Shown: in pieces, positions 1 through 64,000 of the stretch | Numbering within the stretch: position 1 is the stretch's first letter | Layout: every line of letters begins with the position of its first letter | From: Niveispirillum irakense DSM 11586 | GTDB lineage: Bacteria > Pseudomonadota > Alphaproteobacteria > Azospirillales > Azospirillaceae | Direction: 5' to 3' | Assembly (NCBI RefSeq): GCF_000429645.1 | Contig: NZ_KE386933.1 | Location: 124,001 to 188,000, forward strand | DNA: 64,000 nt | Made by a program: the position numbers and the translations under genes | Notes under the pieces: model-generated | Seen by the model: only the letters and a program-made list of their open reading frames with translations | What the model was told of the DNA's origin: nothing | Databases searched by the model: none

Positions 1-83
1 CGGTTGGAACTGCGGCTGCCATCTTCATAGATGATATCGAACAGGACATGGCCGGTTTCCACCGGTGCCTTTTTCTTGGCCAT
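1..83 (-). CDS. Small conserved protein downstream of the cold-shock gene (3' end outside window)
   Basis: The ATG lies at 81-83 and the frame runs off the window edge, so only 27 residues are visible, starting MAKKKAPVETGHVLFDIIYE and continuing DGSRSSN. A good ribosome site (AATGGAGG) sits just upstream. The VLFD-YEDG pattern resembles short hypothetical proteins often found beside cold-shock genes in alphaproteobacteria. That match is from memory and no function is known to me. It lies downstream of the cold-shock gene on the same strand, beyond a terminator, so some read-through or a separate promoter is likely. Confidence 0.6.
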   Translation of the reverse strand, partial: MAKKKAPVETGHVLFDIIYEDGSRSSN

Positions 84-115
84 GGTTGGCCTCCATTTTT
101 AGGGCATAAAAGGCG

Positions 116-145
116 AAAGGGGTGCCGGTTGCCCGGCACCCCTTT
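116..145 (-). terminator. Rho-independent terminator of the cold-shock gene
   Basis: A 13-bp perfect stem (116-128 with 133-145) and a 4-nt loop directly follow the cold-shock stop codon. On the minus strand the stem is followed by CGCCTTTTATG, a modest U-rich tail. Confidence 0.75.
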
Positions 146-172
146 GCTGATCCTTGATGGTCGCTGAAGAGC

Positions 173-382
173 TTAGACAGCCTTCAGGTTAACCGCCGAG
201 GTCTTGCCACGGCGCGGATCGCGCTCTTCTTCGAACGAGATCTTCTGACCTTCGTTCAGGCCGGACATGCCAGCGCGCTCAACGGCGGAGATGTGAACGA
301 AAACGTCCGAACCACCGTTTTCCGGCTGAATGAAGCCAAAGCCCTTGGTGCTGTTGAACCACTTGACGGTACCGATCGGCAT
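173..382 (-). CDS. CspA-family cold-shock protein
   Basis: A 69-residue single cold-shock domain, the usual CspA length. It binds single-stranded RNA/DNA and acts as an RNA chaperone. The RNP1 motif (KGFGFIQ) and RNP2 motif (VFVHISAV) are both present, and the N-terminus [10 protein letters not shown] is typical. The start at 382 is chosen because AAGGAGAGG lies just upstream; the frame stays open to 427 but that extension (Arg/Ile rich) does not match the family. A terminator follows at 116-145. A long untranslated leader between 383 and about 600 is possible, as is common for cold-shock mRNAs, but no specific element was recognised in it. Confidence 0.95.
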
Positions 383-617
383 TGTGCCTCTCCTTCGGTT
401 TATTGGGATGGCAGCGCGCACACGCACACCGCATCAGACGTGTCCAGATAGTCGTCGATCTGGAAACCCGAAGGCAGCAGGCCGGCAGTCCGTCACAGAA
501 TGACCCGACACATATGGGCGCCTATGCCGGCCGGTACAAGGTAATTCGGACTCATACTTGCGAAATGACGCGCAATGCTCCTATCTGCTGGCTCAGATGC
601 GGCACGGGGAGGCACCC

Positions 618-929
618 ATGACGGGGGCGAATAGGGAGGGGGAAGGCGCTGCCTTCTCCTGCCAGGATTGCGGTGCTTGCTGCGCTTTTTCAGCGGAATG
701 GCCGCGTTTTACACTGGAAGATGATGCGGAGATCGGCCTGATCCCGGCTGAGCTTATATCGGCCAGCGGTGCCGGTATGCGGTGCGAGGGTGACCGGTGC
801 GCCGCCTTGAAAGGCGTGGTCGGGGAGCATGTCTCCTGCGGCATTTATGCCGTTCGCCCGCTTGTCTGCCGGGATTGTGAGGCCGGCGATGAGGCCTGCC
901 TCATGGCACGGGCCCGCTACGGGCTCTAG
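618..929 (+). CDS. YkgJ-family cysteine-cluster protein
   Basis: A 103-residue protein with the YkgJ/UPF0153 cysteine cluster, a presumed zinc or iron-sulphur site: CQDCGACC near residues 14-21, then further Cys residues in the RCEGDRCAAL, SCGIYAVRPLVCRDC and ACLMAR segments. The CGIYxxRPxVCR block is the family hallmark. The biochemical role is unknown. The start at 618 has GGGGAGG upstream; an in-frame ATG at 558 lacks a ribosome site. The gene stands alone, convergent with pyrE, with a strong hairpin between them. Confidence 0.85.
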   Translation: MTGANREGEGAAFSCQDCGACCAFSAEWPRFTLEDDAEIGLIPAELISASGAGMRCEGDRCAALKGVVGEHVSCGIYAVRPLVCRDCEAGDEACLMARARYGL

Positions 930-934
930 GCCAT

Positions 935-962
935 CCCCCACCCGGCACAAGCCGGGTGGGGG
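935..962. terminator. Bidirectional hairpin terminator between the YkgJ gene and pyrE
   Basis: A perfect 12-bp GC-rich stem (935-946 with 951-962) around the loop ACAA lies between the convergent stop codons. The T-tracts are weak (CTTTAAA on plus), so activity is inferred mainly from position and stem strength. Confidence 0.65.
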
Positions 963-975
963 GCTTTAAAGATGA

Positions 976-1638
976 TCAGGAGGCGGTCGGTGCGACCCAG
1001 CTTTCCGGATTGTGCAGGAACTTCTCCACCTCGTTCAGGGTGAAGCTGTCGAAATAATTGCCGTCGCGGGCCACGCGCAGCACATCCCACCAATTGGCCA
1101 GGGAATGCAGCTTCACGCCCATCTCGGCCATGGTCGCTTCCGACTGCGGGAAGATGCCGTAATGGAAGACCACCCAGATATGTTCAACAATGCTGCCGGC
1201 CTGGCGCAGCGCATTGACGAAATTGACCTTGGAGGTGCCTTCGCTGGCCAGATCCTCCACCAGCAGCACGCGCTGGCCTTCGGGCAGGTTGCCCTCGATC
1301 TGGGCGTTGCGACCAAAACCCTTGGGCTTCTTGCGCACATAAACCATCGGCAGGTCCAGCACGTCGGAGACAAAGGCGGCATAGGGAATGCCCGCCGTCT
1401 CCCCGCCGGCCACCACGTCAAACGCTTCAAACCCCACCTCCCGGCAGAGCTGGTCCTTGGCCGCCTGCATCAGGAAGCGGCGGGCGCGCGGGAAGCTGAT
1501 CAGGCGGCGGCAATCAATATAGACCGGGCTGGCGCGGCCCGAGGTGAAGATGAAGGGCTTTTCGGCATTGAACAGGACCGACTTGGTCTCAATCAGGATA
1601 CGGGCCGCCTGGGTGGCGGCGGTCTGTGCGTCGATCAT
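976..1638 (-). CDS. pyrE: Orotate phosphoribosyltransferase
   Basis: A 220-residue cytoplasmic enzyme converting orotate and PRPP to orotidine 5'-phosphate, step 5 of pyrimidine synthesis. Seen directly: the [16 protein letters not shown] block (about residues 31-46), the Lys-rich RKKPKGFGR loop (102-110) and a PRPP-binding segment [13 protein letters not shown] (124-136). The PRPP motif is more diverged than the E. coli version. This longer form, with a C-terminal extension ending near ESWVAP, is familiar in alphaproteobacteria. It is preceded on the same strand by pyrC, but a 316-bp gap holding an inverted repeat separates them, so co-transcription is uncertain. Confidence 0.95.
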
Positions 1639-1741
1639 GTCAAATGGCTCCAGGGATGGGCGGGTTGGGGGTGAAAATAACAGAAAAGGTGAAGGGGGCG
1701 AGAGGGACGTTCCCGTAACTGTCCCCCCAGCCTTCGACTAC

Positions 1742-1889
1742 AGGCGCTAACTTCGCCCCCTGAAATAAGGTGCCTCCCCCGCGAAAGCGGGGATCCAGGG
1801 GCTCCAGGAACCACGCCTGAGTGCCCTTGGCCCCTGGATCCCCGCTTTCGCGGGGAAGGCATGTAGGCGCAAGGGGCGAAGTTCGCGCC
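1742..1889. repeat. 148-bp imperfect inverted repeat with nested hairpins (REP/MITE-like)
   Basis: Arms 1742-1802 and 1829-1889 are inverted copies of about 61 nt. The inner 26 nt, CCCCGCGAAAGCGGGGATCC followed by AGGGGC, match perfectly. The outer block (AGGCGC-AACTTCGCCCC) matches with single differences, and a short middle stretch is diverged. Each arm also folds on itself (CCCCGC-GAAA-GCGGGG). It fills most of the 1639-1954 gap between pyrC and pyrE. The architecture matches the palindromes at 7350, 29111 and 31705 but is longer, so it could be a small non-autonomous element. Confidence 0.75.
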
Positions 1890-1954
1890 TGTGGGTTTTG
1901 CCGAGGTGATGGTTGAGAAGTTGATATGATTGTGAGCGGCTGGTTCAGCGCTGC

Positions 1955-3010
1955 TTATCCAATCACCCGCCAATCCAGCCGTTCGCCCGACCGGAAGGGC
2001 AGCACGGCAAGATTGCCGCCGACATCCAGCACATCGGGTACGATCAGGCCGGATTTCTCCAGGGTGATAAAATCCTCATTCACCGGCAGCCCATAGAAGG
2101 CGGGGCCGTTCAGGCTGGCAAAGGCTTCCAGCTTGTCCAGTGCACCTTCCTCGTCAAACACCTGCGCGTACAGTTCCACCGCCGTGGCGGCGGTATAGAT
2201 GCCCGCGCAGCCGCAGGCGCTTTCCTTGGCCCCGATCGGGTGCGGTGCGCTGTCGGTGCCGAAGAAGAACCAGGGCTCGCCAGAGGTGGCGGCGGCGCGC
2301 AGGGCGAGGCGATGCTTTTCCCGCTTGGCGATGGGCAGGCAATAGAGATGCGGGCGGATGCCGCCGACAAAGATGCTGGACCGGTTGATCATCAGATGAT
2401 GCGCCGTGATGGTGGCGGCCAGCTTGCCGCCCGGCCCATGCTGGCGCACCACGGCCACGCCCTCTTCCGTGGTGATATGTTCCAGTACGATTTTCAGGTC
2501 TGGGTGCCGGCCCATCAGCTTGGGCAGCACGGTGTCGATGAACACGGCCTCGCGGTCGAAAATATCGACGCTCTGGTCCGTCACCTCGCCATGCACCAGC
2601 AGCGGCATCCCGATCTTGGCCATGCGGTCCAGCACCGGGGCCACCTTGTCGAAATCGGTGACGCCATGGGCGGAATTGGTGGTGGCGTGGGCGGGATAGA
2701 GCTTCACCGCCGTGAACACGCCCTTGGCATGGCCGGCTTCGATATCATCGGCGTCGGTGCCGTCGGTCAGGTAGGCCGTCATCAGCGGGCGGAAGCTGCT
2801 GCCGGCGGGTAATGCCGCCAGAATTTCGTCGCGGTAGACCTCGGCCCGCGCCGTATCGGTGACGGGCGGCACCAGATTGGGCATGACAATGGCCCGGCCC
2901 AATTGCGCGGCACTGTGCGGCAGCACGGCCTGCAACATGGCCCCGGTACGCAGATGCAGGTGCCAGTCATCGGGGCGGCGCAGGGTGATACGCTGGGGCT
3001 GGTCGGTCAT
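1955..3010 (-). CDS. pyrC: Dihydroorotase (PyrC type)
   Basis: A 351-residue amidohydrolase that cyclises carbamoyl aspartate to dihydroorotate in pyrimidine synthesis. The binuclear metal site is visible: DWHLHLR (His17 and His19), the carboxylated lysine in [10 protein letters not shown] (Lys103), the HGE segment, the EHITT region and the FGTDSAPH motif carrying the catalytic Asp. Length and motifs match the short E. coli-like PyrC class, not the longer PyrX/CAD class. The start at 3010 is MTDQPQ; a TTG seven codons upstream is possible, and AAGGA is spaced rather far (13 nt) from the chosen ATG. pyrE lies downstream on the same strand. Confidence 0.95.
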
Positions 3011-3158
3011 GGCGGCGCTTGCATCCTTCAAAGACGGGGCTGGGGATGTTTAGGGCGGATGGCACACTGGCTCAAGCGCCGCCACGGAAGAACGGGTTTG
3101 CAGTGAGGGAACGTCAGACTGTGCGCTGACTGCCTTTGCAAAATTACAATCGCTTTGG

Positions 3159-3187
3159 TTGACCCGTCACCTATACACGTTTACGCT
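3159..3187 (+). promoter_or_regulatory. Possible sigma-70-type promoter for the solute-binding-like gene
   Basis: TTGACC (3159-3164) and TACGCT (3182-3187) are 17 bp apart, about 50 nt before the start at 3238. The -10 box is a poor match, so this is a candidate only. Confidence 0.25.
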
Positions 3188-3237
3188 GCAACCTCCATGC
3201 GCGTCCTCTCCATGTGCGCCTGGATCACGGGGGAAAT

Positions 3238-4077
3238 ATGCGCCTTCGCATCCGGTTGGTCCGGGTCTGCATAGCGGTGGTGCTGGCATGCGCCACCATG
3301 GCGCTTGGCACACAAGGTCCTCCCGCCCTGGCATCGCCAGACCCACCCCAGGGGCGCGCACTGGGGGATGTCATCCGCGTTGTTTGTGGTCCACTGCCCC
3401 ATGTATCCGATGGGGAGCGGTGTGAGAGCGGCATCGGGGCGGAACTGGCCCGCCGTGCCTGCCAGAATGCTGGTCTTTCCTGCCTTTTTGAACAATTTCC
3501 CTGGCCACGGGCACAGAAGGAAATTGAAACCGGGCAAGCCGATATTCTGATCGGCCCGTATTTCACGTCGGACCGCGCGCGCTGGATGGTGTTCTCCAGC
3601 GATTATTTCTATGTCGATCAGATCACCCTGTTCCGGTTGAAGATGCCGGATGGCATGGTTCCGCCGCCGCCCGGCAGGATCGGTGTTCCCCTGGGCTGGG
3701 CGGTGATGGACGGGCTGGCCAGCCGCATCGGGGCGCAGGTGGAGCCGGTGCGCAATGTCGATATCGCCTTCAATCTGCTGGTAAGCGGCCGGCTGGATGG
3801 GGTGGTCGCCCATGCCAGGGCGGTGGCGCGGTTTCTGCAGACCCGCCCGTCGCTGCGTTTCGAGCCCTATGGCCCGCCGCTTTCCGAGCAGCGTTCCTAC
3901 ATGGGTTATGGGAGTGCCTTTGCCGCCAGCCCCGCGCGCGGGGCGTTTGAGACGGCCTATGCCGCCCTGTTGGGCAGTCCGTTCTATGCCGAGCTGCTGG
4001 CCCGCCATCGCCCGATGGAAGGCATGGTGACGGAGGTGGCGGCCCGCGCGCATCAATTTGTACCATCGGATCCTTGA
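3238..4077 (+). CDS. Periplasmic solute-binding-like protein (SBP_bac_3 family)
   Basis: A 279-residue protein. The N-terminus has Arg residues followed by a hydrophobic stretch VCIAVVLACATMALG and a probable signal-peptidase site near ALAS. The mature part resembles type-3 extracellular solute-binding proteins: RVVCGPLPHVSDG, then a WPRAQKEIETGQADILIGPY segment typical of lobe 1, and an IGVPLGWAVMD segment opening lobe 2. No permease or ATPase gene is adjacent, so it may be a stand-alone binding protein or sensor partner. The ligand cannot be told; amino acids are the family default. The start at 3238 is preferred over 3214 because of GGGGGAAAT just upstream. Confidence 0.75.
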   Translation: MRLRIRLVRVCIAVVLACATMALGTQGPPALASPDPPQGRALGDVIRVVCGPLPHVSDGERCESGIGAELARRACQNAGLSCLFEQFPWPRAQKEIETGQADILIGPYFTSDRARWMVFSSDYFYVDQITLFRLKMPDGMVPPPPGRIGVPLGWAVMDGLASRIGAQVEPVRNVDIAFNLLVSGRLDGVVAHARAVARFLQTRPSLRFEPYGPPLSEQRSYMGYGSAFAASPARGAFETAYAALLGSPFYAELLARHRPMEGMVTEVAARAHQFVPSDP

Positions 4078-4225
4078 CGGGCCAGCGTGCGGGAGCCAAT
4101 CGTATCAAGAGCCGTCGTTAAAGCGTATTTGCCCTGACCGGAAACACGCTGTAGTATAAATTAAATTTTGTCATTGTTTCATGGTCAATGACTACTCGCA
4201 TTCATTACAAATGAAAGGCTGTGTG

Positions 4226-4810
4226 ATGCGTTCGTTCATGATCCTGCTTATAGCGCTTACCCTAACTGCACAAAAAGTAGAAGCTTGTGATATCCGAGGC
4301 GATCAAGTACAGGTCACATCATTAGATGAATTCGAAACAAAACATGGAAAAAATATGTTATGCAGCGATAGAGATTACGCCGAGTTTCCTGTTTTAAAGA
4401 AATTGGCTCGTGACGACATAGGAGAGGTATGGTGCGTGGAGAGATCCATGCTGAGCGCAGGTGAAGCCGGTACCATTGCCAACATCAAAGCAAAAACATA
4501 TTATATTTTTTTTAATAAAAAACTCATTTCTATTGCTTCATCGTTTTCATCTTCCGATTTCAATCAGATGAAGACATCTTTTATCCAAAAGTGGGGCGAA
4601 CCTTCAACAAACACTACAGAGGTTTATTCAAATGGATTTGGCGCTGTTTTTAAAGGTGAGCAACTAAGCTGGGCTAAGGATAGTTGCACCATCGCGCTAA
4701 GCCAATATGGCAAAAAAATTGACGAGTCAGTAGTTGGAATCACATCATTTATGATGGAGGAGTACCTGAACGCCAAAAAGAAAACACCAAAGCCTTCGCC
4801 AGACCTATAA
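4226..4810 (+). CDS. Low-GC secreted protein of unknown function
   Basis: A 194-residue protein not recognised. It begins MRSFMILLIALTLTAQKVEA-C, a good signal peptide with cleavage near VEA-C or a lipobox-like end. The mature part is Lys/Ser rich with cysteines that could pair, and contains a KTYYIFFNKKLISIASSF stretch that reads like a beta-hairpin, followed by FIQKWGEP, a pattern reminiscent of small periplasmic beta-sheet proteins. Base composition is clearly lower in GC than both flanks from about 4140 to 4860, and codons are AT-ending, suggesting acquisition by transfer. The start at 4226 follows AAAGGCT; in-frame ATGs at 4181 and 4211 are possible. Confidence 0.7.
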   Translation: MRSFMILLIALTLTAQKVEACDIRGDQVQVTSLDEFETKHGKNMLCSDRDYAEFPVLKKLARDDIGEVWCVERSMLSAGEAGTIANIKAKTYYIFFNKKLISIASSFSSSDFNQMKTSFIQKWGEPSTNTTEVYSNGFGAVFKGEQLSWAKDSCTIALSQYGKKIDESVVGITSFMMEEYLNAKKKTPKPSPDL

Positions 4811-4861
4811 TATAATTCACAAGATTTTCTCTAAAACGCTCGCTTCTTCAGGACACCGCTT

Positions 4862-4901
4862 TAGAGCCGGGTGTGTTTAACCGGAAACGTGCCCGGCTCT
4901 A
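4862..4901. terminator. Hairpin after the low-GC gene
   Basis: TAGAGCCGGG (4862-4871) pairs perfectly with CCCGGCTCTA (4892-4901), with extra pairing of GTTT and AAAC inside. There is no clear T-run, so termination is inferred from position 52 bp after the stop codon. Confidence 0.4.
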
Positions 4902-5139
4902 CATGTCTGTTCGGAAATTTTTATTTTTTCAATGTTTTGCGCAATTTAAGATTTTGCATCACCGACACCTATGCTCTAGCATCCGCTCAATCGCCCAGGC
5001 ATCCGCCAGTTCCCGAACAGACAGGCCCGCCCTGCTGCGTGCCCGCTGGCGCGAAAGCCTGAATATCGCCGAAGTGCGCTGAGGTTGGTCCAGCCAGCCC
5101 GACCTTGACATAGCCAAGGCAATTCTTCACCTTCCGAAC
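4902..5139. other. Gene-free stretch before the thiC riboswitch
   Basis: No convincing gene. The first 80 bases are AT-rich and continue the low-GC patch; from about 4975 composition returns to high GC. Short open frames reach 5062 and 5082 on plus but have no ribosome site or family features. It probably holds the promoter of the thiC transcript, though no clear -35/-10 pair was found. Confidence 0.4.
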
Positions 5140-5252
5140 CGTCCAAGGGGAACCCCGGCAAGGGGCTGAGATACCGCTATGGTGCCGTTCTAACGGTGCT
5201 GGCGCGGGAACCCTTAGAACCTGATCCGGGTCGTACCGGCGTAGGGATGGGA
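5140..5252 (+). promoter_or_regulatory. TPP riboswitch (THI element) controlling thiC
   Basis: Conserved THI-box segments are visible in order: GGGGCTGAGATAC (5162-5174), ACCCTTAGAACCTGATCCGG (5210-5229) and GTACCGGCGTAGGGA (5233-5247). Between them is a variable stem-loop. The element lies 90-200 nt before thiC and in the same direction. Known for the family: thiamine pyrophosphate binding lowers expression. Downstream, CATA (5255-5258) and GGGGC (5261-5265) can pair with GCCCC (5275-5279) and TATG (5283-5286). This may be part of the expression platform, perhaps masking the ribosome site GAGGGAGG near 5323-5330. Confidence 0.93.
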
Positions 5253-5287
5253 TTCATATAGGGGCCACATATCTGCCCCGCCTATGA

Positions 5288-7201
<1,914 letters not shown>

Positions 7202-7211
7202 CAGAAGGGGC

Positions 7212-7252
7212 GCCTGGAGCGCATTTCCGTTCAGCAGAAATACGCTCCAGGC
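7212..7252 (+). terminator. thiC terminator
   Basis: A 10-bp perfect stem GCCTGGAGCG (7212-7221) / CGCTCCAGGC (7243-7252), with inner TTTC/GAAA pairing, then TTTC. It begins 10 bp after the thiC stop. Confidence 0.7.
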
Positions 7253-7349
7253 TTTCATGTGCCTCAGTCGCCAGCGCTATTTTCGGTTGGCCGGAAACAG
7301 CTCTACAGTTTTCCAGGTTTAGGCAGAATCGAAAATGGTTCTCACCACC

Positions 7350-7429
7350 GTCACCCCGGCGCAGGCCGGGGTCCAGAATCACTAGCGCTTTGCTTTACGA
7401 AACTGGACCCCGGCCTGCGCCGGGGTGAC
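7350..7429. repeat. Dispersed palindrome, 27-nt perfect arms
   Basis: Arms 7350-7376 and 7403-7429 are perfect inverted copies (GTCACCCCGGCGCAGGCCGG followed by GGTCCAG). Each arm also forms its own hairpin (CCCCGGC-GCA-GGCCGGGG). It shares the GTCA...GG-TCCA framework of the elements at 29111 and 31705. It lies in the thiC-ydcH gap. Confidence 0.85.
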
Positions 7430-7482
7430 AGGTATAGGTTGATCAAACCTACACCTAAAAACTCTAAGATAGCGCGCATTGA

Positions 7483-7512
7483 AAAGGCGGCCGGGAACCC
7501 CTGGCCGCCTTT
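7483..7512. terminator. Bidirectional terminator between thiC and the YdcH gene
   Basis: AAAGGCGGCC (7483-7492) pairs with GGCCGCCTTT (7503-7512). A-rich sequence before and T after allow function in both directions, mainly for the minus-strand gene ending at 7539. Confidence 0.75.
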
Positions 7513-7538
7513 CCTGTTCATCGCTTGGGAGATGAGCG

Positions 7539-7706
7539 TCAGGCCCGTGCCAGACGGTCGATCTCCTCCTTCACGCGGAGTTTTTCCAGTTTCAATTTCT
7601 TCAGCACAGTCGCATCGGGAAGGGGGCGCCGGCTTTCAACCCGCACCTCATTGTCCAGGGTTTCATGTTTCATGCGAAGCGATTCCACGCGCTCGGGAAA
7701 CAACAT
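7539..7706 (-). CDS. YdcH-family (DUF465) small protein
   Basis: A 55-residue, mostly helical, highly charged protein (MLFPERVESLRMKHETLDNE, then RRPLPDATVLKKLKLEKLRVKEEI). The heptad pattern and the conserved RPLPD segment are the DUF465/YdcH signature; these form short coiled coils of unknown role and are common and often multi-copy in alphaproteobacteria. The start at 7706 is fixed by GAAGGAGGG upstream; the frame remains open to 7856 but that part does not fit the family. Confidence 0.88.
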   Translation of the reverse strand: MLFPERVESLRMKHETLDNEVRVESRRPLPDATVLKKLKLEKLRVKEEIDRLARA

Positions 7707-7967
7707 CAAGTCCCTCCTTCGGTTGCTGATGGATATGGCTGACGGATTGAAACCTCTACCTTCGTGCTCCCGCAGCGGCCTTTGATCCCTGTCAGGGACC
7801 CCGGTCAGGGGCGGCCGCTGGCTTATCATTTGGTCCGGACGCCGTGATAGTGACACGGAACCGTCATCCCGACTTCATCAATATAGGGGTACGGTTCGTG
7901 ACTTTTAATAGCGCATGCGGTCATGTCGCACCCCATTGATGTCCCCTCACTCTTCTGAACGGGGGCT

Positions 7968-8651
7968 ATGGACGAAAGCCGGTGGCAGCGCTACATCACC
8001 TCTATGGCTTTTCCTCCCGACGATCCGGCCGGTTTTCCCGGTCCTGGCGACAACGCCAAACATCCCCGCCGCCCCCGGCTTATTGTCGGGATCAGCGGTG
8101 CGTCTGGCGTTATTTACGGCATACGCCTGCTTGAAACCTTACGCCTGCTGGATGTTGAAACCCATCTCGTTATGAGCAGGTCTGCCGAGGTGACCCTTGC
8201 ACATGAAACAGGGCTGAAAGCGGCCGATGTCCGGGCGCTGGCCGATGTCGCCTATTCCCCTGCCGATATCGGGGCGGCCATTTCGTCGGGCAGCTTCCGC
8301 ACCATGGGCATGGTTGTGGCCCCCTGTTCGGTGCGCACCCTGGCAGAAGTGGCGGGCGGGGTGACCAGCAGCCTGTTGACCCGTGCCGCCGATGTGGTGC
8401 TGAAGGAACGCCGCCGCCTTGTGCTGATGCTGCGGGAAACGCCGCTGCATCTGGGCCATATCCGCAACATGGCCCAGGCGACGGAGATGGGCGCCATCAT
8501 CTATCCGCCGGTCCCCGCCTTTTATGCCCGCCCGGCCACATTGGAAGAGATGGTGGACCACACGCTGGGCCGGGTGCTGGACCTGTTCGGCCTGGAAAGC
8601 GGGCGGGTGCGCCGCTGGGGTGAAGGGGACAGCCCCGATCCCGCCGCCTGA
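7968..8651 (+). CDS. ubiX: Flavin prenyltransferase UbiX
   Basis: A 227-residue protein with the flavoprotein fold. It prenylates FMN to prFMN, the cofactor of the UbiD decarboxylase in ubiquinone synthesis. The family core starts at LIVGISGASGVIYGIRLLE (about residues 38-56), followed by the SRSAEVTL strand, the APCSVRTLAEVAGG flavin/substrate loop and the LVLMLRETPLHLGHIRNM block. About 35 residues of Pro-rich N-terminus precede the core, so a start at 8004 is possible, but neither start has a strong ribosome site (GGGGG precedes 7968). No ubiD adjoins it. Confidence 0.93.
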   Translation: MDESRWQRYITSMAFPPDDPAGFPGPGDNAKHPRRPRLIVGISGASGVIYGIRLLETLRLLDVETHLVMSRSAEVTLAHETGLKAADVRALADVAYSPADIGAAISSGSFRTMGMVVAPCSVRTLAEVAGGVTSSLLTRAADVVLKERRRLVLMLRETPLHLGHIRNMAQATEMGAIIYPPVPAFYARPATLEEMVDHTLGRVLDLFGLESGRVRRWGEGDSPDPAA

Positions 8652-8679
8652 TCGCCGCAATCATTCCTTGATCGGGGTC

Positions 8680-8705
8680 GGAACAACCGGAACCCGCGCG
8701 CCGTT
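8680..8705 (+). promoter_or_regulatory. EcfG-type general stress promoter
   Basis: GGAAC (8680-8684) and CGTT (8702-8705) are separated by exactly 17 bp. This matches the alphaproteobacterial EcfG consensus GGAAC-N16/17-CGTT. It lies 62 bp before the start of the small lipoprotein gene, with no other gene between. Confidence 0.75.
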
Positions 8706-8766
8706 CTTCTGTCCGTAAAACGGGGTACCGCATCGGTCATGCCCCGGACAGAGAAGGGGTAATGTC

Positions 8767-8934
8767 ATGAATATCCGCAAGCTCGCCCATATCGCCGCCC
8801 TTGCCACCATCGCCGCCACCCCGCTGGCCCTGACCGCGTGTGAGGAGAAGGGCCCGGCTGAGCGCGCCGGCGAAAAGGTCGATGATGCCGTGGAAAAGGC
8901 AGGCGACAAGATCGAGGACGCGACGGACAAGTAA
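8767..8934 (+). CDS. Small entericidin-like lipoprotein
   Basis: A 55-residue protein: MNIRKLAHIA then a hydrophobic stretch ending in the lipobox LTAC (Cys25), followed by a charged Glu/Lys/Asp tail with repeated GEKVDDAVEK and GDKIEDATDK units. This amphipathic repeat pattern resembles entericidin/stress lipoproteins and LEA-like helices. The protein is probably lipid-anchored after cleavage at Cys25. AGAAGGGG precedes the ATG. The EcfG-type promoter at 8680 suggests induction in the general stress response. Too short to be secure on length alone, but signal peptide, lipobox, ribosome site, promoter and terminator all agree. Confidence 0.85.
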   Translation: MNIRKLAHIAALATIAATPLALTACEEKGPAERAGEKVDDAVEKAGDKIEDATDK

Positions 8935-8972
8935 GGTCGGCTGGTTCCTCTCCCGTGGGACCATTGACATGG

Positions 8973-9004
8973 AAAGGGCGGCCCAATCCGGTGCCGCCCT
9001 TTTT
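8973..9004 (+). terminator. Terminator of the small lipoprotein gene
   Basis: Stem AAAGGGCGGC (8973-8982) / GCCGCCCTTT (8993-9002) followed by more T. A classic intrinsic terminator. Confidence 0.88.
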
Positions 9005-9035
9005 GTTATCGCCAACCCGCTGCAACACGGTGATT

Positions 9036-9734
9036 TCAACAGGCCGCAAAGATGTCAGGCCATTTCAAGGGCAGAGGAAGGTCGGTCGCAGCATAATCGA
9101 CATGGAGAACCCGCCGTCTTCCCAAAGCCCGCGCCGGCTCTGACGCATGCACGATCAGGCTGGCATAGGCCCAGGCATCGCCGGCTTGGGCAACACAGAC
9201 CTCATGACCGGCGGCGGCAACAACGGCAGGGATATTGGCTTCCGACACCACGCCCATCTGATGGGAACCGGGAGCAATCAACAGAGGCGCGTTATCCGCC
9301 CCCACATCATCCAGATGCAGGCGGATGGTCACCATGCCGGCCAGGATGTCCACGGGTGGCGTCACATGCTGTACGCCGCCTTTGACCGACCAGGGGCCGA
9401 ATCCCGGCACATCATGGCGCTCGGCCACGATGATCACCCGGTCCTGATGCCAGGGGACTTGCCAATTGGTCTGCGCGGATTTGTCGAACAGCAAAGCCCG
9501 GACAGGTTTTGCCGCTTCCCCCAGCAAGTGACGCGCCAGCCCGCCGACAGCCCCATCCCCTGCCAGCAAGCGGGACAGCAAAGGCGTGTGGCCGAGCCGC
9601 AGCCCTGGCCTGTCCAGCGGGAAGGGGGCCAGGGCATCGCGCAAAGCCGTCACGGCTTGCGCCTTGATCAGGCCGGGAATGTGGAGCGCTCCGGTTGTTG
9701 CGACCGAGGCGCTCCATGACGCACTGTTCAACAC
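9036..9734 (-). CDS. Phytanoyl-CoA dioxygenase family (Fe(II)/2-oxoglutarate) protein
   Basis: A 232-residue PhyH-like oxygenase. The metal-binding HxD is seen at WHQDRV (His96, Asp98), the distal histidine in SLIVHASEP (His196) and the 2-oxoglutarate arginine shortly after (GRRRVLHVDY). This makes an intact non-haem iron site. Substrate unknown. It starts 14 bp downstream of the tyrS stop, so it is probably translated from the tyrS transcript. The pairing with a tRNA synthetase gives no obvious clue to function. Confidence 0.85.
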   Translation of the reverse strand: MLNSASWSASVATTGALHIPGLIKAQAVTALRDALAPFPLDRPGLRLGHTPLLSRLLAGDGAVGGLARHLLGEAAKPVRALLFDKSAQTNWQVPWHQDRVIIVAERHDVPGFGPWSVKGGVQHVTPPVDILAGMVTIRLHLDDVGADNAPLLIAPGSHQMGVVSEANIPAVVAAAGHEVCVAQAGDAWAYASLIVHASEPARALGRRRVLHVDYAATDLPLPLKWPDIFAAC

Positions 9735-9748
9735 AGCGCTCCGCCCCT

Positions 9749-11023
9749 TCAGACCGGCTTCACCAGGGCGTGGCGCTTCTTGCCGGCGGACAATTTGATC
9801 ACGCCGTCATTGCCGATATGGGACGGGTGCAGCTTATAGGCCTCGTCCGACACGGCGACGTCATTCACCTTCACGCCATTGCCCTTGATCAGCCGGCGCG
9901 CTTCGCCCTTGCTGGCGGACAGGCCGGTCTGCACCATCAGGTCAGCCAGATAAGCCCCTTCAACCAGTACGCCTTGTGGGATTTCCACCGTCGGCAGGCC
10001 GTCCGCCGCCGCCCCTTCCTCGAACGTGCGGCGGGCGGTTTCGGCGGCCTGTTCGGCGGCGTCGCGACCGCGCACCAGGGCGGTGATCTCGGTGGCCAGG
10101 ATCTTCTTGGCCTCGTTGATCTCCGCGCCCTGCAACGCACCCAGCCGGGCGATTTCATCCAGCGGCAGTTCGGTGAACAGCTTCAGGAAGCGGACCACAT
10201 CCGCATCTTCCGTGTTGCGCCAATATTGCCAGAAATCCAGGTTGGACAGCCGGTCCTCGTTCAGCCACACGGCGCCGGCGGCGGTCTTGCCCATCTTGGC
10301 GCCGGACGAAGTGGTCAGCAGCGGGCAGGTGAAGCCGTACAGGTCGGCCTGGGCGATGCGGCGGCCCAGTTCCACGCCATTCAGGATATTGCCCCACTGG
10401 TCGCTGCCGCCGGTTTGCAGGGAGCAGCCGTACCGGCGGCTCAGTTCCACAAAATCATAGGCCTGGAGGATCATGTAATTGAATTCCAGGAAGGTCAGCG
10501 GCTGTTCACGGTCCAGGCGCAGCTTCACCGAATCAAAGCTCAGCATGCGGTTGATGGTGAAGTGGCGGCCGATATCACGCAGGAACGGGATATATTCCAG
10601 CTTATCCAGCCAGTCGGCATTGTTCACCAGCCGGGCGGTGCCGGGGGCGCCATCGCCAAAGGTGAACATGCGGTCGAATACACCCTTGATGCTGTCGATA
10701 TTGGTATTGATATCCTCGGTCGTCAGCAGCTTGCGGGTTTCATCGCGGCCCGAGGGGTCGCCAATCTTCGTCGTGCCGCCGCCCATCAGCAGGATGGGGT
10801 TGTTGCCCGTCTTGCCCAGCCAGCGCTGGATCATGGTTGGCAGCAGATGGCCGACATGCAGGCTGTCGGCGGTGGCGTCATAGCCATTATAGGCCGCGAC
10901 CGGCCCTTCCAGGAATTTCTTGTCCAGGGCTTCCAGGTCGGTGGCCTGGTGATAATAACCACGCTCCACCATCACGCGCAGGAAGTCGGACTTGATGTTC
11001 GCGGGTGCGGTGGTCGTGGTCAT
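9749..11023 (-). CDS. tyrS: Tyrosyl-tRNA synthetase
   Basis: A 424-residue class I synthetase that charges tRNA-Tyr. The HIGH equivalent is HVGH (residues 56-59), the tyrosine-binding block [10 protein letters not shown] is at 203-212, and the KMSKS loop reads KMGKT (243-247). KMGKT is, to my knowledge, a recurrent variant in this lineage. The C-terminal S4-like RNA-binding domain is present ([19 protein letters not shown]). It is divergent from anmK, with 90 bp between them that must hold both promoters. Confidence 0.97.
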
Positions 11024-11113
11024 GTCTTTAACCTTGGTCTTTCATTTGATCATAATCGCCCTTCAGGGCAGCGCCGTGTTAGCACAGAAGCCGCACTACG
11101 GCACGGGGGCACG

Positions 11114-12193
11114 ATGGCAGGGCAGGTTTTCACCGCATTGGGGCTGATGAGCGGCACGTCAATGGACGGGATCGACGCTGCCTTGATCCGCACCGACGGG
11201 CAGGGCTGGGTGGAGCCGGTGGGTTTCATCTTCACCCCCTATCGCCAGGCCTTCCGCGACCGGCTGCGCGCCAGCCTGGGCGGGCGGGGCGATGTGGCAT
11301 CGGTGGAGCAGGAATTGACCGATCTGCATGCCGAGGCGGTTTCCCTGCTGCTGCGCGATCAGGGGATGGTGGCGGGTGAGGTCGACCTGATCGGCTTCCA
11401 TGGCCACACCATCCTGCATGCGCCCGACCGGCGCCATACCTGGCAGATCGGCGACGGGGCGCGGCTGGCGGCAGCGACCGGCATTGATGTCGTGTTTGAT
11501 TTCCGCACCGCCGATGTGCAGGCCGGCGGGCAGGGGGCGCCGCTGGTGCCGCTGTACCATCAGGCGCTGGCCGGTGATCTGGAACGGCCGCTGGCCATCC
11601 TGAACATTGGCGGGGTCGCCAATGTCACCTGGCTGGGGACGGGTGATCTGGATGTGCTGGCCTTTGATACCGGCCCCGGCAACGCGCTGGTGGATGATCT
11701 GGTCCTGTCGCGGCTGGACATGCCCTATGACGAGGGCGGGCGCATTGCCGCTGGCGGGCAGGTGGATGCCGCCCTGCTGGCCCGGCTGCTGGCGCATCCC
11801 TATTTCGATGCCGCACCGCCCAAATCGCTGGACCGCGACCAATGGTCCGGCACGGCCCTGACCAATCTGGACACGGCTGACGCCGCCGCCACCCTGACGG
11901 CCTTCACCGCCCGCACCGTGCTGCGGGCGCTGGACCATATGCCGGAGGCCCCGCGCCGCTGGCTGGTCTGCGGCGGGGGGCGGCATAATGAAACGCTGAT
12001 GTGGCATCTGGCCGAGGGGCTGGGCGTGCCCGTCAGCCCCGTGGATGGGTTGGGCTGGAACGGCGATGCGCTGGAGGCCGAGGCCTTTGCCTATCTGGCG
12101 GTGCGGTCGCGGCAGGGTCTGCCCTTGTCGCTGCCGGGCACGACGGGCGTGCCGGCCCCGATGAAGGGGGGGCGTTTCAGCCCCCGCCCTTGA
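11114..12193 (+). CDS. anmK: Anhydro-N-acetylmuramic acid kinase
   Basis: A 359-residue kinase of the ASKHA fold. It hydrolyses and phosphorylates 1,6-anhydro-MurNAc to MurNAc-6-P in cell-wall recycling. The opening LGLMSGTSMDGIDAALI is the diagnostic phosphate-binding loop; FHGHTILHAP, QIGDGARLAAATG, NIGGVANVTWL, FDTGPGN and VCGGGRHNETLM follow in the expected order. The start at 11114 follows CACGGGGG; the frame is open far upstream, antisense to tyrS, but without family similarity. Its end overlaps the convergent efflux gene by 17 bp. Confidence 0.96.
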   Translation: MAGQVFTALGLMSGTSMDGIDAALIRTDGQGWVEPVGFIFTPYRQAFRDRLRASLGGRGDVASVEQELTDLHAEAVSLLLRDQGMVAGEVDLIGFHGHTILHAPDRRHTWQIGDGARLAAATGIDVVFDFRTADVQAGGQGAPLVPLYHQALAGDLERPLAILNIGGVANVTWLGTGDLDVLAFDTGPGNALVDDLVLSRLDMPYDEGGRIAAGGQVDAALLARLLAHPYFDAAPPKSLDRDQWSGTALTNLDTADAAATLTAFTARTVLRALDHMPEAPRRWLVCGGGRHNETLMWHLAEGLGVPVSPVDGLGWNGDALEAEAFAYLAVRSRQGLPLSLPGTTGVPAPMKGGRFSPRP

Positions 12194-13415
12194 CCCGCCG
12201 TTCCGGGGAGGCCGGCAACAGCGCTGTGGCCAGGCCCAGCAGCGGCAGATAGGCACAGAACTGGTAAACCCAGGTGATGCCGTAGATATCGGCCAGATTG
12301 CCCAGCGCTGCCGCCCCGATGCCGCTGATACCGAACATCAACCCGAACATCAGGCCCGATACCAGCCCGACACGGCCGGGCACGATCTCCTGGGCATAGA
12401 CCACCAGGGCCGCGAAGGCCGAGGACATGATCAGCCCGATGGTGACGGCCAGGACCGCCGTCCAGAACAGGTTGGCATGGGGCAGCAGCAGGGCAAAGGG
12501 AGCGACACCCAGGAAGGAGACCCAGATCACCGCCTTGCGCCCGATACGGTCCCCCACGGGGCCGCCCGCGAACGTGCCCGCCGCGATCGCGGCCAGGAAG
12601 CAGAACAGGTAAAGCTGCGACTGCTGCACCGTCAGATCGAACCGTTCGATCAGATAGAAGGTAAAGTAGTTGGTGAAAGCCCCGATATAGATGAACTTGG
12701 CGAACATCAGCAGGCCGATCACCGCCAGCGCCCGGATGACCGTGGTCCGGCCATAGCGGAAGGCCGGTGCCAAGCCTGCTGCTGCCGCCTTTGCCTGCGG
12801 ATGATGAAGCCGCCAGCGCGTGACCCCGAACAGGACCCAGATGGCCGCAACCGCCGCGAAGGCAACCCAGCCGACGGCCATCTGGCCAAAGGGCAGGATC
12901 ACGGCCGATGCCACCAGCGGGCCGATGGCCGAACCTGTATTGCCCCCCACCTGAAAGGCCGACTGCGCCGTGCCGAACCGACCGCCCGAAGCCATGCGCG
13001 CCACGCGCGATGCTTCAGGATGGAAGGTGGCCGAACCAATGCCGATAATGACAGACGATACCAGCAGCATCGGATAGCTGCCCGACAAGGCCAGACAGAA
13101 GATGCCCAGCAGGGTCACCCCCATGCCCATAGGCAGCAGCCAGGGCTTGGGATGCTTGTCGGTATAAAGCCCGATCCAGGGCTGCAGCAGTGACGCCACG
13201 AACTGATAGGTCATGGCCAGCCAGCCGATCTGCCCGAATGTCAGCGTATAATGCGACTTCAGCATCGGATAGATGGCGGGTAGCACCGCCTGGATCAGAT
13301 CGTTCAACAGATGGGCAAGGGCCACCGCGCCCACGATGCGCACCACGAATTGCGGAGCCGGGGTGGCTTTGGGGGTGGGATTTGTCTCGGCAAGACTGGC
13401 TGTCTGCAGGGTCAC
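12177..13415 (-). CDS. MFS efflux protein, Fsr (fosmidomycin resistance) family
   Basis: A 412-residue inner-membrane transporter with about 12 hydrophobic segments. The LAHLLNDLIQAVLPAIYPML opening and the ATFHPEASRVARMASGGRFG loop with QVGGNTGSAIGPL match the Fsr subfamily of the major facilitator superfamily, which exports fosmidomycin and related small molecules in E. coli. The true substrate here is unknown. It is divergently transcribed from an AraC-type regulator whose gene begins about 125 bp away, suggesting local control. Confidence 0.88.
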   Translation of the reverse strand: MTLQTASLAETNPTPKATPAPQFVVRIVGAVALAHLLNDLIQAVLPAIYPMLKSHYTLTFGQIGWLAMTYQFVASLLQPWIGLYTDKHPKPWLLPMGMGVTLLGIFCLALSGSYPMLLVSSVIIGIGSATFHPEASRVARMASGGRFGTAQSAFQVGGNTGSAIGPLVASAVILPFGQMAVGWVAFAAVAAIWVLFGVTRWRLHHPQAKAAAAGLAPAFRYGRTTVIRALAVIGLLMFAKFIYIGAFTNYFTFYLIERFDLTVQQSQLYLFCFLAAIAAGTFAGGPVGDRIGRKAVIWVSFLGVAPFALLLPHANLFWTAVLAVTIGLIMSSAFAALVVYAQEIVPGRVGLVSGLMFGLMFGISGIGAAALGNLADIYGITWVYQFCAYLPLLGLATALLPASPERRVKGGG

Positions 13416-13540
13416 GATAATGCTCGCTCGAACGCGTTTGATCGGAAGGCAGCTTCCATCCGATCCGTTTTAGGCTATTCACTTTCATCCCGCTTCGCTG
13501 CGTGAGACAATATTTTGTGTGAGTGGGACAGAGCGATGCA

Positions 13541-14296
13541 ATGCAGGCAGACGAGAACCTTCTGGCCCGGCGCCCCGCCATGGCGCGCGGTGAGCAGTAT
13601 CCACCGGCCTTTGAACTGGCGGAGCATCAGCATCGGCGCAGCCAGTTACTTTATGCGGCCAGCGGGGTGATGGCCGTCAGCACACCGCATGGCGCATGGG
13701 TGGCGCCGCCGGAGCGGGCGGTCTGGATACCGGGGGGCACCCCCCATTCTGTGCGCATGGTGGGGGCTGTGCAGACCCGCAGCCTGCTGATTGAGCCGGA
13801 TCAGTGCCCGTCGCGCGGGCAGACCTGTCAGGTTGTGGCCGTCTCCCCGCTGCTGCGGCAATTGATGGTGGCATCGGGCGACATCCCCCCGGCCTATGAT
13901 GAGCAGGGGCGCGACGGCCTGGTGGTGAAGCTGCTGCTGGCCGAGATTGACCGCGCGCCGCCGCTGCCGCTGGCTGTGCCGTTCCCGTCCCATCCGGGGC
14001 TGGCCCGCCGCTGCCATGCCTTTCTGGGGCAACCCCAGGCGACCGCCACCATTGATGAGTGGGCCGATGCGCTGGCCATGAACCGGCGTAGCTTCACCCG
14101 TCTGTTCCGCCAGGAGACGGGGATGAGCTTTACCGAGTGGCGTCAGCAGGCCTGCATCTCTGTGGCCCTGCCAAGGCTGGCGGCAGGGGAGACGGTGACG
14201 TCTGTCGCCCTCGACCTTGGCTATGACGGGCCGGGGAACTTCTCCACCATGTTCAAGCGCGTCACCGGCATGGCGCCCAGCCGCTATTTCACCTGA
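13541..14296 (+). CDS. AraC-family transcriptional regulator
   Basis: A 251-residue regulator. The N-terminal cupin shows an EHQHRRSQLLYA metal/ligand-like segment and a WIPGGTPHSVRM strand. The C-terminal double helix-turn-helix includes IDEWADALAMNRRSFTRLFRQ and the TSVALDLGYDGPGNFSTMFKRVTG hallmark. It is divergent to the Fsr-like pump and is therefore the likely regulator of that gene. The ATG at 13541 is taken; a GTG at 13523 is an in-frame alternative and neither has a strong ribosome site. Two tandem copies of a 15-bp unit (CCCGATTTGTTTCAC) sit just after the stop, 14307-14336. Confidence 0.9.
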   Translation: MQADENLLARRPAMARGEQYPPAFELAEHQHRRSQLLYAASGVMAVSTPHGAWVAPPERAVWIPGGTPHSVRMVGAVQTRSLLIEPDQCPSRGQTCQVVAVSPLLRQLMVASGDIPPAYDEQGRDGLVVKLLLAEIDRAPPLPLAVPFPSHPGLARRCHAFLGQPQATATIDEWADALAMNRRSFTRLFRQETGMSFTEWRQQACISVALPRLAAGETVTSVALDLGYDGPGNFSTMFKRVTGMAPSRYFT

Positions 14297-14441
14297 TCCG
14301 GAGCATCCCGATTTGTTTCACCCCGATTTGTTTCACCTTTGTATCAGGCGCTGACCCGGGGCCCATTCCGATGATACCCAGGGTGCCATAAGAACCGGTG
14401 GCTTCGGACCGCCATCGGAGGCGACAAAGGACACATGGACA

Positions 14442-16571
14442 ATGTCACTACGGAGCGCGTTGATGACGGCGGCAGCCATTATGGCCCTTTCAGCGACCCC
14501 TGGCATCGCGGCCGATGCGCCCGACGCGGCCCCCTTTGCGGCCGCGGAAGCCGCCAAGGACCCGTTCGTCTGGCTGGAAGAGGTGGAAGGCCAGAAGGCG
14601 CTGGACTGGGGTCGCAAGCATAATGACACCACCTTCGCCCGCCTGAAGGCCGACCCCCGGTTCGAGAAAATCCGTGCGGAGGCCGAGAAGTTCCTGACCG
14701 CACAGGATCGTATCGCCTATGGCAGCCTGGAAGGCGGCAAGGTCGATAATTTCTGGCAGGACCAGACCAATGTCCGCGGCGTCTGGCGCCGCACCAGCCT
14801 GGAAAGCTACAAGTCCCCGGACACCAAGTGGGATGTGATCCTGGATATCGACCAGCTTGCCAAGGAAGAGGGCAAGAACTGGGTCTATAAGGGCCATAAT
14901 TGCGTTGGCGAGGATGCCAGCCGCTGCCTCGTCTACCTGTCCGACGGCGGCAAGGATGCCGTGGTGGTGCGGGAATTTGACGTTGCGACCAAGAGCTTCG
15001 TCAAGGACGGGTTCCAGTTGCCGGAATCGAAGCAGACCATTGACTGGGCCGATAAGGACACGCTGATGGTGGCGACCGATTTCGGCCCCGACAGCATGAC
15101 CGACAGCGGCTATGCCCGTCAGGTGCGCCTGTGGAAGCGCGGCACCGATCTGGCCAAGGCGCCGCTGCTGCTGGAAGTGGGCAAGCAGGATGTCTGGGCG
15201 CGGCCCTATGCCGTGCGCCGGCCGGAAGGCACCACGCTGCTGGTCCAGCGCGGGCCGGACTTCTTTACCGAGGAATGGCATGTCGTCGGCAAGGACAACA
15301 AGGTCACCAAGCTGGCCTTGCCGCTGGCCATTGAGATGCGCGGCGTAATCGAAGGTGATCTGATCATCGCCCTGCGCGGTGACTGGTCTGTGGCCGGCAA
15401 GCAGTTCAAGAAGGGCGATCTGGTGGCGGTCCCGCTGGATCAGGCGGCAGCGGGCGCCATCACCCGTGCCGATATCGTCTATGCCCCGGCAGAAACGGCG
15501 GCCATCCAGGGCGTGGGTGTGGCCAAGGATGCCATTTATCTGGATGTGCTGGACAATGTGACCGGCAAGCTGCTGGCCCTGCGCAAGGGCGCCAAGGGCT
15601 GGGCCGCAAAGCCCATCGACCTGCCGGCCAATGGCAGCGTCAACATCGTCTCCACCGATGGGTTCAGCACCGATGTGCTGGTCAATTACACCAACTTCCT
15701 GCAGCCCGACACGCTGTATGTGATGGAAAAGGGTGGCGCACCGCAGGCGATCAAGTCACTGCCGGCCCGGTTCGATGCCGCTCCCTTCACCACCGAACAG
15801 CGTTTTGCGACCAGCAAGGACGGCACCAAGGTGCCTTACTTCATCGTCCGGGCGAAGAACCAGAAGCCGAACGGGGAGAACCCGACCCTGCTCTATGGCT
15901 ATGGCGGGTTCGAGATTGCGCTGACCCCGTCCTATATGTCCGTGCTGGGCAAGGCCTGGCTGGAACAGGGCGGCACCTATGTGGTGGCGAATATCCGGGG
16001 CGGCGGTGAATTCGGCCCCCGCTGGCATCAGGCGGCCCTGAAGCAGAACCGCCAGCGCGCCTATGATGATTTCCAGGCTGTGGCCGAGGATCTGATCAAG
16101 ACCAAGGTGACCAAGCCGGCCAAGCTGGGCATCCAGGGTGGTTCCAATGGCGGGCTTTTGACCGGGGTGACCATGACCCAGCGCCCGGACCTGTTTGGTG
16201 CCGTCATCGTGGCCGTGCCGCTGCTGGATATGATGCGCTACCACACCCTGTTGGCCGGGGCGTCCTGGATGGGCGAATATGGCAATCCGGAAATCCCGGC
16301 GGAGCGGGAATGGATCGCGAAATACAGCCCGTACCAGAACATCCGCAAGGATGTGAAATACCCGGAAGCCTTCGTCTATACCTCCACCAAGGATGACCGC
16401 GTGCATCCGGGCCATGCCCGTAAGTTCGTGGCTAAGCTGGAAAGCGAAGGCCATCCGGTGATGTATTACGAGAACATGGAAGGCGGCCATTCCGCGGCCG
16501 CCAACCTGAAGCAGCGGGCCGAGGTGACGGCCTTGCAGATCGTCTACCTGACCCAGAAGCTGGTGGACTGA
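14442..16571 (+). CDS. Secreted prolyl oligopeptidase family serine peptidase (S9A)
   Basis: A 709-residue protein with a signal peptide (MSLRSALMTAAAIMALSATP then GIAADA) and so probably periplasmic, unlike cytosolic homologues. It starts with the S9A propeller cap (DPFVWLEEVEGQKALDW), continues through a beta-propeller, and ends in an alpha/beta hydrolase. The catalytic triad is visible: Ser568 in GGSNGG, Asp652 in TKDDRV and His683 in EGGHSAA. It should cut short proline-containing peptides after proline. AAAGGA lies 10 bp before the ATG. It is a single gene with its own transcript by spacing. Confidence 0.94.
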   Translation: MSLRSALMTAAAIMALSATPGIAADAPDAAPFAAAEAAKDPFVWLEEVEGQKALDWGRKHNDTTFARLKADPRFEKIRAEAEKFLTAQDRIAYGSLEGGKVDNFWQDQTNVRGVWRRTSLESYKSPDTKWDVILDIDQLAKEEGKNWVYKGHNCVGEDASRCLVYLSDGGKDAVVVREFDVATKSFVKDGFQLPESKQTIDWADKDTLMVATDFGPDSMTDSGYARQVRLWKRGTDLAKAPLLLEVGKQDVWARPYAVRRPEGTTLLVQRGPDFFTEEWHVVGKDNKVTKLALPLAIEMRGVIEGDLIIALRGDWSVAGKQFKKGDLVAVPLDQAAAGAITRADIVYAPAETAAIQGVGVAKDAIYLDVLDNVTGKLLALRKGAKGWAAKPIDLPANGSVNIVSTDGFSTDVLVNYTNFLQPDTLYVMEKGGAPQAIKSLPARFDAAPFTTEQRFATSKDGTKVPYFIVRAKNQKPNGENPTLLYGYGGFEIALTPSYMSVLGKAWLEQGGTYVVANIRGGGEFGPRWHQAALKQNRQRAYDDFQAVAEDLIKTKVTKPAKLGIQGGSNGGLLTGVTMTQRPDLFGAVIVAVPLLDMMRYHTLLAGASWMGEYGNPEIPAEREWIAKYSPYQNIRKDVKYPEAFVYTSTKDDRVHPGHARKFVAKLESEGHPVMYYENMEGGHSAAANLKQRAEVTALQIVYLTQKLVD

Positions 16572-16690
16572 TAAGGGGTGGGGGAAGCGGTTCTGTCCTG
16601 TGGAACTGCTTCCTCCCTCGTGACCGCCTTGTCGTTTATCCGCCCGTCTCCCATAATCAGCTTGGATCGTGCAGATCATGGGGATCGGGA

Positions 16691-16987
16691 ATGGCCGGCA
16701 CCGGTAAGAAATCCTCCTCACCACCGTCCGACCATTGGTCGCTGCGGGACGCCGAGTCCCGTTTTAGTGAACTGGTCAACCGCGCCCGTCATGATGGGCC
16801 GCAGCATGTGACAGTCCATGGCAAGGAAGAGGTGGTCATTATTTCGGCTGCGGAATTCCGTCGCCTGAAAGGGGCCACTACGGGACAGGCGCTGATTGAT
16901 GCGCTGCAATCCTCGCCTTATCCGGAGATCGAACTGGTCGCCGACCGGGATGCCATGCCGGTCCGGGATGTGGTGCTTTATCACTGA
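16691..16987 (+). CDS. Solitary Phd/YefM-type antitoxin-like protein
   Basis: A 98-residue protein with the Phd/YefM DNA-binding fold: WSLRDAESRFSELVNRARHD, then GPQHVTVHGKEEVVIISAAEFRRL, the standard family pattern. The C-terminal tail SPYPEIELVADRDAMPVRD resembles antitoxins paired with PIN-domain VapC toxins. No toxin gene follows: only 76 bases of non-coding sequence lie before the radA open frame, and none precedes. It is therefore a toxin-less antitoxin or a repurposed repressor. A GGGATCGGGA sequence precedes the ATG. Confidence 0.85.
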   Translation: MAGTGKKSSSPPSDHWSLRDAESRFSELVNRARHDGPQHVTVHGKEEVVIISAAEFRRLKGATTGQALIDALQSSPYPEIELVADRDAMPVRDVVLYH

Positions 16988-17153
16988 TTATCAGCGCACT
17001 GGTGTTGCCCTTCTCAATCCCTGGGGGTGAGCGCTGCCTTAACCCGCTCCCCTCGCCCCGCGCATGTTGCAAATGTGTTATGAGGGGCTGCGAAAAGGGG
17101 AGCGGAGCGGCTATATACGGGGCGCGTCGATCCAACCGGGACACGAGACCACA

Positions 17154-18551
17154 TTGGCCCGCACCACCAGCCGATATGTCTGCCAGAATTGCGGGGCCTC
17201 TTACCCCAAATGGTCTGGCAAGTGTGATGCCTGCGGGGAGTGGAATACGCTTGTCGAAGAACAGGCGACCGAGTCTGTGCCCAAGGGGCTGGGCAAGGGC
17301 CAAGGCCGCAAGATCGAGTTTGTCGCCCTGTCGGGCGTGTCCAAGGATGCGCCGCGCCGGATGACCGGTATTCAGGAATTCGATCGTGTGTGTGGCGGCG
17401 GGCTGGTCAATGGATCGGCCCTGCTGGTCGGCGGCGATCCCGGTATCGGCAAATCAACGCTGCTTTTGCAGGTCACCTGCTGCCTGGCCCAGGAAACGCG
17501 CTGCGCCTATATCTCGGGCGAAGAGGCGGTGGATCAGGTGCGCATGCGCGCCGCCCGGCTGGGGCTGGTCAATGCGCCGGTGGCGCTGGCTGCCGCCAAC
17601 AATGTCCGCGACATCATCGCCAGCCTGGAAGCGGCGGACGGGCCGCAGGTGGCAGTGATCGACTCGATCCAGACCATGTATATCGACACGCTGGACAGTG
17701 CGCCGGGCACCGTGGCGCAGGTGCGCGCCTGCGCGTCGGAACTCATCCGCGTGGCCAAGAAGCGCGGCATTACGCTGCTGATCGTTGGCCATGTCACCAA
17801 GGATGGCCAGATCGCCGGCCCCCGCGTGCTGGAACATATGGTTGATACCGTTCTCTATTTTGAAGGGGAGCGGGGGCACCAGTTCCGCATCTTGCGCGCG
17901 GTCAAGAACCGTTTCGGCCCGACCGACGAGATCGGCGTGTTCGAGATGGGGGAGGATGGGCTGGTCGAAGTGCCCAATCCTTCAGAGCTATTTCTGGCTG
18001 ACCGCCGGCGCGATATAACGGGTACAGCGGTATTCGCGGGGCTGGAGGGCACGCGGCCCGTGCTGGTGGAGGTGCAGGCCCTGGTGGCGCCCTCGCCGCT
18101 GGGGACGCCGCGCCGGGCCGTGGTAGGCTGGGACAGTTCCCGCCTTGCCATGGTGCTGGCGGTGCTGGAGGCGCGCTGTGGCGTGGCCATCGGCGCCAAT
18201 GATGTGTATCTGAGCGTCGCGGGCGGGCTGAAAATCAGCGAGCCGGCGGCCGATCTGGCGGTTGCGGCGGCCCTGGTCAGCAGTCTGACGGGCGAGCCGG
18301 TGCCGGCCGATGCCGTGGTTTTCGGGGAAATCGGCCTGTCGGGGGAAATCCGCGCCGTGAGTCAGACCGACCAGAGACTGAAGGAAGCCGCCAAGCTGGG
18401 CTTCAACCGGGCGCTGATGCCCCAGCCGCGCCGGTCGCGCGGCGGCGGCTCTGCCGATGGGCTGGGCCGGGTGGAACTGGACCATCTGACGGACCTGCTG
18501 CCCTTGTTCCAGGCCGATGTGCCGCCGCGTCCGCCGCGCGGGCGGGAATAG
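17154..18551 (+). CDS. radA: DNA repair protein RadA
   Basis: A 465-residue RecA-like branch-migration ATPase acting in recombination. The N-terminal C4 zinc finger (YVCQNCGASYPKWSGKCDACGEW), Walker A GDPGIGKST, the RadA-specific KNRFG motif and the C-terminal Lon-like domain (SVAGGLKISEPAADLAVAAA) are all present. The start is uncertain: the family normally begins about five residues before the zinc finger, which points to TTG at 17154 (reading M-A-R-T-T-S-R-Y), while an ATG at 17064 in the same frame adds 30 residues unlike other RadA. cvpA follows 10 bp after the stop. Confidence 0.95.
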   Translation: MARTTSRYVCQNCGASYPKWSGKCDACGEWNTLVEEQATESVPKGLGKGQGRKIEFVALSGVSKDAPRRMTGIQEFDRVCGGGLVNGSALLVGGDPGIGKSTLLLQVTCCLAQETRCAYISGEEAVDQVRMRAARLGLVNAPVALAAANNVRDIIASLEAADGPQVAVIDSIQTMYIDTLDSAPGTVAQVRACASELIRVAKKRGITLLIVGHVTKDGQIAGPRVLEHMVDTVLYFEGERGHQFRILRAVKNRFGPTDEIGVFEMGEDGLVEVPNPSELFLADRRRDITGTAVFAGLEGTRPVLVEVQALVAPSPLGTPRRAVVGWDSSRLAMVLAVLEARCGVAIGANDVYLSVAGGLKISEPAADLAVAAALVSSLTGEPVPADAVVFGEIGLSGEIRAVSQTDQRLKEAAKLGFNRALMPQPRRSRGGGSADGLGRVELDHLTDLLPLFQADVPPRPPRGRE

Positions 18552-18561
18552 GGGACGGGTG

Positions 18562-19272
18562 ATGGAAAATAGCAGCCTGAACCCGGTCGATATCGCCGTT
18601 CTGGTCGTCCTTCTGATCTCCGCCCTGATGGCGTTTGCCCGCGGCTTCGTGCGGGAGGTGCTGTCGGTGGCAGCCTGGATCGGGGCGGCGCTGGCGACGC
18701 TCTGGCTGTTCCCCATCGCGGCACCTTTCATGCGCGGGCATGTGGACACGCGCTATGTGGCCGACGGCATCACCATACTGGCCGTCTTCACCGCGGCCCT
18801 GATTGTCTTTTCCGTCGTCACCCACACGGTATCCACCCGGGTGCAGGAAAGCAGCCTGTCGGCGGTGGACCGGTCGCTGGGCTTTGCCTTTGGCATTGTC
18901 CGGGGTGCCGCGCTGCTCAGCCTTACCTATATGTTCGCCACCTGGCTATGGCCGGAGCCGCCGGTCTGGCTGCGGGAAGCAAAGGCAAGGCCGTTCCTGG
19001 CGGCTGGTGCCGATACGCTGCGTGACCTGCTGCCTGATGCCAACATGACCCCGGCAGAGCGGGAAGCCGAACGGGTCCGCCGCCGCCTTCAGGACGCGGA
19101 GGAGGCAGAGCGGACCCTGGACCGCCTTGCCAATCCGCTACCCGCCTCTGCAGGGAACGCGGCTGCGCCGGACCCCGAACGCGGCTATAATGATGAAGCG
19201 CTGGGTCGTCTCGACCAGTTGATCAAGAATACCGACCAGGAAACCAAGCCAACCGGTACCGGCTCCCGATAG
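18562..19272 (+). CDS. cvpA: CvpA-family inner-membrane protein
   Basis: A 236-residue protein with four predicted membrane helices (VDIAVLVVLLISALMAF, AAWIGAALATLWLF, ITILAVFTAALIVFSVV and GAALLSLTYMFATWLW). The ARGFVREVLS and SAVDRSLGFAFGIVRG segments are the CvpA signature. A charged cytoplasmic tail of about 90 residues follows. CvpA is linked to colicin V export and envelope stress tolerance; its exact activity is unknown. It lies between radA and purF on one strand with short gaps, the conserved radA-cvpA-purF arrangement of many proteobacteria. Confidence 0.92.
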   Translation: MENSSLNPVDIAVLVVLLISALMAFARGFVREVLSVAAWIGAALATLWLFPIAAPFMRGHVDTRYVADGITILAVFTAALIVFSVVTHTVSTRVQESSLSAVDRSLGFAFGIVRGAALLSLTYMFATWLWPEPPVWLREAKARPFLAAGADTLRDLLPDANMTPAEREAERVRRRLQDAEEAERTLDRLANPLPASAGNAAAPDPERGYNDEALGRLDQLIKNTDQETKPTGTGSR

Positions 19273-19346
19273 GCCGGATGCTGGAGACAGAATTCGTCCA
19301 TCGGAAACGATACCCGGACATCGACTGCGTGAAAGGCCGCCTGCCC

Positions 19347-20807
19347 ATGCTTACGACCCACCCCTTCGACGATGACAAGCTGCGTGAAGAATGCGGCGTC
19401 TTCGGCGTCTACGGTCCGCAGGACGCGGCAGCCCTGGTGGCGCTGGGCCTGCACGCCCTGCAGCATCGCGGCCAGGAAGCGGCGGGCATCGTCAGCTTTG
19501 ACGGCCAGGACTTCCCGCACCATCGCGCGCTGGGGCAGGTCGGGGATATTTTCGGCAGCGAAATGGTCATGCGCAACCTGACCGGTGATCAGGCGATCGG
19601 CCATGTCCGCTACGCCACGGCCGGCGAACGGTCCTTGCGCAATGTGCAGCCGCTGTTCGCGGAGTTCGAGTTTGGCGGCTTCGCGCTGGCGCATAATGGC
19701 AACCTGACCAACGCCATGCAGTTGCGCCGCCAGTTGGTGCGCCGGGGCTGCCTGTTCCAGTCCACGTCTGACACTGAAACCATCATCCATCTGATGGCGA
19801 CGGCGCGTGGCGGCAATGTCATTGACCGGCTGGTTGAGGCGCTGCGCCAGATCGAAGGCGCCTATTCCCTGGTCTGCATGGCCAAGGATCAGGTGATCGG
19901 TGTGCGTGACCCCAATGGCGTGCGTCCGCTGGTGCTGGGCCGCCTGGGTGATGTGCATGTGCTGGCGTCGGAGACGGTGGCGCTGGACATTATCGGTGCC
20001 GATTATGTCCGTGACATTGATCCGGGTGAGATGGTGGTGCTGGACAAGGACGGGGTGCAGAGCCTGCGCCCCTTCCAGGACGTCCCGTCCAAGTTCTGCA
20101 TTTTCGAATATATCTATTTTGCCCGGCCCGACAGCTATATGGAAGGCCACTCGGTTTACGGCGTGCGCAAGAAGATCGGCGCGCAACTGGCTATCGAAAG
20201 CCATGTCGATGCCGATCTGATCATCCCGGTGCCGGATTCGGGCGTGCCGGCGGCGCTGGGTTATGCCGAACAGAGCGGCGTGCCGTTTGATCTGGGCATC
20301 ATCCGCAACCATTATGTTGGCCGCACCTTCATCCAGCCGACGGACAAGATCCGCCGCCTGGGTGTGAAGCTGAAACATAATGCCAACCGGCATTTCATCC
20401 AGGGCAAGCGCATCGTGCTGGTGGATGACAGCATCGTGCGCGGCACCACTTCGCTGAAGATCGTGGAGATGATGCGCGATGCTGGCGCCAAGGAAGTGCA
20501 TATGCGCATTTCCAGCCCGCCGACCAGCCATAGCTGCTTCTACGGCATCGATACGCCGGAGAAGGAAAAGCTGCTGGCCCACCGCATGTCGGTGGACGAG
20601 ATGCGCGACTATATCAAGGCGGACAGCCTGGCCTTCATCAGCCTGGACGGGCTGTACAAGTCGCTGAACCACGCCAAGCGCGATGGTGACATGCCGCAAT
20701 ATTGCGATGCCTGCTTCACCGGCGAATATCCGATCCCGCTGACCGATTTTGACCCCAACCGTCAGGCAGAAGTCTCCTACCTGACCGGCGGTCGCAAGGT
20801 GGGCTGA
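19347..20807 (+). CDS. purF: Amidophosphoribosyltransferase
   Basis: A 486-residue enzyme making phosphoribosylamine from PRPP and glutamine, the first step of purine synthesis. An N-terminal Ntn glutaminase is preceded by a short propeptide; the nucleophile is the Cys in REECGVFGVYG (residue 16), to be exposed by cleavage. ALQHRGQEAAGI, RYATAG and HNGNLTN follow. The PRPP site is IVLVDDSIVRGTT, and four-Cys iron-sulphur-type residues are present in the C-terminal half. The start at 19347 has AAAGG upstream; an ATG at 19278 would give a longer propeptide. Ends in a strong terminator. Confidence 0.97.
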   Translation: MLTTHPFDDDKLREECGVFGVYGPQDAAALVALGLHALQHRGQEAAGIVSFDGQDFPHHRALGQVGDIFGSEMVMRNLTGDQAIGHVRYATAGERSLRNVQPLFAEFEFGGFALAHNGNLTNAMQLRRQLVRRGCLFQSTSDTETIIHLMATARGGNVIDRLVEALRQIEGAYSLVCMAKDQVIGVRDPNGVRPLVLGRLGDVHVLASETVALDIIGADYVRDIDPGEMVVLDKDGVQSLRPFQDVPSKFCIFEYIYFARPDSYMEGHSVYGVRKKIGAQLAIESHVDADLIIPVPDSGVPAALGYAEQSGVPFDLGIIRNHYVGRTFIQPTDKIRRLGVKLKHNANRHFIQGKRIVLVDDSIVRGTTSLKIVEMMRDAGAKEVHMRISSPPTSHSCFYGIDTPEKEKLLAHRMSVDEMRDYIKADSLAFISLDGLYKSLNHAKRDGDMPQYCDACFTGEYPIPLTDFDPNRQAEVSYLTGGRKVG

Positions 20808-20901
20808 CGGGTACCGCAACCTGTCGCGCTGGGATGATTTTGCCCATCGCGATGGTGCATATTTTACCGGGTGAGCCGTGATCGCCGCCCATTCCCCTTT
20901 G

Positions 20902-20930
20902 ATCCCGCGCCGATAATGTCGGCGCGGGAT
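20902..20930 (+). terminator. purF (radA-cvpA-purF) terminator
   Basis: A 12-bp perfect stem (20902-20913 / 20919-20930) with loop TAATG, followed by TTGCTT. It is 94 bp after the purF stop. Confidence 0.75.
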
Positions 20931-20974
20931 TTGCTTGTCCAGGCGCGAGGACATGTAATGGGGAGCGGGACATA

Positions 20975-21499
20975 ATGACTGCTATTGGATCGGCTGCGCT
21001 GCCAGGGGCGGGTGGCGCCCAACCTTTGGCCACCAAGCCACCCCGTCCCAGTGTGCTGACGGGCGAAGCGCTGGAGAAGGCACGGGCAGAGTCTGAAGCC
21101 TTCACCAAAGCCCATGCCCATCTGGGTGCCAACGACTATATCAAGGCCAGCCTGGAGCGTAGCCAAAGCAGAACTTCTGAAAAGCTCGCTTCCGGTGAGG
21201 CGACCGAAACCTTCAAGCTGCGCTTCGATGGAAATCTCTACACTTTGGCAGGGACTGCGCTGGATTTATCCTCCCTCGCCGTGACAAACGCGCCCCTTGC
21301 CACGCTTGCCGAAGCAGCGGCGCGGGGATTTGTGCCGGTGCCTTCCGTTCTTGCGGAAGAACCCGCTTCACAGACAGCAATGATCACATCGGCCACTGGC
21401 GAGGCGCCCTCCCTCTCCAACGGGGGATCAGCCCGGACCTTGTCGCGGGAGGATTGGCTTTTCAGTGTCCTGGCTGAAAGGCAGCGCCGCCCTGGATAA
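20975..21499 (+). CDS. Hypothetical protein, unrecognised
   Basis: A 174-residue protein without signal peptide or membrane segment. The first 25 residues are Gly/Ala/Pro rich and look disordered; a helical segment follows (TGEALEKARAESEAFTKA, NDYIKASLERSQ). The C-terminus ends in TLSREDWLFSVLAERQRR. No family recognised. Coding looks real: codon use and GC match neighbours, GGGGAGCGGGA lies upstream, and a terminator follows closely. It stands alone between the purF terminator and the convergent chemoreceptor gene. Confidence 0.65.
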   Translation: MTAIGSAALPGAGGAQPLATKPPRPSVLTGEALEKARAESEAFTKAHAHLGANDYIKASLERSQSRTSEKLASGEATETFKLRFDGNLYTLAGTALDLSSLAVTNAPLATLAEAAARGFVPVPSVLAEEPASQTAMITSATGEAPSLSNGGSARTLSREDWLFSVLAERQRRPG

Positions 21500-21520
21500 T
21501 GAAACTCGTATCAGGGAATA

Positions 21521-21548
21521 AAGGCCGGTGGATGCCACCACCGGCCTT
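21521..21548. terminator. Bidirectional terminator between the hypothetical gene and the chemoreceptor
   Basis: AAGGCCGGTGG (21521-21531) pairs with CCACCGGCCTT (21538-21548), with A-rich sequence before and TTG after. It lies between convergent stop codons. Confidence 0.82.
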
Positions 21549-21565
21549 GTCCGTTGACTGACTGG

Positions 21566-23245
21566 TCAAGCCCGGACCCGGGACAGGAAGCCCCGGATCT
21601 GGTCGCCCAAGGCATCGGACCGTTTGCTGAGCCCGCCAGAGGCGTCATTCACCCGTCGGGAGGCGTCCTTGGTGGCGCCTGCCCCTTTCAGCACATGGTC
21701 CACGCGGGCCGCCACCTGCCGGGTGCTATCGCTGGTTTGCTGAACGCTGTGGACGATCTCGTGTGTCATCTGGGCCTGCTGTTTGACGGCACTGGCAATC
21801 TCCAGGCTGGCGCCGCGGATATTGCCGATCCGCTCGGTAATGGCGTTGAGTGCTGCCACGGCGTCCTGGGTGGCTGTCTGGATGTCCGCGACCTGCCCGC
21901 CGATCTCGCTGGTCGCGTCAGCCGTCTGGCGGGCCAGCGCCTTCACCTCTGCGGCCACCACGGCAAAACCTTTGCCAGCCTCTCCGGCGCGGGCGGCCTC
22001 AATGGTCGCATTCAAGGCCAGCAGGTTGGTCTGGCTGGCGATCTCGCTGATCAACTGTACGACCGTGCCAATCTTCTCGGCGGCACCGGCCAGACCCTTC
22101 ACCATGGCATCGGTGCGCTCGGCTTCTTCCACCGCCTGCGCGGCGATGGCGGTGGAATGATCGACGCGGCTGCCGATTTCCCGGATGCTGCCTGAAAGCT
22201 GATCGGTGGCGTTGGAAACAACGGTGACCTGCTGTGTCGTCGTCTCAATGGCTTCGGCCATGCTCAGCACGGCCTCGCGGGTCGTGTCTGCCACCTGTTC
22301 CATCTCCTGCGCCGTATCCCGCAATTCCGCGACGGCGGACAGGGTCTGCTGCAGGGAGGTTGTGGCCTCTCTGTCGAACTGTGCGGACAAATCCTGCATC
22401 AGGGCTGCCCGCTGCTGGCTGGCTTTGGCTGTGGCTTCCTGTTCTGCCTGCAGGGTCCGTCGTTCCTCCTCGTTGCGGACGAGGATGGTCAAAGCTTCGG
22501 ACAGGTGGCCAATCTCATCCCGGCGGCGGCCAAGGGCGGCATCAATGGTCAGCCCCCGCTCACCCGCAGTCAGGCGCCGGGTGATACCGGCAAGGTCCAC
22601 CAGGGGGCGAGCAATGTTGCGGGAGATGAAGTAGTTCACGGCCAGGATGGCAATGATCAGCGCCAGGATGGCCCCACCCACCATGGCATAGGTCAACAGA
22701 AGGGAACGCTCCACGGCTTTGGCATGGGTATCAATGGTTAATGTTTGCGCCGCCTGGATTTTCGCAACCTGCTCCTCCAGTCCCAGTCCAGCCCGTTCCA
22801 ATCCATTCATGAAGGCAAGGGTTGTGTTCACATCCCCATCAATGACGTCGATAAGGTCCATGCTGCGGGTGATGTATTTCTTGGCCGCCGCCGCCATGGG
22901 TTCGGCCAGTTCGGTCATATTGTTATTGGCGGTGACGGTCATCAGCTTCTGCACATCGGCTTCCAGCAGGGCCGTCAGTTCAACAACAACCTTCTTCCGT
23001 TCCCCCACCTTTTCGACGCTCAAGCCCGTGGCTGCCGTCGCCACCAATTGGTAGAGCGCCTTGCGCTGCTGCGGCATGTGGATCAGGAAATCATTCATCA
23101 CCGCGCTGTCATGCATGGTTGGCCCCAATATGGTGCCAACCCGGCTGTCGATGCCCCGCACGGCAATGATCTGGACGATCCCCAGCCCAACCATCGCAAC
23201 GGCCAGACAGATGAAATAGAGGGCGACTTTCCGGGCAATGGGCAT
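21566..23245 (-). CDS. Methyl-accepting chemotaxis protein
   Basis: A 559-residue membrane chemoreceptor. TM1 lies near residues 8-28 ([19 protein letters not shown]), followed by a helical periplasmic domain of about 150 residues that looks like a four-helix bundle, TM2 ([18 protein letters not shown]), a HAMP domain ([17 protein letters not shown]) and a cytoplasmic signalling domain with the hairpin tip [20 protein letters not shown]. The C-terminus lacks the NWETF methyltransferase tether. A secreted cache-domain gene lies 97 bp upstream on the same strand, so the two are probably an operon and may act as sensor partners. Confidence 0.95.
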
Positions 23246-23342
23246 GATTCACCTCACGCTGCCATGCGCGCTGGCGCGGCTTTGGGTGAAGAGGGGAGGG
23301 CGGGTGGCAAACGCGCTACCCGCCGGCGGCATCAGGGCCGCA

Positions 23343-23807
23343 TCATTTCTTGTAGACGCCGGCGCAGATCGCGAGGTTGCTTTCCACCTGGCAGTACATT
23401 TCCTTCGGCTCCACCTTCTTGGTGGTCGGATTGGTGAACTTGTAATCCTGCCAGAAGCTTTTATTGGCCTTGGCCATGTCCACCCGCTCTTTGATATAGA
23501 GCTTGCCGTCAATATCCTCGGCGTCGATCAGGTCCTTGCCGATCAGCTTTTCGTTGGCACCATGGGCCAGGCATTTGCCGTTCAGGTCATAGACGACGAC
23601 ATAGAGATCGCGGTCGGTGAACGCCCCGCCCTTGGTGGAAAAATCCGTGAAGGCTTTTTCCGGTCCGGCGGCGGTCATGTGCTTTGCCGCCCGCTGGACC
23701 ATGGCGATGGCCTCGTCGCGGGTGGCGTTGCCTTCGGCTGCCTTCACCGGCTGGAAGCTGGCCATGGCCATTCCAATGATCAATGCTGTCAACATATGGG
23801 CACGCAT
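23343..23807 (-). CDS. Secreted single-cache-domain protein
   Basis: A 154-residue protein: signal peptide MRAHMLTALIIGMAMASFQP then VKAAE, followed by one small cache-type sensor domain. The family pattern is clear: ATRDEAIAMVQRAAKHM, then the FTDRDLYVVVYDLNGKCLAHG core, LIGKDL, and a WQDYKFTNPTTKKVEPK segment. Such domains bind small organic ligands. It has no membrane anchor or output domain of its own. The start at 23807 is fixed by AAGGGAG upstream; the frame is open to 23849. The following gene is a chemoreceptor, suggesting it acts as a diffusible periplasmic ligand-binding partner (inference). Confidence 0.88.
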   Translation of the reverse strand: MRAHMLTALIIGMAMASFQPVKAAEGNATRDEAIAMVQRAAKHMTAAGPEKAFTDFSTKGGAFTDRDLYVVVYDLNGKCLAHGANEKLIGKDLIDAEDIDGKLYIKERVDMAKANKSFWQDYKFTNPTTKKVEPKEMYCQVESNLAICAGVYKK

Positions 23808-23966
23808 GTCGGGCACTCCCTTGCAATTGGTCTTCGGCGTTACCTGCAAGGTTGCACTGGAACAGCAATGCTGGAATCACACTTTAGAATATATGATCTT
23901 TTGGACCCCTGATCGGGTGATAATCATCCGCGATTAAAATGCACATGTTCAATATTCATACAAAAT

Positions 23967-24010
23967 AATGCCCCCGCCCAAGGGTAGAACTCCATCGGGC
24001 GAGGGCATTA
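23967..24010 (-). terminator. Terminator of the zur-cobW transcript
   Basis: GGGCGAGGGCATTA (23997-24010) pairs with TAATGCCCCCGCCC-type sequence at 23967-23980, one bulge. On the minus strand it is followed by TTTTG. It lies 23 bp after the CobW-family stop. Confidence 0.78.
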
Positions 24011-24032
24011 CTGTGAATAAAAACGGGGTCGT

Positions 24033-25280
24033 TTACGCCCTGGGCATGCAGCTATCGAACAAGGTCTGCACCACCGGGCGGGTCAGGTCTTTCACGATGA
24101 AGACGATGCGCGTGCTGTGATCATCGGTCGGCCAGGCATCCAGTTGCACCGGTGGGTGGAACAGGTGCTGCACGCCATGAATGACGATGGGGCGCTCGGC
24201 CTCTTCCACATTCAGCAGGCCCTTCACGCGCAGGATATTGTCACCCTTCGCCTTGGCGACCGTTTCAAAGAAAGTGACCAGATTGTCCCAGGGCAGCGGC
24301 TTGTCCGCCTTGATGACGAAGCTGGTGATCTTGTCGTTATGGCGGTTCACATCATGGTGATGGTGGCCATGTTCGCCATGGTCATGGTCGCAATGGCCGT
24401 GATCATGGTCGCAGTGGGAATGATCATGATCGTGGTCATGTCCATGCCCGTGGGCATGATGACCGTGATCATGGTGCCCATGATCATGATGCTCGTGCCC
24501 GTGATCATGGTGGCAATGGCCATGGTCGTGATCGCAATGACCATGATCGTGGTCATGATGATGGTCGTGATCATGACCGCCATCATAGGCTTCGGCCTTC
24601 AGCCAGCGCTGTACATCCAGCGACTTGGTCTCCGGGTTGTACAGGCCGGCATCGAACAGGAGTACGGGCAGGGCATTGTCGGTCTGGGCATCCACATGCA
24701 CGGCACCGGGGTTCAGGTCGTGCAGGCGGCGGCGCAGGGCATCCACGGTTGCCTTGTCGGCCAGATCGGTCTTGGTCAGCACCACGCGGTCGGCCACGGC
24801 GGCCTGCTTCAGGCTTTCCTCGTGATTGTCCAACTGGCCCATGCCGTGCACGCTGTCGATGGTCGTCACCACACCATCCAGGCGGAAGCGTGAGGCGATC
24901 AGCGGATCGGTCATCAGCGTGTGCAGGATGGGCGCGGGGTCGGCCAGACCGGTCGTCTCGATCACCACCCGGTCAAATTCCGGCACTTCGCCCTTGTTGC
25001 GGCGCAGATACAGGTCGCGCAGCGTGTCGGACAGGTCGGACCGGATGGTGCAGCACAGGCAGCCGCTATCCATCAGCACCGTATTTTCATCGGCCTTGGA
25101 GACCAGCAGATGGTCCAGCCCGACCTCACCGAATTCATTGATGATGACGGCGGTGCGGGCCATGGCCGGGTCGCGGATCAGGCGCGACAGCAGCGTGGTC
25201 TTGCCAGAGCCGAGGAAGCCGGTCAGGACCGAGATCGGCAGGCGGGGCGGCGGGGAGGGAGGGGTCGTCTGGGTCGACAA
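24033..25280 (-). CDS. CobW/COG0523-family GTPase with long histidine-rich insert (zinc chaperone type)
   Basis: A 415-residue G3E GTPase. Walker A GFLGSGKTT (21-29), the metal-binding CLCC motif (GCLCCT, 73-78), ETTGLADPAP and the guanine-specificity TKTD (169-172) are seen, then a histidine/aspartate-rich stretch at about 236-310 made of HDHDHGH-like repeats with interspersed Cys, then the CobW C-terminal domain. The CXCC site and His-rich insert point to zinc delivery or storage (ZigA/ZNG1-like) rather than cobalamin synthesis. It lies 81 bp downstream of the zinc regulator gene on the same strand, supporting a zinc-starvation role. The repeats are also repetitive at DNA level (24351-24575). 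Confidence 0.92.
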   Translation of the reverse strand: MSTQTTPPSPPPRLPISVLTGFLGSGKTTLLSRLIRDPAMARTAVIINEFGEVGLDHLLVSKADENTVLMDSGCLCCTIRSDLSDTLRDLYLRRNKGEVPEFDRVVIETTGLADPAPILHTLMTDPLIASRFRLDGVVTTIDSVHGMGQLDNHEESLKQAAVADRVVLTKTDLADKATVDALRRRLHDLNPGAVHVDAQTDNALPVLLFDAGLYNPETKSLDVQRWLKAEAYDGGHDHDHHHDHDHGHCDHDHGHCHHDHGHEHHDHGHHDHGHHAHGHGHDHDHDHSHCDHDHGHCDHDHGEHGHHHHDVNRHNDKITSFVIKADKPLPWDNLVTFFETVAKAKGDNILRVKGLLNVEEAERPIVIHGVQHLFHPPVQLDAWPTDDHSTRIVFIVKDLTRPVVQTLFDSCMPRA

Positions 25281-25361
25281 GGCACTGTTCCTGTCTGATT
25301 GGAAAGGCCCGCTATACCGGGCCGGATCATGGGGTGGATGTGATCGGATGGAACTGTTTCG

Positions 25362-25862
25362 TCAACCGGCGCGGCAGGCAGGGCAGATGCCCGTCACTTC
25401 CACCGTCTGGCGGGTGACGGTGAAGCCCTGGGCCGAGGCGGTTTCGTTGATGGCCTGGGCGATGCGGGGATCGACCAGTTCCGTGGCATCGCCGCATTTC
25501 TCGCAGACCAGGAACTGGCCGCTATGGGCGGTGCCGGGGGTGGGACAGCCGACAAAGGCGTTCTGGCTTTCGATCCGGTGAATCAGCCCCTGTTCCAGCA
25601 GGAAATCCAGCGCGCGATAAACCGTCAGCGGCGCCACCCGTTTGCCGTCCTTGGACAGATCCTCCAGGATGGCATAGGCGCCGCGCGGCTTGTGGCTGGA
25701 CCAGACCAGTTCCAGCACGCGGGCGCGCTGGGCGGTCAATCGGGCCCCCCGGCTGGCGCACACATCCTCTGCCCGGGCCAGCGCATCCTTGACGCAGGCG
25801 CCATGGTCGTGGCGGTGGTGGTCCGCATGGGAATGCGGATGGGCATGGGAATGATGATCCAT
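25362..25862 (-). CDS. zur: Fur-family zinc uptake regulator Zur
   Basis: A 166-residue repressor. A His-rich N-terminus (MDHHSHAHPHSHADHHRHDH) precedes a winged helix (LTAQRARVLELVWSSHKPRGAY) and a dimerisation domain with two CxxC pairs, CEKCGD and CPAC, the structural zinc site of Zur. The LTVYRALDFLLEQGLIHRIES segment is the family recognition region. The linked CobW GTPase supports zinc rather than iron sensing. No clear Zur-box palindrome was found in the short region upstream of either gene. Confidence 0.9.
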   Translation of the reverse strand: MDHHSHAHPHSHADHHRHDHGACVKDALARAEDVCASRGARLTAQRARVLELVWSSHKPRGAYAILEDLSKDGKRVAPLTVYRALDFLLEQGLIHRIESQNAFVGCPTPGTAHSGQFLVCEKCGDATELVDPRIAQAINETASAQGFTVTRQTVEVTGICPACRAG

Positions 25863-26023
25863 AATCGGGCAGACCCGTCGCGTGAAGCCGGTAGCGATAG
25901 GCTTAATCTAGGCGTCCCGCGTGGGAAATGCGAGGGCGGGATGCTGGACGGATGCCGGTGGCGCTCTAGCTCATGTTCCGTTGGCCGGGAAACAGTCCGG
26001 CTTTCAGGCAATAGAGGGAAGAT

Positions 26024-26752
26024 ATGCCGGCACCCGTCATCATCATCGGCGCCACCGGCGGCGTGGGGGCGGCCCTGGCGCGGACCCTGGCCGGCCGCGG
26101 CGTCAACCTGCATCTGATCGGCCGGGATGAAGCCCGCACCGCTGATCTGGCAGCGACCCTGGGTGCCAGCCATGCCAGTGCCGATGTGCGGGACGAGGCG
26201 GCGCTGGCCGCAGCCGTCGCGGCGGGGGATCGGGGCGAGGGGATTGCCGGGCTGGCTTACTGTGTCGGGTCCATCACCATCAAGCCGCTGAAGGCGCTGA
26301 AGAATGAGGATTTCCTGGCCGCGTATCAGTTGAATGTGCTGGGCGCCGTCACGGCCCTGCGCGCGGCGGAGAAAGGGTTGAAGGCGGCCAAGGGGGCCGT
26401 GGTGCTCTTCTCCACCGTTGCGGTGGAACAGGGTTTTGCCAACCATACCGCCATCGCTACGGCCAAGGGCGCGGTGGCGGCTTTGGGCCGGTCGCTGGCG
26501 GCGGAATGGGCGCCGCATGTGCGGGTGAATGTCATTGCCCCGTCGCTGACCCGCACGCCGCTGGCGGCCCCCCTGCTGGCATCGGAACAGATGGCCCAGG
26601 GTATCGCCGCCATGCACCCGATCCCCCGTCTGGGAGAGGCGGACGACCAGGCATCGGCAGCATCCTTCCTGCTGTCGCCCGACGCGGGCTGGATCACGGG
26701 GCAGGTGCTGGGGGTGGATGGCGGGCGCGGGGTCTTGCGCACCAAAGGATAA
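26024..26752 (+). CDS. SDR-family protein lacking the catalytic tyrosine
   Basis: A 242-residue Rossmann-fold protein of the short-chain dehydrogenase class. The cofactor loop GATGGVG (9-15) is intact, Ser130 sits where the catalytic Ser is expected, and Lys148 is present, but the usual Tyr of YxxxK is Ile144 (I-A-T-A-K). Oxidoreductase chemistry by the normal mechanism is therefore unlikely, unless another residue substitutes. The C-terminal SPDAGWITGQVLGVDGG is typical SDR. It starts a tightly spaced group: the next gene begins 11 bp after its stop, and the photolyase overlaps that one. GAGGGAAG precedes the ATG. Confidence 0.88.
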   Translation: MPAPVIIIGATGGVGAALARTLAGRGVNLHLIGRDEARTADLAATLGASHASADVRDEAALAAAVAAGDRGEGIAGLAYCVGSITIKPLKALKNEDFLAAYQLNVLGAVTALRAAEKGLKAAKGAVVLFSTVAVEQGFANHTAIATAKGAVAALGRSLAAEWAPHVRVNVIAPSLTRTPLAAPLLASEQMAQGIAAMHPIPRLGEADDQASAASFLLSPDAGWITGQVLGVDGGRGVLRTKG

Positions 26753-26763
26753 GCCGGAGGGAC

Positions 26764-27504
26764 ATGCCGATGATGATCGACCGCCGTTTCCTGCTGTTGG
26801 GCATGGCCTGCACCGGTCTTGCCGGTCGCGCCTTTGCCGCCCCCACCATTCCGGAGGGCGGGCAGATCGCCTTCAGCGTCTTCCGCCAGGGTGACAGCCC
26901 CATGGGCTATCACCGGCTGCGCTTTTCCCGCCAGGGCGATGACCTGATCATGGAGAAGGAAATCCATCTGGAGGTGAAGCTGGCCTTCATCACGGCCTAT
27001 CGCTACCAGCATTTCAACCGGGAGGTCTGGCGCGATGGGCGGCTGATCGCCATCGACACCAGGACCAATGATGATGGCGACCGGTACGAGGTGACAGGGC
27101 GCGCCACCGATGCCGGGCTGGAGGTGGAAAGCAGCGCCAATGGCCGCTTCATCGCGCCGGCCACCATCATCCCCACCAGCTATTGGAACCATGACATCAC
27201 CAGCGCCACGCAATTGCTGGACAGCCAGCGCGGCCTGATCATGGAGGTGGTGATGGAGGATCTGGGGCCGGACAGCCCGCCGGGCAGTACCCTCGCTGCC
27301 CGCCATCACCGCATCAATATCCAGACCAACAAGCCCGGCAATACCGACAGGATCGACCTTTGGTACGATGAAACCGGGGCCTGGGTGGGGCTGGCGTTTG
27401 AGGCGAAGGACCAGCAGATCCATTATGTGCTGGATGGTGCCGGCATCCCCACGCCGCTCCCCCTCGTGAAGGAGGAGGATAAGCAGGGCGGGAACCGGTC
27501 GTGA
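26764..27504 (+). CDS. DUF6134-family secreted protein
   Basis: A 246-residue protein. The N-terminus MPMMIDRRFLLLGMACTGLA with AFA near residue 25 is a signal peptide of RR type (possibly Tat). The mature domain is rich in beta strands (IAFSVFRQGDSPMGYHRLRF, EVKLAFITAYRYQHFNREVW) and contains IIPTSYWNHDI, features I associate with DUF6134. The fold probably binds a lipid-like molecule, but this is speculation. CGGAGGGAC precedes the ATG. Its stop codon overlaps the GTG start of the photolyase gene, implying translational coupling. Confidence 0.75.
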   Translation: MPMMIDRRFLLLGMACTGLAGRAFAAPTIPEGGQIAFSVFRQGDSPMGYHRLRFSRQGDDLIMEKEIHLEVKLAFITAYRYQHFNREVWRDGRLIAIDTRTNDDGDRYEVTGRATDAGLEVESSANGRFIAPATIIPTSYWNHDITSATQLLDSQRGLIMEVVMEDLGPDSPPGSTLAARHHRINIQTNKPGNTDRIDLWYDETGAWVGLAFEAKDQQIHYVLDGAGIPTPLPLVKEEDKQGGNRS

Positions 27505-29054
27505 GTGCTGGCGGTACCTTGCGGCTGGTCCTGGGCGACCAGCTTTCCCACACCCTGCCCAGCCTGCGTGGGCTGGACCCGGCCTGTGACGTGGTGCTGA
27601 TGGCCGAGGTGATGGGGGAGGCAACCTATGTGCCCCATCACCCGCAGAAAATCGCCTTCCTGTTCAGCGCCATGCGCCACTTCGCCGGGGAACTGCGCGC
27701 CCGTGGTGTGGTGGTGGATTATGTGGCGCTGGAGGATGAAGGCAATATCGGCAGCCTGGATGGGGAGTTGCGCCGCGCCATCGAAAAGCACCAGCCAGCG
27801 CAGGTGGAACTGACCTTTCCAGGTGAATGGCGGGTGTGGAAACAGATGCGGGACTGGCAGCGCACCCTGCCCATCCCGGTGGAGGTGCGGGAGGATGACC
27901 GGTTCTTCTGCTCCATTTCCCGGTTCCGCGCCCATGCAAAGGGCCGCCGCCAGATGCGGATGGAGTTCTTTTACCGGGAGATGCGGCGCGACCATGGCGT
28001 GCTGCTGACCCAGGCGGGGGAGCCGGAAGGCGGCCAGTGGAATTTCGATGCGGAAAACCGCAAGCGCCTGCCCAAGGGTCTGCTGCCGCCCCCGCCCTTC
28101 ACGGTGGAACCGGATGCCATCACGACTGAGGTTCTGGCCCTGGTCGCCCGCCGCTTCGGCCAGCATTTCGGTAGCCTGGAGGGGTTTGGCTATGCCGTCA
28201 CGGCGGCGGATGCCACCCGCGCGCTGGATCATTTCATCCGCCATGGTCTGGCGGATTTCGGCGATTATCAGGATGCCATGGCGATGGGGCAGGACACCTT
28301 GTTCCATTCCATCCTGTCGCCTTACCTGAATGCCGGCCTGCTGGACCCGCGCGCGGCGGTGGCGGCGGCAGAGAAAGCCTATCGCCAGGGCAAGGCCCCC
28401 TTGAACGCGGTGGAAGGTTTCATCCGCCAGATCTTGGGCTGGCGGGAATATGTGCGCGGCATTTACTGGCTGAACATGCCGGAATACGCCAACGGCAACG
28501 CGCTCTCCGCCCACCGGCCCCTGCCGGCATTCTATTGGACGGGGGAGACGGATTTGAACTGTCTGGCCCAGGTGATCGGCCAGACACGGCGCACGGCCTA
28601 TGCCCACCATATCCAGCGCCTGATGGTGACGGGCAATTTCGCCCTGCTGCTGGGCGTGGAGCCGGCGCAGATCGAGGAATGGTATCTGGCCGTCTATCTG
28701 GATGCCTATGAATGGGTGGAATTGCCCAATGTGCATGGCATGGTGATGTTCGCCGATGGCGGCTACCTGGCCAGCAAGCCCTATGCGGCCAGCGGCAAAT
28801 ATATCCACCGCATGTCGGACTATTGCAGCCGCTGCCGCTATGATGTGAAACAGACAGAAGGGCCGGATGCCTGCCCCTTCAACTATCTCTACTGGAATTT
28901 CATTGCCGAGAATGCGGGAGCGTTGCGCGGCAATCCCCGCATGGCGATGATGTATAAGGGCCTGGATCGGATGAGTGCGGAGAAACGCGCCGCGGTGCAG
29001 CGGGATGCGGCGCGGTTTATGGCGGGGTTGGTGGCGGGTTATCCGGCGGGGTGA
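27501..29054 (+). CDS. Iron-sulphur bacterial cryptochrome/photolyase (FeS-BCP, PhrB-like)
   Basis: A 517-residue flavoprotein. It starts with the photolyase antenna domain (RLVLGDQLSHTLPSL) and ends with an FAD-binding helical domain. Four cysteines, C354, C442, C445 and C458, have exactly the spacing of the iron-sulphur ligands in Agrobacterium PhrB (88, 3 and 13 residues apart), so a 4Fe-4S cluster is expected. The family repairs (6-4) DNA photoproducts under blue light using FAD and a lumazine antenna. It starts at GTG 27501, overlapping the DUF6134 gene by 4 bp. The group with SDR and DUF6134 suggests a light/oxidative stress response. Confidence 0.94.
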   Translation: MSAGGTLRLVLGDQLSHTLPSLRGLDPACDVVLMAEVMGEATYVPHHPQKIAFLFSAMRHFAGELRARGVVVDYVALEDEGNIGSLDGELRRAIEKHQPAQVELTFPGEWRVWKQMRDWQRTLPIPVEVREDDRFFCSISRFRAHAKGRRQMRMEFFYREMRRDHGVLLTQAGEPEGGQWNFDAENRKRLPKGLLPPPPFTVEPDAITTEVLALVARRFGQHFGSLEGFGYAVTAADATRALDHFIRHGLADFGDYQDAMAMGQDTLFHSILSPYLNAGLLDPRAAVAAAEKAYRQGKAPLNAVEGFIRQILGWREYVRGIYWLNMPEYANGNALSAHRPLPAFYWTGETDLNCLAQVIGQTRRTAYAHHIQRLMVTGNFALLLGVEPAQIEEWYLAVYLDAYEWVELPNVHGMVMFADGGYLASKPYAASGKYIHRMSDYCSRCRYDVKQTEGPDACPFNYLYWNFIAENAGALRGNPRMAMMYKGLDRMSAEKRAAVQRDAARFMAGLVAGYPAG

Positions 29055-29110
29055 TGCCTTTCATCCTTAGCATTTATTTGGGAATTTTCTTTTTTACTCC
29101 ATATACATAA

Positions 29111-29182
29111 CCGTCATTCCCGCGAAGGCGGGAATCCATCGACAGCGCGGATTTTGGATTCCCGCCTTCGCGGGAATGACGG
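29111..29182. repeat. Dispersed palindrome, 28-nt perfect arms (copy A)
   Basis: Arms 29111-29138 and 29155-29182 are perfect inverted copies (CCGTCATTCCCGCGAAGGCG followed by GGAATCCA). Each arm folds on itself as CCCGC-GAAG-GCGGG. The arm sequence is identical to copy B at 31705-31777. It lies between the photolyase and TPR genes. Confidence 0.9.
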
Positions 29183-29295
29183 ATATGACACAACAGATGT
29201 CGGGAGAGGTTGAAGGGGGCCGGCATATCCACCCCTTGCCCCTTTCAACCACTGATTGGTATGCTGCCTCGGTTCAGCGCCTTTGGCTGAATTGA

Positions 29296-31656
29296 ATGGT
29301 TTGGCCGGCGGTGGGCATGGGGCAGCAACTGGCGGCGCAGTTTGGCGCCATCTGGCAGGTTCTGGCGGCGGAATGGGGATGGATAACGGGTTTCGCCACC
29401 CTGCTGGGGTTGGTGGCCGATGCCCTGACCCTGCTGGCGCCTTTCGCCTTTTGGTTCCTGATCGTTGCGGTGCTGGTTGGCGGCGGCAGTTTCGTCCTGG
29501 CCCTGGTCCATCCGCCGCTTGCGGCGGATGTCTGGACAATCCAGGCCTATGCCCTGCCCACCGCGCTGGCGATGCTGGTGCTTCATCTTGCGCATGTGAA
29601 GGGGGACAAGGAACGCGGCCTGCTGGCGGCGTATTTTGCCGTCGTGCGCAACATGCAGGACATGCTGCGCCGCGTGGAGCAAGGCCAGCAAAAGATCGCG
29701 GATGCCCAGACTGCTGATTCGGCGAAGCTGGATCAAATCCTTGACATGCTGCGACAGCAGCAAGAGGGCACCCCCTCCCCCCTGACGCAACAGGCACAGG
29801 AAACGGCGGTTGACAGCGCCATCCAGGCGGCAGCGGCGGGTAATGACCGCATGGCAGCGGCGGTGAAACGCTTGCAGGCGGGCGATATCACCGGCGCCAG
29901 CGACCTGTTCCAGCAGGAGGCGACGGCGCAGGAGGCTGCGGCCCGCGACAGCAACCGGCAGGCCGCCCAGGCCTATCTCAACCTCGGTGCCATTGCCGGG
30001 GTGAAAGACCCGATGCGGGCCTTGGCCGCCTATCGCCGCGCGGCGGAACTGGACCCGGATAATGCCCGCGCGCAATTTCTGGCGGGCGATTTCGCCTTGG
30101 ATACTGGCGACCCTGCCGCCGCCGCCCCCCGCCTGCGCCGCGTGCTGGCCCTTGCTGGGGCGAGTGCCTATGAACGCTATCGGGCCAATCTCCGCTTGGG
30201 CGATCTGGCCATGGACCAGGGGGATGGGCCGGCCGCCCGTTCCTTGCTGGATCAGGCCCGGGTGATTGTGGAAGCAACATTAAGGGACGAACCGGATAGC
30301 ACAGACTGGCAGCGGGAAAAATCTGTGCTGAAAAATCGGTTCGGCGATCTGCTGTCGGCGCAGGGCGATCTGGCGGGGGCCTTGGCGGCTTATCGCCAGG
30401 GGTTGAATATCCGGGACAAACTTTCCGTTTCGCAGCAGTATAATATAGGTTGGCAGCGCGACCTTTCCGTCAGCCATAACAAGATCGGTGACACGCTGTC
30501 GGCGCAGGGCGATCTGGTGGGTGCGCTGGCCGCCTATCGCCAGGGTTTGTCGATCCGGGAGAATTTGTCCGGGGCGCAGCCGGATAATGCGGAAGCCCAG
30601 CGCGATCTTTCCGTCAGCCATGATAATATTGGTGATGCGTTGTCGATGCAGGGCGATCGGGCGGGTGCGCTGGCAGCCTATCGCAGGGGTTTGGTGATCC
30701 GTGAGAAACTGTCCGCCGCGCAGCCGGAACATGCGGCATGGCAGCGGGACCTTTTTGTTAGCCATCACAAGATCGGTGACACGCTGTCGGCGCAGGGCGA
30801 TCTTCCGGGAGCGTTGGCCGCATATCGTCAGGGTTTGTTGATTGTGGAAAAGCTGTCCGTTACACAGGCGGATTATGCACCATGGCAGCGCGACATCCTC
30901 GTCAGTCATATCAAGGTTGGTTACACTCTGGTGACGCAGGATGATCTTCCGGGAGCGTTATCCGCATATCTCAAAGGGCTGTTTATTGCGGAGAAACTTT
31001 CCGCCGCACAACCGGATTACAAGGAATGGCGGCGCATCCTTTCGGTCAGCCATTCCAACATCGGTGATGTGCATTTGGCGCAGGGCAATCTACTTGATGC
31101 GTTGTCATCATATCAGCAGGGGCTGGCACTCCTAGAGAAACTTTCAGTTGGGCAACCGAATAATGCGGAATGGCAGCGTGACCTTTCTATCTCCTATGAG
31201 AAGATCGGTAACACGTTGTCTGCGCAGGGCGATCTGTCGGGCGCGCTGACAGCCTATCGTCAGCGGTTGGCGATCATGGAGAAACTGTCCGCCGCGCAGC
31301 CGGATCATGCGGCATGGCAGCGCGACCTTTCCATCAGCCATAACAAGATCGGTGACACGCTGTCGGCGCAGGGCGATCGGACGGGTGCGCTGGCAGCCTA
31401 TCGCCAGGGGTTGGCGATCATGGAGAAACTGTCCGCCGCGCAGCCGGAAAACAAGGAATGGCAGCGCGATCTGGCCGTTAGTTGCGCGAAAATGGGCGCG
31501 GTGGCGGCGGCGCAGCGGGATGTGGAAGGGGCCAGGGGCTGGTTTCAGCGGGGATTGAGGATCATGAAGGGCTTGCTGGCAAAACAGCCGGACCATCCGC
31601 AATGGCAGAAGGATAAGGGCTATTTTGAAGGGGCGCTGCGGGCACTGGAGGGGTGA
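29296..31656 (+). CDS. Membrane-anchored TPR-repeat protein
   Basis: A 786-residue protein. Two or three hydrophobic segments near the N-terminus (about 20-95, including APFAFWFLIVAVLVGGGSFV) anchor it in the membrane. A helical, Gln-rich linker and three to four classical TPRs follow (ALAAYRRAAELDPDNARAQF), then nine 48-residue repeats of the WQRDLSVSHNKIGDTLSAQG-type, each with DLAGALAAYRQGL and a KLSAAQPD-like end. This repeat class is common in large TPR signalling proteins, often fused to TIR, CHAT or ATPase domains; here no effector domain is visible. It is probably a scaffold for protein binding. The start has no clear ribosome site; an ATG at 29317 is an alternative. Identical palindromes flank the gene on both sides. 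Confidence 0.85.
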   Translation: MVWPAVGMGQQLAAQFGAIWQVLAAEWGWITGFATLLGLVADALTLLAPFAFWFLIVAVLVGGGSFVLALVHPPLAADVWTIQAYALPTALAMLVLHLAHVKGDKERGLLAAYFAVVRNMQDMLRRVEQGQQKIADAQTADSAKLDQILDMLRQQQEGTPSPLTQQAQETAVDSAIQAAAAGNDRMAAAVKRLQAGDITGASDLFQQEATAQEAAARDSNRQAAQAYLNLGAIAGVKDPMRALAAYRRAAELDPDNARAQFLAGDFALDTGDPAAAAPRLRRVLALAGASAYERYRANLRLGDLAMDQGDGPAARSLLDQARVIVEATLRDEPDSTDWQREKSVLKNRFGDLLSAQGDLAGALAAYRQGLNIRDKLSVSQQYNIGWQRDLSVSHNKIGDTLSAQGDLVGALAAYRQGLSIRENLSGAQPDNAEAQRDLSVSHDNIGDALSMQGDRAGALAAYRRGLVIREKLSAAQPEHAAWQRDLFVSHHKIGDTLSAQGDLPGALAAYRQGLLIVEKLSVTQADYAPWQRDILVSHIKVGYTLVTQDDLPGALSAYLKGLFIAEKLSAAQPDYKEWRRILSVSHSNIGDVHLAQGNLLDALSSYQQGLALLEKLSVGQPNNAEWQRDLSISYEKIGNTLSAQGDLSGALTAYRQRLAIMEKLSAAQPDHAAWQRDLSISHNKIGDTLSAQGDRTGALAAYRQGLAIMEKLSAAQPENKEWQRDLAVSCAKMGAVAAAQRDVEGARGWFQRGLRIMKGLLAKQPDHPQWQKDKGYFEGALRALEG
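30307..31602 (+). repeat. Nine tandem 144-bp coding repeats
   Basis: Units start at 30307, 30451, 30595, 30739, 30883, 31027, 31171, 31315 and 31459, exactly 144 bp apart. Units 2, 7 and 8 are very similar in DNA, while 5, 6 and 9 have drifted. Copy number could change by recombination. Confidence 0.9.
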
Positions 31657-31704
31657 GGGTGGGGGCGGGGGGAGCTTGTTTTTCGGTGCCTTGCCCTTTC
31701 ACCA

Positions 31705-31777
31705 CCGTCATTCCCGCGAAGGCGGGAATCCATATGACAGCGTGGGGTTTGGATTCCCGCCTTCGCGGGAATGACGG
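31705..31777. repeat. Dispersed palindrome, 28-nt perfect arms (copy B)
   Basis: Arms 31705-31732 and 31750-31777 are identical in sequence to the arms of copy A at 29111-29182; the spacers differ (16 and 17 nt). It lies 48 bp after the TPR stop. Confidence 0.9.
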
Positions 31778-31901
31778 TTAAGGGAGGCAATGAAACAAGT
31801 TGCCAAGGGGCGTCCAAAGTAACCTTGCCCCCCATCACCCTTCCCCCCGACCCCGCGCGCCCTACATCACTTCCTACCCCCACAACATGCGGAGCCAGCC
31901 G

Positions 31902-32669
31902 ATGCACACCCCCACACCCGCCGATGGTTTTGCCTGGGTCACTGGTGCGTCCAGCGGGATCGGGGAGCATGTGGCACTGGCGTTGGCAGCGGAGGGGTGG
32001 ACGGTGCTGGCGTCGGCGCGGCGGGCGGATGCGCTGGCGGCGGTGGCGGCCAAGGCCAAAGGGCCGGGGCGGATCATCCCCTGGCCGGTGGATGTTACCG
32101 ATCTGGAAGCGGTGCGGGCCCGGATGGGGCAGGCGGTGGAAGCCCAGGGGCCGATGGCGCTGGCGATCCTGAATGCCGGCACCTACAAGCCTGATGGGGC
32201 CAAGGGGCTGGATGCGGAACGGTTTGGCCAGACGGTTGGGGTCAACCTGATGGGCACGGTCAATTGCCTGGATGCCCTGCTGCCCGGCATGATCGGGCGG
32301 GGCAAGGGGCATATTGTCATTGTGGCCTCGGTGGCAGGGTATCGCGGATTGCCGCGCTCCCTCTCCTATGGCGCGACCAAGGCGGCGCTGATCAATATGG
32401 CGGAAAGCCTGAAGATGGATGTGGAACGCTATGGGCTGAAAACCCAACTGGTGTGCCCCGGCTTCATCAAAACCCCGCTGACGGACAAGAATGACTTTCC
32501 CATGCCCTTCCTGATGCCGGTGGAGAAGGCGGCGGCGCGGATGGTGGCGGGGCTGAAAAGCAACAGGTTCCAGATCACCTTCCCACGCCGCTTCACCCTG
32601 CTGCTTCAGCTATTGCGCCGCTTTCCCGATGCGCTGTATTTCATGCTGGCGAAACGGACGGTGCGGTAA
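31902..32669 (+). CDS. Short-chain dehydrogenase/reductase
   Basis: A 255-residue classical SDR: cofactor loop GASSGIG near residue 14, the NAG motif (LNAGTY), catalytic Ser in VASVAG and an intact YGATK motif. The C-terminal hydrophobic LLLQLLRRFPDALYFMLAK segment may touch the membrane. Substrate unknown. The start at 31902 is chosen for CGGAG 7 bp upstream, though the frame is open to 31800. The stop is followed after only 3 bp by an NTF2-like gene. I recall this SDR-NTF2 pair from singlet-oxygen/photooxidative clusters with photolyase and cyclopropane-lipid genes, which would link it to the photolyase group upstream. Confidence 0.9.
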   Translation: MHTPTPADGFAWVTGASSGIGEHVALALAAEGWTVLASARRADALAAVAAKAKGPGRIIPWPVDVTDLEAVRARMGQAVEAQGPMALAILNAGTYKPDGAKGLDAERFGQTVGVNLMGTVNCLDALLPGMIGRGKGHIVIVASVAGYRGLPRSLSYGATKAALINMAESLKMDVERYGLKTQLVCPGFIKTPLTDKNDFPMPFLMPVEKAAARMVAGLKSNRFQITFPRRFTLLLQLLRRFPDALYFMLAKRTVR

Positions 32670-32672
32670 GGC

Positions 32673-33176
32673 ATGCGCGATGGGCGGGGCCACCCCGTCC
32701 CTGGTTTCTTGGCGGGAAAGGTCGGGCAACGGCGGATGGACGGACGGGTTCCCCTGGAAGAGGCGCTGGCCGCCTATATGCGGTTCTATCAGGATCTGCG
32801 CCCGGAAACGGTGGCGCGCCTGGACAGGCTGGCCGTACCCGATGTGCATTTCAAAGACCCGTTCAACAATTTCCGCTCCCGCGACCGGATGAAGCATGTC
32901 TTCTCCCGCATGTTCGAACTGGTGGAGCAGCCGCGCTTCATCATCCGCGACCATGCGGTCAGTGGCCAGATTGCCTATCTGCGCTGGGGAATGTCCTTCC
33001 GCAACCGCGCCAGCCCCCGGCCCACGACGATTGAGGGCATGTCGGAAGTGCGGTTCGATCTGGCGGGGCAGGTGACCTCCCATATCGACCATTGGGACGC
33101 GGCAGAGCAGTTTTATGAGCGGCTGCCCGTGCTGGGCTGGGTGCTGCGCCAGATCAAGGCCCGCATGGCGGATTAG
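32673..33176 (+). CDS. NTF2-like (SnoaL) family protein
   Basis: A 167-residue protein. The alpha+beta cone fold is suggested by an opening helix pair (PLEEALAAYMRFYQDLRPE), DVHFKDPFNNFRSRDRMKHVFSRMF, then strands up to GQVTSHIDHWDAAEQFYE. The HFKDPFN and HIDHWD segments are typical of the nuclear transport factor 2 family proteins found with SDR genes. Function unknown; some members are enzymes, others bind hydrophobic ligands. The start is either ATG 32673, 3 bp after the SDR stop, or ATG 32736; the core begins after the second. Confidence 0.85.
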   Translation: MRDGRGHPVPGFLAGKVGQRRMDGRVPLEEALAAYMRFYQDLRPETVARLDRLAVPDVHFKDPFNNFRSRDRMKHVFSRMFELVEQPRFIIRDHAVSGQIAYLRWGMSFRNRASPRPTTIEGMSEVRFDLAGQVTSHIDHWDAAEQFYERLPVLGWVLRQIKARMAD

Positions 33177-33249
33177 CACTTGCGGCGATAAGGTTCCTGC
33201 CGTAACCCGCTGGCGCAGGAGATACCGGCCAGCCACGCGGGAAACAGCC

Positions 33250-34101
33250 ATGAGCATCGCCATCGTCCGTACCGTTGCCGACCTGCGCGCCCAGGTGGAC
33301 CAATGGCACCGCGCCGGCCTGCGCGTGGCCATGGTGCCCACCATGGGCGCCCTGCATGACGGGCACCTGACCCTGGTGCGCCGGGGCCGGGAACGGGCGG
33401 ACAAGGTGGTGGCCAGCGTCTTCGTCAACCCCACCCAGTTCGGCCCCAACGAAGATTTCACCCGCTATCCACGCGATGAGGCCGGCGATGCCGCCAAGCT
33501 GGCCAGCGCCGGCTGCGACCTGCTGTTCGCGCCGGGGGTGGAGGTGATGTATCCCACCGGTTTCGCCACCAGTATCGATGTCGGCCCCATCGCCACCCGC
33601 TGGGAAGGCGCCTTCCGCCCCGGCCATTTCCAGGGCGTGGCCACGGTGGTGACCAAGCTGCTGTCCCAGGCGCGGGCCGATATTGCCTGTTTCGGGGAAA
33701 AGGATTTCCAGCAATTAGCGGTCATCCGCCAACTGGTGCGCGACCTGGATTTGCCGGTGGCGATTGAGGGCGTGCCCACGGTGCGGGAGGCCGATGGTCT
33801 GGCCCTTTCCTCCCGCAATGCCTACCTTTCCGCCGATCAGCGGCAGGTGGCCGGGCAGTTGAACCGGGTTTTGCGCGACACGATCACCAAGGCCCTGACC
33901 CGCCCGGATGCGGTGGAAGCCGCCTGCCAGGAGGGGGCTTCGGCCCTGCTGGCGGCCGGGTTCGCTTCGGTGGATTATCTCGCCATCGTGGATGCCGCCA
34001 CCCTGGAACCGCTATCCACGCTGGGCACCGCCCCCGCCCGCATCCTCTGCACCGCCCGGATTGGCGGGGTGCGGCTGCTGGATAATATGCCAGTCGTCTG
34101 A
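33250..34101 (+). CDS. panC: Pantoate-beta-alanine ligase
   Basis: A 283-residue enzyme joining pantoate and beta-alanine with ATP to make pantothenate, on the way to coenzyme A. Seen: the VPTMGALHDGHLTLVRRGR block with the HIGH-like motif, VFVNPTQFGPNEDF, GHFQGVATVVTKL, FGEKDFQQL and LALSSRNAYLS. All are canonical. A start at 33250 (MSIAIVR) with GGGAA upstream fits the family. It is a single gene; panB is not in the window, and the PanE-like gene lies at 48635. Confidence 0.97.
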   Translation: MSIAIVRTVADLRAQVDQWHRAGLRVAMVPTMGALHDGHLTLVRRGRERADKVVASVFVNPTQFGPNEDFTRYPRDEAGDAAKLASAGCDLLFAPGVEVMYPTGFATSIDVGPIATRWEGAFRPGHFQGVATVVTKLLSQARADIACFGEKDFQQLAVIRQLVRDLDLPVAIEGVPTVREADGLALSSRNAYLSADQRQVAGQLNRVLRDTITKALTRPDAVEAACQEGASALLAAGFASVDYLAIVDAATLEPLSTLGTAPARILCTARIGGVRLLDNMPVV

Positions 34102-34107
34102 TCCGGC

Positions 34108-34746
34108 TTATTCGCGTGCCATCTGGCGGGCCAGCCCGTCCAGCAACATATCCAGTCCGAACTGGAATCGCGCTTCAAGATCAGTATCGAAAAGCGCCTC
34201 CATCATGCCCAGCAGCCTGGGATGGCTGGCGCCGGCCGCCTCGGCAAAGCGGGATTTCAGTGCCGCAAGGTCGACAACCAAGGCGCCTGTCGCATCCACC
34301 AGCCCCTGTTCTTCAATCGTGAAGCCGATCACGTAAAAGAACAGGGAGCCGTTGGCCCAGGCGGCGACCTCGGCGGAAAAGCCAGCGCTGACAAGCGCGC
34401 CCATCACCCCGTCATTCACCCGCAGGATGTTGGGGGTGACGATATAGGTGCCGGCATAAAGCCGCCCGCCATCCCGCCGGGATAACAGGCCCTGGCGTAA
34501 CTGGCGGGCGATCTGTTCCACCTGCACCCGCCAGGGGGCGGCGGGGTCGATATCGATGCAGACCCGATCCAGCAGCCGATCGGCCAGATGGTCGATCAGG
34601 GCCTCCTTATTTTTGAAATGCCAGTAAAGCGATGGCGCCTGGATGTTCAAGGCCTGGGCCAGCCGCCGCATGGTCAGCCCTTCCAGCCCCACCTCATCCA
34701 GCAGTGCCAGCGCTGCCTCTGTCACCTGTTCCCGCGTGATCCGCAC
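34108..34746 (-). CDS. TetR-family transcriptional repressor (TetR_C-type ligand domain)
   Basis: A 212-residue repressor. The N-terminal helix-turn-helix (ITREQVTEAALALLDEVGLE, MRRLAQALNIQAPSLYWHFKNKEAL) is canonical, and the QAPSLYWHFK recognition helix is of the tetracycline-repressor subtype. The C-terminal ligand domain has the DGGRLYAGTYIVTPN segment. It is divergent from the flavoprotein gene at 34827, with two palindromes CTAAC-N3-GTTAG between them that are the evident operator (34776-34806). It likely represses both genes. Confidence 0.92.
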   Translation of the reverse strand: MRITREQVTEAALALLDEVGLEGLTMRRLAQALNIQAPSLYWHFKNKEALIDHLADRLLDRVCIDIDPAAPWRVQVEQIARQLRQGLLSRRDGGRLYAGTYIVTPNILRVNDGVMGALVSAGFSAEVAAWANGSLFFYVIGFTIEEQGLVDATGALVVDLAALKSRFAEAAGASHPRLLGMMEALFDTDLEARFQFGLDMLLDGLARQMARE

Positions 34747-34775
34747 TCACATCTCCTCGGTTTCCCCTTGTCACT

Positions 34776-34806
34776 CTAACAGTGTTAGTTTAACTAACGT
34801 TGTTAG
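34776..34806. promoter_or_regulatory. Double palindromic TetR operator
   Basis: CTAACAGTGTTAG (34776-34788) and CTAACGTTGTTAG (34794-34806) are two 13-bp CTAAC-N3-GTTAG palindromes with centres 18 bp apart. The joining segment GTTAGTTTAACTAAC is itself a palindrome. They lie in the 80-bp gap between the divergent TetR and flavoprotein genes. Confidence 0.88.
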
Positions 34807-34826
34807 ATTTTGGCTGGAGGGACGAG

Positions 34827-35459
34827 ATGATCGAGGCTGATACGGATCGGGTGGAAAGTCTGGAACAGTTACGCACGCTCTATGAGATGCCGCAGGATCG
34901 TATCTTGCGGATGAAGTTTCCCCGGCTGGACAGTTTCATGGAGGGCTTCATCGCGGCCAGCCCGCTGGTCTTCATCGCCACGGCTGGGCCAGACGTCCTG
35001 GATAACTCGCCCCGTGGCGGCAAGCCGGGCTTTGTGCGGGTGGTGGATGCGGGGCACCTGGCCATTCCCGACTGGCCGGGCAATAACAAGCTGGAAAGCA
35101 TGACCAACATCCTGCATGCCGATGGGCGCTGCGGATTGGTCTTTGTCGTGCCGCATATGGACACGTTCCTGCGGATCAATGGCAAGGCGGTGCTGTCACG
35201 CCGTGCCGATCTGCTGGCAAGCATGGCAGAGAATGGCAGTCTGCCTAAGCTGGTGGTCCTGGTGACCGTGGAAGAGGCTTATTTCCATTGCGGCAAGGCG
35301 CTTCGCCGCTCCCATATCTGGGAGCCGGCGCAATGGGCAAAGCCGGAATTGCCGTCGGTCGGCACGATGATCAAGGCACAGTCGACTATGCCGGAGGTGA
35401 CGGCGGATATGATCGACGCCGACTACCAGCGTGCCTTGCGCCAGGATCTTTATGGCTGA
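34827..35459 (+). CDS. FMN-dependent PPOX-fold flavoprotein (pyridoxamine 5'-phosphate oxidase family, MSMEG_1061-like)
   Basis: A 210-residue protein. An N-terminal helical piece (LEQLRTLYEMPQDRILRMKF) precedes the split-barrel FMN domain: SPLVFIATAGPDVLDNSPRG, GKPGFVRVVDAGHLAIPDWPG and ADGRCGLVFVVPHMDTFLRI. This arrangement fits the MSMEG_1061 subfamily of PPOX-type flavoproteins. It probably reduces an unknown small molecule or cofactor. Start set by GGAGGGACGAG. Its promoter overlaps the double TetR operator, so expression is likely induced by the repressor's ligand, perhaps a xenobiotic that the flavoprotein acts on (inference). Confidence 0.88.
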   Translation: MIEADTDRVESLEQLRTLYEMPQDRILRMKFPRLDSFMEGFIAASPLVFIATAGPDVLDNSPRGGKPGFVRVVDAGHLAIPDWPGNNKLESMTNILHADGRCGLVFVVPHMDTFLRINGKAVLSRRADLLASMAENGSLPKLVVLVTVEEAYFHCGKALRRSHIWEPAQWAKPELPSVGTMIKAQSTMPEVTADMIDADYQRALRQDLYG

Positions 35460-35468
35460 AGGCAGGTC

Positions 35469-35496
35469 GGCCCCCGTCGCTGCGGCGGTGGGGGCC
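35469..35496. terminator. Hairpin between the flavoprotein and glyoxalase genes
   Basis: GGCCCCC (35469-35475) pairs with GGGGGCC (35490-35496), inner GC pairs add to it, then GGTCTTTATT. It sits between convergent stop codons. Confidence 0.75.
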
Positions 35497-35507
35497 GGTC
35501 TTTATTG

Positions 35508-35927
35508 TTACCACACACCCGTATTGGGCATGCTGGCCCAGGGTTCCTGCTTGGGCAGGGCCGGGCCCTTCTGCAACAACTCGATGGAGATATTGTCGGG
35601 CGAGCGGATGAAGGCCATGTAGCCGTCGCGCGGCGGGCGGTTGATGGTCACACCCTTGTCCAGCAGGGCCTGACAGGTGGCGTAGATATCATCCACGCGG
35701 AAGGCGAGATGGCCGAAATTGCGGCCGCCAGTATAGACCTCCGGATCCCAGTTATAGGTCAGTTCAACCTCGGCTTCCGGGTTCTCATCAGCGCCGAGAT
35801 AGACCAGGGTGAAACGGCCGGCCTCATTCTCCATCCGCCGCGTTTCCTTCAACCCCAGCTTGTTGCAATAAAAATCCAGCGACTGTTCCAGATCGGTCAC
35901 GCGGACCATCGTGTGGAGATATTTCAT
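35508..35927 (-). CDS. gloA: Glyoxalase I-type VOC protein (lactoylglutathione lyase)
   Basis: A 139-residue VOC-fold protein. [67 protein letters not shown], then [16 protein letters not shown] match GloA closely; metal ligands His5, Glu in ELTYN, His in GHLAF and Glu in IELLQ are present. It detoxifies methylglyoxal with glutathione. Start at 35927; an ATG at 35942 is also possible, and the frame is open to 36155 without family similarity. It is divergent from the Amt-kinase gene. Confidence 0.92.
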
Positions 35928-36157
35928 CTGCCCAATTCCCATCCAGGCGGGGATCACCCCGTAATATCCAATAGATAGAGCCAGCCCCCGGCCATTCCCA
36001 GCCCCATGGTGCCACCCCCGCCCTGCATCGGGCGCACAGGGTGACTTTACATTGCGCTGTTGCGCTGCGGCATTATTCATGTTGGCATGGATATTACCGG
36101 AAAATGGTGGAAACAGAAAAACCATTACCGGGCAGGGGCGGGCTGACGGGACCACGG

Positions 36158-38323
36158 ATGACGAACGATCCGATCGCGCATATCTGGATATTGTCGGCGG
36201 CCGGGCTGGTCTTCGTCATGCAGTTGGGCTTCTGCCTGCTGGAAATCGGCTTCGTCCGCGCCAAGAACAGCATCAATGTCGCCATCAAGAATGTGATGGA
36301 TTTCTGCATTGCCGGTTTCCTGTTCTGGCTGTTCGGCTATGCGTTGATGTTTGGCCCCAGCGTTGCGGCCTTGGTCGGGGTGGGGCCTGTCATGCCCGGC
36401 GCCGATCTGCCGTCGCAACAGCTTGTTTTCCTGCTGTTCCAGATGATGTTTTGCGGCACCGCCACCACCATCGTTTCCGGTGCCGTGGCCGAGCGGATGG
36501 GCTATGGCGCCTATATCATGGTGTCGGCCCTGCTATCGGCATTGATCTATCCGATTTTTGGCCATTGGGCCTGGGGCGGGCTGGCGGGTCCGGAAAGCCA
36601 GGGCTGGCTGGCGGCCCTGGGCTTTCTTGATTTTGCCGGCTCCACCGTCGTCCATTCCGTAGGCGGGTGGCTGGCCCTGGCGGCGGTCCTGGTCATCGGG
36701 CCGCGCACGGGCCGGTTCGATGCCGGGGTCAACACGCTGGGCAACGGCAATCTGACCATGGCCTCGGCAGGGGTGCTGGTCTTGTGGTTTGGCTGGCTGG
36801 GCTTTAATGGCGGCTCCGTCCTGGGGGATCTGGAACGGGCGCCGGGCGTGTTGCTGAACACGATGCTGGCCGGCTGTGCCGGCGGGCTGGCCGGGCATTT
36901 TGCGTCATCCCTGCTGATGCGCAAGCCGGCGGTCGAACATTTCCTCAATGGCATTCTGGGCGGGCTGGTGGCGGTCACGGCGGGCGCGCTTTATGTCGGT
37001 GCCGGCGCTGCGGCGTTGATCGGCGCCATTGGCGGCGTGCTGGTCATCGCAGGCGGGCGCCTGCTGGAACGGCTGCGCGTGGATGATGCCGTGGGAGCCG
37101 TGCCGGTGCACCTGTTCGCGGGCATCTGGGGCACCCTGGCGGTGGCCTTGTTCGGTGATGTTGCGCTGTTCGGCACTGGCCTTGGCCGATGGGAGCAATT
37201 GCAGGTTCAGGCGCTGGGCGTGGTGGCCTGTGGCACCTTCACGTTTGGCGCCGGCTATGGGTTGCTGCGGCTGCTGAACATGCTGGTCCCCTTGAGGATT
37301 GATGTGGAGGCGGAGCGGCTGGGCCTGAATATCGCCGAACATGGCGCGACATCGCCCATGCTGGATCTGGCGGCGGAGATGGAGCGGCACCGGTCGGAGG
37401 GCAAGTTCGACCGTCCCGTGCATGTGGAGCCGCAATCGGATGTGGAACTGATCGCCGCGCAATATAACCGCGTCATTTCCAAGGTGCAGACCGAGATACA
37501 GCGCCACGAACTGTTGCTGGAGGAACTGGGCAAAGCCAAGGTGGAGGCGGAAAATTCCAACACCGCCAAATCCCAGTTCCTGGCGACGATGAGCCACGAG
37601 TTGCGCACGCCGCTGAATGCCGTGATCGGCTTTTCCCACCTGATCGCGGATCAGGCCTATGGCCCGATTGATGAGCGCTATGTGGAACATGCCCAGGATA
37701 TCAATGATGGCGGTAAGCATCTGCTGGCGCTGGTCAATGATGTGCTGGATTTCTCCCGGCTGGAGGCGGGCAAGTTCCAGCTTAACGAACAGCCGGTGGA
37801 TTTGCGCCGCGTGATGGTGGGCGTGCATCGGCTGATGCTGCCCTTGGCAGAAGAAGGGGCGCTGGGCCTGACATTGGACATGCCGGAAGCGCTGCCGCCG
37901 CTGCTGGCGGATGAACGGGCCGTGCGCCAGATATTGATCAATCTGGTGGGCAATGCGGTGAAATTCACCCCCGCTGGCGCCCATGTCCGCATCCAGGCCC
38001 GGTTGGAGCCGGATTGGCGCCTGTGCATCACGGTTGCCGATCAGGGCATCGGCATGGACCCGCAACAGGTGCCCAAGGCGCTTGAACCCTTCACCCAGTT
38101 GGAGGGCGGGCTGGCCAAGGGACATGGTGGATCGGGCCTGGGCCTGTCGCTGGTCAATGCCCTGGTCCGGCTGCATGAAGGCACTATGGTGATCCAGACG
38201 GCACCGGGCCGGGGCACCACCATCCATATCCGCTTTCCCGCCCGCCGCACGATCGAGATGCCGGCCCGGTCGGGGGCCGGCCGTCCCCTGGCTTCCTCCC
38301 CAGCCAATGCGGCCAGGGGCTGA
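36158..38323 (+). CDS. Ammonium transporter-histidine kinase fusion
   Basis: A 721-residue protein: Amt/MEP/Rh domain (about 1-390) with roughly 11 membrane segments, a helical linker, then a histidine kinase. The Amt pore twin histidines are seen at His166 (TVVHSVGGW) and His318 ([10 protein letters not shown]), the same places as in E. coli AmtB (168/318). The phosphoacceptor is His480 in [23 protein letters not shown]-binding boxes are [16 protein letters not shown] and [10 protein letters not shown]. Known for this class (e.g. Kuenenia Amt5): ammonium sensing. No response regulator is adjacent except ctrA, which is unlikely to be its partner. Starts at 36104 or 36041 are also open. Confidence 0.92.
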
Positions 38324-38333
38324 AGGCCGTCTT

Positions 38334-39395
38334 TCAGCCCGGCAGGCGCCGGTCATGCCAGTGTTTCAGCCATAGGGCGCTGCGCCCCAGCCACCAGCGC
38401 TGACCCGACCGGACCAGCCCCTCATGCCCCAGGGCCAGGCGGTGGCTGGGTTTGGCCGGGGGCAGGGCGCGCAGGGACTGTCCTGCCGCCAATGCCATCA
38501 GATTACGCGCCAGGGTGCGGCCATGGCGCAGGGCCGGGCCGGGGGCGTTGCTGCAATCGCCGCTGGCCAGCATGGTGGCGACCCCTTCCACCTGTAACCG
38601 CTCATCCACCCGGATGGCACCGTCCGGCGTGACGGGCAGGCCGCTGACGCGCGCCAGGGGCGGCGGTATCAGCCCCGTGGCATTGATGAACAGGTCGAAG
38701 GCGATACGGTCGCCAGTGGCCAGCACCGCCTCATTCTCCTCTACGCCGGTCACGGCGGCCTGTTCCTGCAGGATCGTGCCGGCGGCGGCTAGTTTTTCGA
38801 TGATGCGGATGCCCGCCCGCTCCGGCAATTCGGTCAGCAATCGCCCCCGGCACAGGATGGTGATCACCACCTGTCCACCCTGTCGGCCCGCCAGGGTAAG
38901 GATCGCCATTGCCAGTTCCACCGCCGTCACCCCGCCACCCGCAATCACCAGCGCCACCGGCCGTCCGGGATGGCGGATGAACCGTTCCGTCAGTTCGTCG
39001 CGCAGGGCCAGAAGGCGGGAGAATGGCTTGGGCTGGAAACAGCGCGGATGGTTTTCCGTGCCGGGCAGGGGGCGTGGGATGCTGCCGACGGAGAGGGACA
39101 GGATGTCATAGGAAAGGGGCGCCCCGTCATGCCGATGAACCAGACGGGCGGCAGCGTCGATGCCAATCACGGCATCGTCGAAAAGATGTGCCTTGCCGCC
39201 GGCCACCAACTGCGACAGGGGCACGCCCTGCTCATGCCCTTCCTCGCCCGACAAAAGTGGGGCGGCATGGCAGCAGGCATGGAAAGGGCCGGGCGAGATC
39301 AACCCGACATCATGACCGGCCCCGGTCAGGGTGCCCGCCTGGGCCAGGACATGCAGATGCGCATGGCCGGCACCGACCAGCAGGATACGCGCCAC
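38334..39395 (-). CDS. FAD-dependent pyridine-nucleotide-disulfide-type oxidoreductase (NDH-2-like)
   Basis: A 353-residue flavoprotein. The dinucleotide loop VGAGHAHLHVLAQA at residues 7-20 matches the N-terminal GAGHAHLH type. The second Rossmann site IAGGGVTAVELAMAI is seen mid-protein, and ASGDCSNAPGPALRHG near the C-terminus is the FAD-contacting block of the family. No CxxxxC redox pair is visible, so it is more like type II NADH dehydrogenases or sulphide/quinone-type enzymes than glutathione reductases. Electron donor and acceptor are unknown. It follows ctrA on the same strand with a 9-bp gap, which could make them one transcript. Confidence 0.82.
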   Translation of the reverse strand: MARILLVGAGHAHLHVLAQAGTLTGAGHDVGLISPGPFHACCHAAPLLSGEEGHEQGVPLSQLVAGGKAHLFDDAVIGIDAAARLVHRHDGAPLSYDILSLSVGSIPRPLPGTENHPRCFQPKPFSRLLALRDELTERFIRHPGRPVALVIAGGGVTAVELAMAILTLAGRQGGQVVITILCRGRLLTELPERAGIRIIEKLAAAGTILQEQAAVTGVEENEAVLATGDRIAFDLFINATGLIPPPLARVSGLPVTPDGAIRVDERLQVEGVATMLASGDCSNAPGPALRHGRTLARNLMALAAGQSLRALPPAKPSHRLALGHEGLVRSGQRWWLGRSALWLKHWHDRRLPG

Positions 39396-39404
39396 CGGTA
39401 CCGC

Positions 39405-40115
39405 TCAGCCCGCCGCCTTGGCGGTCGCGGCCGCGCCGACCGGATCGCGCAGCACATAGCCACGGCCCCAGACCGTTTCGATATAGTTCTCGCCCTCCGT
39501 GGCCGTCACCAGCTTCTTGCGCAGCTTGCAGACGAACACGTCGATGATCTTCAGTTCCGGCTCATCCATCCCGCCATAGAGATGGTTGAGGAACATCTCC
39601 TTGGTCAGGGTCGTGCCCTTGCGCAGGGACAGCAACTCCACGATGCCATATTCCTTGCCGGTCAGATGGACCGGCTGGTCATCGACGCTGACCGTCTTGG
39701 TGTCCAGGTTCACGACCATGCGGCCGGTCTTGATCACGCTTTGCGAATGGCCCTTGGACCGGCGGATGATCGCCTGGATGCGGGCCACCAGCTCGCGCTT
39801 GTCGAACGGCTTGGTGATGTAATCATCAGCGCCGAAGCCCAGACCCTTGATCTTGTTGTCCAGGTCGGACAGGCCGGACAGGATCAGGATCGGCGTCGTC
39901 ACCCGGGCGGCGCGCAGGCGGCGCAGCACCTCATAGCCGTCCATGTCGGGCAGCATCAGATCCAGGATGATGATGTCGTAATCATACAGTTTGCCGATTT
40001 CCAGCCCGTCTTCGCCAAGGCTGGTGGCATCCACAATATAACCGCCTTCCGATGTCAGCATGAGCTGGATGCTCTTCTGCATCGCGGTGTCATCTTCTAC
40101 CAGCAGGACGCGCAT
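39405..40115 (-). CDS. ctrA: CtrA response regulator
   Basis: A 236-residue OmpR-class regulator. Receiver domain [20 protein letters not shown] with the phospho-acceptor Asp52 ([10 protein letters not shown]), then a winged helix with the CtrA-typical [20 protein letters not shown] and [26 protein letters not shown]-type segment (residues about 163-208). CtrA controls cell cycle in Caulobacter; in Rhodospirillales it mainly drives motility and flagellar genes. Start at 40115 is set by AAGGAAC. It is divergent from fliI, consistent with control of the flagellar genes, but no exact TTAA-N7-TTAA site was found between them. Confidence 0.95.
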
Positions 40116-40364
40116 GACTTGTTCCTTGCAGCCGATAGCCTTGGTCGTGCGGGCCGGGCCCGCTGGGACGATCCCGTGGCGCCGTCCCCCCTCTCTTCTC
40201 CTAACACGGGAAATGGGGTCAGGGTTCGCCGCCAATCTTGGATCAGGTTAACAGAGCGCTTACGCTTATGCTATGCGGCGGCGGGCCATCATGGGTTAAC
40301 CATGCTGGTGCATTGGTATGTGGTATAGGGTTTGGAGCCGCCCTTCGCGTTGGAGACCCCCATC

Positions 40365-41696
40365 ATGGCTGTGCCCGATCCGGAACAGATGCTGCAGGAT
40401 ATCGAGGCTTTGCCCGCCTATCGTGTGTTCGGCCGTGTCACGTCCGTGCTGGGCATGATGGTGGAGGTGGGCGGCGTGGAGCGGCGGCTGTCCATCGGCG
40501 GGCGCTGCCGCGTGTTCAGCCGGGGCGGCCGTGTCGTCCCGTGTGAGGTGGTGGGCTTCCGCAATGGCCGCGCCCTGCTGATGCCATTCGGCACTCTGGA
40601 TGATATCGGCCTGGGCTGCCGGGCGGAGGTGGCGGAAGGACAGGCGGCGATATATCCCACCCCAGCCTGGCTGGGCCGGGTGATCAATGCGCTGGGGCAG
40701 CCTATCGACGGCAAGGGGCCGCTGCCGCAGGGTGACCGGGCGGTGATGATCAAGGCCAGCCCGCCGCCAGCCCATACCCGCAAGCGTGTGGGCGGCAAGA
40801 TGGATCTGGGGGTGAAGGCCATCAACACCTTCCTGTCCTGCTGCCGGGGCCAGCGCATGGGTATTTTTGCCGGCTCCGGTGTCGGCAAATCGGTGCTGAT
40901 GTCCATGCTGGCGAAATATACCGAGGCCAATATCAGCGTCATCGGCCTGATCGGTGAGCGTGGGCGCGAGGTGCAGGAATTCCTGGAACATGATCTGGGG
41001 CCGGATGGTATTGCCCGGTCCGTCGTGGTGGTCGCCACCAGTGACGAGCCGCCGCTGATGCGCCGTCAGGCGGCCTATATGACGCTGGCCGTGTCGGAAT
41101 ATTTCCGTGATCTGGACCAGGATGTGCTGTGCCTGATGGACAGCGTCACCCGTTTCGCCATGGCCCAGCGTGAGATCGGCCTGTCGGCGGGGGAGCCGCC
41201 GACCACCAAGGGCTATCCGCCCACCGTCTTCGCTGAATTGCCGCGCCTGTTGGAACGGGCCGGTCCCGGCACGGGGCAGGGCACGATCAGCGGCCTGTTC
41301 ACCGTGCTGGTGGAAGGCGGCGATATGGAAGAACCCATTGCCGACGCCGTGCGCGGTATTCTGGATGGCCATATCGTCATGGAGCGCCGCATCGGGGAGC
41401 GCGGGCGCTATCCCGCCATCAATATCCTGCGTTCCGTCAGCCGCACCATGCCGGGCTGCAACACGGCGGAGCAGAATGCCCTGGTCGGGCGTGCGCGCCG
41501 CTTGATGTCGGTCTATTCCGACATGGAGGAGATGATCCGGCTGGGCGCTTATCGCAAGGGCAGCGACCCGCAGGTGGACGAGGCAATCCATTTCAACCCG
41601 GCGCTGGAGACCTTCCTGCGCCAGGGCAAGGGGGATCGCAGCACGCTGGACCAGGGCTATGCCGAGCTTGAAGCCATCCTGCATGGTGCCGCATGA
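40365..41696 (+). CDS. fliI: Flagellar export ATPase FliI
   Basis: A 443-residue F1-beta-like ATPase that powers the flagellar type III secretion gate. Walker A AGSGVGKS, the [19 protein letters not shown] block, the [31 protein letters not shown]-type segment and [20 protein letters not shown] are all characteristic. The start at 40365 follows GGAG. The fliJ gene overlaps its stop by 4 bp. The other flagellar genes are not in the window, so this is a detached fliI-fliJ pair beside ctrA. Confidence 0.97.
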
Positions 41697-42127
41697 AAGA
41701 TCTGAAGCCGATCATCCGGCTGAACCAGCGATCTGTCGATGAACGCCGCCGCCATCTGGGGGAGCTTCAGCGCGTTGAGCAGAAGCTGCTGGAGGATCGC
41801 GCCGCGTTTGAGGACCGGGTGGTGCAGGAACGCACCCTGGCGGGCACCGACCTGCTGCTGGCCCGCGCGCTACCTTCCTTCCTGCGCCACGCCAAAGACC
41901 GGCTGGAACAGTTTGACCGGTCCCATGCCCTGCTGCGGGTGGAGATCGCCAAGGCGGAAGAAATGGTGGCGGAAGCCTTCCGCGAGCTGAAAAAGTTTGA
42001 GCAGGTACAAGAACAGCGCGATCTGGCCGCCAAGGAGGCCCGCCGTCATCGGGAAACCCAGATGTTCGATGAAGTCGCCTCCATCCGCTTTTCCCGCCAG
42101 CAGGATGGCGGCGGCGGCTCGGAGTAA
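41693..42127 (+). CDS. fliJ: FliJ-like flagellar export protein
   Basis: A 144-residue, almost wholly helical protein with long charged heptads ([40 protein letters not shown]) as expected for FliJ, the coiled-coil stalk of the export ATPase. Sequence conservation in FliJ is low, so identity rests on the ATGA overlap with fliI, length and coiled-coil pattern. A Gly-rich tail ends the protein. Confidence 0.88.
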
Positions 42128-42257
42128 CGCCATCGGCAAGGATTTTGGCCGATGCGCGGGCCGCCCACTGCCGCCGTGCTGCGCGTGCGGCGTGCCCAAG
42201 GGCGGGGAGCGCCCGCCCGGCGATTGTGGGGCTCTAAGCGTTTTGCCTGCCGCCCGC

Positions 42258-43340
42258 TCAGTGCAGGTCGCGCAGGTTGTGGCGGATTTCCAGCATCTGG
42301 TCGATATTGGCCAGGAACAGCTTGGTCAGGTCCGGGTCCAGATGCTGGCCGGCAGCGCCGTGCAGAAATTCCAGCACGTCCGGCACGGGCCAGGGGTGTT
42401 TATAGGGGCGGGGCGATAAGAGCGCGTCAAAGACATCGCATACCGCCACGATCCGCCCGCTCAGGGGGATACCCTCCCCGGCAAGCCCGTGCGGATAGCC
42501 GCTGCCATCCCATTTCTCGTGATGGGTCAGCGCGATTTCCGACGCCATATCCAGCAAGGGCTGACCGCTGCCGGCCAATATCTGCGCGCCCATGGTGCAA
42601 TGGTTGCGCATCACCACCCATTCATCCGCATCCAGCTTGCCCGGCTTCAGCAATACCCGGTCCGGAACGCCGATCTTGCCGATATCATGCAGGGGGGCAG
42701 CATGGGTGATGGTGCTGCAGAAATCCGGGCTTTGTCCGGAAAGTTCGGCCAGGGTGCCGGCCAACTGGCCAATGCGCACGATATGCTTGCCGGTATCCTC
42801 GTCACGGAATTCGCCGGCGCTGCATAAGCGATGGATAATCTCCGTCCGGGCCCGTTCCAGTTCCGCCGTCCGTTCCTCCACCAGCCGCTCCAGCACGCGG
42901 GCATGGTCACGCTGGGCGCGATGCAGCATATGAAGCTGTAGCAGATTGCGGGCCCGGACATTCAGTTCCCAGGCGGTGAAGGGCTTCAGCACATAGTCGA
43001 TGGCGCCGGTTTCCAGCGCCCGGCGGCGGCAGGCCTCGCTATTGTCCGCCGTGATCATCAGGACGGGCGGCGCCTCGTTCCCCAGCATCGCGCGCATCCG
43101 CTCAATGAAGGTGGGGCCGTCCATCACGGGCATATTATAATCCAGCAGGACCAGATCCGGCGGGTCGTCATGGCACAGGGCCAGCCCCTGCAAGGGATCA
43201 ACCGTCCCTGTGATCTGGGACAGGCCGTTTCCCTTCAGCATCGCGCTGATCACGTCGACGCTGAATTGAAGATCATCCACGATAAGCACTTTGGCCCGGC
43301 GCACCCAAGCGTCACCGGAATGGATCATCTCCATCGCCAT
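42258..43340 (-). CDS. Response regulator with HD-GYP phosphodiesterase domain
   Basis: A 360-residue protein. A receiver domain (KVLIVDDLQFSVDVISAML, phospho-Asp in LVLLDYNMPVMDG, LKPFTAWEL) is joined by a helical linker to an HD-GYP domain: HAAPLHDIGKIGVPDRVLLK, HHEKWDGSGYPHGL and IVAVCDVFDALLSPRPYK. The HD metal pair and GYP are intact, so it should hydrolyse cyclic di-GMP in a phosphorylation-dependent way. Start at 43340 has GGAGAGG upstream. A perfect 34-bp palindrome (43391-43424) lies 51-84 bp before the start, in promoter position. Confidence 0.94.
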   Translation of the reverse strand: MAMEMIHSGDAWVRRAKVLIVDDLQFSVDVISAMLKGNGLSQITGTVDPLQGLALCHDDPPDLVLLDYNMPVMDGPTFIERMRAMLGNEAPPVLMITADNSEACRRRALETGAIDYVLKPFTAWELNVRARNLLQLHMLHRAQRDHARVLERLVEERTAELERARTEIIHRLCSAGEFRDEDTGKHIVRIGQLAGTLAELSGQSPDFCSTITHAAPLHDIGKIGVPDRVLLKPGKLDADEWVVMRNHCTMGAQILAGSGQPLLDMASEIALTHHEKWDGSGYPHGLAGEGIPLSGRIVAVCDVFDALLSPRPYKHPWPVPDVLEFLHGAAGQHLDPDLTKLFLANIDQMLEIRHNLRDLH

Positions 43341-43390
43341 CAGGGCCTCTCCGCCATATGCATGTGGCACCGCACAAGATGAAGGAGTAG

Positions 43391-43424
43391 ATGCTTTAAT
43401 GCTTAATATTAAGCATTAAAGCAT
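43391..43424. promoter_or_regulatory. Perfect 34-bp AT-rich palindrome upstream of the HD-GYP gene
   Basis: The half-site ATGCTTTAATGCTTAAT (43391-43407) is followed without any spacer by its exact reverse complement (43408-43424). The element includes four TTAA tetramers at 43396, 43403, 43409 and 43416. It sits 51 bp before the HD-GYP start and would overlap that gene's promoter. Confidence 0.75.
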
Positions 43425-43875
43425 GTCATCGCCCGTTGTTCCATGGCGATTCTTTCATCTGATTGGTGGGGTAGGGAAAGCTGCTTCAGCCCATTTGCGT
43501 CGGCAAGAAGGCGAGTAGAAGAACGGTATCAGCTTCTTGGTGATTTACAGGCGCCTCTTCCAGGCAAAATAGGAAGGTTCAAAGATTGAAGCATGCGAGG
43601 GCTTTCTATCTAATTTCATACAACGAAGGTAGTAATACTGGCAGACGGGGTGGTCGCGAAACCATCCTTAAGTATGCGTTTTGGTGGGTGAGGGCAGATA
43701 ATTCACCCTTACCGTGTCGGCTGCGAATTCTCTGAATATCTGAGTCGCGAGGTGCGTGCAGGGACATCGCGCCCACACCTATCCTTCCGGATAGGTCCGG
43801 TGAGGGAAGGGCCATGACGTCATCCCAAAGGGCGGATGTGAAGGCGCCCACGCCTTTATTTGGTGGGGCACCATC
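43425..43875. other. Gene-free stretch between the HD-GYP and phosphatase genes
   Basis: No supported gene in about 450 bp. It must hold the promoters of the two flanking divergent genes. GTTCC at 43437-43441, read on minus, gives GGAAC 16 bp before CTTT, a weak EcfG-like pair facing the HD-GYP gene. A short hairpin CCTATCC-N4-GGATAGG lies near 43779-43796. Base composition is somewhat lower in GC than the surroundings. Confidence 0.4.
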
Positions 43876-44475
43876 ATGCGGTTTACAGAATATGTTCGCG
43901 TGGGAACCCGGCGGTGGAGGTGGCCTCTGCGGGTTATGCTCACGGGTGTTGCCACCTTATTGCTGGTTGGCGCCTATCTGGGCGGCCTGCAACTGACGGG
44001 CAATTTCCATACGGTTCTGCCGCATGAACTTTATCGTTCTGCCCAACCGTCGCCGACGCAGATTGCGGCCTATGCCGCCACCTATGGCATCCGCAGCATT
44101 ATCAATCTGCGCGGCGGGAATCCTGGCCGTGACTGGTATGAGGGGGAACGCGCCATGGCCCGGCGGCTGGGCATCCTGCATGTGGATTTTGCCATGTCCG
44201 CCAAACGGCCGCTGGATGATGGCAGGGCGGCGCAGTTGATCGCCCTGTTACGCAGTGTGCCTAAACCGGTGCTGATCCATTGCCAGGCCGGGGCAGACCG
44301 CACCGGCCTGGCGGCGGCGCTTTATCTTGCTGCCATTGCGGGCCAGGGAGAGGCGGCATCGGAGGGGCAGCTTTCACTTCTGTATGGCCATCTCAGCCTG
44401 CCGATCCTGGCACCTTATGCGATGGATGACAGTTTTGAACGGCTGGAGCCGGCTTTGGGCTTTGCCGGCTCCTGA
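43876..44475 (+). CDS. Membrane-anchored dual-specificity/tyrosine phosphatase-like protein
   Basis: A 199-residue protein with one N-terminal membrane segment (residues about 19-42, LRVMLTGVATLLLVGAYLGG) and a cysteine phosphatase domain outside the membrane. LYRSAQPSPTQIAAYAATYG and IRSIINLRGG are family strands, and the catalytic loop is HCQAGADRTG (HCX5R), intact. The upstream general-acid region (VDFAMSAKRPLDDG) is less clear. Substrate may be phosphotyrosine or phosphoinositol-like. The ATG at 43876 follows GGTGGGG. Confidence 0.9.
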   Translation: MRFTEYVRVGTRRWRWPLRVMLTGVATLLLVGAYLGGLQLTGNFHTVLPHELYRSAQPSPTQIAAYAATYGIRSIINLRGGNPGRDWYEGERAMARRLGILHVDFAMSAKRPLDDGRAAQLIALLRSVPKPVLIHCQAGADRTGLAAALYLAAIAGQGEAASEGQLSLLYGHLSLPILAPYAMDDSFERLEPALGFAGS

Positions 44476-44493
44476 CCCCAGCGTTCTATCCAG

Positions 44494-45210
44494 TTACTCT
44501 TCCTGCGCCGCGGCAGCCCCACCGCGGAAGCCCATGGCGACAATATAGGTCTCGCTGCTGTCCTGCCGGCTGGCGGCGGGCTTGGCGTGGCGGACGGTGG
44601 TGAAGTCCTTTTTCATCTGGGCCAGCAATTCCCGCTCCGCCCCGCCCTGGAACAGCTTGCAGATGAAATGGCCGCCCGGCGCCAGCACCTCGGTGGCGAA
44701 CTGATAGGCCATTTCGGCCAGCCCCATGATGCGCAGATGGTCGGTCTGGGTGTGGCCGGTCGTGTTGGCCGCCATGTCGGACATGACGATATCGGCTGGG
44801 CCTTTCAACAGCGATTTCAGCCGCTCCGGGGCTTCCGGCACGGTGAAATCCATCTGGAAGGTGGTGGCACCAGGCACCGGCTCCATCTCCAGCAGGTCAA
44901 GGCCGATCACCTGTCCGGTGCCACCCTTGTCGGATTTGGATTTTTCCACCGCAACCTGGGTCCAGCCCCCCGGCGCGGCGCCCAGATCAACGACGCGCTG
45001 GCCCCGCTTCAGCAGGCCAAATTTCTCGTCAAGCTGCAACAGCTTGAAGGCGGCACGGCTGCGCAGCCCCCGCTTCTTCGCTTCAACCACATAAGGGTCG
45101 TTAAGCTGGCGTTCCAGCCACCGGGCAGAGGATACCGACCGACGCTTCGCCGTCTTCACGCGCACGGCCTGATTACGGCCGGTGGGAATATTGCCGGAAG
45201 ATTTCGTCAT
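44494..45210 (-). CDS. rlmE: 23S rRNA (uridine-2552 2'-O)-methyltransferase RlmE
   Basis: A 238-residue FtsJ-type SAM methyltransferase acting on the ribosomal A-loop. The catalytic K-D-K-E tetrad is seen: Lys in SRAAFKLLQLDEKF, Asp in IVMSDMAANTTGH, Lys in FICKLFQGG and Glu in SSETYIV. The SAM loop is VVDLGAAPGGWTQVA. The N-terminus carries a basic tail of about 30 residues, common in alphaproteobacterial members. It follows the Ppx/GppA gene by 116 bp on the same strand. Confidence 0.96.
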   Translation of the reverse strand: MTKSSGNIPTGRNQAVRVKTAKRRSVSSARWLERQLNDPYVVEAKKRGLRSRAAFKLLQLDEKFGLLKRGQRVVDLGAAPGGWTQVAVEKSKSDKGGTGQVIGLDLLEMEPVPGATTFQMDFTVPEAPERLKSLLKGPADIVMSDMAANTTGHTQTDHLRIMGLAEMAYQFATEVLAPGGHFICKLFQGGAERELLAQMKKDFTTVRHAKPAASRQDSSETYIVAMGFRGGAAAAQEE

Positions 45211-45326
45211 GGTCGTAAAAACCCAGGAAAAGAAAATGATCTACAGGGCGGATATCGGCTGAAAGCAGCAGGCGCGCAAGACCGGCGGCCGCAACCCTGC
45301 CCATCGGCACGCCGCTGCGGGACAGA

Positions 45327-46484
45327 TCACCGCCGGCGGCGCCGGGCCTGGGCCGCCAGTTCAAACAGGATGCCTTCGCGCACCCCCCGATCGGCGATGC
45401 GCAGTTGCGGTACGGGCCATTGCCGCCAGATCGCATCCAGGATGGCACAGCCCGCCACCACCAGATCGGCCCGGTCGCGACCGACACAGGGTTGCCCGGC
45501 GCGGCCCATATAATCCAGCCCCAGCAGCGTTTCAGAGATGGAGCGGGCCTGGTCCCGGTCCAGCCATGCCCCATCCACGCGGGACCGGTCATAGCGTGAC
45601 AGGCCCATCTGAATGCCGGCCAATGTGGTCACGGTGCCGGATGCGCCCAGCATCTGTACCCGCCCGGTCTTCACAGCGGCAGCGATGCCATTGCGCCGGT
45701 CGAAATCGGTCAGTCCGGCGGCGACCTTATCCATCATGCGGCGGTAATCGTGCGGGCAGACGCGGTCACCGCCATAGGTTTCCGTCAGGTTCACCACACC
45801 CAATGGCACGGAAATCTGGTCCAGCACCACGGGGCGGCCGCGGATCAGTTCGATCCAGATCATCTCTGTGGAGCCGCCGCCAATATCGAAGACCAGGGCG
45901 TTGGGGATGGTCGGGTCCAGCAGGGGGGAGCAGCCGGTCATGGCCAGCCGCGCCTCCTCCTTCGGGGAAATAATCTCGATCTGCAATCCGGTTTCGGTCT
46001 GTACCCGGTCTAGGAAGGCATCACAATTATCGGCCCGGCGGCACGCTTCGGTACCGACGGCGCGGACCAGATTGACGCCACGCCGCTCCATTTTCGACCG
46101 GCAGACCTTCAGGGCCTGGACTGTGCGCGACATGGCATCATCGCGCAGCGTGTCGGACCGGGATAAGCCTTCACCCAGCCGCACGATGCGGGAAAAGGCG
46201 TCCACGACGCGGAACCCTTCCCGGCAGGGGCGGGCGATCAGCAGCCGGCAATTATTGGTGCCCAGATCCAGCGCGGCCAGCACAGGCGCGCGTCCATATT
46301 CTTCCAGGCAGGTAAAAGGCGACATGGCGTAGCGCGTATCACCGGGCGGCAATAGGGATCCTGCCGGCGTCTCCGCCGGTTCAAGACCCTGCTTGTCCGC
46401 AGGTCGCTGCGCTAACCCCACCTCCACGCTCTGATCCTCAGTCCAGGGGGCTGCGCCACGCGCGTCCGCACCCCATGTCATCAT
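45327..46484 (-). CDS. Ppx/GppA-family exopolyphosphatase
   Basis: A 385-residue ASKHA-fold phosphatase. VLAALDLGTNNCRLLIARP (phosphate 1), SRIVRLGEGLS, AVGTEACRRADN, ISPKEEARLAMTG, VFDIGGGSTEMIWIE (phosphate 2) and LGASGTVTTLAGIQ all fit. It hydrolyses polyphosphate or pppGpp. About 60 residues of low-similarity N-terminus precede the core; it may start later. Starts at 46484, 46481 or 46523 are possible. rlmE follows downstream, a pairing I recall from many alphaproteobacteria. Confidence 0.92.
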   Translation of the reverse strand: MMTWGADARGAAPWTEDQSVEVGLAQRPADKQGLEPAETPAGSLLPPGDTRYAMSPFTCLEEYGRAPVLAALDLGTNNCRLLIARPCREGFRVVDAFSRIVRLGEGLSRSDTLRDDAMSRTVQALKVCRSKMERRGVNLVRAVGTEACRRADNCDAFLDRVQTETGLQIEIISPKEEARLAMTGCSPLLDPTIPNALVFDIGGGSTEMIWIELIRGRPVVLDQISVPLGVVNLTETYGGDRVCPHDYRRMMDKVAAGLTDFDRRNGIAAAVKTGRVQMLGASGTVTTLAGIQMGLSRYDRSRVDGAWLDRDQARSISETLLGLDYMGRAGQPCVGRDRADLVVAGCAILDAIWRQWPVPQLRIADRGVREGILFELAAQARRRRR

Positions 46485-46716
46485 TCCGATATCATATCGT
46501 AACCATTGATGGGCTGCCTGCAAGCATCCATCCGCGTCCGACCTGTGATCAGGCGCTTATATCATGTAGCTATTCGTCATGGTTCATTGAATGCATGCAA
46601 GATATGCAAATTTGTTCGCCTTGAGGGCTTCCCAACCCGTGAGGTGGGTGCTATAAGCCCGCCCACCCCGACGGCGGCGCTGAAGACAATCTTCAAAGCC
46701 GGTGTCGACGATCTGA

Positions 46717-46790
46717 TGGGGGATCGTCTAACGGTAGGACAGCGGACTCTGACTCCGCCAGTCTAGGTTCGAATCCTAGTCCCCCAGCCA
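46717..46790 (+). tRNA. tRNA-Gln, anticodon CUG
   Basis: A 74-nt cloverleaf with encoded CCA. Acceptor stem TGGGGGA / TCCCCCA (46717-46723 / 46780-46786), anticodon stem GCGGA / TCCGC with loop CTCTGAC, anticodon CTG at 46749-46751, and T-arm CTAGGTTCGAATCCTAG. The first base T and discriminator G match glutamine tRNAs. A possible promoter is TTCCCA (46629) and TATAAG (46652) with 17-bp spacing. Confidence 0.97.
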
Positions 46791-46794
46791 TAAG

Positions 46795-46822
46795 AAGCCC
46801 GGCGCAAGCCGGGCTTTTTTCT
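46795..46822 (+). terminator. tRNA-Gln terminator
   Basis: AAGCCCGGC (46795-46803), loop GCAA, GCCGGGCTT (46808-46816), then TTTTC. It begins 4 bp after the tRNA 3' end. Confidence 0.92.
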
Positions 46823-46856
46823 TTTCAGCCCTCAAAACATCCGGATGTAGGCAGCC

Positions 46857-46885
46857 AAGAGAACAGTAAATTTCTGTTCTCTTTT
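46857..46885 (+). terminator. Second hairpin with T-run after tRNA-Gln
   Basis: AGAGAACAG (46858-46866) pairs with CTGTTCTCT (46874-46882), followed by TTT. AT-rich, and could back up the first terminator or be a small element of its own. Confidence 0.55.
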
Positions 46886-47133
46886 CTCTGTTTGCCAATT
46901 TTTGGTATCAATTTCCTGAATTTTCCAAACAAACACATGTTATATTCATTTTATATTTCGAATTCGTGGATTATGGTTCTTGTGGTTTTGTTTGTGTGGA
47001 AATCGTTTATTATCTATTAAATGGGAAACATGAACTTCAGTACATGGTTCGTATAATTTACTTCTAATTTTTTAGGTGCGAAGCTCCTCCCATAATCCGG
47101 CACCAGATAGGCCGGGACGGGATCAGGGGATAT
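46886..47133. other. Low-GC gene-free leader before the PAS chemoreceptor
   Basis: About 250 bp, strongly AT-rich compared with the rest of the window, without an open frame of note. It should contain the promoter of the chemoreceptor gene; no clear pair was identified. The composition shift next to a tRNA gene raises the possibility of past insertion, but no repeat of the tRNA end was found nearby. Confidence 0.45.
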
Positions 47134-48615
47134 ATGATGCTGTTCAACAATCATGATGCAGAGGCAGTCCTTCACGCGGTCGGTGATGCCCAGGCCATCA
47201 TTGAGTTCACGCCGAATGGCACCATTCTGAACGCCAACCCCAATTTTCTGGCGGCGGTCGGATATGCTCTGACAGAGATCAAGGGCCGGCATCACAGCAT
47301 TTTCGTGGACCCGGTGACCAAGGCCAGCGCCGACTATGCCGATTTCTGGCAAGCCCTGGCCAAGGGCAAGAAAGGGATTGCCCAAACGGTCAAGCGCCTG
47401 GCCAAGGGTGGCCGGGAAATCTGGATCCACGGCTCCTATAATCCCGTCTTTGACCGGCAGGGCCGGGTGACCAAGGTGGTCAAGGTTGCCTCTCTGGTCA
47501 CCGAGGAGCATCGCCGTATGCTGGAACTGGAAGGCCAGATCGCGGCCCTGAACCGGTCCCAGGCGGTCATTTCCTTCGACATGGATGGCACCATCCTGGA
47601 GGCCAACGACAACTTCCTGAAGACAGTCGGCTATACGCTGGGAGAAATCAAAGGCCGTCACCATCGCATGTTCGTGACGCCGGAGGAGGCAGCCAGCCCC
47701 GATTACCGCGCCTTCTGGGAAGGGTTGCGCGCTGGCCGTTATTCCCAGTCGGAGTTCAAGCGTGTGGGTAAAGGGGGGCGGGTTGTCTATATCCAGGCAA
47801 CCTACAATCCCATCCTGGATGGCGAGGGTAAGCCTTTCAAGGTCGTGAAGTTCGCAACCGACATTACGGCAACGGTCCTGGCCCGCCACGACAAGGAAGA
47901 GACGCTGGATGCGGTGCAGAAATATCTCGGCGATATCGTCCAGGCCGTGGAGCAATCCAACAATCAGGCCCTGACGGCCGCATCCGCGTCGCAGCAGACA
48001 TCGGTCAATGTTGCGGCGGTCGCTTCCGGTTCCGAACAGCTCGATGCTTCCATCCAGGAAATTGCGCGCAGCATGTCCCGGTCGAAGGAAGCGACGGAGA
48101 AGGCCTTTTCGGAAGCCACTGTCGTAGATGAGGCGACGCAACGCCTGCTGACCACCACCCAGTCGATGGGGGGCATCGTCAAGCTGATTGGCGATATTGC
48201 CGGCCAGATCAATATGCTGGCCCTGAATGCCACTATTGAGAGCGCACGGGCTGGCGATGCCGGGCGGGGCTTCGCTGTCGTCGCGGCGGAGGTGAAGAGC
48301 CTTGCCCGTCAGGCCAGCGATGCGACGCAGAAGATTACCGGGGAGATCAACGGCCTGCAGGGCGTGGCTGATGATGTGGCGGAAAAGCTGGCCGCCATCC
48401 GGGGCGCCATTGATGCCGTACGCAACTATGTCATGGGCACCAGCAGCGCGGTCGAGGAACAGAGCGCCGTCGCCCGGTTGATGAACACGAATATGCGGGG
48501 GGCATCGGGTGCCGTGGCCCAAATCCACCATAGCGTGGACGAGATTGCCAACAGCACCCAGACGGCCAATAAATATGTCGGCAGCGTGCGCGAAGCCCTG
48601 CGCCGGATCGCCTGA
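47134..48615 (+). CDS. Soluble double-PAS methyl-accepting chemotaxis protein
   Basis: A 493-residue cytoplasmic chemoreceptor without membrane segments. Two PAS domains with the same spacing (FTPNGTILNANPNFLAAVGY and FDMDGTILEANDNFLKTVGY, each followed by EIKGRHH) precede a signalling domain with tip [20 protein letters not shown]. The paired PAS arrangement resembles Aer/BdlA-like energy or oxygen taxis receptors that bind FAD or haem; the ligand cannot be inferred from sequence. AGGGGATAT precedes the start. The N-terminal ATGATG gives two adjacent start options. Confidence 0.95.
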   Translation: MMLFNNHDAEAVLHAVGDAQAIIEFTPNGTILNANPNFLAAVGYALTEIKGRHHSIFVDPVTKASADYADFWQALAKGKKGIAQTVKRLAKGGREIWIHGSYNPVFDRQGRVTKVVKVASLVTEEHRRMLELEGQIAALNRSQAVISFDMDGTILEANDNFLKTVGYTLGEIKGRHHRMFVTPEEAASPDYRAFWEGLRAGRYSQSEFKRVGKGGRVVYIQATYNPILDGEGKPFKVVKFATDITATVLARHDKEETLDAVQKYLGDIVQAVEQSNNQALTAASASQQTSVNVAAVASGSEQLDASIQEIARSMSRSKEATEKAFSEATVVDEATQRLLTTTQSMGGIVKLIGDIAGQINMLALNATIESARAGDAGRGFAVVAAEVKSLARQASDATQKITGEINGLQGVADDVAEKLAAIRGAIDAVRNYVMGTSSAVEEQSAVARLMNTNMRGASGAVAQIHHSVDEIANSTQTANKYVGSVREALRRIA

Positions 48616-48634
48616 TCCGCCAGGACCCCGTCTG

Positions 48635-49558
48635 TCACGGTTTTGCTGCCGCCACCTTTTCTTCATGCACCCGCAGATGCAGCAGGGCCAGTGACAGCAG
48701 CGATGTTGTCACCCCCTTTGCGGCGCCTTTTTGCACCATATCGCCCAGGATATGCTCAACCTCTGTCCGGCTGCCGCGGGCCATGTCACGCGCCATGGAC
48801 GCAGCGACATCACTGGTCTTGTCGGTGACCTGGGCCCGATAACCCTGCATCACCGCCGGGCGCGGGGCATGGCCTTCCGCCGTGGCAATCGCCGCACATT
48901 CCGCCAGCAGCGCTTCCATGAAGGCGGTACCGCCGGGCTGGCGGCAGATGGCGCCGACAGGGCCGCGCATCAGGCAGGTGCCCGCGGCCAGCGTGGTCAG
49001 GAAGACAAACTTCTCCCACATATCCTGCATGATGGCGTCACTTTGCTGCCAATCCACCTTGGCCGGGGCCAGGGCGCTGGCCAGCTTGTCCACCATCAGC
49101 TTCTGTTCCGGCTGTCGGGCGCCGAAGATCAGCCGGTGGATGGGGGACAGGTGGCGCACCACGCCTTCGCCATCCAGGGTGATCGGGATATGGCACAGCC
49201 CGCCCATCACCCGTTCAGGCCCGAAATGCCGGTCCAGAACCTCCATATGACGCAGGCCGTTCAGCAGCGGCATGATGATCGTATCCGGCCCCACAGCCGG
49301 CCCGATCGCTTCCATCGCGCTGTCCAGGTCATAGGCTTTGCAGGTCAGCACCACCAGATCATAGGGCTTGCGGGCCTTGGTGATGGCCTGGGCCGGCAGC
49401 AGCATGTCGCCATGCTGGCTGGTGACCCGCAGCCGGCCTTCCATCAACTGGGCATAGCGGCGCTGGCGGACCAGGAAGCTGACATTGGCGCCGGCTTCCA
49501 TCAGACGGCCGCCGAAATAACCGCCGACCCCGCCGGCGCCCAGGAAAAGGATACGCAT
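48635..49558 (-). CDS. 2-dehydropantoate 2-reductase family protein
   Basis: A 307-residue NADP-dependent reductase. MRILFLGAGGVGGYFGGRLM is the Rossmann loop. The KPYDLVVLTCKAYDLDSAM strand, LLNGLRHMEVLD, and the C-terminal helix bundle with SMARDMARGSRTEVEHILGD are the ketopantoate reductase signature; the catalytic Lys sits in MWEKFVFLTTLAA. It may be PanE (ketopantoate to pantoate), which would complement panC at 33250, but the family includes paralogues with other substrates, so no symbol is given. Confidence 0.9.
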   Translation of the reverse strand: MRILFLGAGGVGGYFGGRLMEAGANVSFLVRQRRYAQLMEGRLRVTSQHGDMLLPAQAITKARKPYDLVVLTCKAYDLDSAMEAIGPAVGPDTIIMPLLNGLRHMEVLDRHFGPERVMGGLCHIPITLDGEGVVRHLSPIHRLIFGARQPEQKLMVDKLASALAPAKVDWQQSDAIMQDMWEKFVFLTTLAAGTCLMRGPVGAICRQPGGTAFMEALLAECAAIATAEGHAPRPAVMQGYRAQVTDKTSDVAASMARDMARGSRTEVEHILGDMVQKGAAKGVTTSLLSLALLHLRVHEEKVAAAKP

Positions 49559-49606
49559 CGCTTACACTCTCTCTGGCTGTCCATGCCGCCTGGGGGCGGG
49601 CTTGGC

Positions 49607-50602
49607 TCACAATACCTGCCGTGGCAGGCGCAGTAATTCCTTGCGGATATCATCCAGGCCCGGCTGCCGGTCACCGGGGAAGGGCAGGGGGCGGCACAGA
49701 TGCATGGCGGTCAGGCCGATGCGGGCGGTCAGCAGCCCGTTGATCATGCCCTGGCCCAGCCGGGCGGACAGGGCGGCGGCCAATGTACCGCCCAGCATAT
49801 CGACCACCAGCCCGTCGCCACCTCCCGCAATGCCGGCCACGCCGATATTTTCCGCCATGCGCCGCACCAGCCGGGCGGAGCCGATCAGCCCCGGCCGGGC
49901 GGCATAAAGGGTGGCGATTTCCCGTACCAGCCGCATATTGCGCCACAGGACCAGGGCGGCATCCAGCAGGGCCGCCGGGCTCAGTGCCGTTCCCACTGCC
50001 ACATCACGCGATGCCGCCACCACCAGCCGGTAGGCCGCCGCATCCACCGGGGCCAGCAGGATACGGTCGGTCAGCACCAATGTTTCCCGTGCGTCATGGG
50101 CATCGGTAATGGCGGCGTCCAGTTCCCGCAGCGCCGGGGTCAGTGCCGGCCGGTGCTGGTACAGTGCCTGTACGTCCCGGCGCAGGCCTTTCGCCTCCGC
50201 CCCCGTACCGCCGGTCCGCAGCAACCGGATGGCGTGCTGGCGCAACCCATCCACCCGGCGCAGCCGCCGCCAGGCCAGGGCTTCCCGCCCGGTCATCACG
50301 CAAAGGCTGCCCACGGCCATTGCGGCCAGGGCGGCGAGCGCGCCGCCAGCCCAGGGCGACCAGGCGAAGGCGCGGGTGACCAGATCGGCGGTGTCGAACC
50401 CGATGGCGGCCAGCACCAGGGCGGCCAGCGACAGGACCAGCAGCTTTGCAGCGCCACGGCCCCGCCGTCGCGGTGGCAGGATATGACCGTCCAGCGGTAT
50501 GGCCCCGTCGGCCTCCTGGTCCGGCGGCAGCGGCATGGCGGCGGCCGGGTCAAACTCCATGGGCGGTGCCCAGCCGGGTTGATTGCGCGTGTCGGTCTTC
50601 AT
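49607..50602 (-). CDS. ycjF: YcjF/DUF697 family membrane protein
   Basis: A 331-residue protein. A Pro-rich cytoplasmic start is followed by two membrane helices (AAKLLVLSLAALVLAAIGF and GGALAALAAMAVGSLCVM), a helical middle and a DUF697-type C-terminus (VREIATLYAARPGLIGSARLVRRMAENIGVAG). It overlaps the upstream ycjX gene by 4 bp (ATGA). ycjX-ycjF is a conserved pair; in E. coli it belongs to the phage-shock (Psp) neighbourhood. No psp genes are visible here. Confidence 0.9.
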   Translation of the reverse strand: MKTDTRNQPGWAPPMEFDPAAAMPLPPDQEADGAIPLDGHILPPRRRGRGAAKLLVLSLAALVLAAIGFDTADLVTRAFAWSPWAGGALAALAAMAVGSLCVMTGREALAWRRLRRVDGLRQHAIRLLRTGGTGAEAKGLRRDVQALYQHRPALTPALRELDAAITDAHDARETLVLTDRILLAPVDAAAYRLVVAASRDVAVGTALSPAALLDAALVLWRNMRLVREIATLYAARPGLIGSARLVRRMAENIGVAGIAGGGDGLVVDMLGGTLAAALSARLGQGMINGLLTARIGLTAMHLCRPLPFPGDRQPGLDDIRKELLRLPRQVL

Positions 50603-52014
50603 GCCAGCCGGTCCCCGATCAGGAATTCCAACGCCTGGTCCAGGCGGATATTGGGCAGTCCGCGCCCGTCGCGCCCCAGGCCGGGTGGGGGCTGGAAGTC
50701 GGTAAAGCGGAACCGGTCTTCCACCGCCGCGCCGACGCCCAGATGGCTGTCCGGCAATTCACCGGGAAAGATCACCGTCGGCTGTGTCCGGCCCCGCGGG
50801 ATGCCCTGGACACAGGCCAGTTCCCGGCCTTCATGGCGGGTCAGCACGCTGTCAGTGCATTTGACCGAGGCCAGCGACAGGCTTTTCATCGCGGCGCCGT
50901 CAAATCGGATTTGCCGCATGCGATCTTCCATCAACCCTTCCATCAGGCGGGTCAGCGCGGCGTGCTGGGGGGCGGCGACATGGTCGGCCTTGGTCGCGGC
51001 AAACAGCACCCGGTCCACCCTGGCGCCGCCCAGCCAGTTCAGCCAACTGCGCTGACCATGGCGGAAACTCTCCATCGTGGCGGACAGGGACCGGCGCAGA
51101 TCCTCCATCCCCGGTTCCCCGGCATTCAGGGCTGAAAGCAGATCCACCAGCACGATCTGCCGGTCCAGGCGCGCGAAATGATCGCGGAAGAAACGGCGGA
51201 CGACCTTGTCCTTGTACCCCTCAAACCGTTCCGCCATCAGCCCGGCCAAGGTGCCGGATCGGCCCTCCGCCGATCCCGGTGGCAGGGGGCAGAATGTCAG
51301 GATGGGGGCGCCCTCCATCTCCCCCGGCTCCAGGAACCGGCCGGGCTGCAACAGGGAAAGGCCGACATTGCTGTCGCGGCAGGCCCGCAGGAAATCGGTA
51401 TAAAGCCCGGCCAGATGGCGGGCCGCCGTCTCATCCGCCGGCCCGCCCGGATCAACAGCCGTCAGTGCCGCATGGAATGCGCCGGCCAGGCTGAGGCGGG
51501 GTTCCGTTTGCATCAGGGACAGGGTTTGGGCTGACCAGGTGGCATAATCCTGGCCCAGCATCGGCAGGTCCAGCAGCCATTCCCCCGGATAATCGATGAT
51601 ATCCAGGTTCAGCGTCCCCACCCCGCCCAACCGCCGGCGCACCAGCCCGGCGGGCCGGAACTTCAAGGCCACCCGGATTTCCGATACGGCGCGGGTGGCG
51701 TGCGGCCAGTCCGGCGATGCGGCTGTCAGGGCGGCCAGATGATTCTCGTAATCGAAACGGGGAATGGCACCATCGGGTTGGGCCAGCAGGCGGGCCCCGA
51801 TGAAGCGCCCCTGCGCCATCACGTCCAGAAAGGGCAGGCGCCCGGCCTGGAGAAGGTTATGCAGCAGCGAGGTGATGAAGACGGTCTTGCCGGCGCGGCG
51901 CAGCCCGGTCACGCCCAGGCGCAGGGTGCCGCCGGAAAAGCGGGCCGCAAGCTGGGCCAGCCCGTCCACTGCGCGGGCGCCGCGATCCTCTAATCCCGAT
52001 ATGATCCCCGCCAA
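50599..52014 (-). CDS. ycjX: YcjX-family GTPase-like protein
   Basis: A 471-residue P-loop protein. GVTGLRRAGKTVFITSLLHNLL carries the unusual Walker A with RRAGKT. NLDIIDYPGEWLLDLPML is the Walker B/G3-like region, and FAATKADHV contains a TKAD guanine-recognition motif. VDLLSALNAGEPGMEDLR and VKCTDSVLTRHEGRELACVQG are family blocks. It probably acts at the inner membrane with YcjF in envelope stress. It heads the ycjX-ycjF transcript. Confidence 0.93.
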   Translation of the reverse strand: MAGIISGLEDRGARAVDGLAQLAARFSGGTLRLGVTGLRRAGKTVFITSLLHNLLQAGRLPFLDVMAQGRFIGARLLAQPDGAIPRFDYENHLAALTAASPDWPHATRAVSEIRVALKFRPAGLVRRRLGGVGTLNLDIIDYPGEWLLDLPMLGQDYATWSAQTLSLMQTEPRLSLAGAFHAALTAVDPGGPADETAARHLAGLYTDFLRACRDSNVGLSLLQPGRFLEPGEMEGAPILTFCPLPPGSAEGRSGTLAGLMAERFEGYKDKVVRRFFRDHFARLDRQIVLVDLLSALNAGEPGMEDLRRSLSATMESFRHGQRSWLNWLGGARVDRVLFAATKADHVAAPQHAALTRLMEGLMEDRMRQIRFDGAAMKSLSLASVKCTDSVLTRHEGRELACVQGIPRGRTQPTVIFPGELPDSHLGVGAAVEDRFRFTDFQPPPGLGRDGRGLPNIRLDQALEFLIGDRLA

Positions 52015-52214
52015 TGGTCTTGCTCCCGCCGCGTCCCACGCTATTTACCATCTCCTCCACTTAAGGATGGAGCAAAGGGATTGTAATACCCCCGAGGTCG
52101 AGGGCAGACTATGCCGATTGTGCGGTCGAGTCAGGCTGCCGGAGGCGTGGGGTTGCACGATCCATCCGGGGCGGCCAGGCAAAGGCGCCGCCGGGGGGCG
52201 GGTTTGAAGGCGGT

Positions 52215-55103
52215 GTGGGTGTGAAGAGCGGTGCGAAGGCGGATTGGCCGGAAGCGGACAAGGGGGCTGCGGTGGCACCCGCGCGCGTACCGTTGCGCAA
52301 GCGCCTGTCGTTCAAACAGGCGCGCAACACGGCTTTGCTGACGCTTGCTCTGGGTTTTGTGGTCAGCACGGCCCAGATCAGCATCGACCTGCTGGATATG
52401 GAAAAACAGTCTGACCAACTGATCCATCAGGTTCTTTCCACCCTGCGGGAACCGGCGGCGGAAGCCGCTTACTCCTTTGATCAGGCCCTGGCCGACCGGG
52501 TAGTGACCGGCCTTTTTGAATATCGTCCCGTTTATCGCGCCGTGATCCTGGAGGATTTCGGCAACCAGCTTGCCGCCCGCGAACGACCGCAAATCGAGGG
52601 TGGGTTGAAATGGCTGATTGAGATCCTGCTGCCGGCTGAGCGGACCTTCTCCATCCCCCTGGTCATTGAGCGCAACAATCAGAATGTGGGGGAGCTGCGC
52701 GTCAGCGTCGACCGTCTGATCATCGCGCAGGAATTTTTCCGCCGGTCCGGTCTGGTGCTGACCACCGGCATCATCTGGACACTGGGGCTGGCGCTGATCC
52801 TGGTGGTGATGTTCTATTCCACCATCACCAAACCCTTCCTGCGCATGTCATCCGCCATCGCGGAAGTGGACCCGGCCCGGCCGGCGGCCCGGCTGCTGCA
52901 GGTGCCGGATCGCCATCATGATGACGAGCTGGGGCTGCTGGCCAACACGACCAACGCGCTGCTGGTCCAGTTCGACCATTCGCTGGTGGAGCGCGGGCGC
53001 GCTGAACAGGCGCTGCGGGAGCGGGAAACCCGCCTGTCAGGGATCATGGATAATGTCGCCGACGGCATCATCACCCTGGATGAGGATCTGCGGATCGAAA
53101 CCATGAATGCCGCCGCCCTGCAACTGTTCGGCTATGAACGGGAAGCGGCGGTGGGCCAGCCCTTTGTGACGCTGATTGAGGAGCGGGACTGGACCCGTGT
53201 TGCCGTGGCGCTGATGGCCTGCCTGCGCCGGGGGGACGAGGAACAGCGCCCTGAAAACCGGGCTGAAATTCAGGGACGCCGCCGCCATGGCGAGATTTTC
53301 GCCATGGCCTTCGGCGTCAGCCAGATGCGGCTGGGCGAACGTCGCACCGCCATCTGCGTGGTGCAGGACATCACCCAGCGCAAGCGGGGCGAGCAGGCGC
53401 TGCGCGAAAGCGAGGAACGGCTGAAGCTTGCCGTGCGTGCCACCCGTTCCGGCGTGTTCGACAATAATTATGTCAAGGACACCTACTGGTGGAGCCCGGA
53501 ATTCATTGAAATGCTGGGATATGAGCCGGTGGATGCCCTGCTGGCGAACAAGCTGTTCGACGGCCTGATCCATCCCGATGACAAGGAGAACACGCAGAGC
53601 CAGATCAACCGCTACCTCCAGGGGGAGGTGGGCGATTATCTGTCGGTCTACCGGCTGCGCCATCGCGATGGAAGCTGGGTCTGGATCGAGGCGCGCGGCC
53701 AGGCCATCCGTGATGACCATGGCCGGCCGCTACGCTTCACCGGCACCATGACGGACGTGACTGACCGCAAGCGGTTTGAAGAACAGCTTATGTATGTCAG
53801 CACACATGATCCGCTGACCGGGCTGCCCAACCGGACGCTGGTGCAGGACCGGCTGGAACATGCGCTGGCCCATGCCAGCCGCAAGGGCACCACGGTGGCC
53901 GTCCTGCTGCTGGATGTCGACCGTTTCAAGCTGGTCAATGACAGTCTGGGCCATCAGGTGGGGGACAAGCTGCTGCGTGCCATCGCACAGCGCCTGGGTG
54001 CCTGTGTGCGCGGCACCGACACGGTGGGCCGCCTGGGGGCGGACGAATATCTGGTGGTCGCGGAAGACCTGTCCGACCCGCAGATGGCTGGCCGTGTGGC
54101 GGAGACGATCCTGGTCGGCCTGTCCCGTCCGTTCGGCGTTGACGGGCAGCAGCTTTTTGTCACCTGTTCCATCGGGATCAGCCTGTTCCCCGGTGATGGG
54201 CAGGATATCCATGCCCTGATGCGCGATGCCGATACCGCCATGCACAATGCCAAGGCGGCGGGCGGTAACGGCTATCGCTTTTTCACGCCTGAAATGAACG
54301 AGGCCGCCGTGGCGCGGCTGTCGCTGGAGCGGTCCATGCGGGAGGCCCTGGATCAGGGTCAGTTCTTCCTGCATTACCAGCCCAAGATCGATATGCAGAC
54401 CATGCGCGCCGTGGGTGTGGAGGCGCTTTTGCGCTGGCAGCATCCGGAGATCGGCATGATCTCCCCGGCCAAGTTCATTCCCGTCGCGGAGGAGACCGGG
54501 CTGATCGTGCCCTTAGGCGACTGGGTGATGCGGGCGGCCCTGGCGCAGATCCGCGACTGGCAGAGCCGTGGTTTCGCGCCCATCCCGGTGGCGGTGAATG
54601 TTTCGGTCCGGCAGATCACCCTGCCGCAATTCGGTGAAAGGGTTGTGGCCCTGTGCCAGGAATATGGCGTGCGCCATGACCTGCTGGAGATCGAGATCAC
54701 TGAAACGGCGATGATGTCCAATCTCGCCTATATCGTTGATACTTTGACGGATCTCCGCAACCACGGCTTCCGCATCGCCATTGATGATTTCGGCACGGGC
54801 TACTCCTCCCTCTCCTATTTGCGGCGCTTGCCCATCACGACGCTGAAGGTGGACCGCTCCTTCGTCAGCGAGGCGCCGACCAATGCCGATACCGGGGCCA
54901 TCGCCGCCACCATCATTGCCATGGGCCGCCAGCTTGGCCTGAAAGTGGTGGCGGAAGGGATCGAGACGGAGGAGCAACTGGAATTCCTGCGGGCCCATCA
55001 TTGCGATGAGATGCAGGGTTACTATTTCTCCCGCCCCCTGCCGGCCGGTGATCTGGAATCCCGTTTCCTGCGGCGTCAGGACCTGCTGCTTCCGGCCGGT
55101 TGA
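52215..55103 (+). CDS. Membrane PAS-GGDEF-EAL cyclic-di-GMP protein
   Basis: A 962-residue protein. TM1 (about residues 36-54), a periplasmic sensor, TM2 (GLVLTTGIIWTLGLALILVV), HAMP, two PAS domains (IMDNVADGIITLDEDL and VRATRSGVFDNNYVKDTYWW), then GGDEF and EAL. The GGDEF motif reads G608-A-D-E-Y612 and is degenerate, so cyclase activity is doubtful. The EAL domain looks complete: EALLRW at 736-741, VNVSVRQ, EIEITETAMM, AIDDFGTGYSS, LKVDRSFV and AEGIETEEQ. Net activity is probably c-di-GMP hydrolysis. The start is GTG 52215 (or GTG 52221). It lies upstream of the four-gene envelope cluster in the same direction. Confidence 0.93.
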   Translation: MGVKSGAKADWPEADKGAAVAPARVPLRKRLSFKQARNTALLTLALGFVVSTAQISIDLLDMEKQSDQLIHQVLSTLREPAAEAAYSFDQALADRVVTGLFEYRPVYRAVILEDFGNQLAARERPQIEGGLKWLIEILLPAERTFSIPLVIERNNQNVGELRVSVDRLIIAQEFFRRSGLVLTTGIIWTLGLALILVVMFYSTITKPFLRMSSAIAEVDPARPAARLLQVPDRHHDDELGLLANTTNALLVQFDHSLVERGRAEQALRERETRLSGIMDNVADGIITLDEDLRIETMNAAALQLFGYEREAAVGQPFVTLIEERDWTRVAVALMACLRRGDEEQRPENRAEIQGRRRHGEIFAMAFGVSQMRLGERRTAICVVQDITQRKRGEQALRESEERLKLAVRATRSGVFDNNYVKDTYWWSPEFIEMLGYEPVDALLANKLFDGLIHPDDKENTQSQINRYLQGEVGDYLSVYRLRHRDGSWVWIEARGQAIRDDHGRPLRFTGTMTDVTDRKRFEEQLMYVSTHDPLTGLPNRTLVQDRLEHALAHASRKGTTVAVLLLDVDRFKLVNDSLGHQVGDKLLRAIAQRLGACVRGTDTVGRLGADEYLVVAEDLSDPQMAGRVAETILVGLSRPFGVDGQQLFVTCSIGISLFPGDGQDIHALMRDADTAMHNAKAAGGNGYRFFTPEMNEAAVARLSLERSMREALDQGQFFLHYQPKIDMQTMRAVGVEALLRWQHPEIGMISPAKFIPVAEETGLIVPLGDWVMRAALAQIRDWQSRGFAPIPVAVNVSVRQITLPQFGERVVALCQEYGVRHDLLEIEITETAMMSNLAYIVDTLTDLRNHGFRIAIDDFGTGYSSLSYLRRLPITTLKVDRSFVSEAPTNADTGAIAATIIAMGRQLGLKVVAEGIETEEQLEFLRAHHCDEMQGYYFSRPLPAGDLESRFLRRQDLLLPAG

Positions 55104-55497
55104 TCGGCCAGGAAAGGGATCTGCCGGGGGGCGAATCGGGGGCCTGTCTCCCGTTGCCCTGCCGCAAAGGTTGACGTAGACGTCACAAGGCTTTTCCCCT
55201 TCAGCGTATCCCGCAAGTGCAAAAACACCCTCATGTCCTTCGCGCCTGCACAACAAACGACCGTTTGAATGCACTGCTGACTAAATGCGCAAACCGTTGG
55301 AAAAAGGCCAAAAATCGTGTCTTTTTTGCCAATGTGCGGATCAAACGCTTCGCCGCGTGTTTTCCGTTGCATAGAAGCCTTGACGCTTCCACATGGCGGA
55401 TTTTTACTCGGATTCGCACTTCCCCGCGCGCTCCCCAAGTGCCGGTCAACCGGCAAGCCGGGGGAAGAAAAAGAATTGGGATGCGAGGAGGAAACGC
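55104..55497 (+). other. 394-bp gap upstream of the DUF1302 gene
   Basis: No gene supported. It contains the palindrome TGACGT-AG-ACGTCA at 55172-55185, a candidate operator, and an AT-richer part around 55285-55330. It presumably carries the promoter of the four-gene envelope cluster. No terminator of the upstream GGDEF/EAL gene was recognised. Confidence 0.45.
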
Positions 55498-57681
55498 ATG
55501 GCACGGAAATCGACGCCGCAGGCGCGCCTGGATCGACGCATATTGGCCGGCGTCAGTGCCGCGGCCATTTTGACGCCACTGATGATGGCGGCCCCGGCGG
55601 CGGCTGCGACGTTCAATCGGGGTGATCTCAGTGGCAGTTTCGATACGACCCTGACTGTCGGGGCCCTGTTCCGTGTGCAGGACCGTGACCCGGACCTGAT
55701 CGGTGTGGCAAATGGCGGTCGGGCCCATTCGATCAATGGCGATAACGGCAATCTGAATTACGGCAAGGGCCTGGTTTCACTGGCCGGACGCGCCACGCAC
55801 GAGTTGAAGCTGAATTACGGCAATCTCGGCGCCTTCGTCCGTGGCACCTATTTCTACGATGTGGTGAACGCCAAGAAATCCAGCAGCAGTTTCGGCCGCA
55901 CCAACCGTTTTGCGCTGTCCGATGATGCGCAGGAACGGGTGGGGCGTGATTTCGACCTGCTGGATGCCTTCGTCTATGGCAATTTCGCGGTTGGTGACAG
56001 CAGCTCCATTGACGTGCGCCTGGGTAACCAGGTGTTAAGCTGGGGCGAAAGCACCTTCATCCAGAACGGTATCAACACGATCAACCCCGTCGACGTGTCG
56101 GCCCTGCGCGTGCCGGGCTCCGAACTGCGCGAGGCATTCCTGCCCGTCCCGATCGCCGACGTGAACATCTCCTTCAACCAGAATTTCTCGATGGAGGCGT
56201 TCTATCAGTTCGGCTGGAAGAGAACGGAGCCGGAGGCAGCCAATTCCTTCTTCTCCACCAATGATTTCGCCTCGCCGGGTGGCGACCATCTGTTTATCGG
56301 CTTCGGTAACTATCTGTTCACCGACAGCCGTAATCAGGGTGCAGTGGCCGGCGGCAATGTCTTCCCGACCAATCTTTACCCAGATCCCAAGCTGAATGGC
56401 TTCCGGGGGGTGCAGTCGCTGACTCCGTTCGGTACCGTGGTGCCGCGTGTGGATGATGACAAGCCCAGCGATACGGGCCAGTATGGCTTTGCCGCCCGCT
56501 ATTTCGCCGAAAATCTCGGCAATACGGAGTTTGGCGCCTATTTCATCAACTACCATTCCCGTCTGCCGGTGCTGAGCGGCTTCGTGGCGCCGCTGCCGCA
56601 ATTCCTGTCAAACACCACCCGCTTCACCGATTTCAGCGGTTATCGCGCGGAATATCCGGAAGATATCAAGCTGTTCGGCGGTAGCTTCAATACCAACATC
56701 TTCGGCGTTTCCCTGCAGGGTGAGGTCAGCTTCCGCAAGGACCAGCCTTTGGCGCTGGATGATGTGGAACTGTTGCAGGCCACCCTTGCTGCCCCCACCA
56801 TCCTCGGCTTGGTTACCCAGGGCCAGACGGCGGGCAGTGCCTCCTTCGATCAGGCCGTGGCGCGTGCCGTTGCGTCAAACCCGGCGCTGGCTGTCTTCAC
56901 TGGTCGCACGTTTGAGCAGATCCAGGCGGCCAGCCCGGCGGCTGCCGGTGCCATCAGCGCCGGTATCGCCGCTGCCGCGGGCTCTCCCGGCGGCACCCGT
57001 GCGGCCTTTGTCACGGCCGGGGCCAATAGTGCCGCCAACCAGGGCGCGGCCCTGTTCAACACCAATCAGGTCGTGCGCGATCTGGGCGGCATCAAGGGCA
57101 ATACGGCCGCTACCATCCAGCAGGATCTGGCTACCAACTGGTTTGGCCGCCGTATCCAGGGCTGGAAGGAACATGACGTTACCCAGGCGCAGATGACCGC
57201 CACCAAGGCGTTCGAGCGTGCGTTCGGTGCCGACCAGTGGGTGCTGGTATCGGAAGTGGGTGGCACCTGGATCCACAATATGCCGGGCAAGAGCGAGATG
57301 CGCTATGAAGGCCCCGGCACCTTTGTTGGCGGCAATGCCGCCTTCCTGGGCCGTGGCGGCATGGCGGATGTGGCGACGGATGGTTTCGCCGATCCCTTCT
57401 CCTGGGGTTATCGCGTCGCGGCGCGCTTCGATTATCTGAACGCGCTGCCGGGCATCAACCTGTTCCCCAGCATCTCCTGGCAGCATGACGTGAATGGTAC
57501 CACGCCGTCGCCGCTGGGCAATTTTGTGGAAGGCCGCAAGGCCGTCAGCCTGGGCCTGCGCGCCGTGGTGCGCGAGACGGTCACGATCGACCTCTCCTAT
57601 TCCAACTTCTTCGGGGCAGGAGCCTACAACCTGATCAATGATCGCGACTTCGTGTCGGCCAGCGTCAAATATTCTTTCTAA
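55498..57681 (+). CDS. DUF1302 outer-membrane protein
   Basis: A 727-residue protein. A signal peptide (hydrophobic AGVSAAAILTPLMMAAPAAA) is followed by alternating beta strands of an outer-membrane barrel (DVRLGNQVLSWGEST, GYRAEYPEDIKLFGG, VEGRKAVSLGLRAVVR) and a C-terminal strand ending in SVKYSF with the terminal Phe used for BAM recognition. GQVLSWGES-like and GYRAEYPEDI blocks are the DUF1302 signature. An Ala/Gly-rich low-complexity insert (about residues 440-530) interrupts the barrel pattern. Start at 55498 after GAGGAGGAAACGC; the next gene has the same leader. Likely first gene of a four-gene cluster. Confidence 0.9.
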   Translation: MARKSTPQARLDRRILAGVSAAAILTPLMMAAPAAAATFNRGDLSGSFDTTLTVGALFRVQDRDPDLIGVANGGRAHSINGDNGNLNYGKGLVSLAGRATHELKLNYGNLGAFVRGTYFYDVVNAKKSSSSFGRTNRFALSDDAQERVGRDFDLLDAFVYGNFAVGDSSSIDVRLGNQVLSWGESTFIQNGINTINPVDVSALRVPGSELREAFLPVPIADVNISFNQNFSMEAFYQFGWKRTEPEAANSFFSTNDFASPGGDHLFIGFGNYLFTDSRNQGAVAGGNVFPTNLYPDPKLNGFRGVQSLTPFGTVVPRVDDDKPSDTGQYGFAARYFAENLGNTEFGAYFINYHSRLPVLSGFVAPLPQFLSNTTRFTDFSGYRAEYPEDIKLFGGSFNTNIFGVSLQGEVSFRKDQPLALDDVELLQATLAAPTILGLVTQGQTAGSASFDQAVARAVASNPALAVFTGRTFEQIQAASPAAAGAISAGIAAAAGSPGGTRAAFVTAGANSAANQGAALFNTNQVVRDLGGIKGNTAATIQQDLATNWFGRRIQGWKEHDVTQAQMTATKAFERAFGADQWVLVSEVGGTWIHNMPGKSEMRYEGPGTFVGGNAAFLGRGGMADVATDGFADPFSWGYRVAARFDYLNALPGINLFPSISWQHDVNGTTPSPLGNFVEGRKAVSLGLRAVVRETVTIDLSYSNFFGAGAYNLINDRDFVSASVKYSF

Positions 57682-57723
57682 TAAACGCCGCGCAAGACGG
57701 AAGAGCGACCGAGGAGGAAACGT

Positions 57724-59061
57724 ATGTTCAGTATGAAAGCAGCTTTGTTGGGCAGCGCCCTTGCCATTGGCCTGGCGCTTCCCGCCATGGCCCAGACGGC
57801 CGATGATCTGGGCAAGACGCTGACCCCGATGGGTGCCATCAAGGCCGGTAACGCCGATGGGTCCATTCCGGAATGGACCGGTGGCATTACCAAGCCGCCG
57901 GCAAGCTGGAAGCCAGGAACGATCGAGACCGATCCGTTCCCCGATGACAAGGTGCAGTTCACCATCACCGCCGCCAACATGGCGCAGTATGAGGCGAAGC
58001 TGCCGGAAGGGCTGAAGGCCCTGCTGAAGCAGTATCCCTCCTACAAGATGAATGTTTATCCGACCCGCCGCAGCGCGTCGGTTCCCCAGCGCATCTATGA
58101 TGAGACAATGGCCAACGCCAAGCGGGCCAAGCTGGTGGATGGCGGCAATGGTGTGGAAGGCGCCAAGGAAGGCGTGCCCTTCCCGATCCCCAAGGAAGGG
58201 GTGGAAGCGGTCTGGAACCATCTGCTGCGTTATCGCGGTAACGCGACGGAGCGTATGGTCGGCCAGGCCAACCCGCAGACCAATGGCAGCTACACCCTGA
58301 TCATGCTCAGTGAGAAGGTGAAGTATCTCTATGGCGCGCCGGGTGGCACCAACTCCAACAACTCGCTCTACTTCCTGCAGGAAGTGACCAGCCCGGCCCG
58401 TCTGGCCGGTGAAATCCTGCTGGTGCATGAGACGATCAATCAGGTGAAGGAGCCGCGCTCCGCCTGGACCTACAATCCCGGCCAGCGCCGCGTGCGCCGT
58501 GCGCCCAATGTCGCCTATGACAATCCGGGCACGGCGTCGGACGGTCTGCGCACCACCGACAATTTCGACATCTATTCCGGCGCGCCCGACCGGTATGACT
58601 GGAAGCTGGTCGGTCGCCAGGAAATGTATGTTCCTTACAACGGCTACAAGCTCCACTCCAAAGACACGAAGTACGACGACATCATCAAGCCGGGCCATAT
58701 CAACCAGGATCTGGCCCGGTATGAGTTGCACCGCGTCTGGGTGGTGGAAGCCACGCTGAAGCAGGGCACCAGCCACATCTATGCCAAGCGCCGCTTCTAT
58801 ATTGACGAGGATAGCTGGCAGATCCTGGTTGCCGACCATCTGGACGCGCGCGGCCAGATGTGGCGCGTGGCTGAAAGCCATGGTGTGAACTATTATTCGG
58901 TGCCGGCCTACTGGTCGACGCTGGATGCGCTCTATGATCTCCAGTCCGGCCGTTACACTGTGCTGGGTCTGGACAACCAGGAAGCGCCTTACAAGTTCGA
59001 CGCCCAGTTCTCTGACGCGGACTTCTCTCCCGACAGCCTGCGTCGGGCCGGCGTGCGCTGA
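57724..59061 (+). CDS. DUF1329 periplasmic protein
   Basis: A 445-residue protein with a clean signal peptide (MKAALLGSALAIGLALPAMA then QTAD). DUF1329 signatures are seen: GAIKAGNADGSIPEWTGGI, FTITAANMAQYEAKL, EGVEAVWNHLLRYRGN, AWTYNPGQRRVRRAPNVAYD and RRFYIDEDSWQIL. DUF1329 proteins are predicted to have a LolB/LolA-like lipid-binding fold, which suits shuttling a hydrophobic molecule across the periplasm. It follows the DUF1302 gene by 42 bp with an identical GAGGAGGAAACG ribosome site. Confidence 0.92.
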   Translation: MFSMKAALLGSALAIGLALPAMAQTADDLGKTLTPMGAIKAGNADGSIPEWTGGITKPPASWKPGTIETDPFPDDKVQFTITAANMAQYEAKLPEGLKALLKQYPSYKMNVYPTRRSASVPQRIYDETMANAKRAKLVDGGNGVEGAKEGVPFPIPKEGVEAVWNHLLRYRGNATERMVGQANPQTNGSYTLIMLSEKVKYLYGAPGGTNSNNSLYFLQEVTSPARLAGEILLVHETINQVKEPRSAWTYNPGQRRVRRAPNVAYDNPGTASDGLRTTDNFDIYSGAPDRYDWKLVGRQEMYVPYNGYKLHSKDTKYDDIIKPGHINQDLARYELHRVWVVEATLKQGTSHIYAKRRFYIDEDSWQILVADHLDARGQMWRVAESHGVNYYSVPAYWSTLDALYDLQSGRYTVLGLDNQEAPYKFDAQFSDADFSPDSLRRAGVR

Positions 59062-59143
59062 TATCTGGATGGCAGGGGGCCGGCCTGAGGGCCGGCCCCT
59101 TTGCCGTCCCTGGCCTTTTCCTTTGATTCTCGTATAGGTCAAG

Positions 59144-60100
59144 ATGATCGTGCAAGCGTCCGCCCGGATCGCCGCAGCCCTTCTCCTGGCCGCCGGCCTC
59201 CCCGTTTCCGCGCTGGCGCAGACGCCGGCGCCTTCCATGCGGCCTGCCATCATGGCACCGCTGGCGAGCCACTCCCTGGTTCTGGCGGCCACCCGCGCTG
59301 GCGATCGGCTGGTCGCGGTGGGGGAGCGGGGGCATATCCTGCTTTCCGATGATAATGGCACCACCTGGCGTCAGGTGCCGTCCCCGGCCAATGCTGCTCT
59401 GACCGGCGTCACGTTCGTTGACGCACGGCACGGATGGGCTGTCGGCCATGATGCCGTGATCCTGCACACCCAGGATGGCGGTGAGACCTGGACGCTTCAG
59501 CATGCTGAACCCGAACTGGAACAGCCGCTGATGGATGTGCTGTTCACCGATGCCAGTAACGGCATCGCTGTCGGCGCCTATGGGCTGTATCTGGAAACCA
59601 CCGATGGCGGCGCCACCTGGACACCACGCACCGTCAGCGAGGATGATTTCCATTTCAATGCCGTGCTGGCCCCTACGCCTGAGACGCGGCTGATTGCGGG
59701 GGAGGCGGGGACGCTGCTGTTCAGTGCCGATGCCGGTACTACCTGGACGGCGCTGGAAAGCCCCTATGACGGTTCTTTCTTCGATGCGCTGGTGCTGGGG
59801 CCGCAGAGTTTCCTGGTTTATGGGCTGCAAGGCCATATCTTCCGCACCGATGATGCCGGTGCCACCTGGACTGAAATTGATAGCGGCGGCACGGCGGGCC
59901 TGATGGGCGGGGCCGTGCTGACCGATGGCGGCGTCATGCTGGTCGGTGCGCAAGGCACGATCCTGACCAGCCGCGATGGCGGGCACAGTTTCAGTGCGAC
60001 CCGTCGGCCTGACCGTGTTGGTCTGGCCGATATCGTCCAGGCTGCCAATGGCGGTCTCATCCTTCTCGGGGAGGCGGGGCCGATACCGGCCAATCCCTGA
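59144..60100 (+). CDS. YCF48-type beta-propeller (BNR-like) exported protein
   Basis: A 318-residue protein with a signal peptide (AAALLLAAGLPVSALAQ). Several sialidase-like repeats are seen: GHILLSDDNGTTWRQV, AVILHTQDGGETWTL, GLYLETTDGGATWTP, TLLFSADAGTTWTAL and HIFRTDDAGATWTEI, forming a six- or seven-bladed propeller. It resembles the YCF48/HCF136 assembly-factor group. Its place between the DUF1329 and RND genes suggests it assembles or scaffolds the pump (inference). AGGTCAAG precedes the ATG. Confidence 0.9.
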   Translation: MIVQASARIAAALLLAAGLPVSALAQTPAPSMRPAIMAPLASHSLVLAATRAGDRLVAVGERGHILLSDDNGTTWRQVPSPANAALTGVTFVDARHGWAVGHDAVILHTQDGGETWTLQHAEPELEQPLMDVLFTDASNGIAVGAYGLYLETTDGGATWTPRTVSEDDFHFNAVLAPTPETRLIAGEAGTLLFSADAGTTWTALESPYDGSFFDALVLGPQSFLVYGLQGHIFRTDDAGATWTEIDSGGTAGLMGGAVLTDGGVMLVGAQGTILTSRDGGHSFSATRRPDRVGLADIVQAANGGLILLGEAGPIPANP

Positions 60101-60175
60101 CACAAGGCCGGGCGCGATCCTGATCCGCGCCGACCGTAACCCGCCTGACCCTACCGTTTCCCGAGGTGCCCGGAC

Positions 60176-62548
60176 ATGTCCCAATCCCCGTCCCTTCCTT
60201 CCCGGCTTGAATATTGGACCTTCCGTCACCGGGGGCTGGTGCTGGTGATCTTTGCGCTGCTGACCCTGTTCATGGGCTGGCAGGGGGCGAAGCTGCGTGT
60301 CGATGCGGGGTTTGAAAAGACGCTGCCGCTCGAACATCCCTATATGCAGACCTTCACCAAACATATGAAGGAGTTCGGCGGCGCCAACCGGGTGCTGGTG
60401 GCCCTGTCGGTGAAGGAAGGCGATATCTACACGCCGGAATTCATGACCCGGCTGAAGCAGGTGACGGATGCGGTCTTCTTCGTGCCCGGCGTGGACCGGG
60501 CCAGTGTGACCAGCCTCTTCACCCCGAATGTGCGCTTCATTGAGATTGTGGAGGATGGGTTTGCCGGCGGCAATGTCATCCCGGCGGAATTCCAGCCCAA
60601 TGACCAATGGCTGCCGATCGTCCGTGAGAATGTGCTGAAATCCGGACAGGTCGGCCGGCTGGTGGCAGAGGATTTCACCGCAGCATTGGTCAGCGTGCAA
60701 CTGGTGGAAACCGACCCGCGTACCGGCGAAAAGCTGGACTATATGCAAGTCGCGCAGCAGTTGGAGGATATCCGCGCCAAGTTCGAGGATGAGCGCATCC
60801 AGGTCCATATCATCGGCTTTGCCAAGGCCATGGGCGATATCGCGGATGGCGCCAAAAGCGTGGTGATGTTCTTCGCCATCGCCTTCGTCATCACGGCGGT
60901 GCTGGTCTATGGCTATGGCAAAAGCTGGATGATGACCTTTGCCATGCTGGGCATCTCGCTCTGCACCGTGATCTGGCAGTTCGGCCTGCTGGTGTTGCTG
61001 GGCTATGGCATTGATCCGCTGTCCATCCTGGTGCCGTTCCTGGTATTTGCCATCGCCATTTCCCATGGCGTGCAGAATATCGGCACCATGACGCAGGAAA
61101 TCAGCAAGGGTGCGGATGCAACAACGGCAGCCCGTATCAGCTTTGAACGTCTGCTGATCCCTGGCGGGTCGGCGCTGATCACCGATGCGCTGGCCTTCGT
61201 CACCATCGCCATCATCCAGATCCAGATGATCCAGGAACTGGCGGTCTCCGCCTCCGTGGGCATGCTGATCATCATCATCACCCATCTCTGGATCCTGCCT
61301 GTCGTCCTCTCCTATCTGCCGCTGGGCGACAAATATCGCAGCCGTGTGGAAGGGCAGGTGGGCCGTTTCGACAAGGTATGGAGCCGGATGGCGATTTTCG
61401 CCCGGCCAAAAGGCGCCATCGCCATGATCCTGGTGGCCCTGGTCGTGCTGGGTGTTTCCTTCTACGAACAGCGCAACATGACGGTGGGCGATACGGAGGC
61501 CGGCGTGCCGGAACTCTGGCCGGACAGCCGCTATAATCTGGATGCGCAACTGATCGTCGACCGGTTCGCCATTGGCGTGGATATCATCCAGGTCATTGCC
61601 GAAACCAAGGCTGATGGCTGTATCGATTACGGCATCATCAAACAGATCGATGATTTCACCTGGGCCATGACCAATGTGCCCGGCGTGCAATCCACCATAT
61701 CCATGGCCACGGCCATGAAGGTGGTGAATACGGGCTGGAACGAAGGCAACCTGAACTGGCGCGTTCTGCCCCGCAACAGCCAGGTGCTGGTGCGCACGGT
61801 CACGCCGATTGAGACTTCCACCGGCCTGTTGAACTCCAACTGCTCCGTCATGCCCGTGGTGATCTACACCAAGGACCATAAGGCGGGCACCATCCAGGGC
61901 ATCGTTGATGCGGTGGAGGCCTATAACAAGGCCAACCCGTCGGAAACGGTGCAGTTCAAGCTGGCGACCGGCAATGTCGGCGTCATGGCCGCCACGAACG
62001 AGGCGGTGATGACGGCGGAAAAGCCGATGCTGCTGCTGGTCTATGCCACGGTGATCCTGTTCTGCGCCCTGACCTTCCGGTCCCTGGTTGGCTCCCTGGC
62101 CACGGTGCTGCCGCTGATCGTCGTGTCGATCCTGTGCAACGCCATGATGGCGTGGCTGGGCATCGGGTTGAAGATTTCCACACTGCCGGCGGCGGCGCTG
62201 GGCGTGGGGATCGGTGTGGATTACGGCCTTTACATCTTCAACCGGCTGCAGAGCTATCTGAAGCATGGGTTGAGTTTCGCGGATGCCTATTACCGCACCT
62301 TGCAGGAAACCGGCAGCTCGGTCCTGTTCACCGGCCTGACCCTGGCCGTGGGTACGGCGACCTGGATTTTCTCTGACCTGAAATTCCAGGCCGATATGGG
62401 CGTATTGCTGACCTTCATCTTCCTGGCCAACATGATCGGCGCCATCGTGCTGCTGCCAGCGGTGGCGGCCCTGCTGTACAAGCTGTTCCCGAAGCTGTTC
62501 GAAGCGGAGGTCAAGCGCGCCTCCAAGCGGACCTTCGCGGCGCATTGA
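60176..62548 (+). CDS. RND superfamily (MMPL-type) transporter
   Basis: A 790-residue inner-membrane protein with about 12 membrane helices in two halves: TM1 (LVLVIFALLTLFMGW), a large periplasmic loop, a six-helix block (AIAFVITAVLVYGYG onward), then a repeat (GAIAMILVALVVLGVSF, loop, and helices from LLLVYATVILFCAL). FLVFAIAISHGVQN and GVGIGVDYGLYIFN carry the helix-4/10-like motifs with acidic residues that relay protons in MMPL/RND pumps. MMPL-type pumps move lipids, hopanoids and similar hydrophobic molecules. No membrane-fusion protein is encoded nearby; the DUF1302/1329 partners may replace it. It is the last gene of the cluster, before a terminator. Confidence 0.93.
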   Translation: MSQSPSLPSRLEYWTFRHRGLVLVIFALLTLFMGWQGAKLRVDAGFEKTLPLEHPYMQTFTKHMKEFGGANRVLVALSVKEGDIYTPEFMTRLKQVTDAVFFVPGVDRASVTSLFTPNVRFIEIVEDGFAGGNVIPAEFQPNDQWLPIVRENVLKSGQVGRLVAEDFTAALVSVQLVETDPRTGEKLDYMQVAQQLEDIRAKFEDERIQVHIIGFAKAMGDIADGAKSVVMFFAIAFVITAVLVYGYGKSWMMTFAMLGISLCTVIWQFGLLVLLGYGIDPLSILVPFLVFAIAISHGVQNIGTMTQEISKGADATTAARISFERLLIPGGSALITDALAFVTIAIIQIQMIQELAVSASVGMLIIIITHLWILPVVLSYLPLGDKYRSRVEGQVGRFDKVWSRMAIFARPKGAIAMILVALVVLGVSFYEQRNMTVGDTEAGVPELWPDSRYNLDAQLIVDRFAIGVDIIQVIAETKADGCIDYGIIKQIDDFTWAMTNVPGVQSTISMATAMKVVNTGWNEGNLNWRVLPRNSQVLVRTVTPIETSTGLLNSNCSVMPVVIYTKDHKAGTIQGIVDAVEAYNKANPSETVQFKLATGNVGVMAATNEAVMTAEKPMLLLVYATVILFCALTFRSLVGSLATVLPLIVVSILCNAMMAWLGIGLKISTLPAAALGVGIGVDYGLYIFNRLQSYLKHGLSFADAYYRTLQETGSSVLFTGLTLAVGTATWIFSDLKFQADMGVLLTFIFLANMIGAIVLLPAVAALLYKLFPKLFEAEVKRASKRTFAAH

Positions 62549-62603
62549 GGGGAGAGGGCCTGCCTTTCCGGCAAGGGAAAGGCAGGTCCGATGCCGGCAT
62601 GAA

Positions 62604-62640
62604 AAAGGCCGCGGAGGGTGCATCCTCCGCGGCCTTTCTT
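62604..62640 (+). terminator. Terminator of the four-gene envelope cluster
   Basis: A 14-bp perfect stem (62604-62617 / 62624-62637), preceded by A-rich and followed by TTTCTTTT-type sequence. It starts 56 bp after the RND stop. Confidence 0.9.
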
Positions 62641-62714
62641 TTGGGACAGGCTAATGCGAACGGCCCTAATTCATCACCGTTCGTATGGCGGCGACTGCCG
62701 CCGCCCGGTGCTTG

Positions 62715-62757
62715 AGCGGCAGGAAAGATTGACCAAAGGTCAAGATTTCCTGCCGCT
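62715..62757. terminator. Bipartite hairpin after the autotransporter gene
   Basis: AGCGGCAGGAAA (62715-62726) pairs with TTTCCTGCCGCT (62746-62757), and TTGACC / GGTCAA pair inside it. It lies directly after the autotransporter stop codon on the minus strand but lacks a T-run. Confidence 0.5.
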
Positions 62758-62766
62758 GGATTAAGG

Positions 62767-64000
62767 TCAGTAGGTGAATTTGATCCGGGCGTTGAAGGCA
62801 TGGTCGCTGGGGGAACCGCCCTCAATCCGGCCATCATAGCCGATGCCGATCATCACATTGTCATCCGCCACCATGGCCACGGATGTGCTGATGGCAAAAC
62901 GGCCGCGCTTGCCCGCACCCGCTTCGCCACGGGCTTGTTCAAGATTGGCGAAGCGACCGGTCACCTCGCGCCCGTCATTGTTGAATTCATGCTCATACGC
63001 CAGGCGCATATGCGGGATGAAACTGTGGCCATACCCGCTGAGCTGGACACCAGCCATGCCCACCAGGCTCTTGGCTTCCCAATCATCCCAGGTCAGCGCC
63101 AGGGGACCGCCGCCCTGCTCGGCATAGCCTTCGATCCGGGTCTGGGCATAGCGCAGGCCGAAGACCGGACCCATGCCGAAGCTGCCCATGTCCGGCGTAT
63201 AGCCGACCGTACCACCCGCACCATAGGTCGTGCCCTTGGTGCTGCCACCGGCGGTGGCGTAGGGGCCGAACCGGGTCTGGCGGGACAGGTCATAATCATC
63301 GAAGCTCAGGGACAGATAGCCATCCATCCACAATTCCCGCGATGCGGCGGCGGTGAAATAGGCCGTCACATTATAGGCCTTGGCATCCACCGACCCCATC
63401 TTGCCGTCCGTGGAGCTATCCGCCTTGCCATAGGAAAAGGCGAGGCCGGCGGTGACCTTGTCATCCACCTGATAATCCGCGCCGATGCCGGCATTGAAGC
63501 CGTCATACTTATAGCCCATGCGGCCCGTCGTGGCATCGCGCTCGCCATCCAGATAGGTGCCGAAGCCGTAGATCCCGACCCTGCCATCGGCGCCGGCCTG
63601 GGCAGCGGTGATATTCACCGACCCCTGGCCGCTGCGGGCGCCGGCCATGCGGGAGGCGATGCCCTGGTTGGCCAGATCGTACAGGCGCTGCGAGATTTCC
63701 GTGGCCGTGGCATTGATGGCCGGTGCTTCAAACGTGGCGGACAGGGTGCCATCCACAAACTGCCCGACAATGGCATGGGCGGCGGCTGTGGGGTGCAGCG
63801 GGTCGAAGAAGACGGTGCTGGCCGCACCCGCCGCCGTGGCGCAGGCTCCCGTCGCCACCGTGGACCCGCCAGGACCGACCGGGGCAATGCAGGGGATGGT
63901 GGCGTTGGCCAGGCCATAGGTCTGGGGTGAGGCCAGCAGATCGCGGAACAGGGCATTCACATCCACGACCGTTGCCGACATCCCATTTTCCCGCAGCCCC
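62767..64000 (-). CDS. GDSL/SGNH-type autotransporter esterase (5' end outside window)
   Basis: The frame is open to the window edge (an internal Met codon lies at 63981), giving the last 411 codons. The visible passenger end has the SGNH block V FFDPLHPTAAAH with the catalytic Asp-x-x-His. Then a linker and an autotransporter beta-barrel follow: GIYGFGTYLDGERDATTGRM, FNAGIGADYQVDDKVTAGLA, and a final strand ARIKFTY ending in aromatic Tyr. Similar proteins (EstA-like) display a lipase/esterase on the cell surface. The GDSL serine would lie upstream, outside the window. Convergent to the RND gene. Confidence 0.92.
   Translation of the reverse strand, partial: GLRENGMSATVVDVNALFRDLLASPQTYGLANATIPCIAPVGPGGSTVATGACATAAGAASTVFFDPLHPTAAAHAIVGQFVDGTLSATFEAPAINATATEISQRLYDLANQGIASRMAGARSGQGSVNITAAQAGADGRVGIYGFGTYLDGERDATTGRMGYKYDGFNAGIGADYQVDDKVTAGLAFSYGKADSSTDGKMGSVDAKAYNVTAYFTAAASRELWMDGYLSLSFDDYDLSRQTRFGPYATAGGSTKGTTYGAGGTVGYTPDMGSFGMGPVFGLRYAQTRIEGYAEQGGGPLALTWDDWEAKSLVGMAGVQLSGYGHSFIPHMRLAYEHEFNNDGREVTGRFANLEQARGEAGAGKRGRFAISTSVAMVADDNVMIGIGYDGRIEGGSPSDHAFNARIKFTY

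Follow-up and report, generated by a model that had tools for sequence, protein, structure and literature searches.

Little is understood of how hydrophobic nutrients are carried across the periplasm. A four-gene locus of Niveispirillum irakense DSM 11586, encoding proteins of the DUF1302, DUF1329, YCF48 and MMPL/RND families (here A, B, C and D), raises the question of whether its products act as one system across the cell envelope and, if so, what they carry and in which direction. The locus lies in a stretch of 64,000 nt (C1:124001-188000 of the 5.45 Mb genome), referred to as the window, whose first letter is position 1. An earlier note, made from these letters alone, had read the four genes as a route for a hydrophobic molecule from the inner to the outer membrane.

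Results

Gene order and transcription signals

Four genes on one strand, separated by 42 (A-B), 82 (B-C) and 75 bp (C-D), were confirmed by ORF analysis and Pfam together with the family names that the note had given them, and all four Pfam scores exceed the curated cut-offs (Table 1). The ORF of A stays open in the 5′ direction as far as an ATG at 55393; its start was placed at 55498, where the ribosome site is strong and the N terminus resembles a signal peptide. The ribosome site CGAGGAGGAAACG, one base 5′ of the ATG, is strong and identical in A and B, and the sites of C and D are weaker than these. Hydropathy analysis identified a single segment, at the N terminus, in each of A, B and C, in keeping with the signal peptides ascribed to them, and 13 hydrophobic 19-mers, partly overlapping, in D, which fits the claimed number of about 12 helices. 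The strong terminator announced after D was found as two strong hairpins (62556-62589 and 62604-62637), with CTTTT within a few bases of the second. The folding energy of 62549-62650 is -65.2 kcal/mol, as against -40.5 (sd 3.6) for shuffled sequences (z -6.9); a consensus terminator scanner reported neither of the hairpins after D. The convergent GDSL autotransporter gene, which carries GDS, GGND and DxxH motifs, crosses the end of the window (whole gene, L083:768-2630). One match to A and one to B are present in the genome, and the phylum search described below, with its stricter thresholds, gave one C and one D. The nearest named loci are those of Niveispirillum and Azospirillum sp. RU38E, with 88-89% identity in B.

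Table 1. Features of the four-gene locus and its flanks (positions in the window).
Feature	Position	Strand	Remarks
PAS-GGDEF-EAL cyclic-di-GMP gene	52215..55103	+	Upstream of A; Pfam; conserved neighbour
A (DUF1302, AmeA-like)	55498..57681	+	727 aa; Pfam PF06980, 600.8 bits; signal-peptide-like N terminus; predicted outer-membrane barrel
A residues 422-547, mostly alpha-helical insert	56761..57138	+	Helices in the model of A
B (DUF1329, AmeB-like)	57724..59061	+	445 aa; Pfam PF07044, 540 bits; predicted periplasmic LolA/LolB fold
C (YCF48/BNR beta-propeller, AmeC-like)	59144..60100	+	318 aa; PSII_BNR/YCF48 PF14870, 107.1 bits; secreted (by hydropathy)
D (MMPL/RND inner-membrane pump, AmeD-like)	60176..62548	+	790 aa; Pfam PF03176, 85.1 bits
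Two strong hairpins, terminator region	62556..62637	+	Second hairpin with T-rich tail
GDSL esterase autotransporter	62767..64000	-	Convergent; Pfam Autotransporter and Lipase_GDSL

Co-occurrence of the four families

Each of the four proteins was used to search 150 genomes drawn from across the phylum, with E values of up to 1e-80 accepted for D and of up to 1e-20 for B and C. B, C and D match exactly the same 16 genomes, which belong to 12 of the 88 genera, and A matches those 16 and three more (G179 and, both weakly, G162 and G234). On the assumption of independent genomes, chance would give such agreement with probabilities of about 7e-22 (the same 16) and 7e-19 (16 plus three for A); the assumption does not hold, so that these figures are overstated. 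Among 80 related loci, 23 carry A-B-C-D in this order on one strand, and the arrangement thus exceeds chance. In a further 25 loci the flank of A-B shows neither C nor D; in another 23, B and C-D are divergent and A is missing from the flank; the remaining nine are truncated by contig ends.

The partners that such split sets lack were located elsewhere in all 27 genomes tested. Every one of the 15 tested genomes with an A-B pair holds a full-length D at another site, and each of 12 tested Idiomarina-type genomes, in which B is divergent from C-D, holds exactly one A (the match in G109 is partial); in the divergent kind, exactly one D was found in each of the seven genomes searched for it. Taken together, the neighbourhood and phylum surveys show that the four families are a real unit, and the expectation that they would be met together in other genomes was borne out.

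Predicted structures and family assignments

For alignment, locus proteins shorter than 60% or longer than 140% of the window protein were left out; besides the window sequence, proteins from 46 of 54 loci were aligned for A, 45 of 80 for B, 23 of 46 for C and 21 of 45 for D. The model of A (pLDDT 83, pTM 0.79), built from the window sequence and its 46 relatives, is a barrel whose best solved matches are OprD/Occ channels, with Z about 23 over ~305 residues; for OpdQ/OccK2, Z is 23.2 with an rmsd of 3.1 over 306 residues and 9% identity, A having no match to an OprD/Occ sequence family in Pfam. Foldseek likewise placed Occ channels at the top, with AlgE and other porins close after, and a search of solved structures by sequence returned none for A. 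A is predicted from its model to be a porin-like barrel of the outer-membrane type near the OprD/Occ channels. A channel of the FadL/Toluene_X kind was considered and rejected: A has no PF03349 match, and DUF1302 is its only match in Pfam. Between residues 421 and 555, A has 135 aa in the window, 102-159 aa in the five other rows of the window's group (L003, L005, L008, L010 and L011), 70 aa in L058 and 24-50 aa in the other 40 of the 46 relatives. The insert at residues 422-547 probably lies in an extracellular loop, since strands counted back from the C terminus would place it outside the cell.

B was modelled with a pLDDT of 90 and a pTM of 0.90, and from about residue 155 onward the model has a LolA/LolB-type domain; the first 150 residues were barely probed. 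It matches LolA3 of Porphyromonas gingivalis (9tp6) with Z 22.3 and a DUF1329 structure (4z48) with Z 20.4, and the sequence scores 51.4 bits against LolA_like (cut-off 30), which makes B a member of the LolA superfamily. As a single sequence B found nothing at E 0.01 among solved structures; as a profile it picked up one chain of LolA type (E 0.0013), with five others matching less well (E 0.09 to 0.57). The family-level claims that DUF1302 is an outer-membrane barrel and DUF1329 a LolB-like fold are upheld by these predicted models, and the four proteins do lack the usual membrane-fusion protein, none of them matching such a family in Pfam.

Solved YCF48 relatives of C were found by sequence (best E 1.3e-21). 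A photosystem role as YCF48 was rejected, the NCBIfam model PRK13684 giving 104.2 bits against a cut-off of 326. The best NCBIfam match of D is HAE3 (TIGR00921), at 168.7 bits and under its cut-off of 351.9. Assignment of D as the hopanoid exporter HpnN was rejected (TIGR03480, 54.1 bits against a cut-off of 751.85), as was a tripartite HAE1 RND efflux pump, A, B and C having no match to a membrane-fusion or TolC-type family in Pfam. S296-H297 and D682-Y683 of D are invariant in 22 aligned rows, and D682-Y683 aligns with an Asp-Tyr pair of MmpL5. This invariance is consistent with a working proton relay, which we take, from MmpL work, to be the role of such residues.

Copy numbers

Counts were drawn from the best 8 A, 12 B, 6 D and 14 C candidates per genome and may therefore be minimum values. 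On this basis the number of C equals that of D in all 16 positive genomes of the phylum draw, with D counts in 10 of them resting on the best 6 of more candidates and so being at least the number given; in G142 the equality also rests on weak C matches. B outnumbers D in 11 of the 16. One genome (G164) has a single C and a single D with at least eight A and nine B, and another (G188) carries A-B-B-A-B-C-D in a single run (C3:10773-22224). In TonB systems specificity lies at the outer membrane, whereas in RND efflux it lies in the pump, and many pumps share one channel. By this analogy, where each pump is accompanied by many outer components, specificity seems to reside at the outer membrane and not in the pump.

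Neighbouring genes

Neighbour genes in the surveys of family loci and of lipases were called by a simple codon-composition rule, and each family locus entered the counts a single time (L114-L119 being repeats of L003, L009, L004, L008, L005 and L010). In the window's family, a member of the GDSL-esterase-autotransporter cluster lies convergent to the system and at most two genes from it in 11 of 18 loci, and a member of the PAS-GGDEF-EAL cluster lies directly 5′ of A in 14 of 19. Since other flanking genes (c6, c7 and c9) are likewise kept in this family, the conservation of both may reflect common descent. The GDSL esterase is a possible functional partner. The GGDEF-EAL protein was considered as a regulator but not counted as support, since in L121 a similar gene lies on the far side of D and has another domain composition (GAF).

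Outside the window's family, 41 loci have more than 2.3 kb of upstream sequence, and in 15 of these the gene immediately 5′ of A is large and lipase-like, at a distance of 10-133 bp in 14 and of 604 bp in L064 (start calls doubtful). A simple motif scan identified a lipobox in 13 of the 15 products and GxSxG in eight, the latter not always at the likely active site. Seven were scanned with Pfam: Lipase_bact_N was found in six (L019, L036, L025, L027, L075 and, only just, L039), and L053 had no match. These 15 loci are mostly of Marinobacter type and include some from Lysobacteraceae, Oceanospirillaceae and other gammaproteobacteria.

Complete beta-oxidation sets adjoin the cluster in two distant genomes. 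In a gammaproteobacterial MAG (L022), genes for an acyl-CoA dehydrogenase, a thiolase and a 3-hydroxyacyl-CoA dehydrogenase/hydratase directly precede A, and an AMP-binding gene of acyl-CoA ligase type directly follows D. In L129, from the window's family, a ligase, a thiolase, a hydroxyacyl-CoA dehydrogenase, an acyl-CoA dehydrogenase, A-B-C-D and a chemoreceptor follow one another in the same direction. The thiolase, hydroxyacyl-CoA dehydrogenase and acyl-CoA dehydrogenase clusters of L129 (c37-c39, assigned by Pfam on L129) recur in L125 as three genes in front of B, with A, C and D elsewhere in that genome (L126). Within the three nearest neighbours on either side, thiolase-type genes occur in 10 loci and acyl-CoA-dehydrogenase-type genes in seven, as counted from BLAST clusters and with no random-gene baseline; Pfam confirmed three of the thiolases and two of the dehydrogenases. 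BLAST clustering defined the lipase-like, thiolase, dehydrogenase and GMC groups, and Pfam was run on some of their members. Catabolic neighbours are also compatible with a detoxifying exporter.

Exceptions in the window's family

The 82 genomes of the window's family would be Azospirillaceae, from the placement of Niveispirillum there. A is present in 41 of them, B in 69 and D in 34, and every genome with D also has A and B. B occurs without A or D in 28 genomes (in G057 as a weak match). Seven of the 41 genomes with A have no D at threshold: the A match is strong in G014, G023, G025 and G034 and weak in G039 and G056, and in G067, a fragmented assembly, a contig end may be the cause. The occurrence of B alone, and sometimes of A without D, indicates that in these genomes B, and in some cases A, also serves apart from the four-gene system.

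A FadL match (PF03349) is present in the window genome at C1:879955-881226. Of the 38 family genomes in which the A match is strong, 15 have no FadL match over the cut-off, as do nine of the 44 others, the weak-A genomes G024, G039 and G056 being counted among the others and G049, whose FadL is sub-threshold, as lacking it. The 15 strong-A genomes without FadL fall in three genera (g1, g2 and g11). Since only three genera are concerned and the window genome has both proteins, the comparison is only suggestive of A as a substitute for a missing FadL.

Discussion

Direction and cargo

The evidence leaves about an even chance that the locus encodes a trans-envelope system of the AmeABCD type for the net uptake or handling of hydrophobic growth substrates. 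Uptake or handling is favoured by the lipase and esterase neighbours, the beta-oxidation sets and the excess of A and B over C and D, and also by the requirement for homologues in Pseudomonas putida during growth on Tween 20 and the phenanthrene defect in Delftia (PMC10866462, PMC13101534). In the window's lineage the cargo would most likely be a fatty-acyl or similar hydrophobic compound, and the net direction most likely inward, towards catabolism. The neighbouring surface esterase would free such cargo at the cell surface, A would admit it as a substrate-selective outer-membrane barrel, and B would ferry it through the periplasm as a LolA-like carrier. For C and D we infer that the propeller is a fixed partner of D, and that D is a proton-driven RND protein which would exchange the cargo with the inner membrane, to be followed by acyl activation and then beta-oxidation. 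RND pumps of known direction, however, move their cargo mostly outward, and since the window genome holds FadL, the system is not the only possible acyl route there.

It is possible, if somewhat unlikely, that the excess of outer components reflects an importer built on the TonB plan, with one C-D engine serving many A-B pairs for different hydrophobic cargoes; that an RND-superfamily pump would in this way drive fatty acids, terpenes or aromatics inward, fed by surface lipases and esterases, is to be held just as tentatively. A second, energised uptake route, if true, would assign a function to both DUF families and provide a case of an RND pump working in the inward direction.

In the opposite direction, D would take toxic hydrophobic compounds from the inner membrane or the periplasm, with B and C replacing the fusion protein and A acting as the exit channel. 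We regard such efflux for tolerance as possible but rather improbable. D is an RND protein whose Asp-Tyr pair aligns with one of MmpL5, and efflux is how the authors of AmeABCD read their Castellaniella defragrans deletion strain, which grew more weakly on limonene, accumulated a little more Nile Red in the de-energised state and, even in the presence of acetate, was inhibited once limonene exceeded 5 mM (PMC6394551). A study that placed the four families in regulons for aromatic compounds also proposed a role in coping with toxic aromatics and solvent stress (PMC6449761). While the inhibition at higher limonene and the Nile Red result after de-energisation fit efflux, mutant and wild type hardly differed in Nile Red efflux followed in real time, the mutant with acetate matched wild-type growth at limonene up to 5 mM, as if carbon supply had been lacking, and it grew normally on oxidised monoterpenes (PMC6394551). 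This rescue by acetate and the normal growth on oxidised monoterpenes fit a poor supply of carbon. Efflux also has no need of the neighbouring surface lipases and beta-oxidation genes, and the many A and B copies per D in several genomes are the reverse of RND efflux, in which many pumps share one channel.

The version put forward in the earlier note, taken here as export of an endogenous lipid from the inner membrane to the outer one after the manner of MmpL and Lol/Lpt systems, draws on the LolA-type fold of B, the MMPL family of D and the barrel of A. What stands of it is the route for a hydrophobic molecule, in that the unit, the barrel and the LolA/LolB fold were found and a fusion protein was not; the direction was an assumption, and the neighbourhoods and copy numbers fit uptake or handling at least as well. 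No clear lipid-synthesis gene was seen among the subset of neighbours scanned with Pfam, the system is scattered in its occurrence (16 of 150 genomes), which a core envelope pathway would not be, and the published phenotypes concern growth on substrates from outside (PMC10866462, PMC13101534, PMC6394551), so that lipid export appears improbable. Slightly more improbable still is that the system helps to assemble or release outer-membrane enzymes or vesicles (nanopods), with indirect effects on substrate use. DUF1302 proteins were detected in outer-membrane and nanopod samples of Delftia and a DUF1329 protein in nanopods (PMC3110197), and surface lipase genes lie alongside the cluster, but the beta-oxidation genes beside it point to the substrate itself.

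Comparison with known systems

AmeABCD of C. defragrans has the same four families in the same order as the window. Its members are described as a DUF1302 protein with a signal peptide, a DUF1329/LolA protein, a COG4447/YCF48 protein and a 12-helix RND protein placed in HAE3, and conserved four-gene cassettes in other bacteria were reported with it (PMC6394551). In composition and order the window cluster is of the AmeABCD type, window D being likened to AmeD by description. AmeABCD sits in a monoterpene island (PMC6394551), whereas the window cluster has a GGDEF-EAL gene on one side and a GDSL esterase autotransporter gene on the other. The remark in the earlier note that no substrate is settled was fair, yet the cluster type had already been named and partly characterised (PMC6394551). 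In the open-licence literature, neither a later functional study of AmeABCD nor a report of a steroid-uptake role was found, and a combined search on Tween 20 gave no paper. The window cluster is a real member of the published system. New here are the exact agreement of the families across the phylum draw, the location elsewhere of the partners that split sets lack, the surplus of B, and in some genomes of A, relative to C and D, and the nearby genes for surface lipases and beta-oxidation; no open-licence paper with these points was found, the cassette itself being described in PMC6394551.

In P. putida, PP_0765, PP_0766, PP_2018 and PP_2019 encode a DUF1302 protein, a DUF1329 protein, a periplasmic protein and an efflux-type transporter, which are required for Tween 20 use and have two weak and one strong predicted contacts (PMC10866462). 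Their locus numbers form two separate pairs, whereas the four genes of the window are contiguous. The highly expressed, benzene-linked 'nanopod' cluster of the benzene-degrading ORM2a encodes DUF1329, YCF48-related and MMPL proteins and a protein resembling a porin; it differs in belonging to Desulfobacterota and in having extra genes, including one for a universal stress protein (PMC13101534). The same report cites, at second hand, that Delftia grew less well on phenanthrene once a DUF1329 gene had been deleted (PMC13101534), and DUF1302 and DUF1329 genes adjoin phenol-hydroxylase genes elsewhere (PMC7012976).

HpnN, like D an RND protein, is described as an HAE3-type pump for hydrophobic cargo that works without such partners (PMC6394551). 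A comparison of working plan can be made with the Vibrio cholerae lipase VolA (vca0863), which releases fatty acids that FadL-type importers such as vca0862 then take up, a surface lipase gene thus standing beside the gene of an uptake barrel, as read from the locus numbers (PMC9496633, PMC12208996). FadL, called the only known long-chain fatty acid uptake protein of Gram-negative bacteria (PMC9496633), belongs to another barrel family than A, and the passages on VolA in these reports mention no partner of the C or D kind (PMC9496633, PMC12208996); what the two systems share is a lipase or esterase gene in the neighbourhood of an outer-membrane barrel.

Composition and neighbours of the cluster

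The number of barrels and carriers per pump is not fixed at one. A single run of genes in the order A-B-B-A-B-C-D (genome G188, C3:10773-22224) combines two predicted DUF1302 barrels (A) and three DUF1329 carriers (B) with one YCF48 propeller (C) and one MMPL/RND pump (D). B genes are also found apart from the full cluster. In genome G062 the cluster at locus L126 (contig C1) has no B between A and C, and at L125 (contig C15) a B gene ends a row of beta-oxidation-type genes. At L120, L122, L128 and L131 a second DUF1329 gene adjoins an enoyl-CoA-hydratase-type gene, with a PrkA/DUF444/SpoVR set also near it in L120, L128 and L131; the Pfam scan of these neighbourhoods covered L128 and L122. 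Among the family genomes, a lone DUF1329 gene (∼345 bits), accompanied by neither A nor D, is common in genus g3.

The predicted helical insert of A is alanine-rich (33 of 126 residues). Members of the window's own group carry a long version of it; the remaining aligned relatives have a short one. It probably lies in an outer loop.

Features of the cluster and its flanks in the window
Feature	Position	Strand	Remarks
PAS-GGDEF-EAL protein	52215-55103	+	upstream of A
Helical insert of A, predicted	56761-57138		A residues 422-547
GDSL esterase autotransporter	62767-64000 (whole gene L083:768-2630)	-	GDS, GGND, DxxH motifs

A cyclic-di-GMP regulatory link to the cluster is possible through the PAS-GGDEF-EAL protein, and the neighbouring GDSL esterase autotransporter may supply cargo for the system. 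The PAS-GGDEF-EAL arrangement is conserved across several genera; the autotransporter gene is convergent with the cluster. In the divergent Idiomarina-type loci (L040-L082), where B points away from C-D and A is absent from the flank, a GMC-oxidoreductase-type gene, assigned by BLAST clustering with a Pfam scan of L040 alone, lies close to the end of D in 19 of 23.
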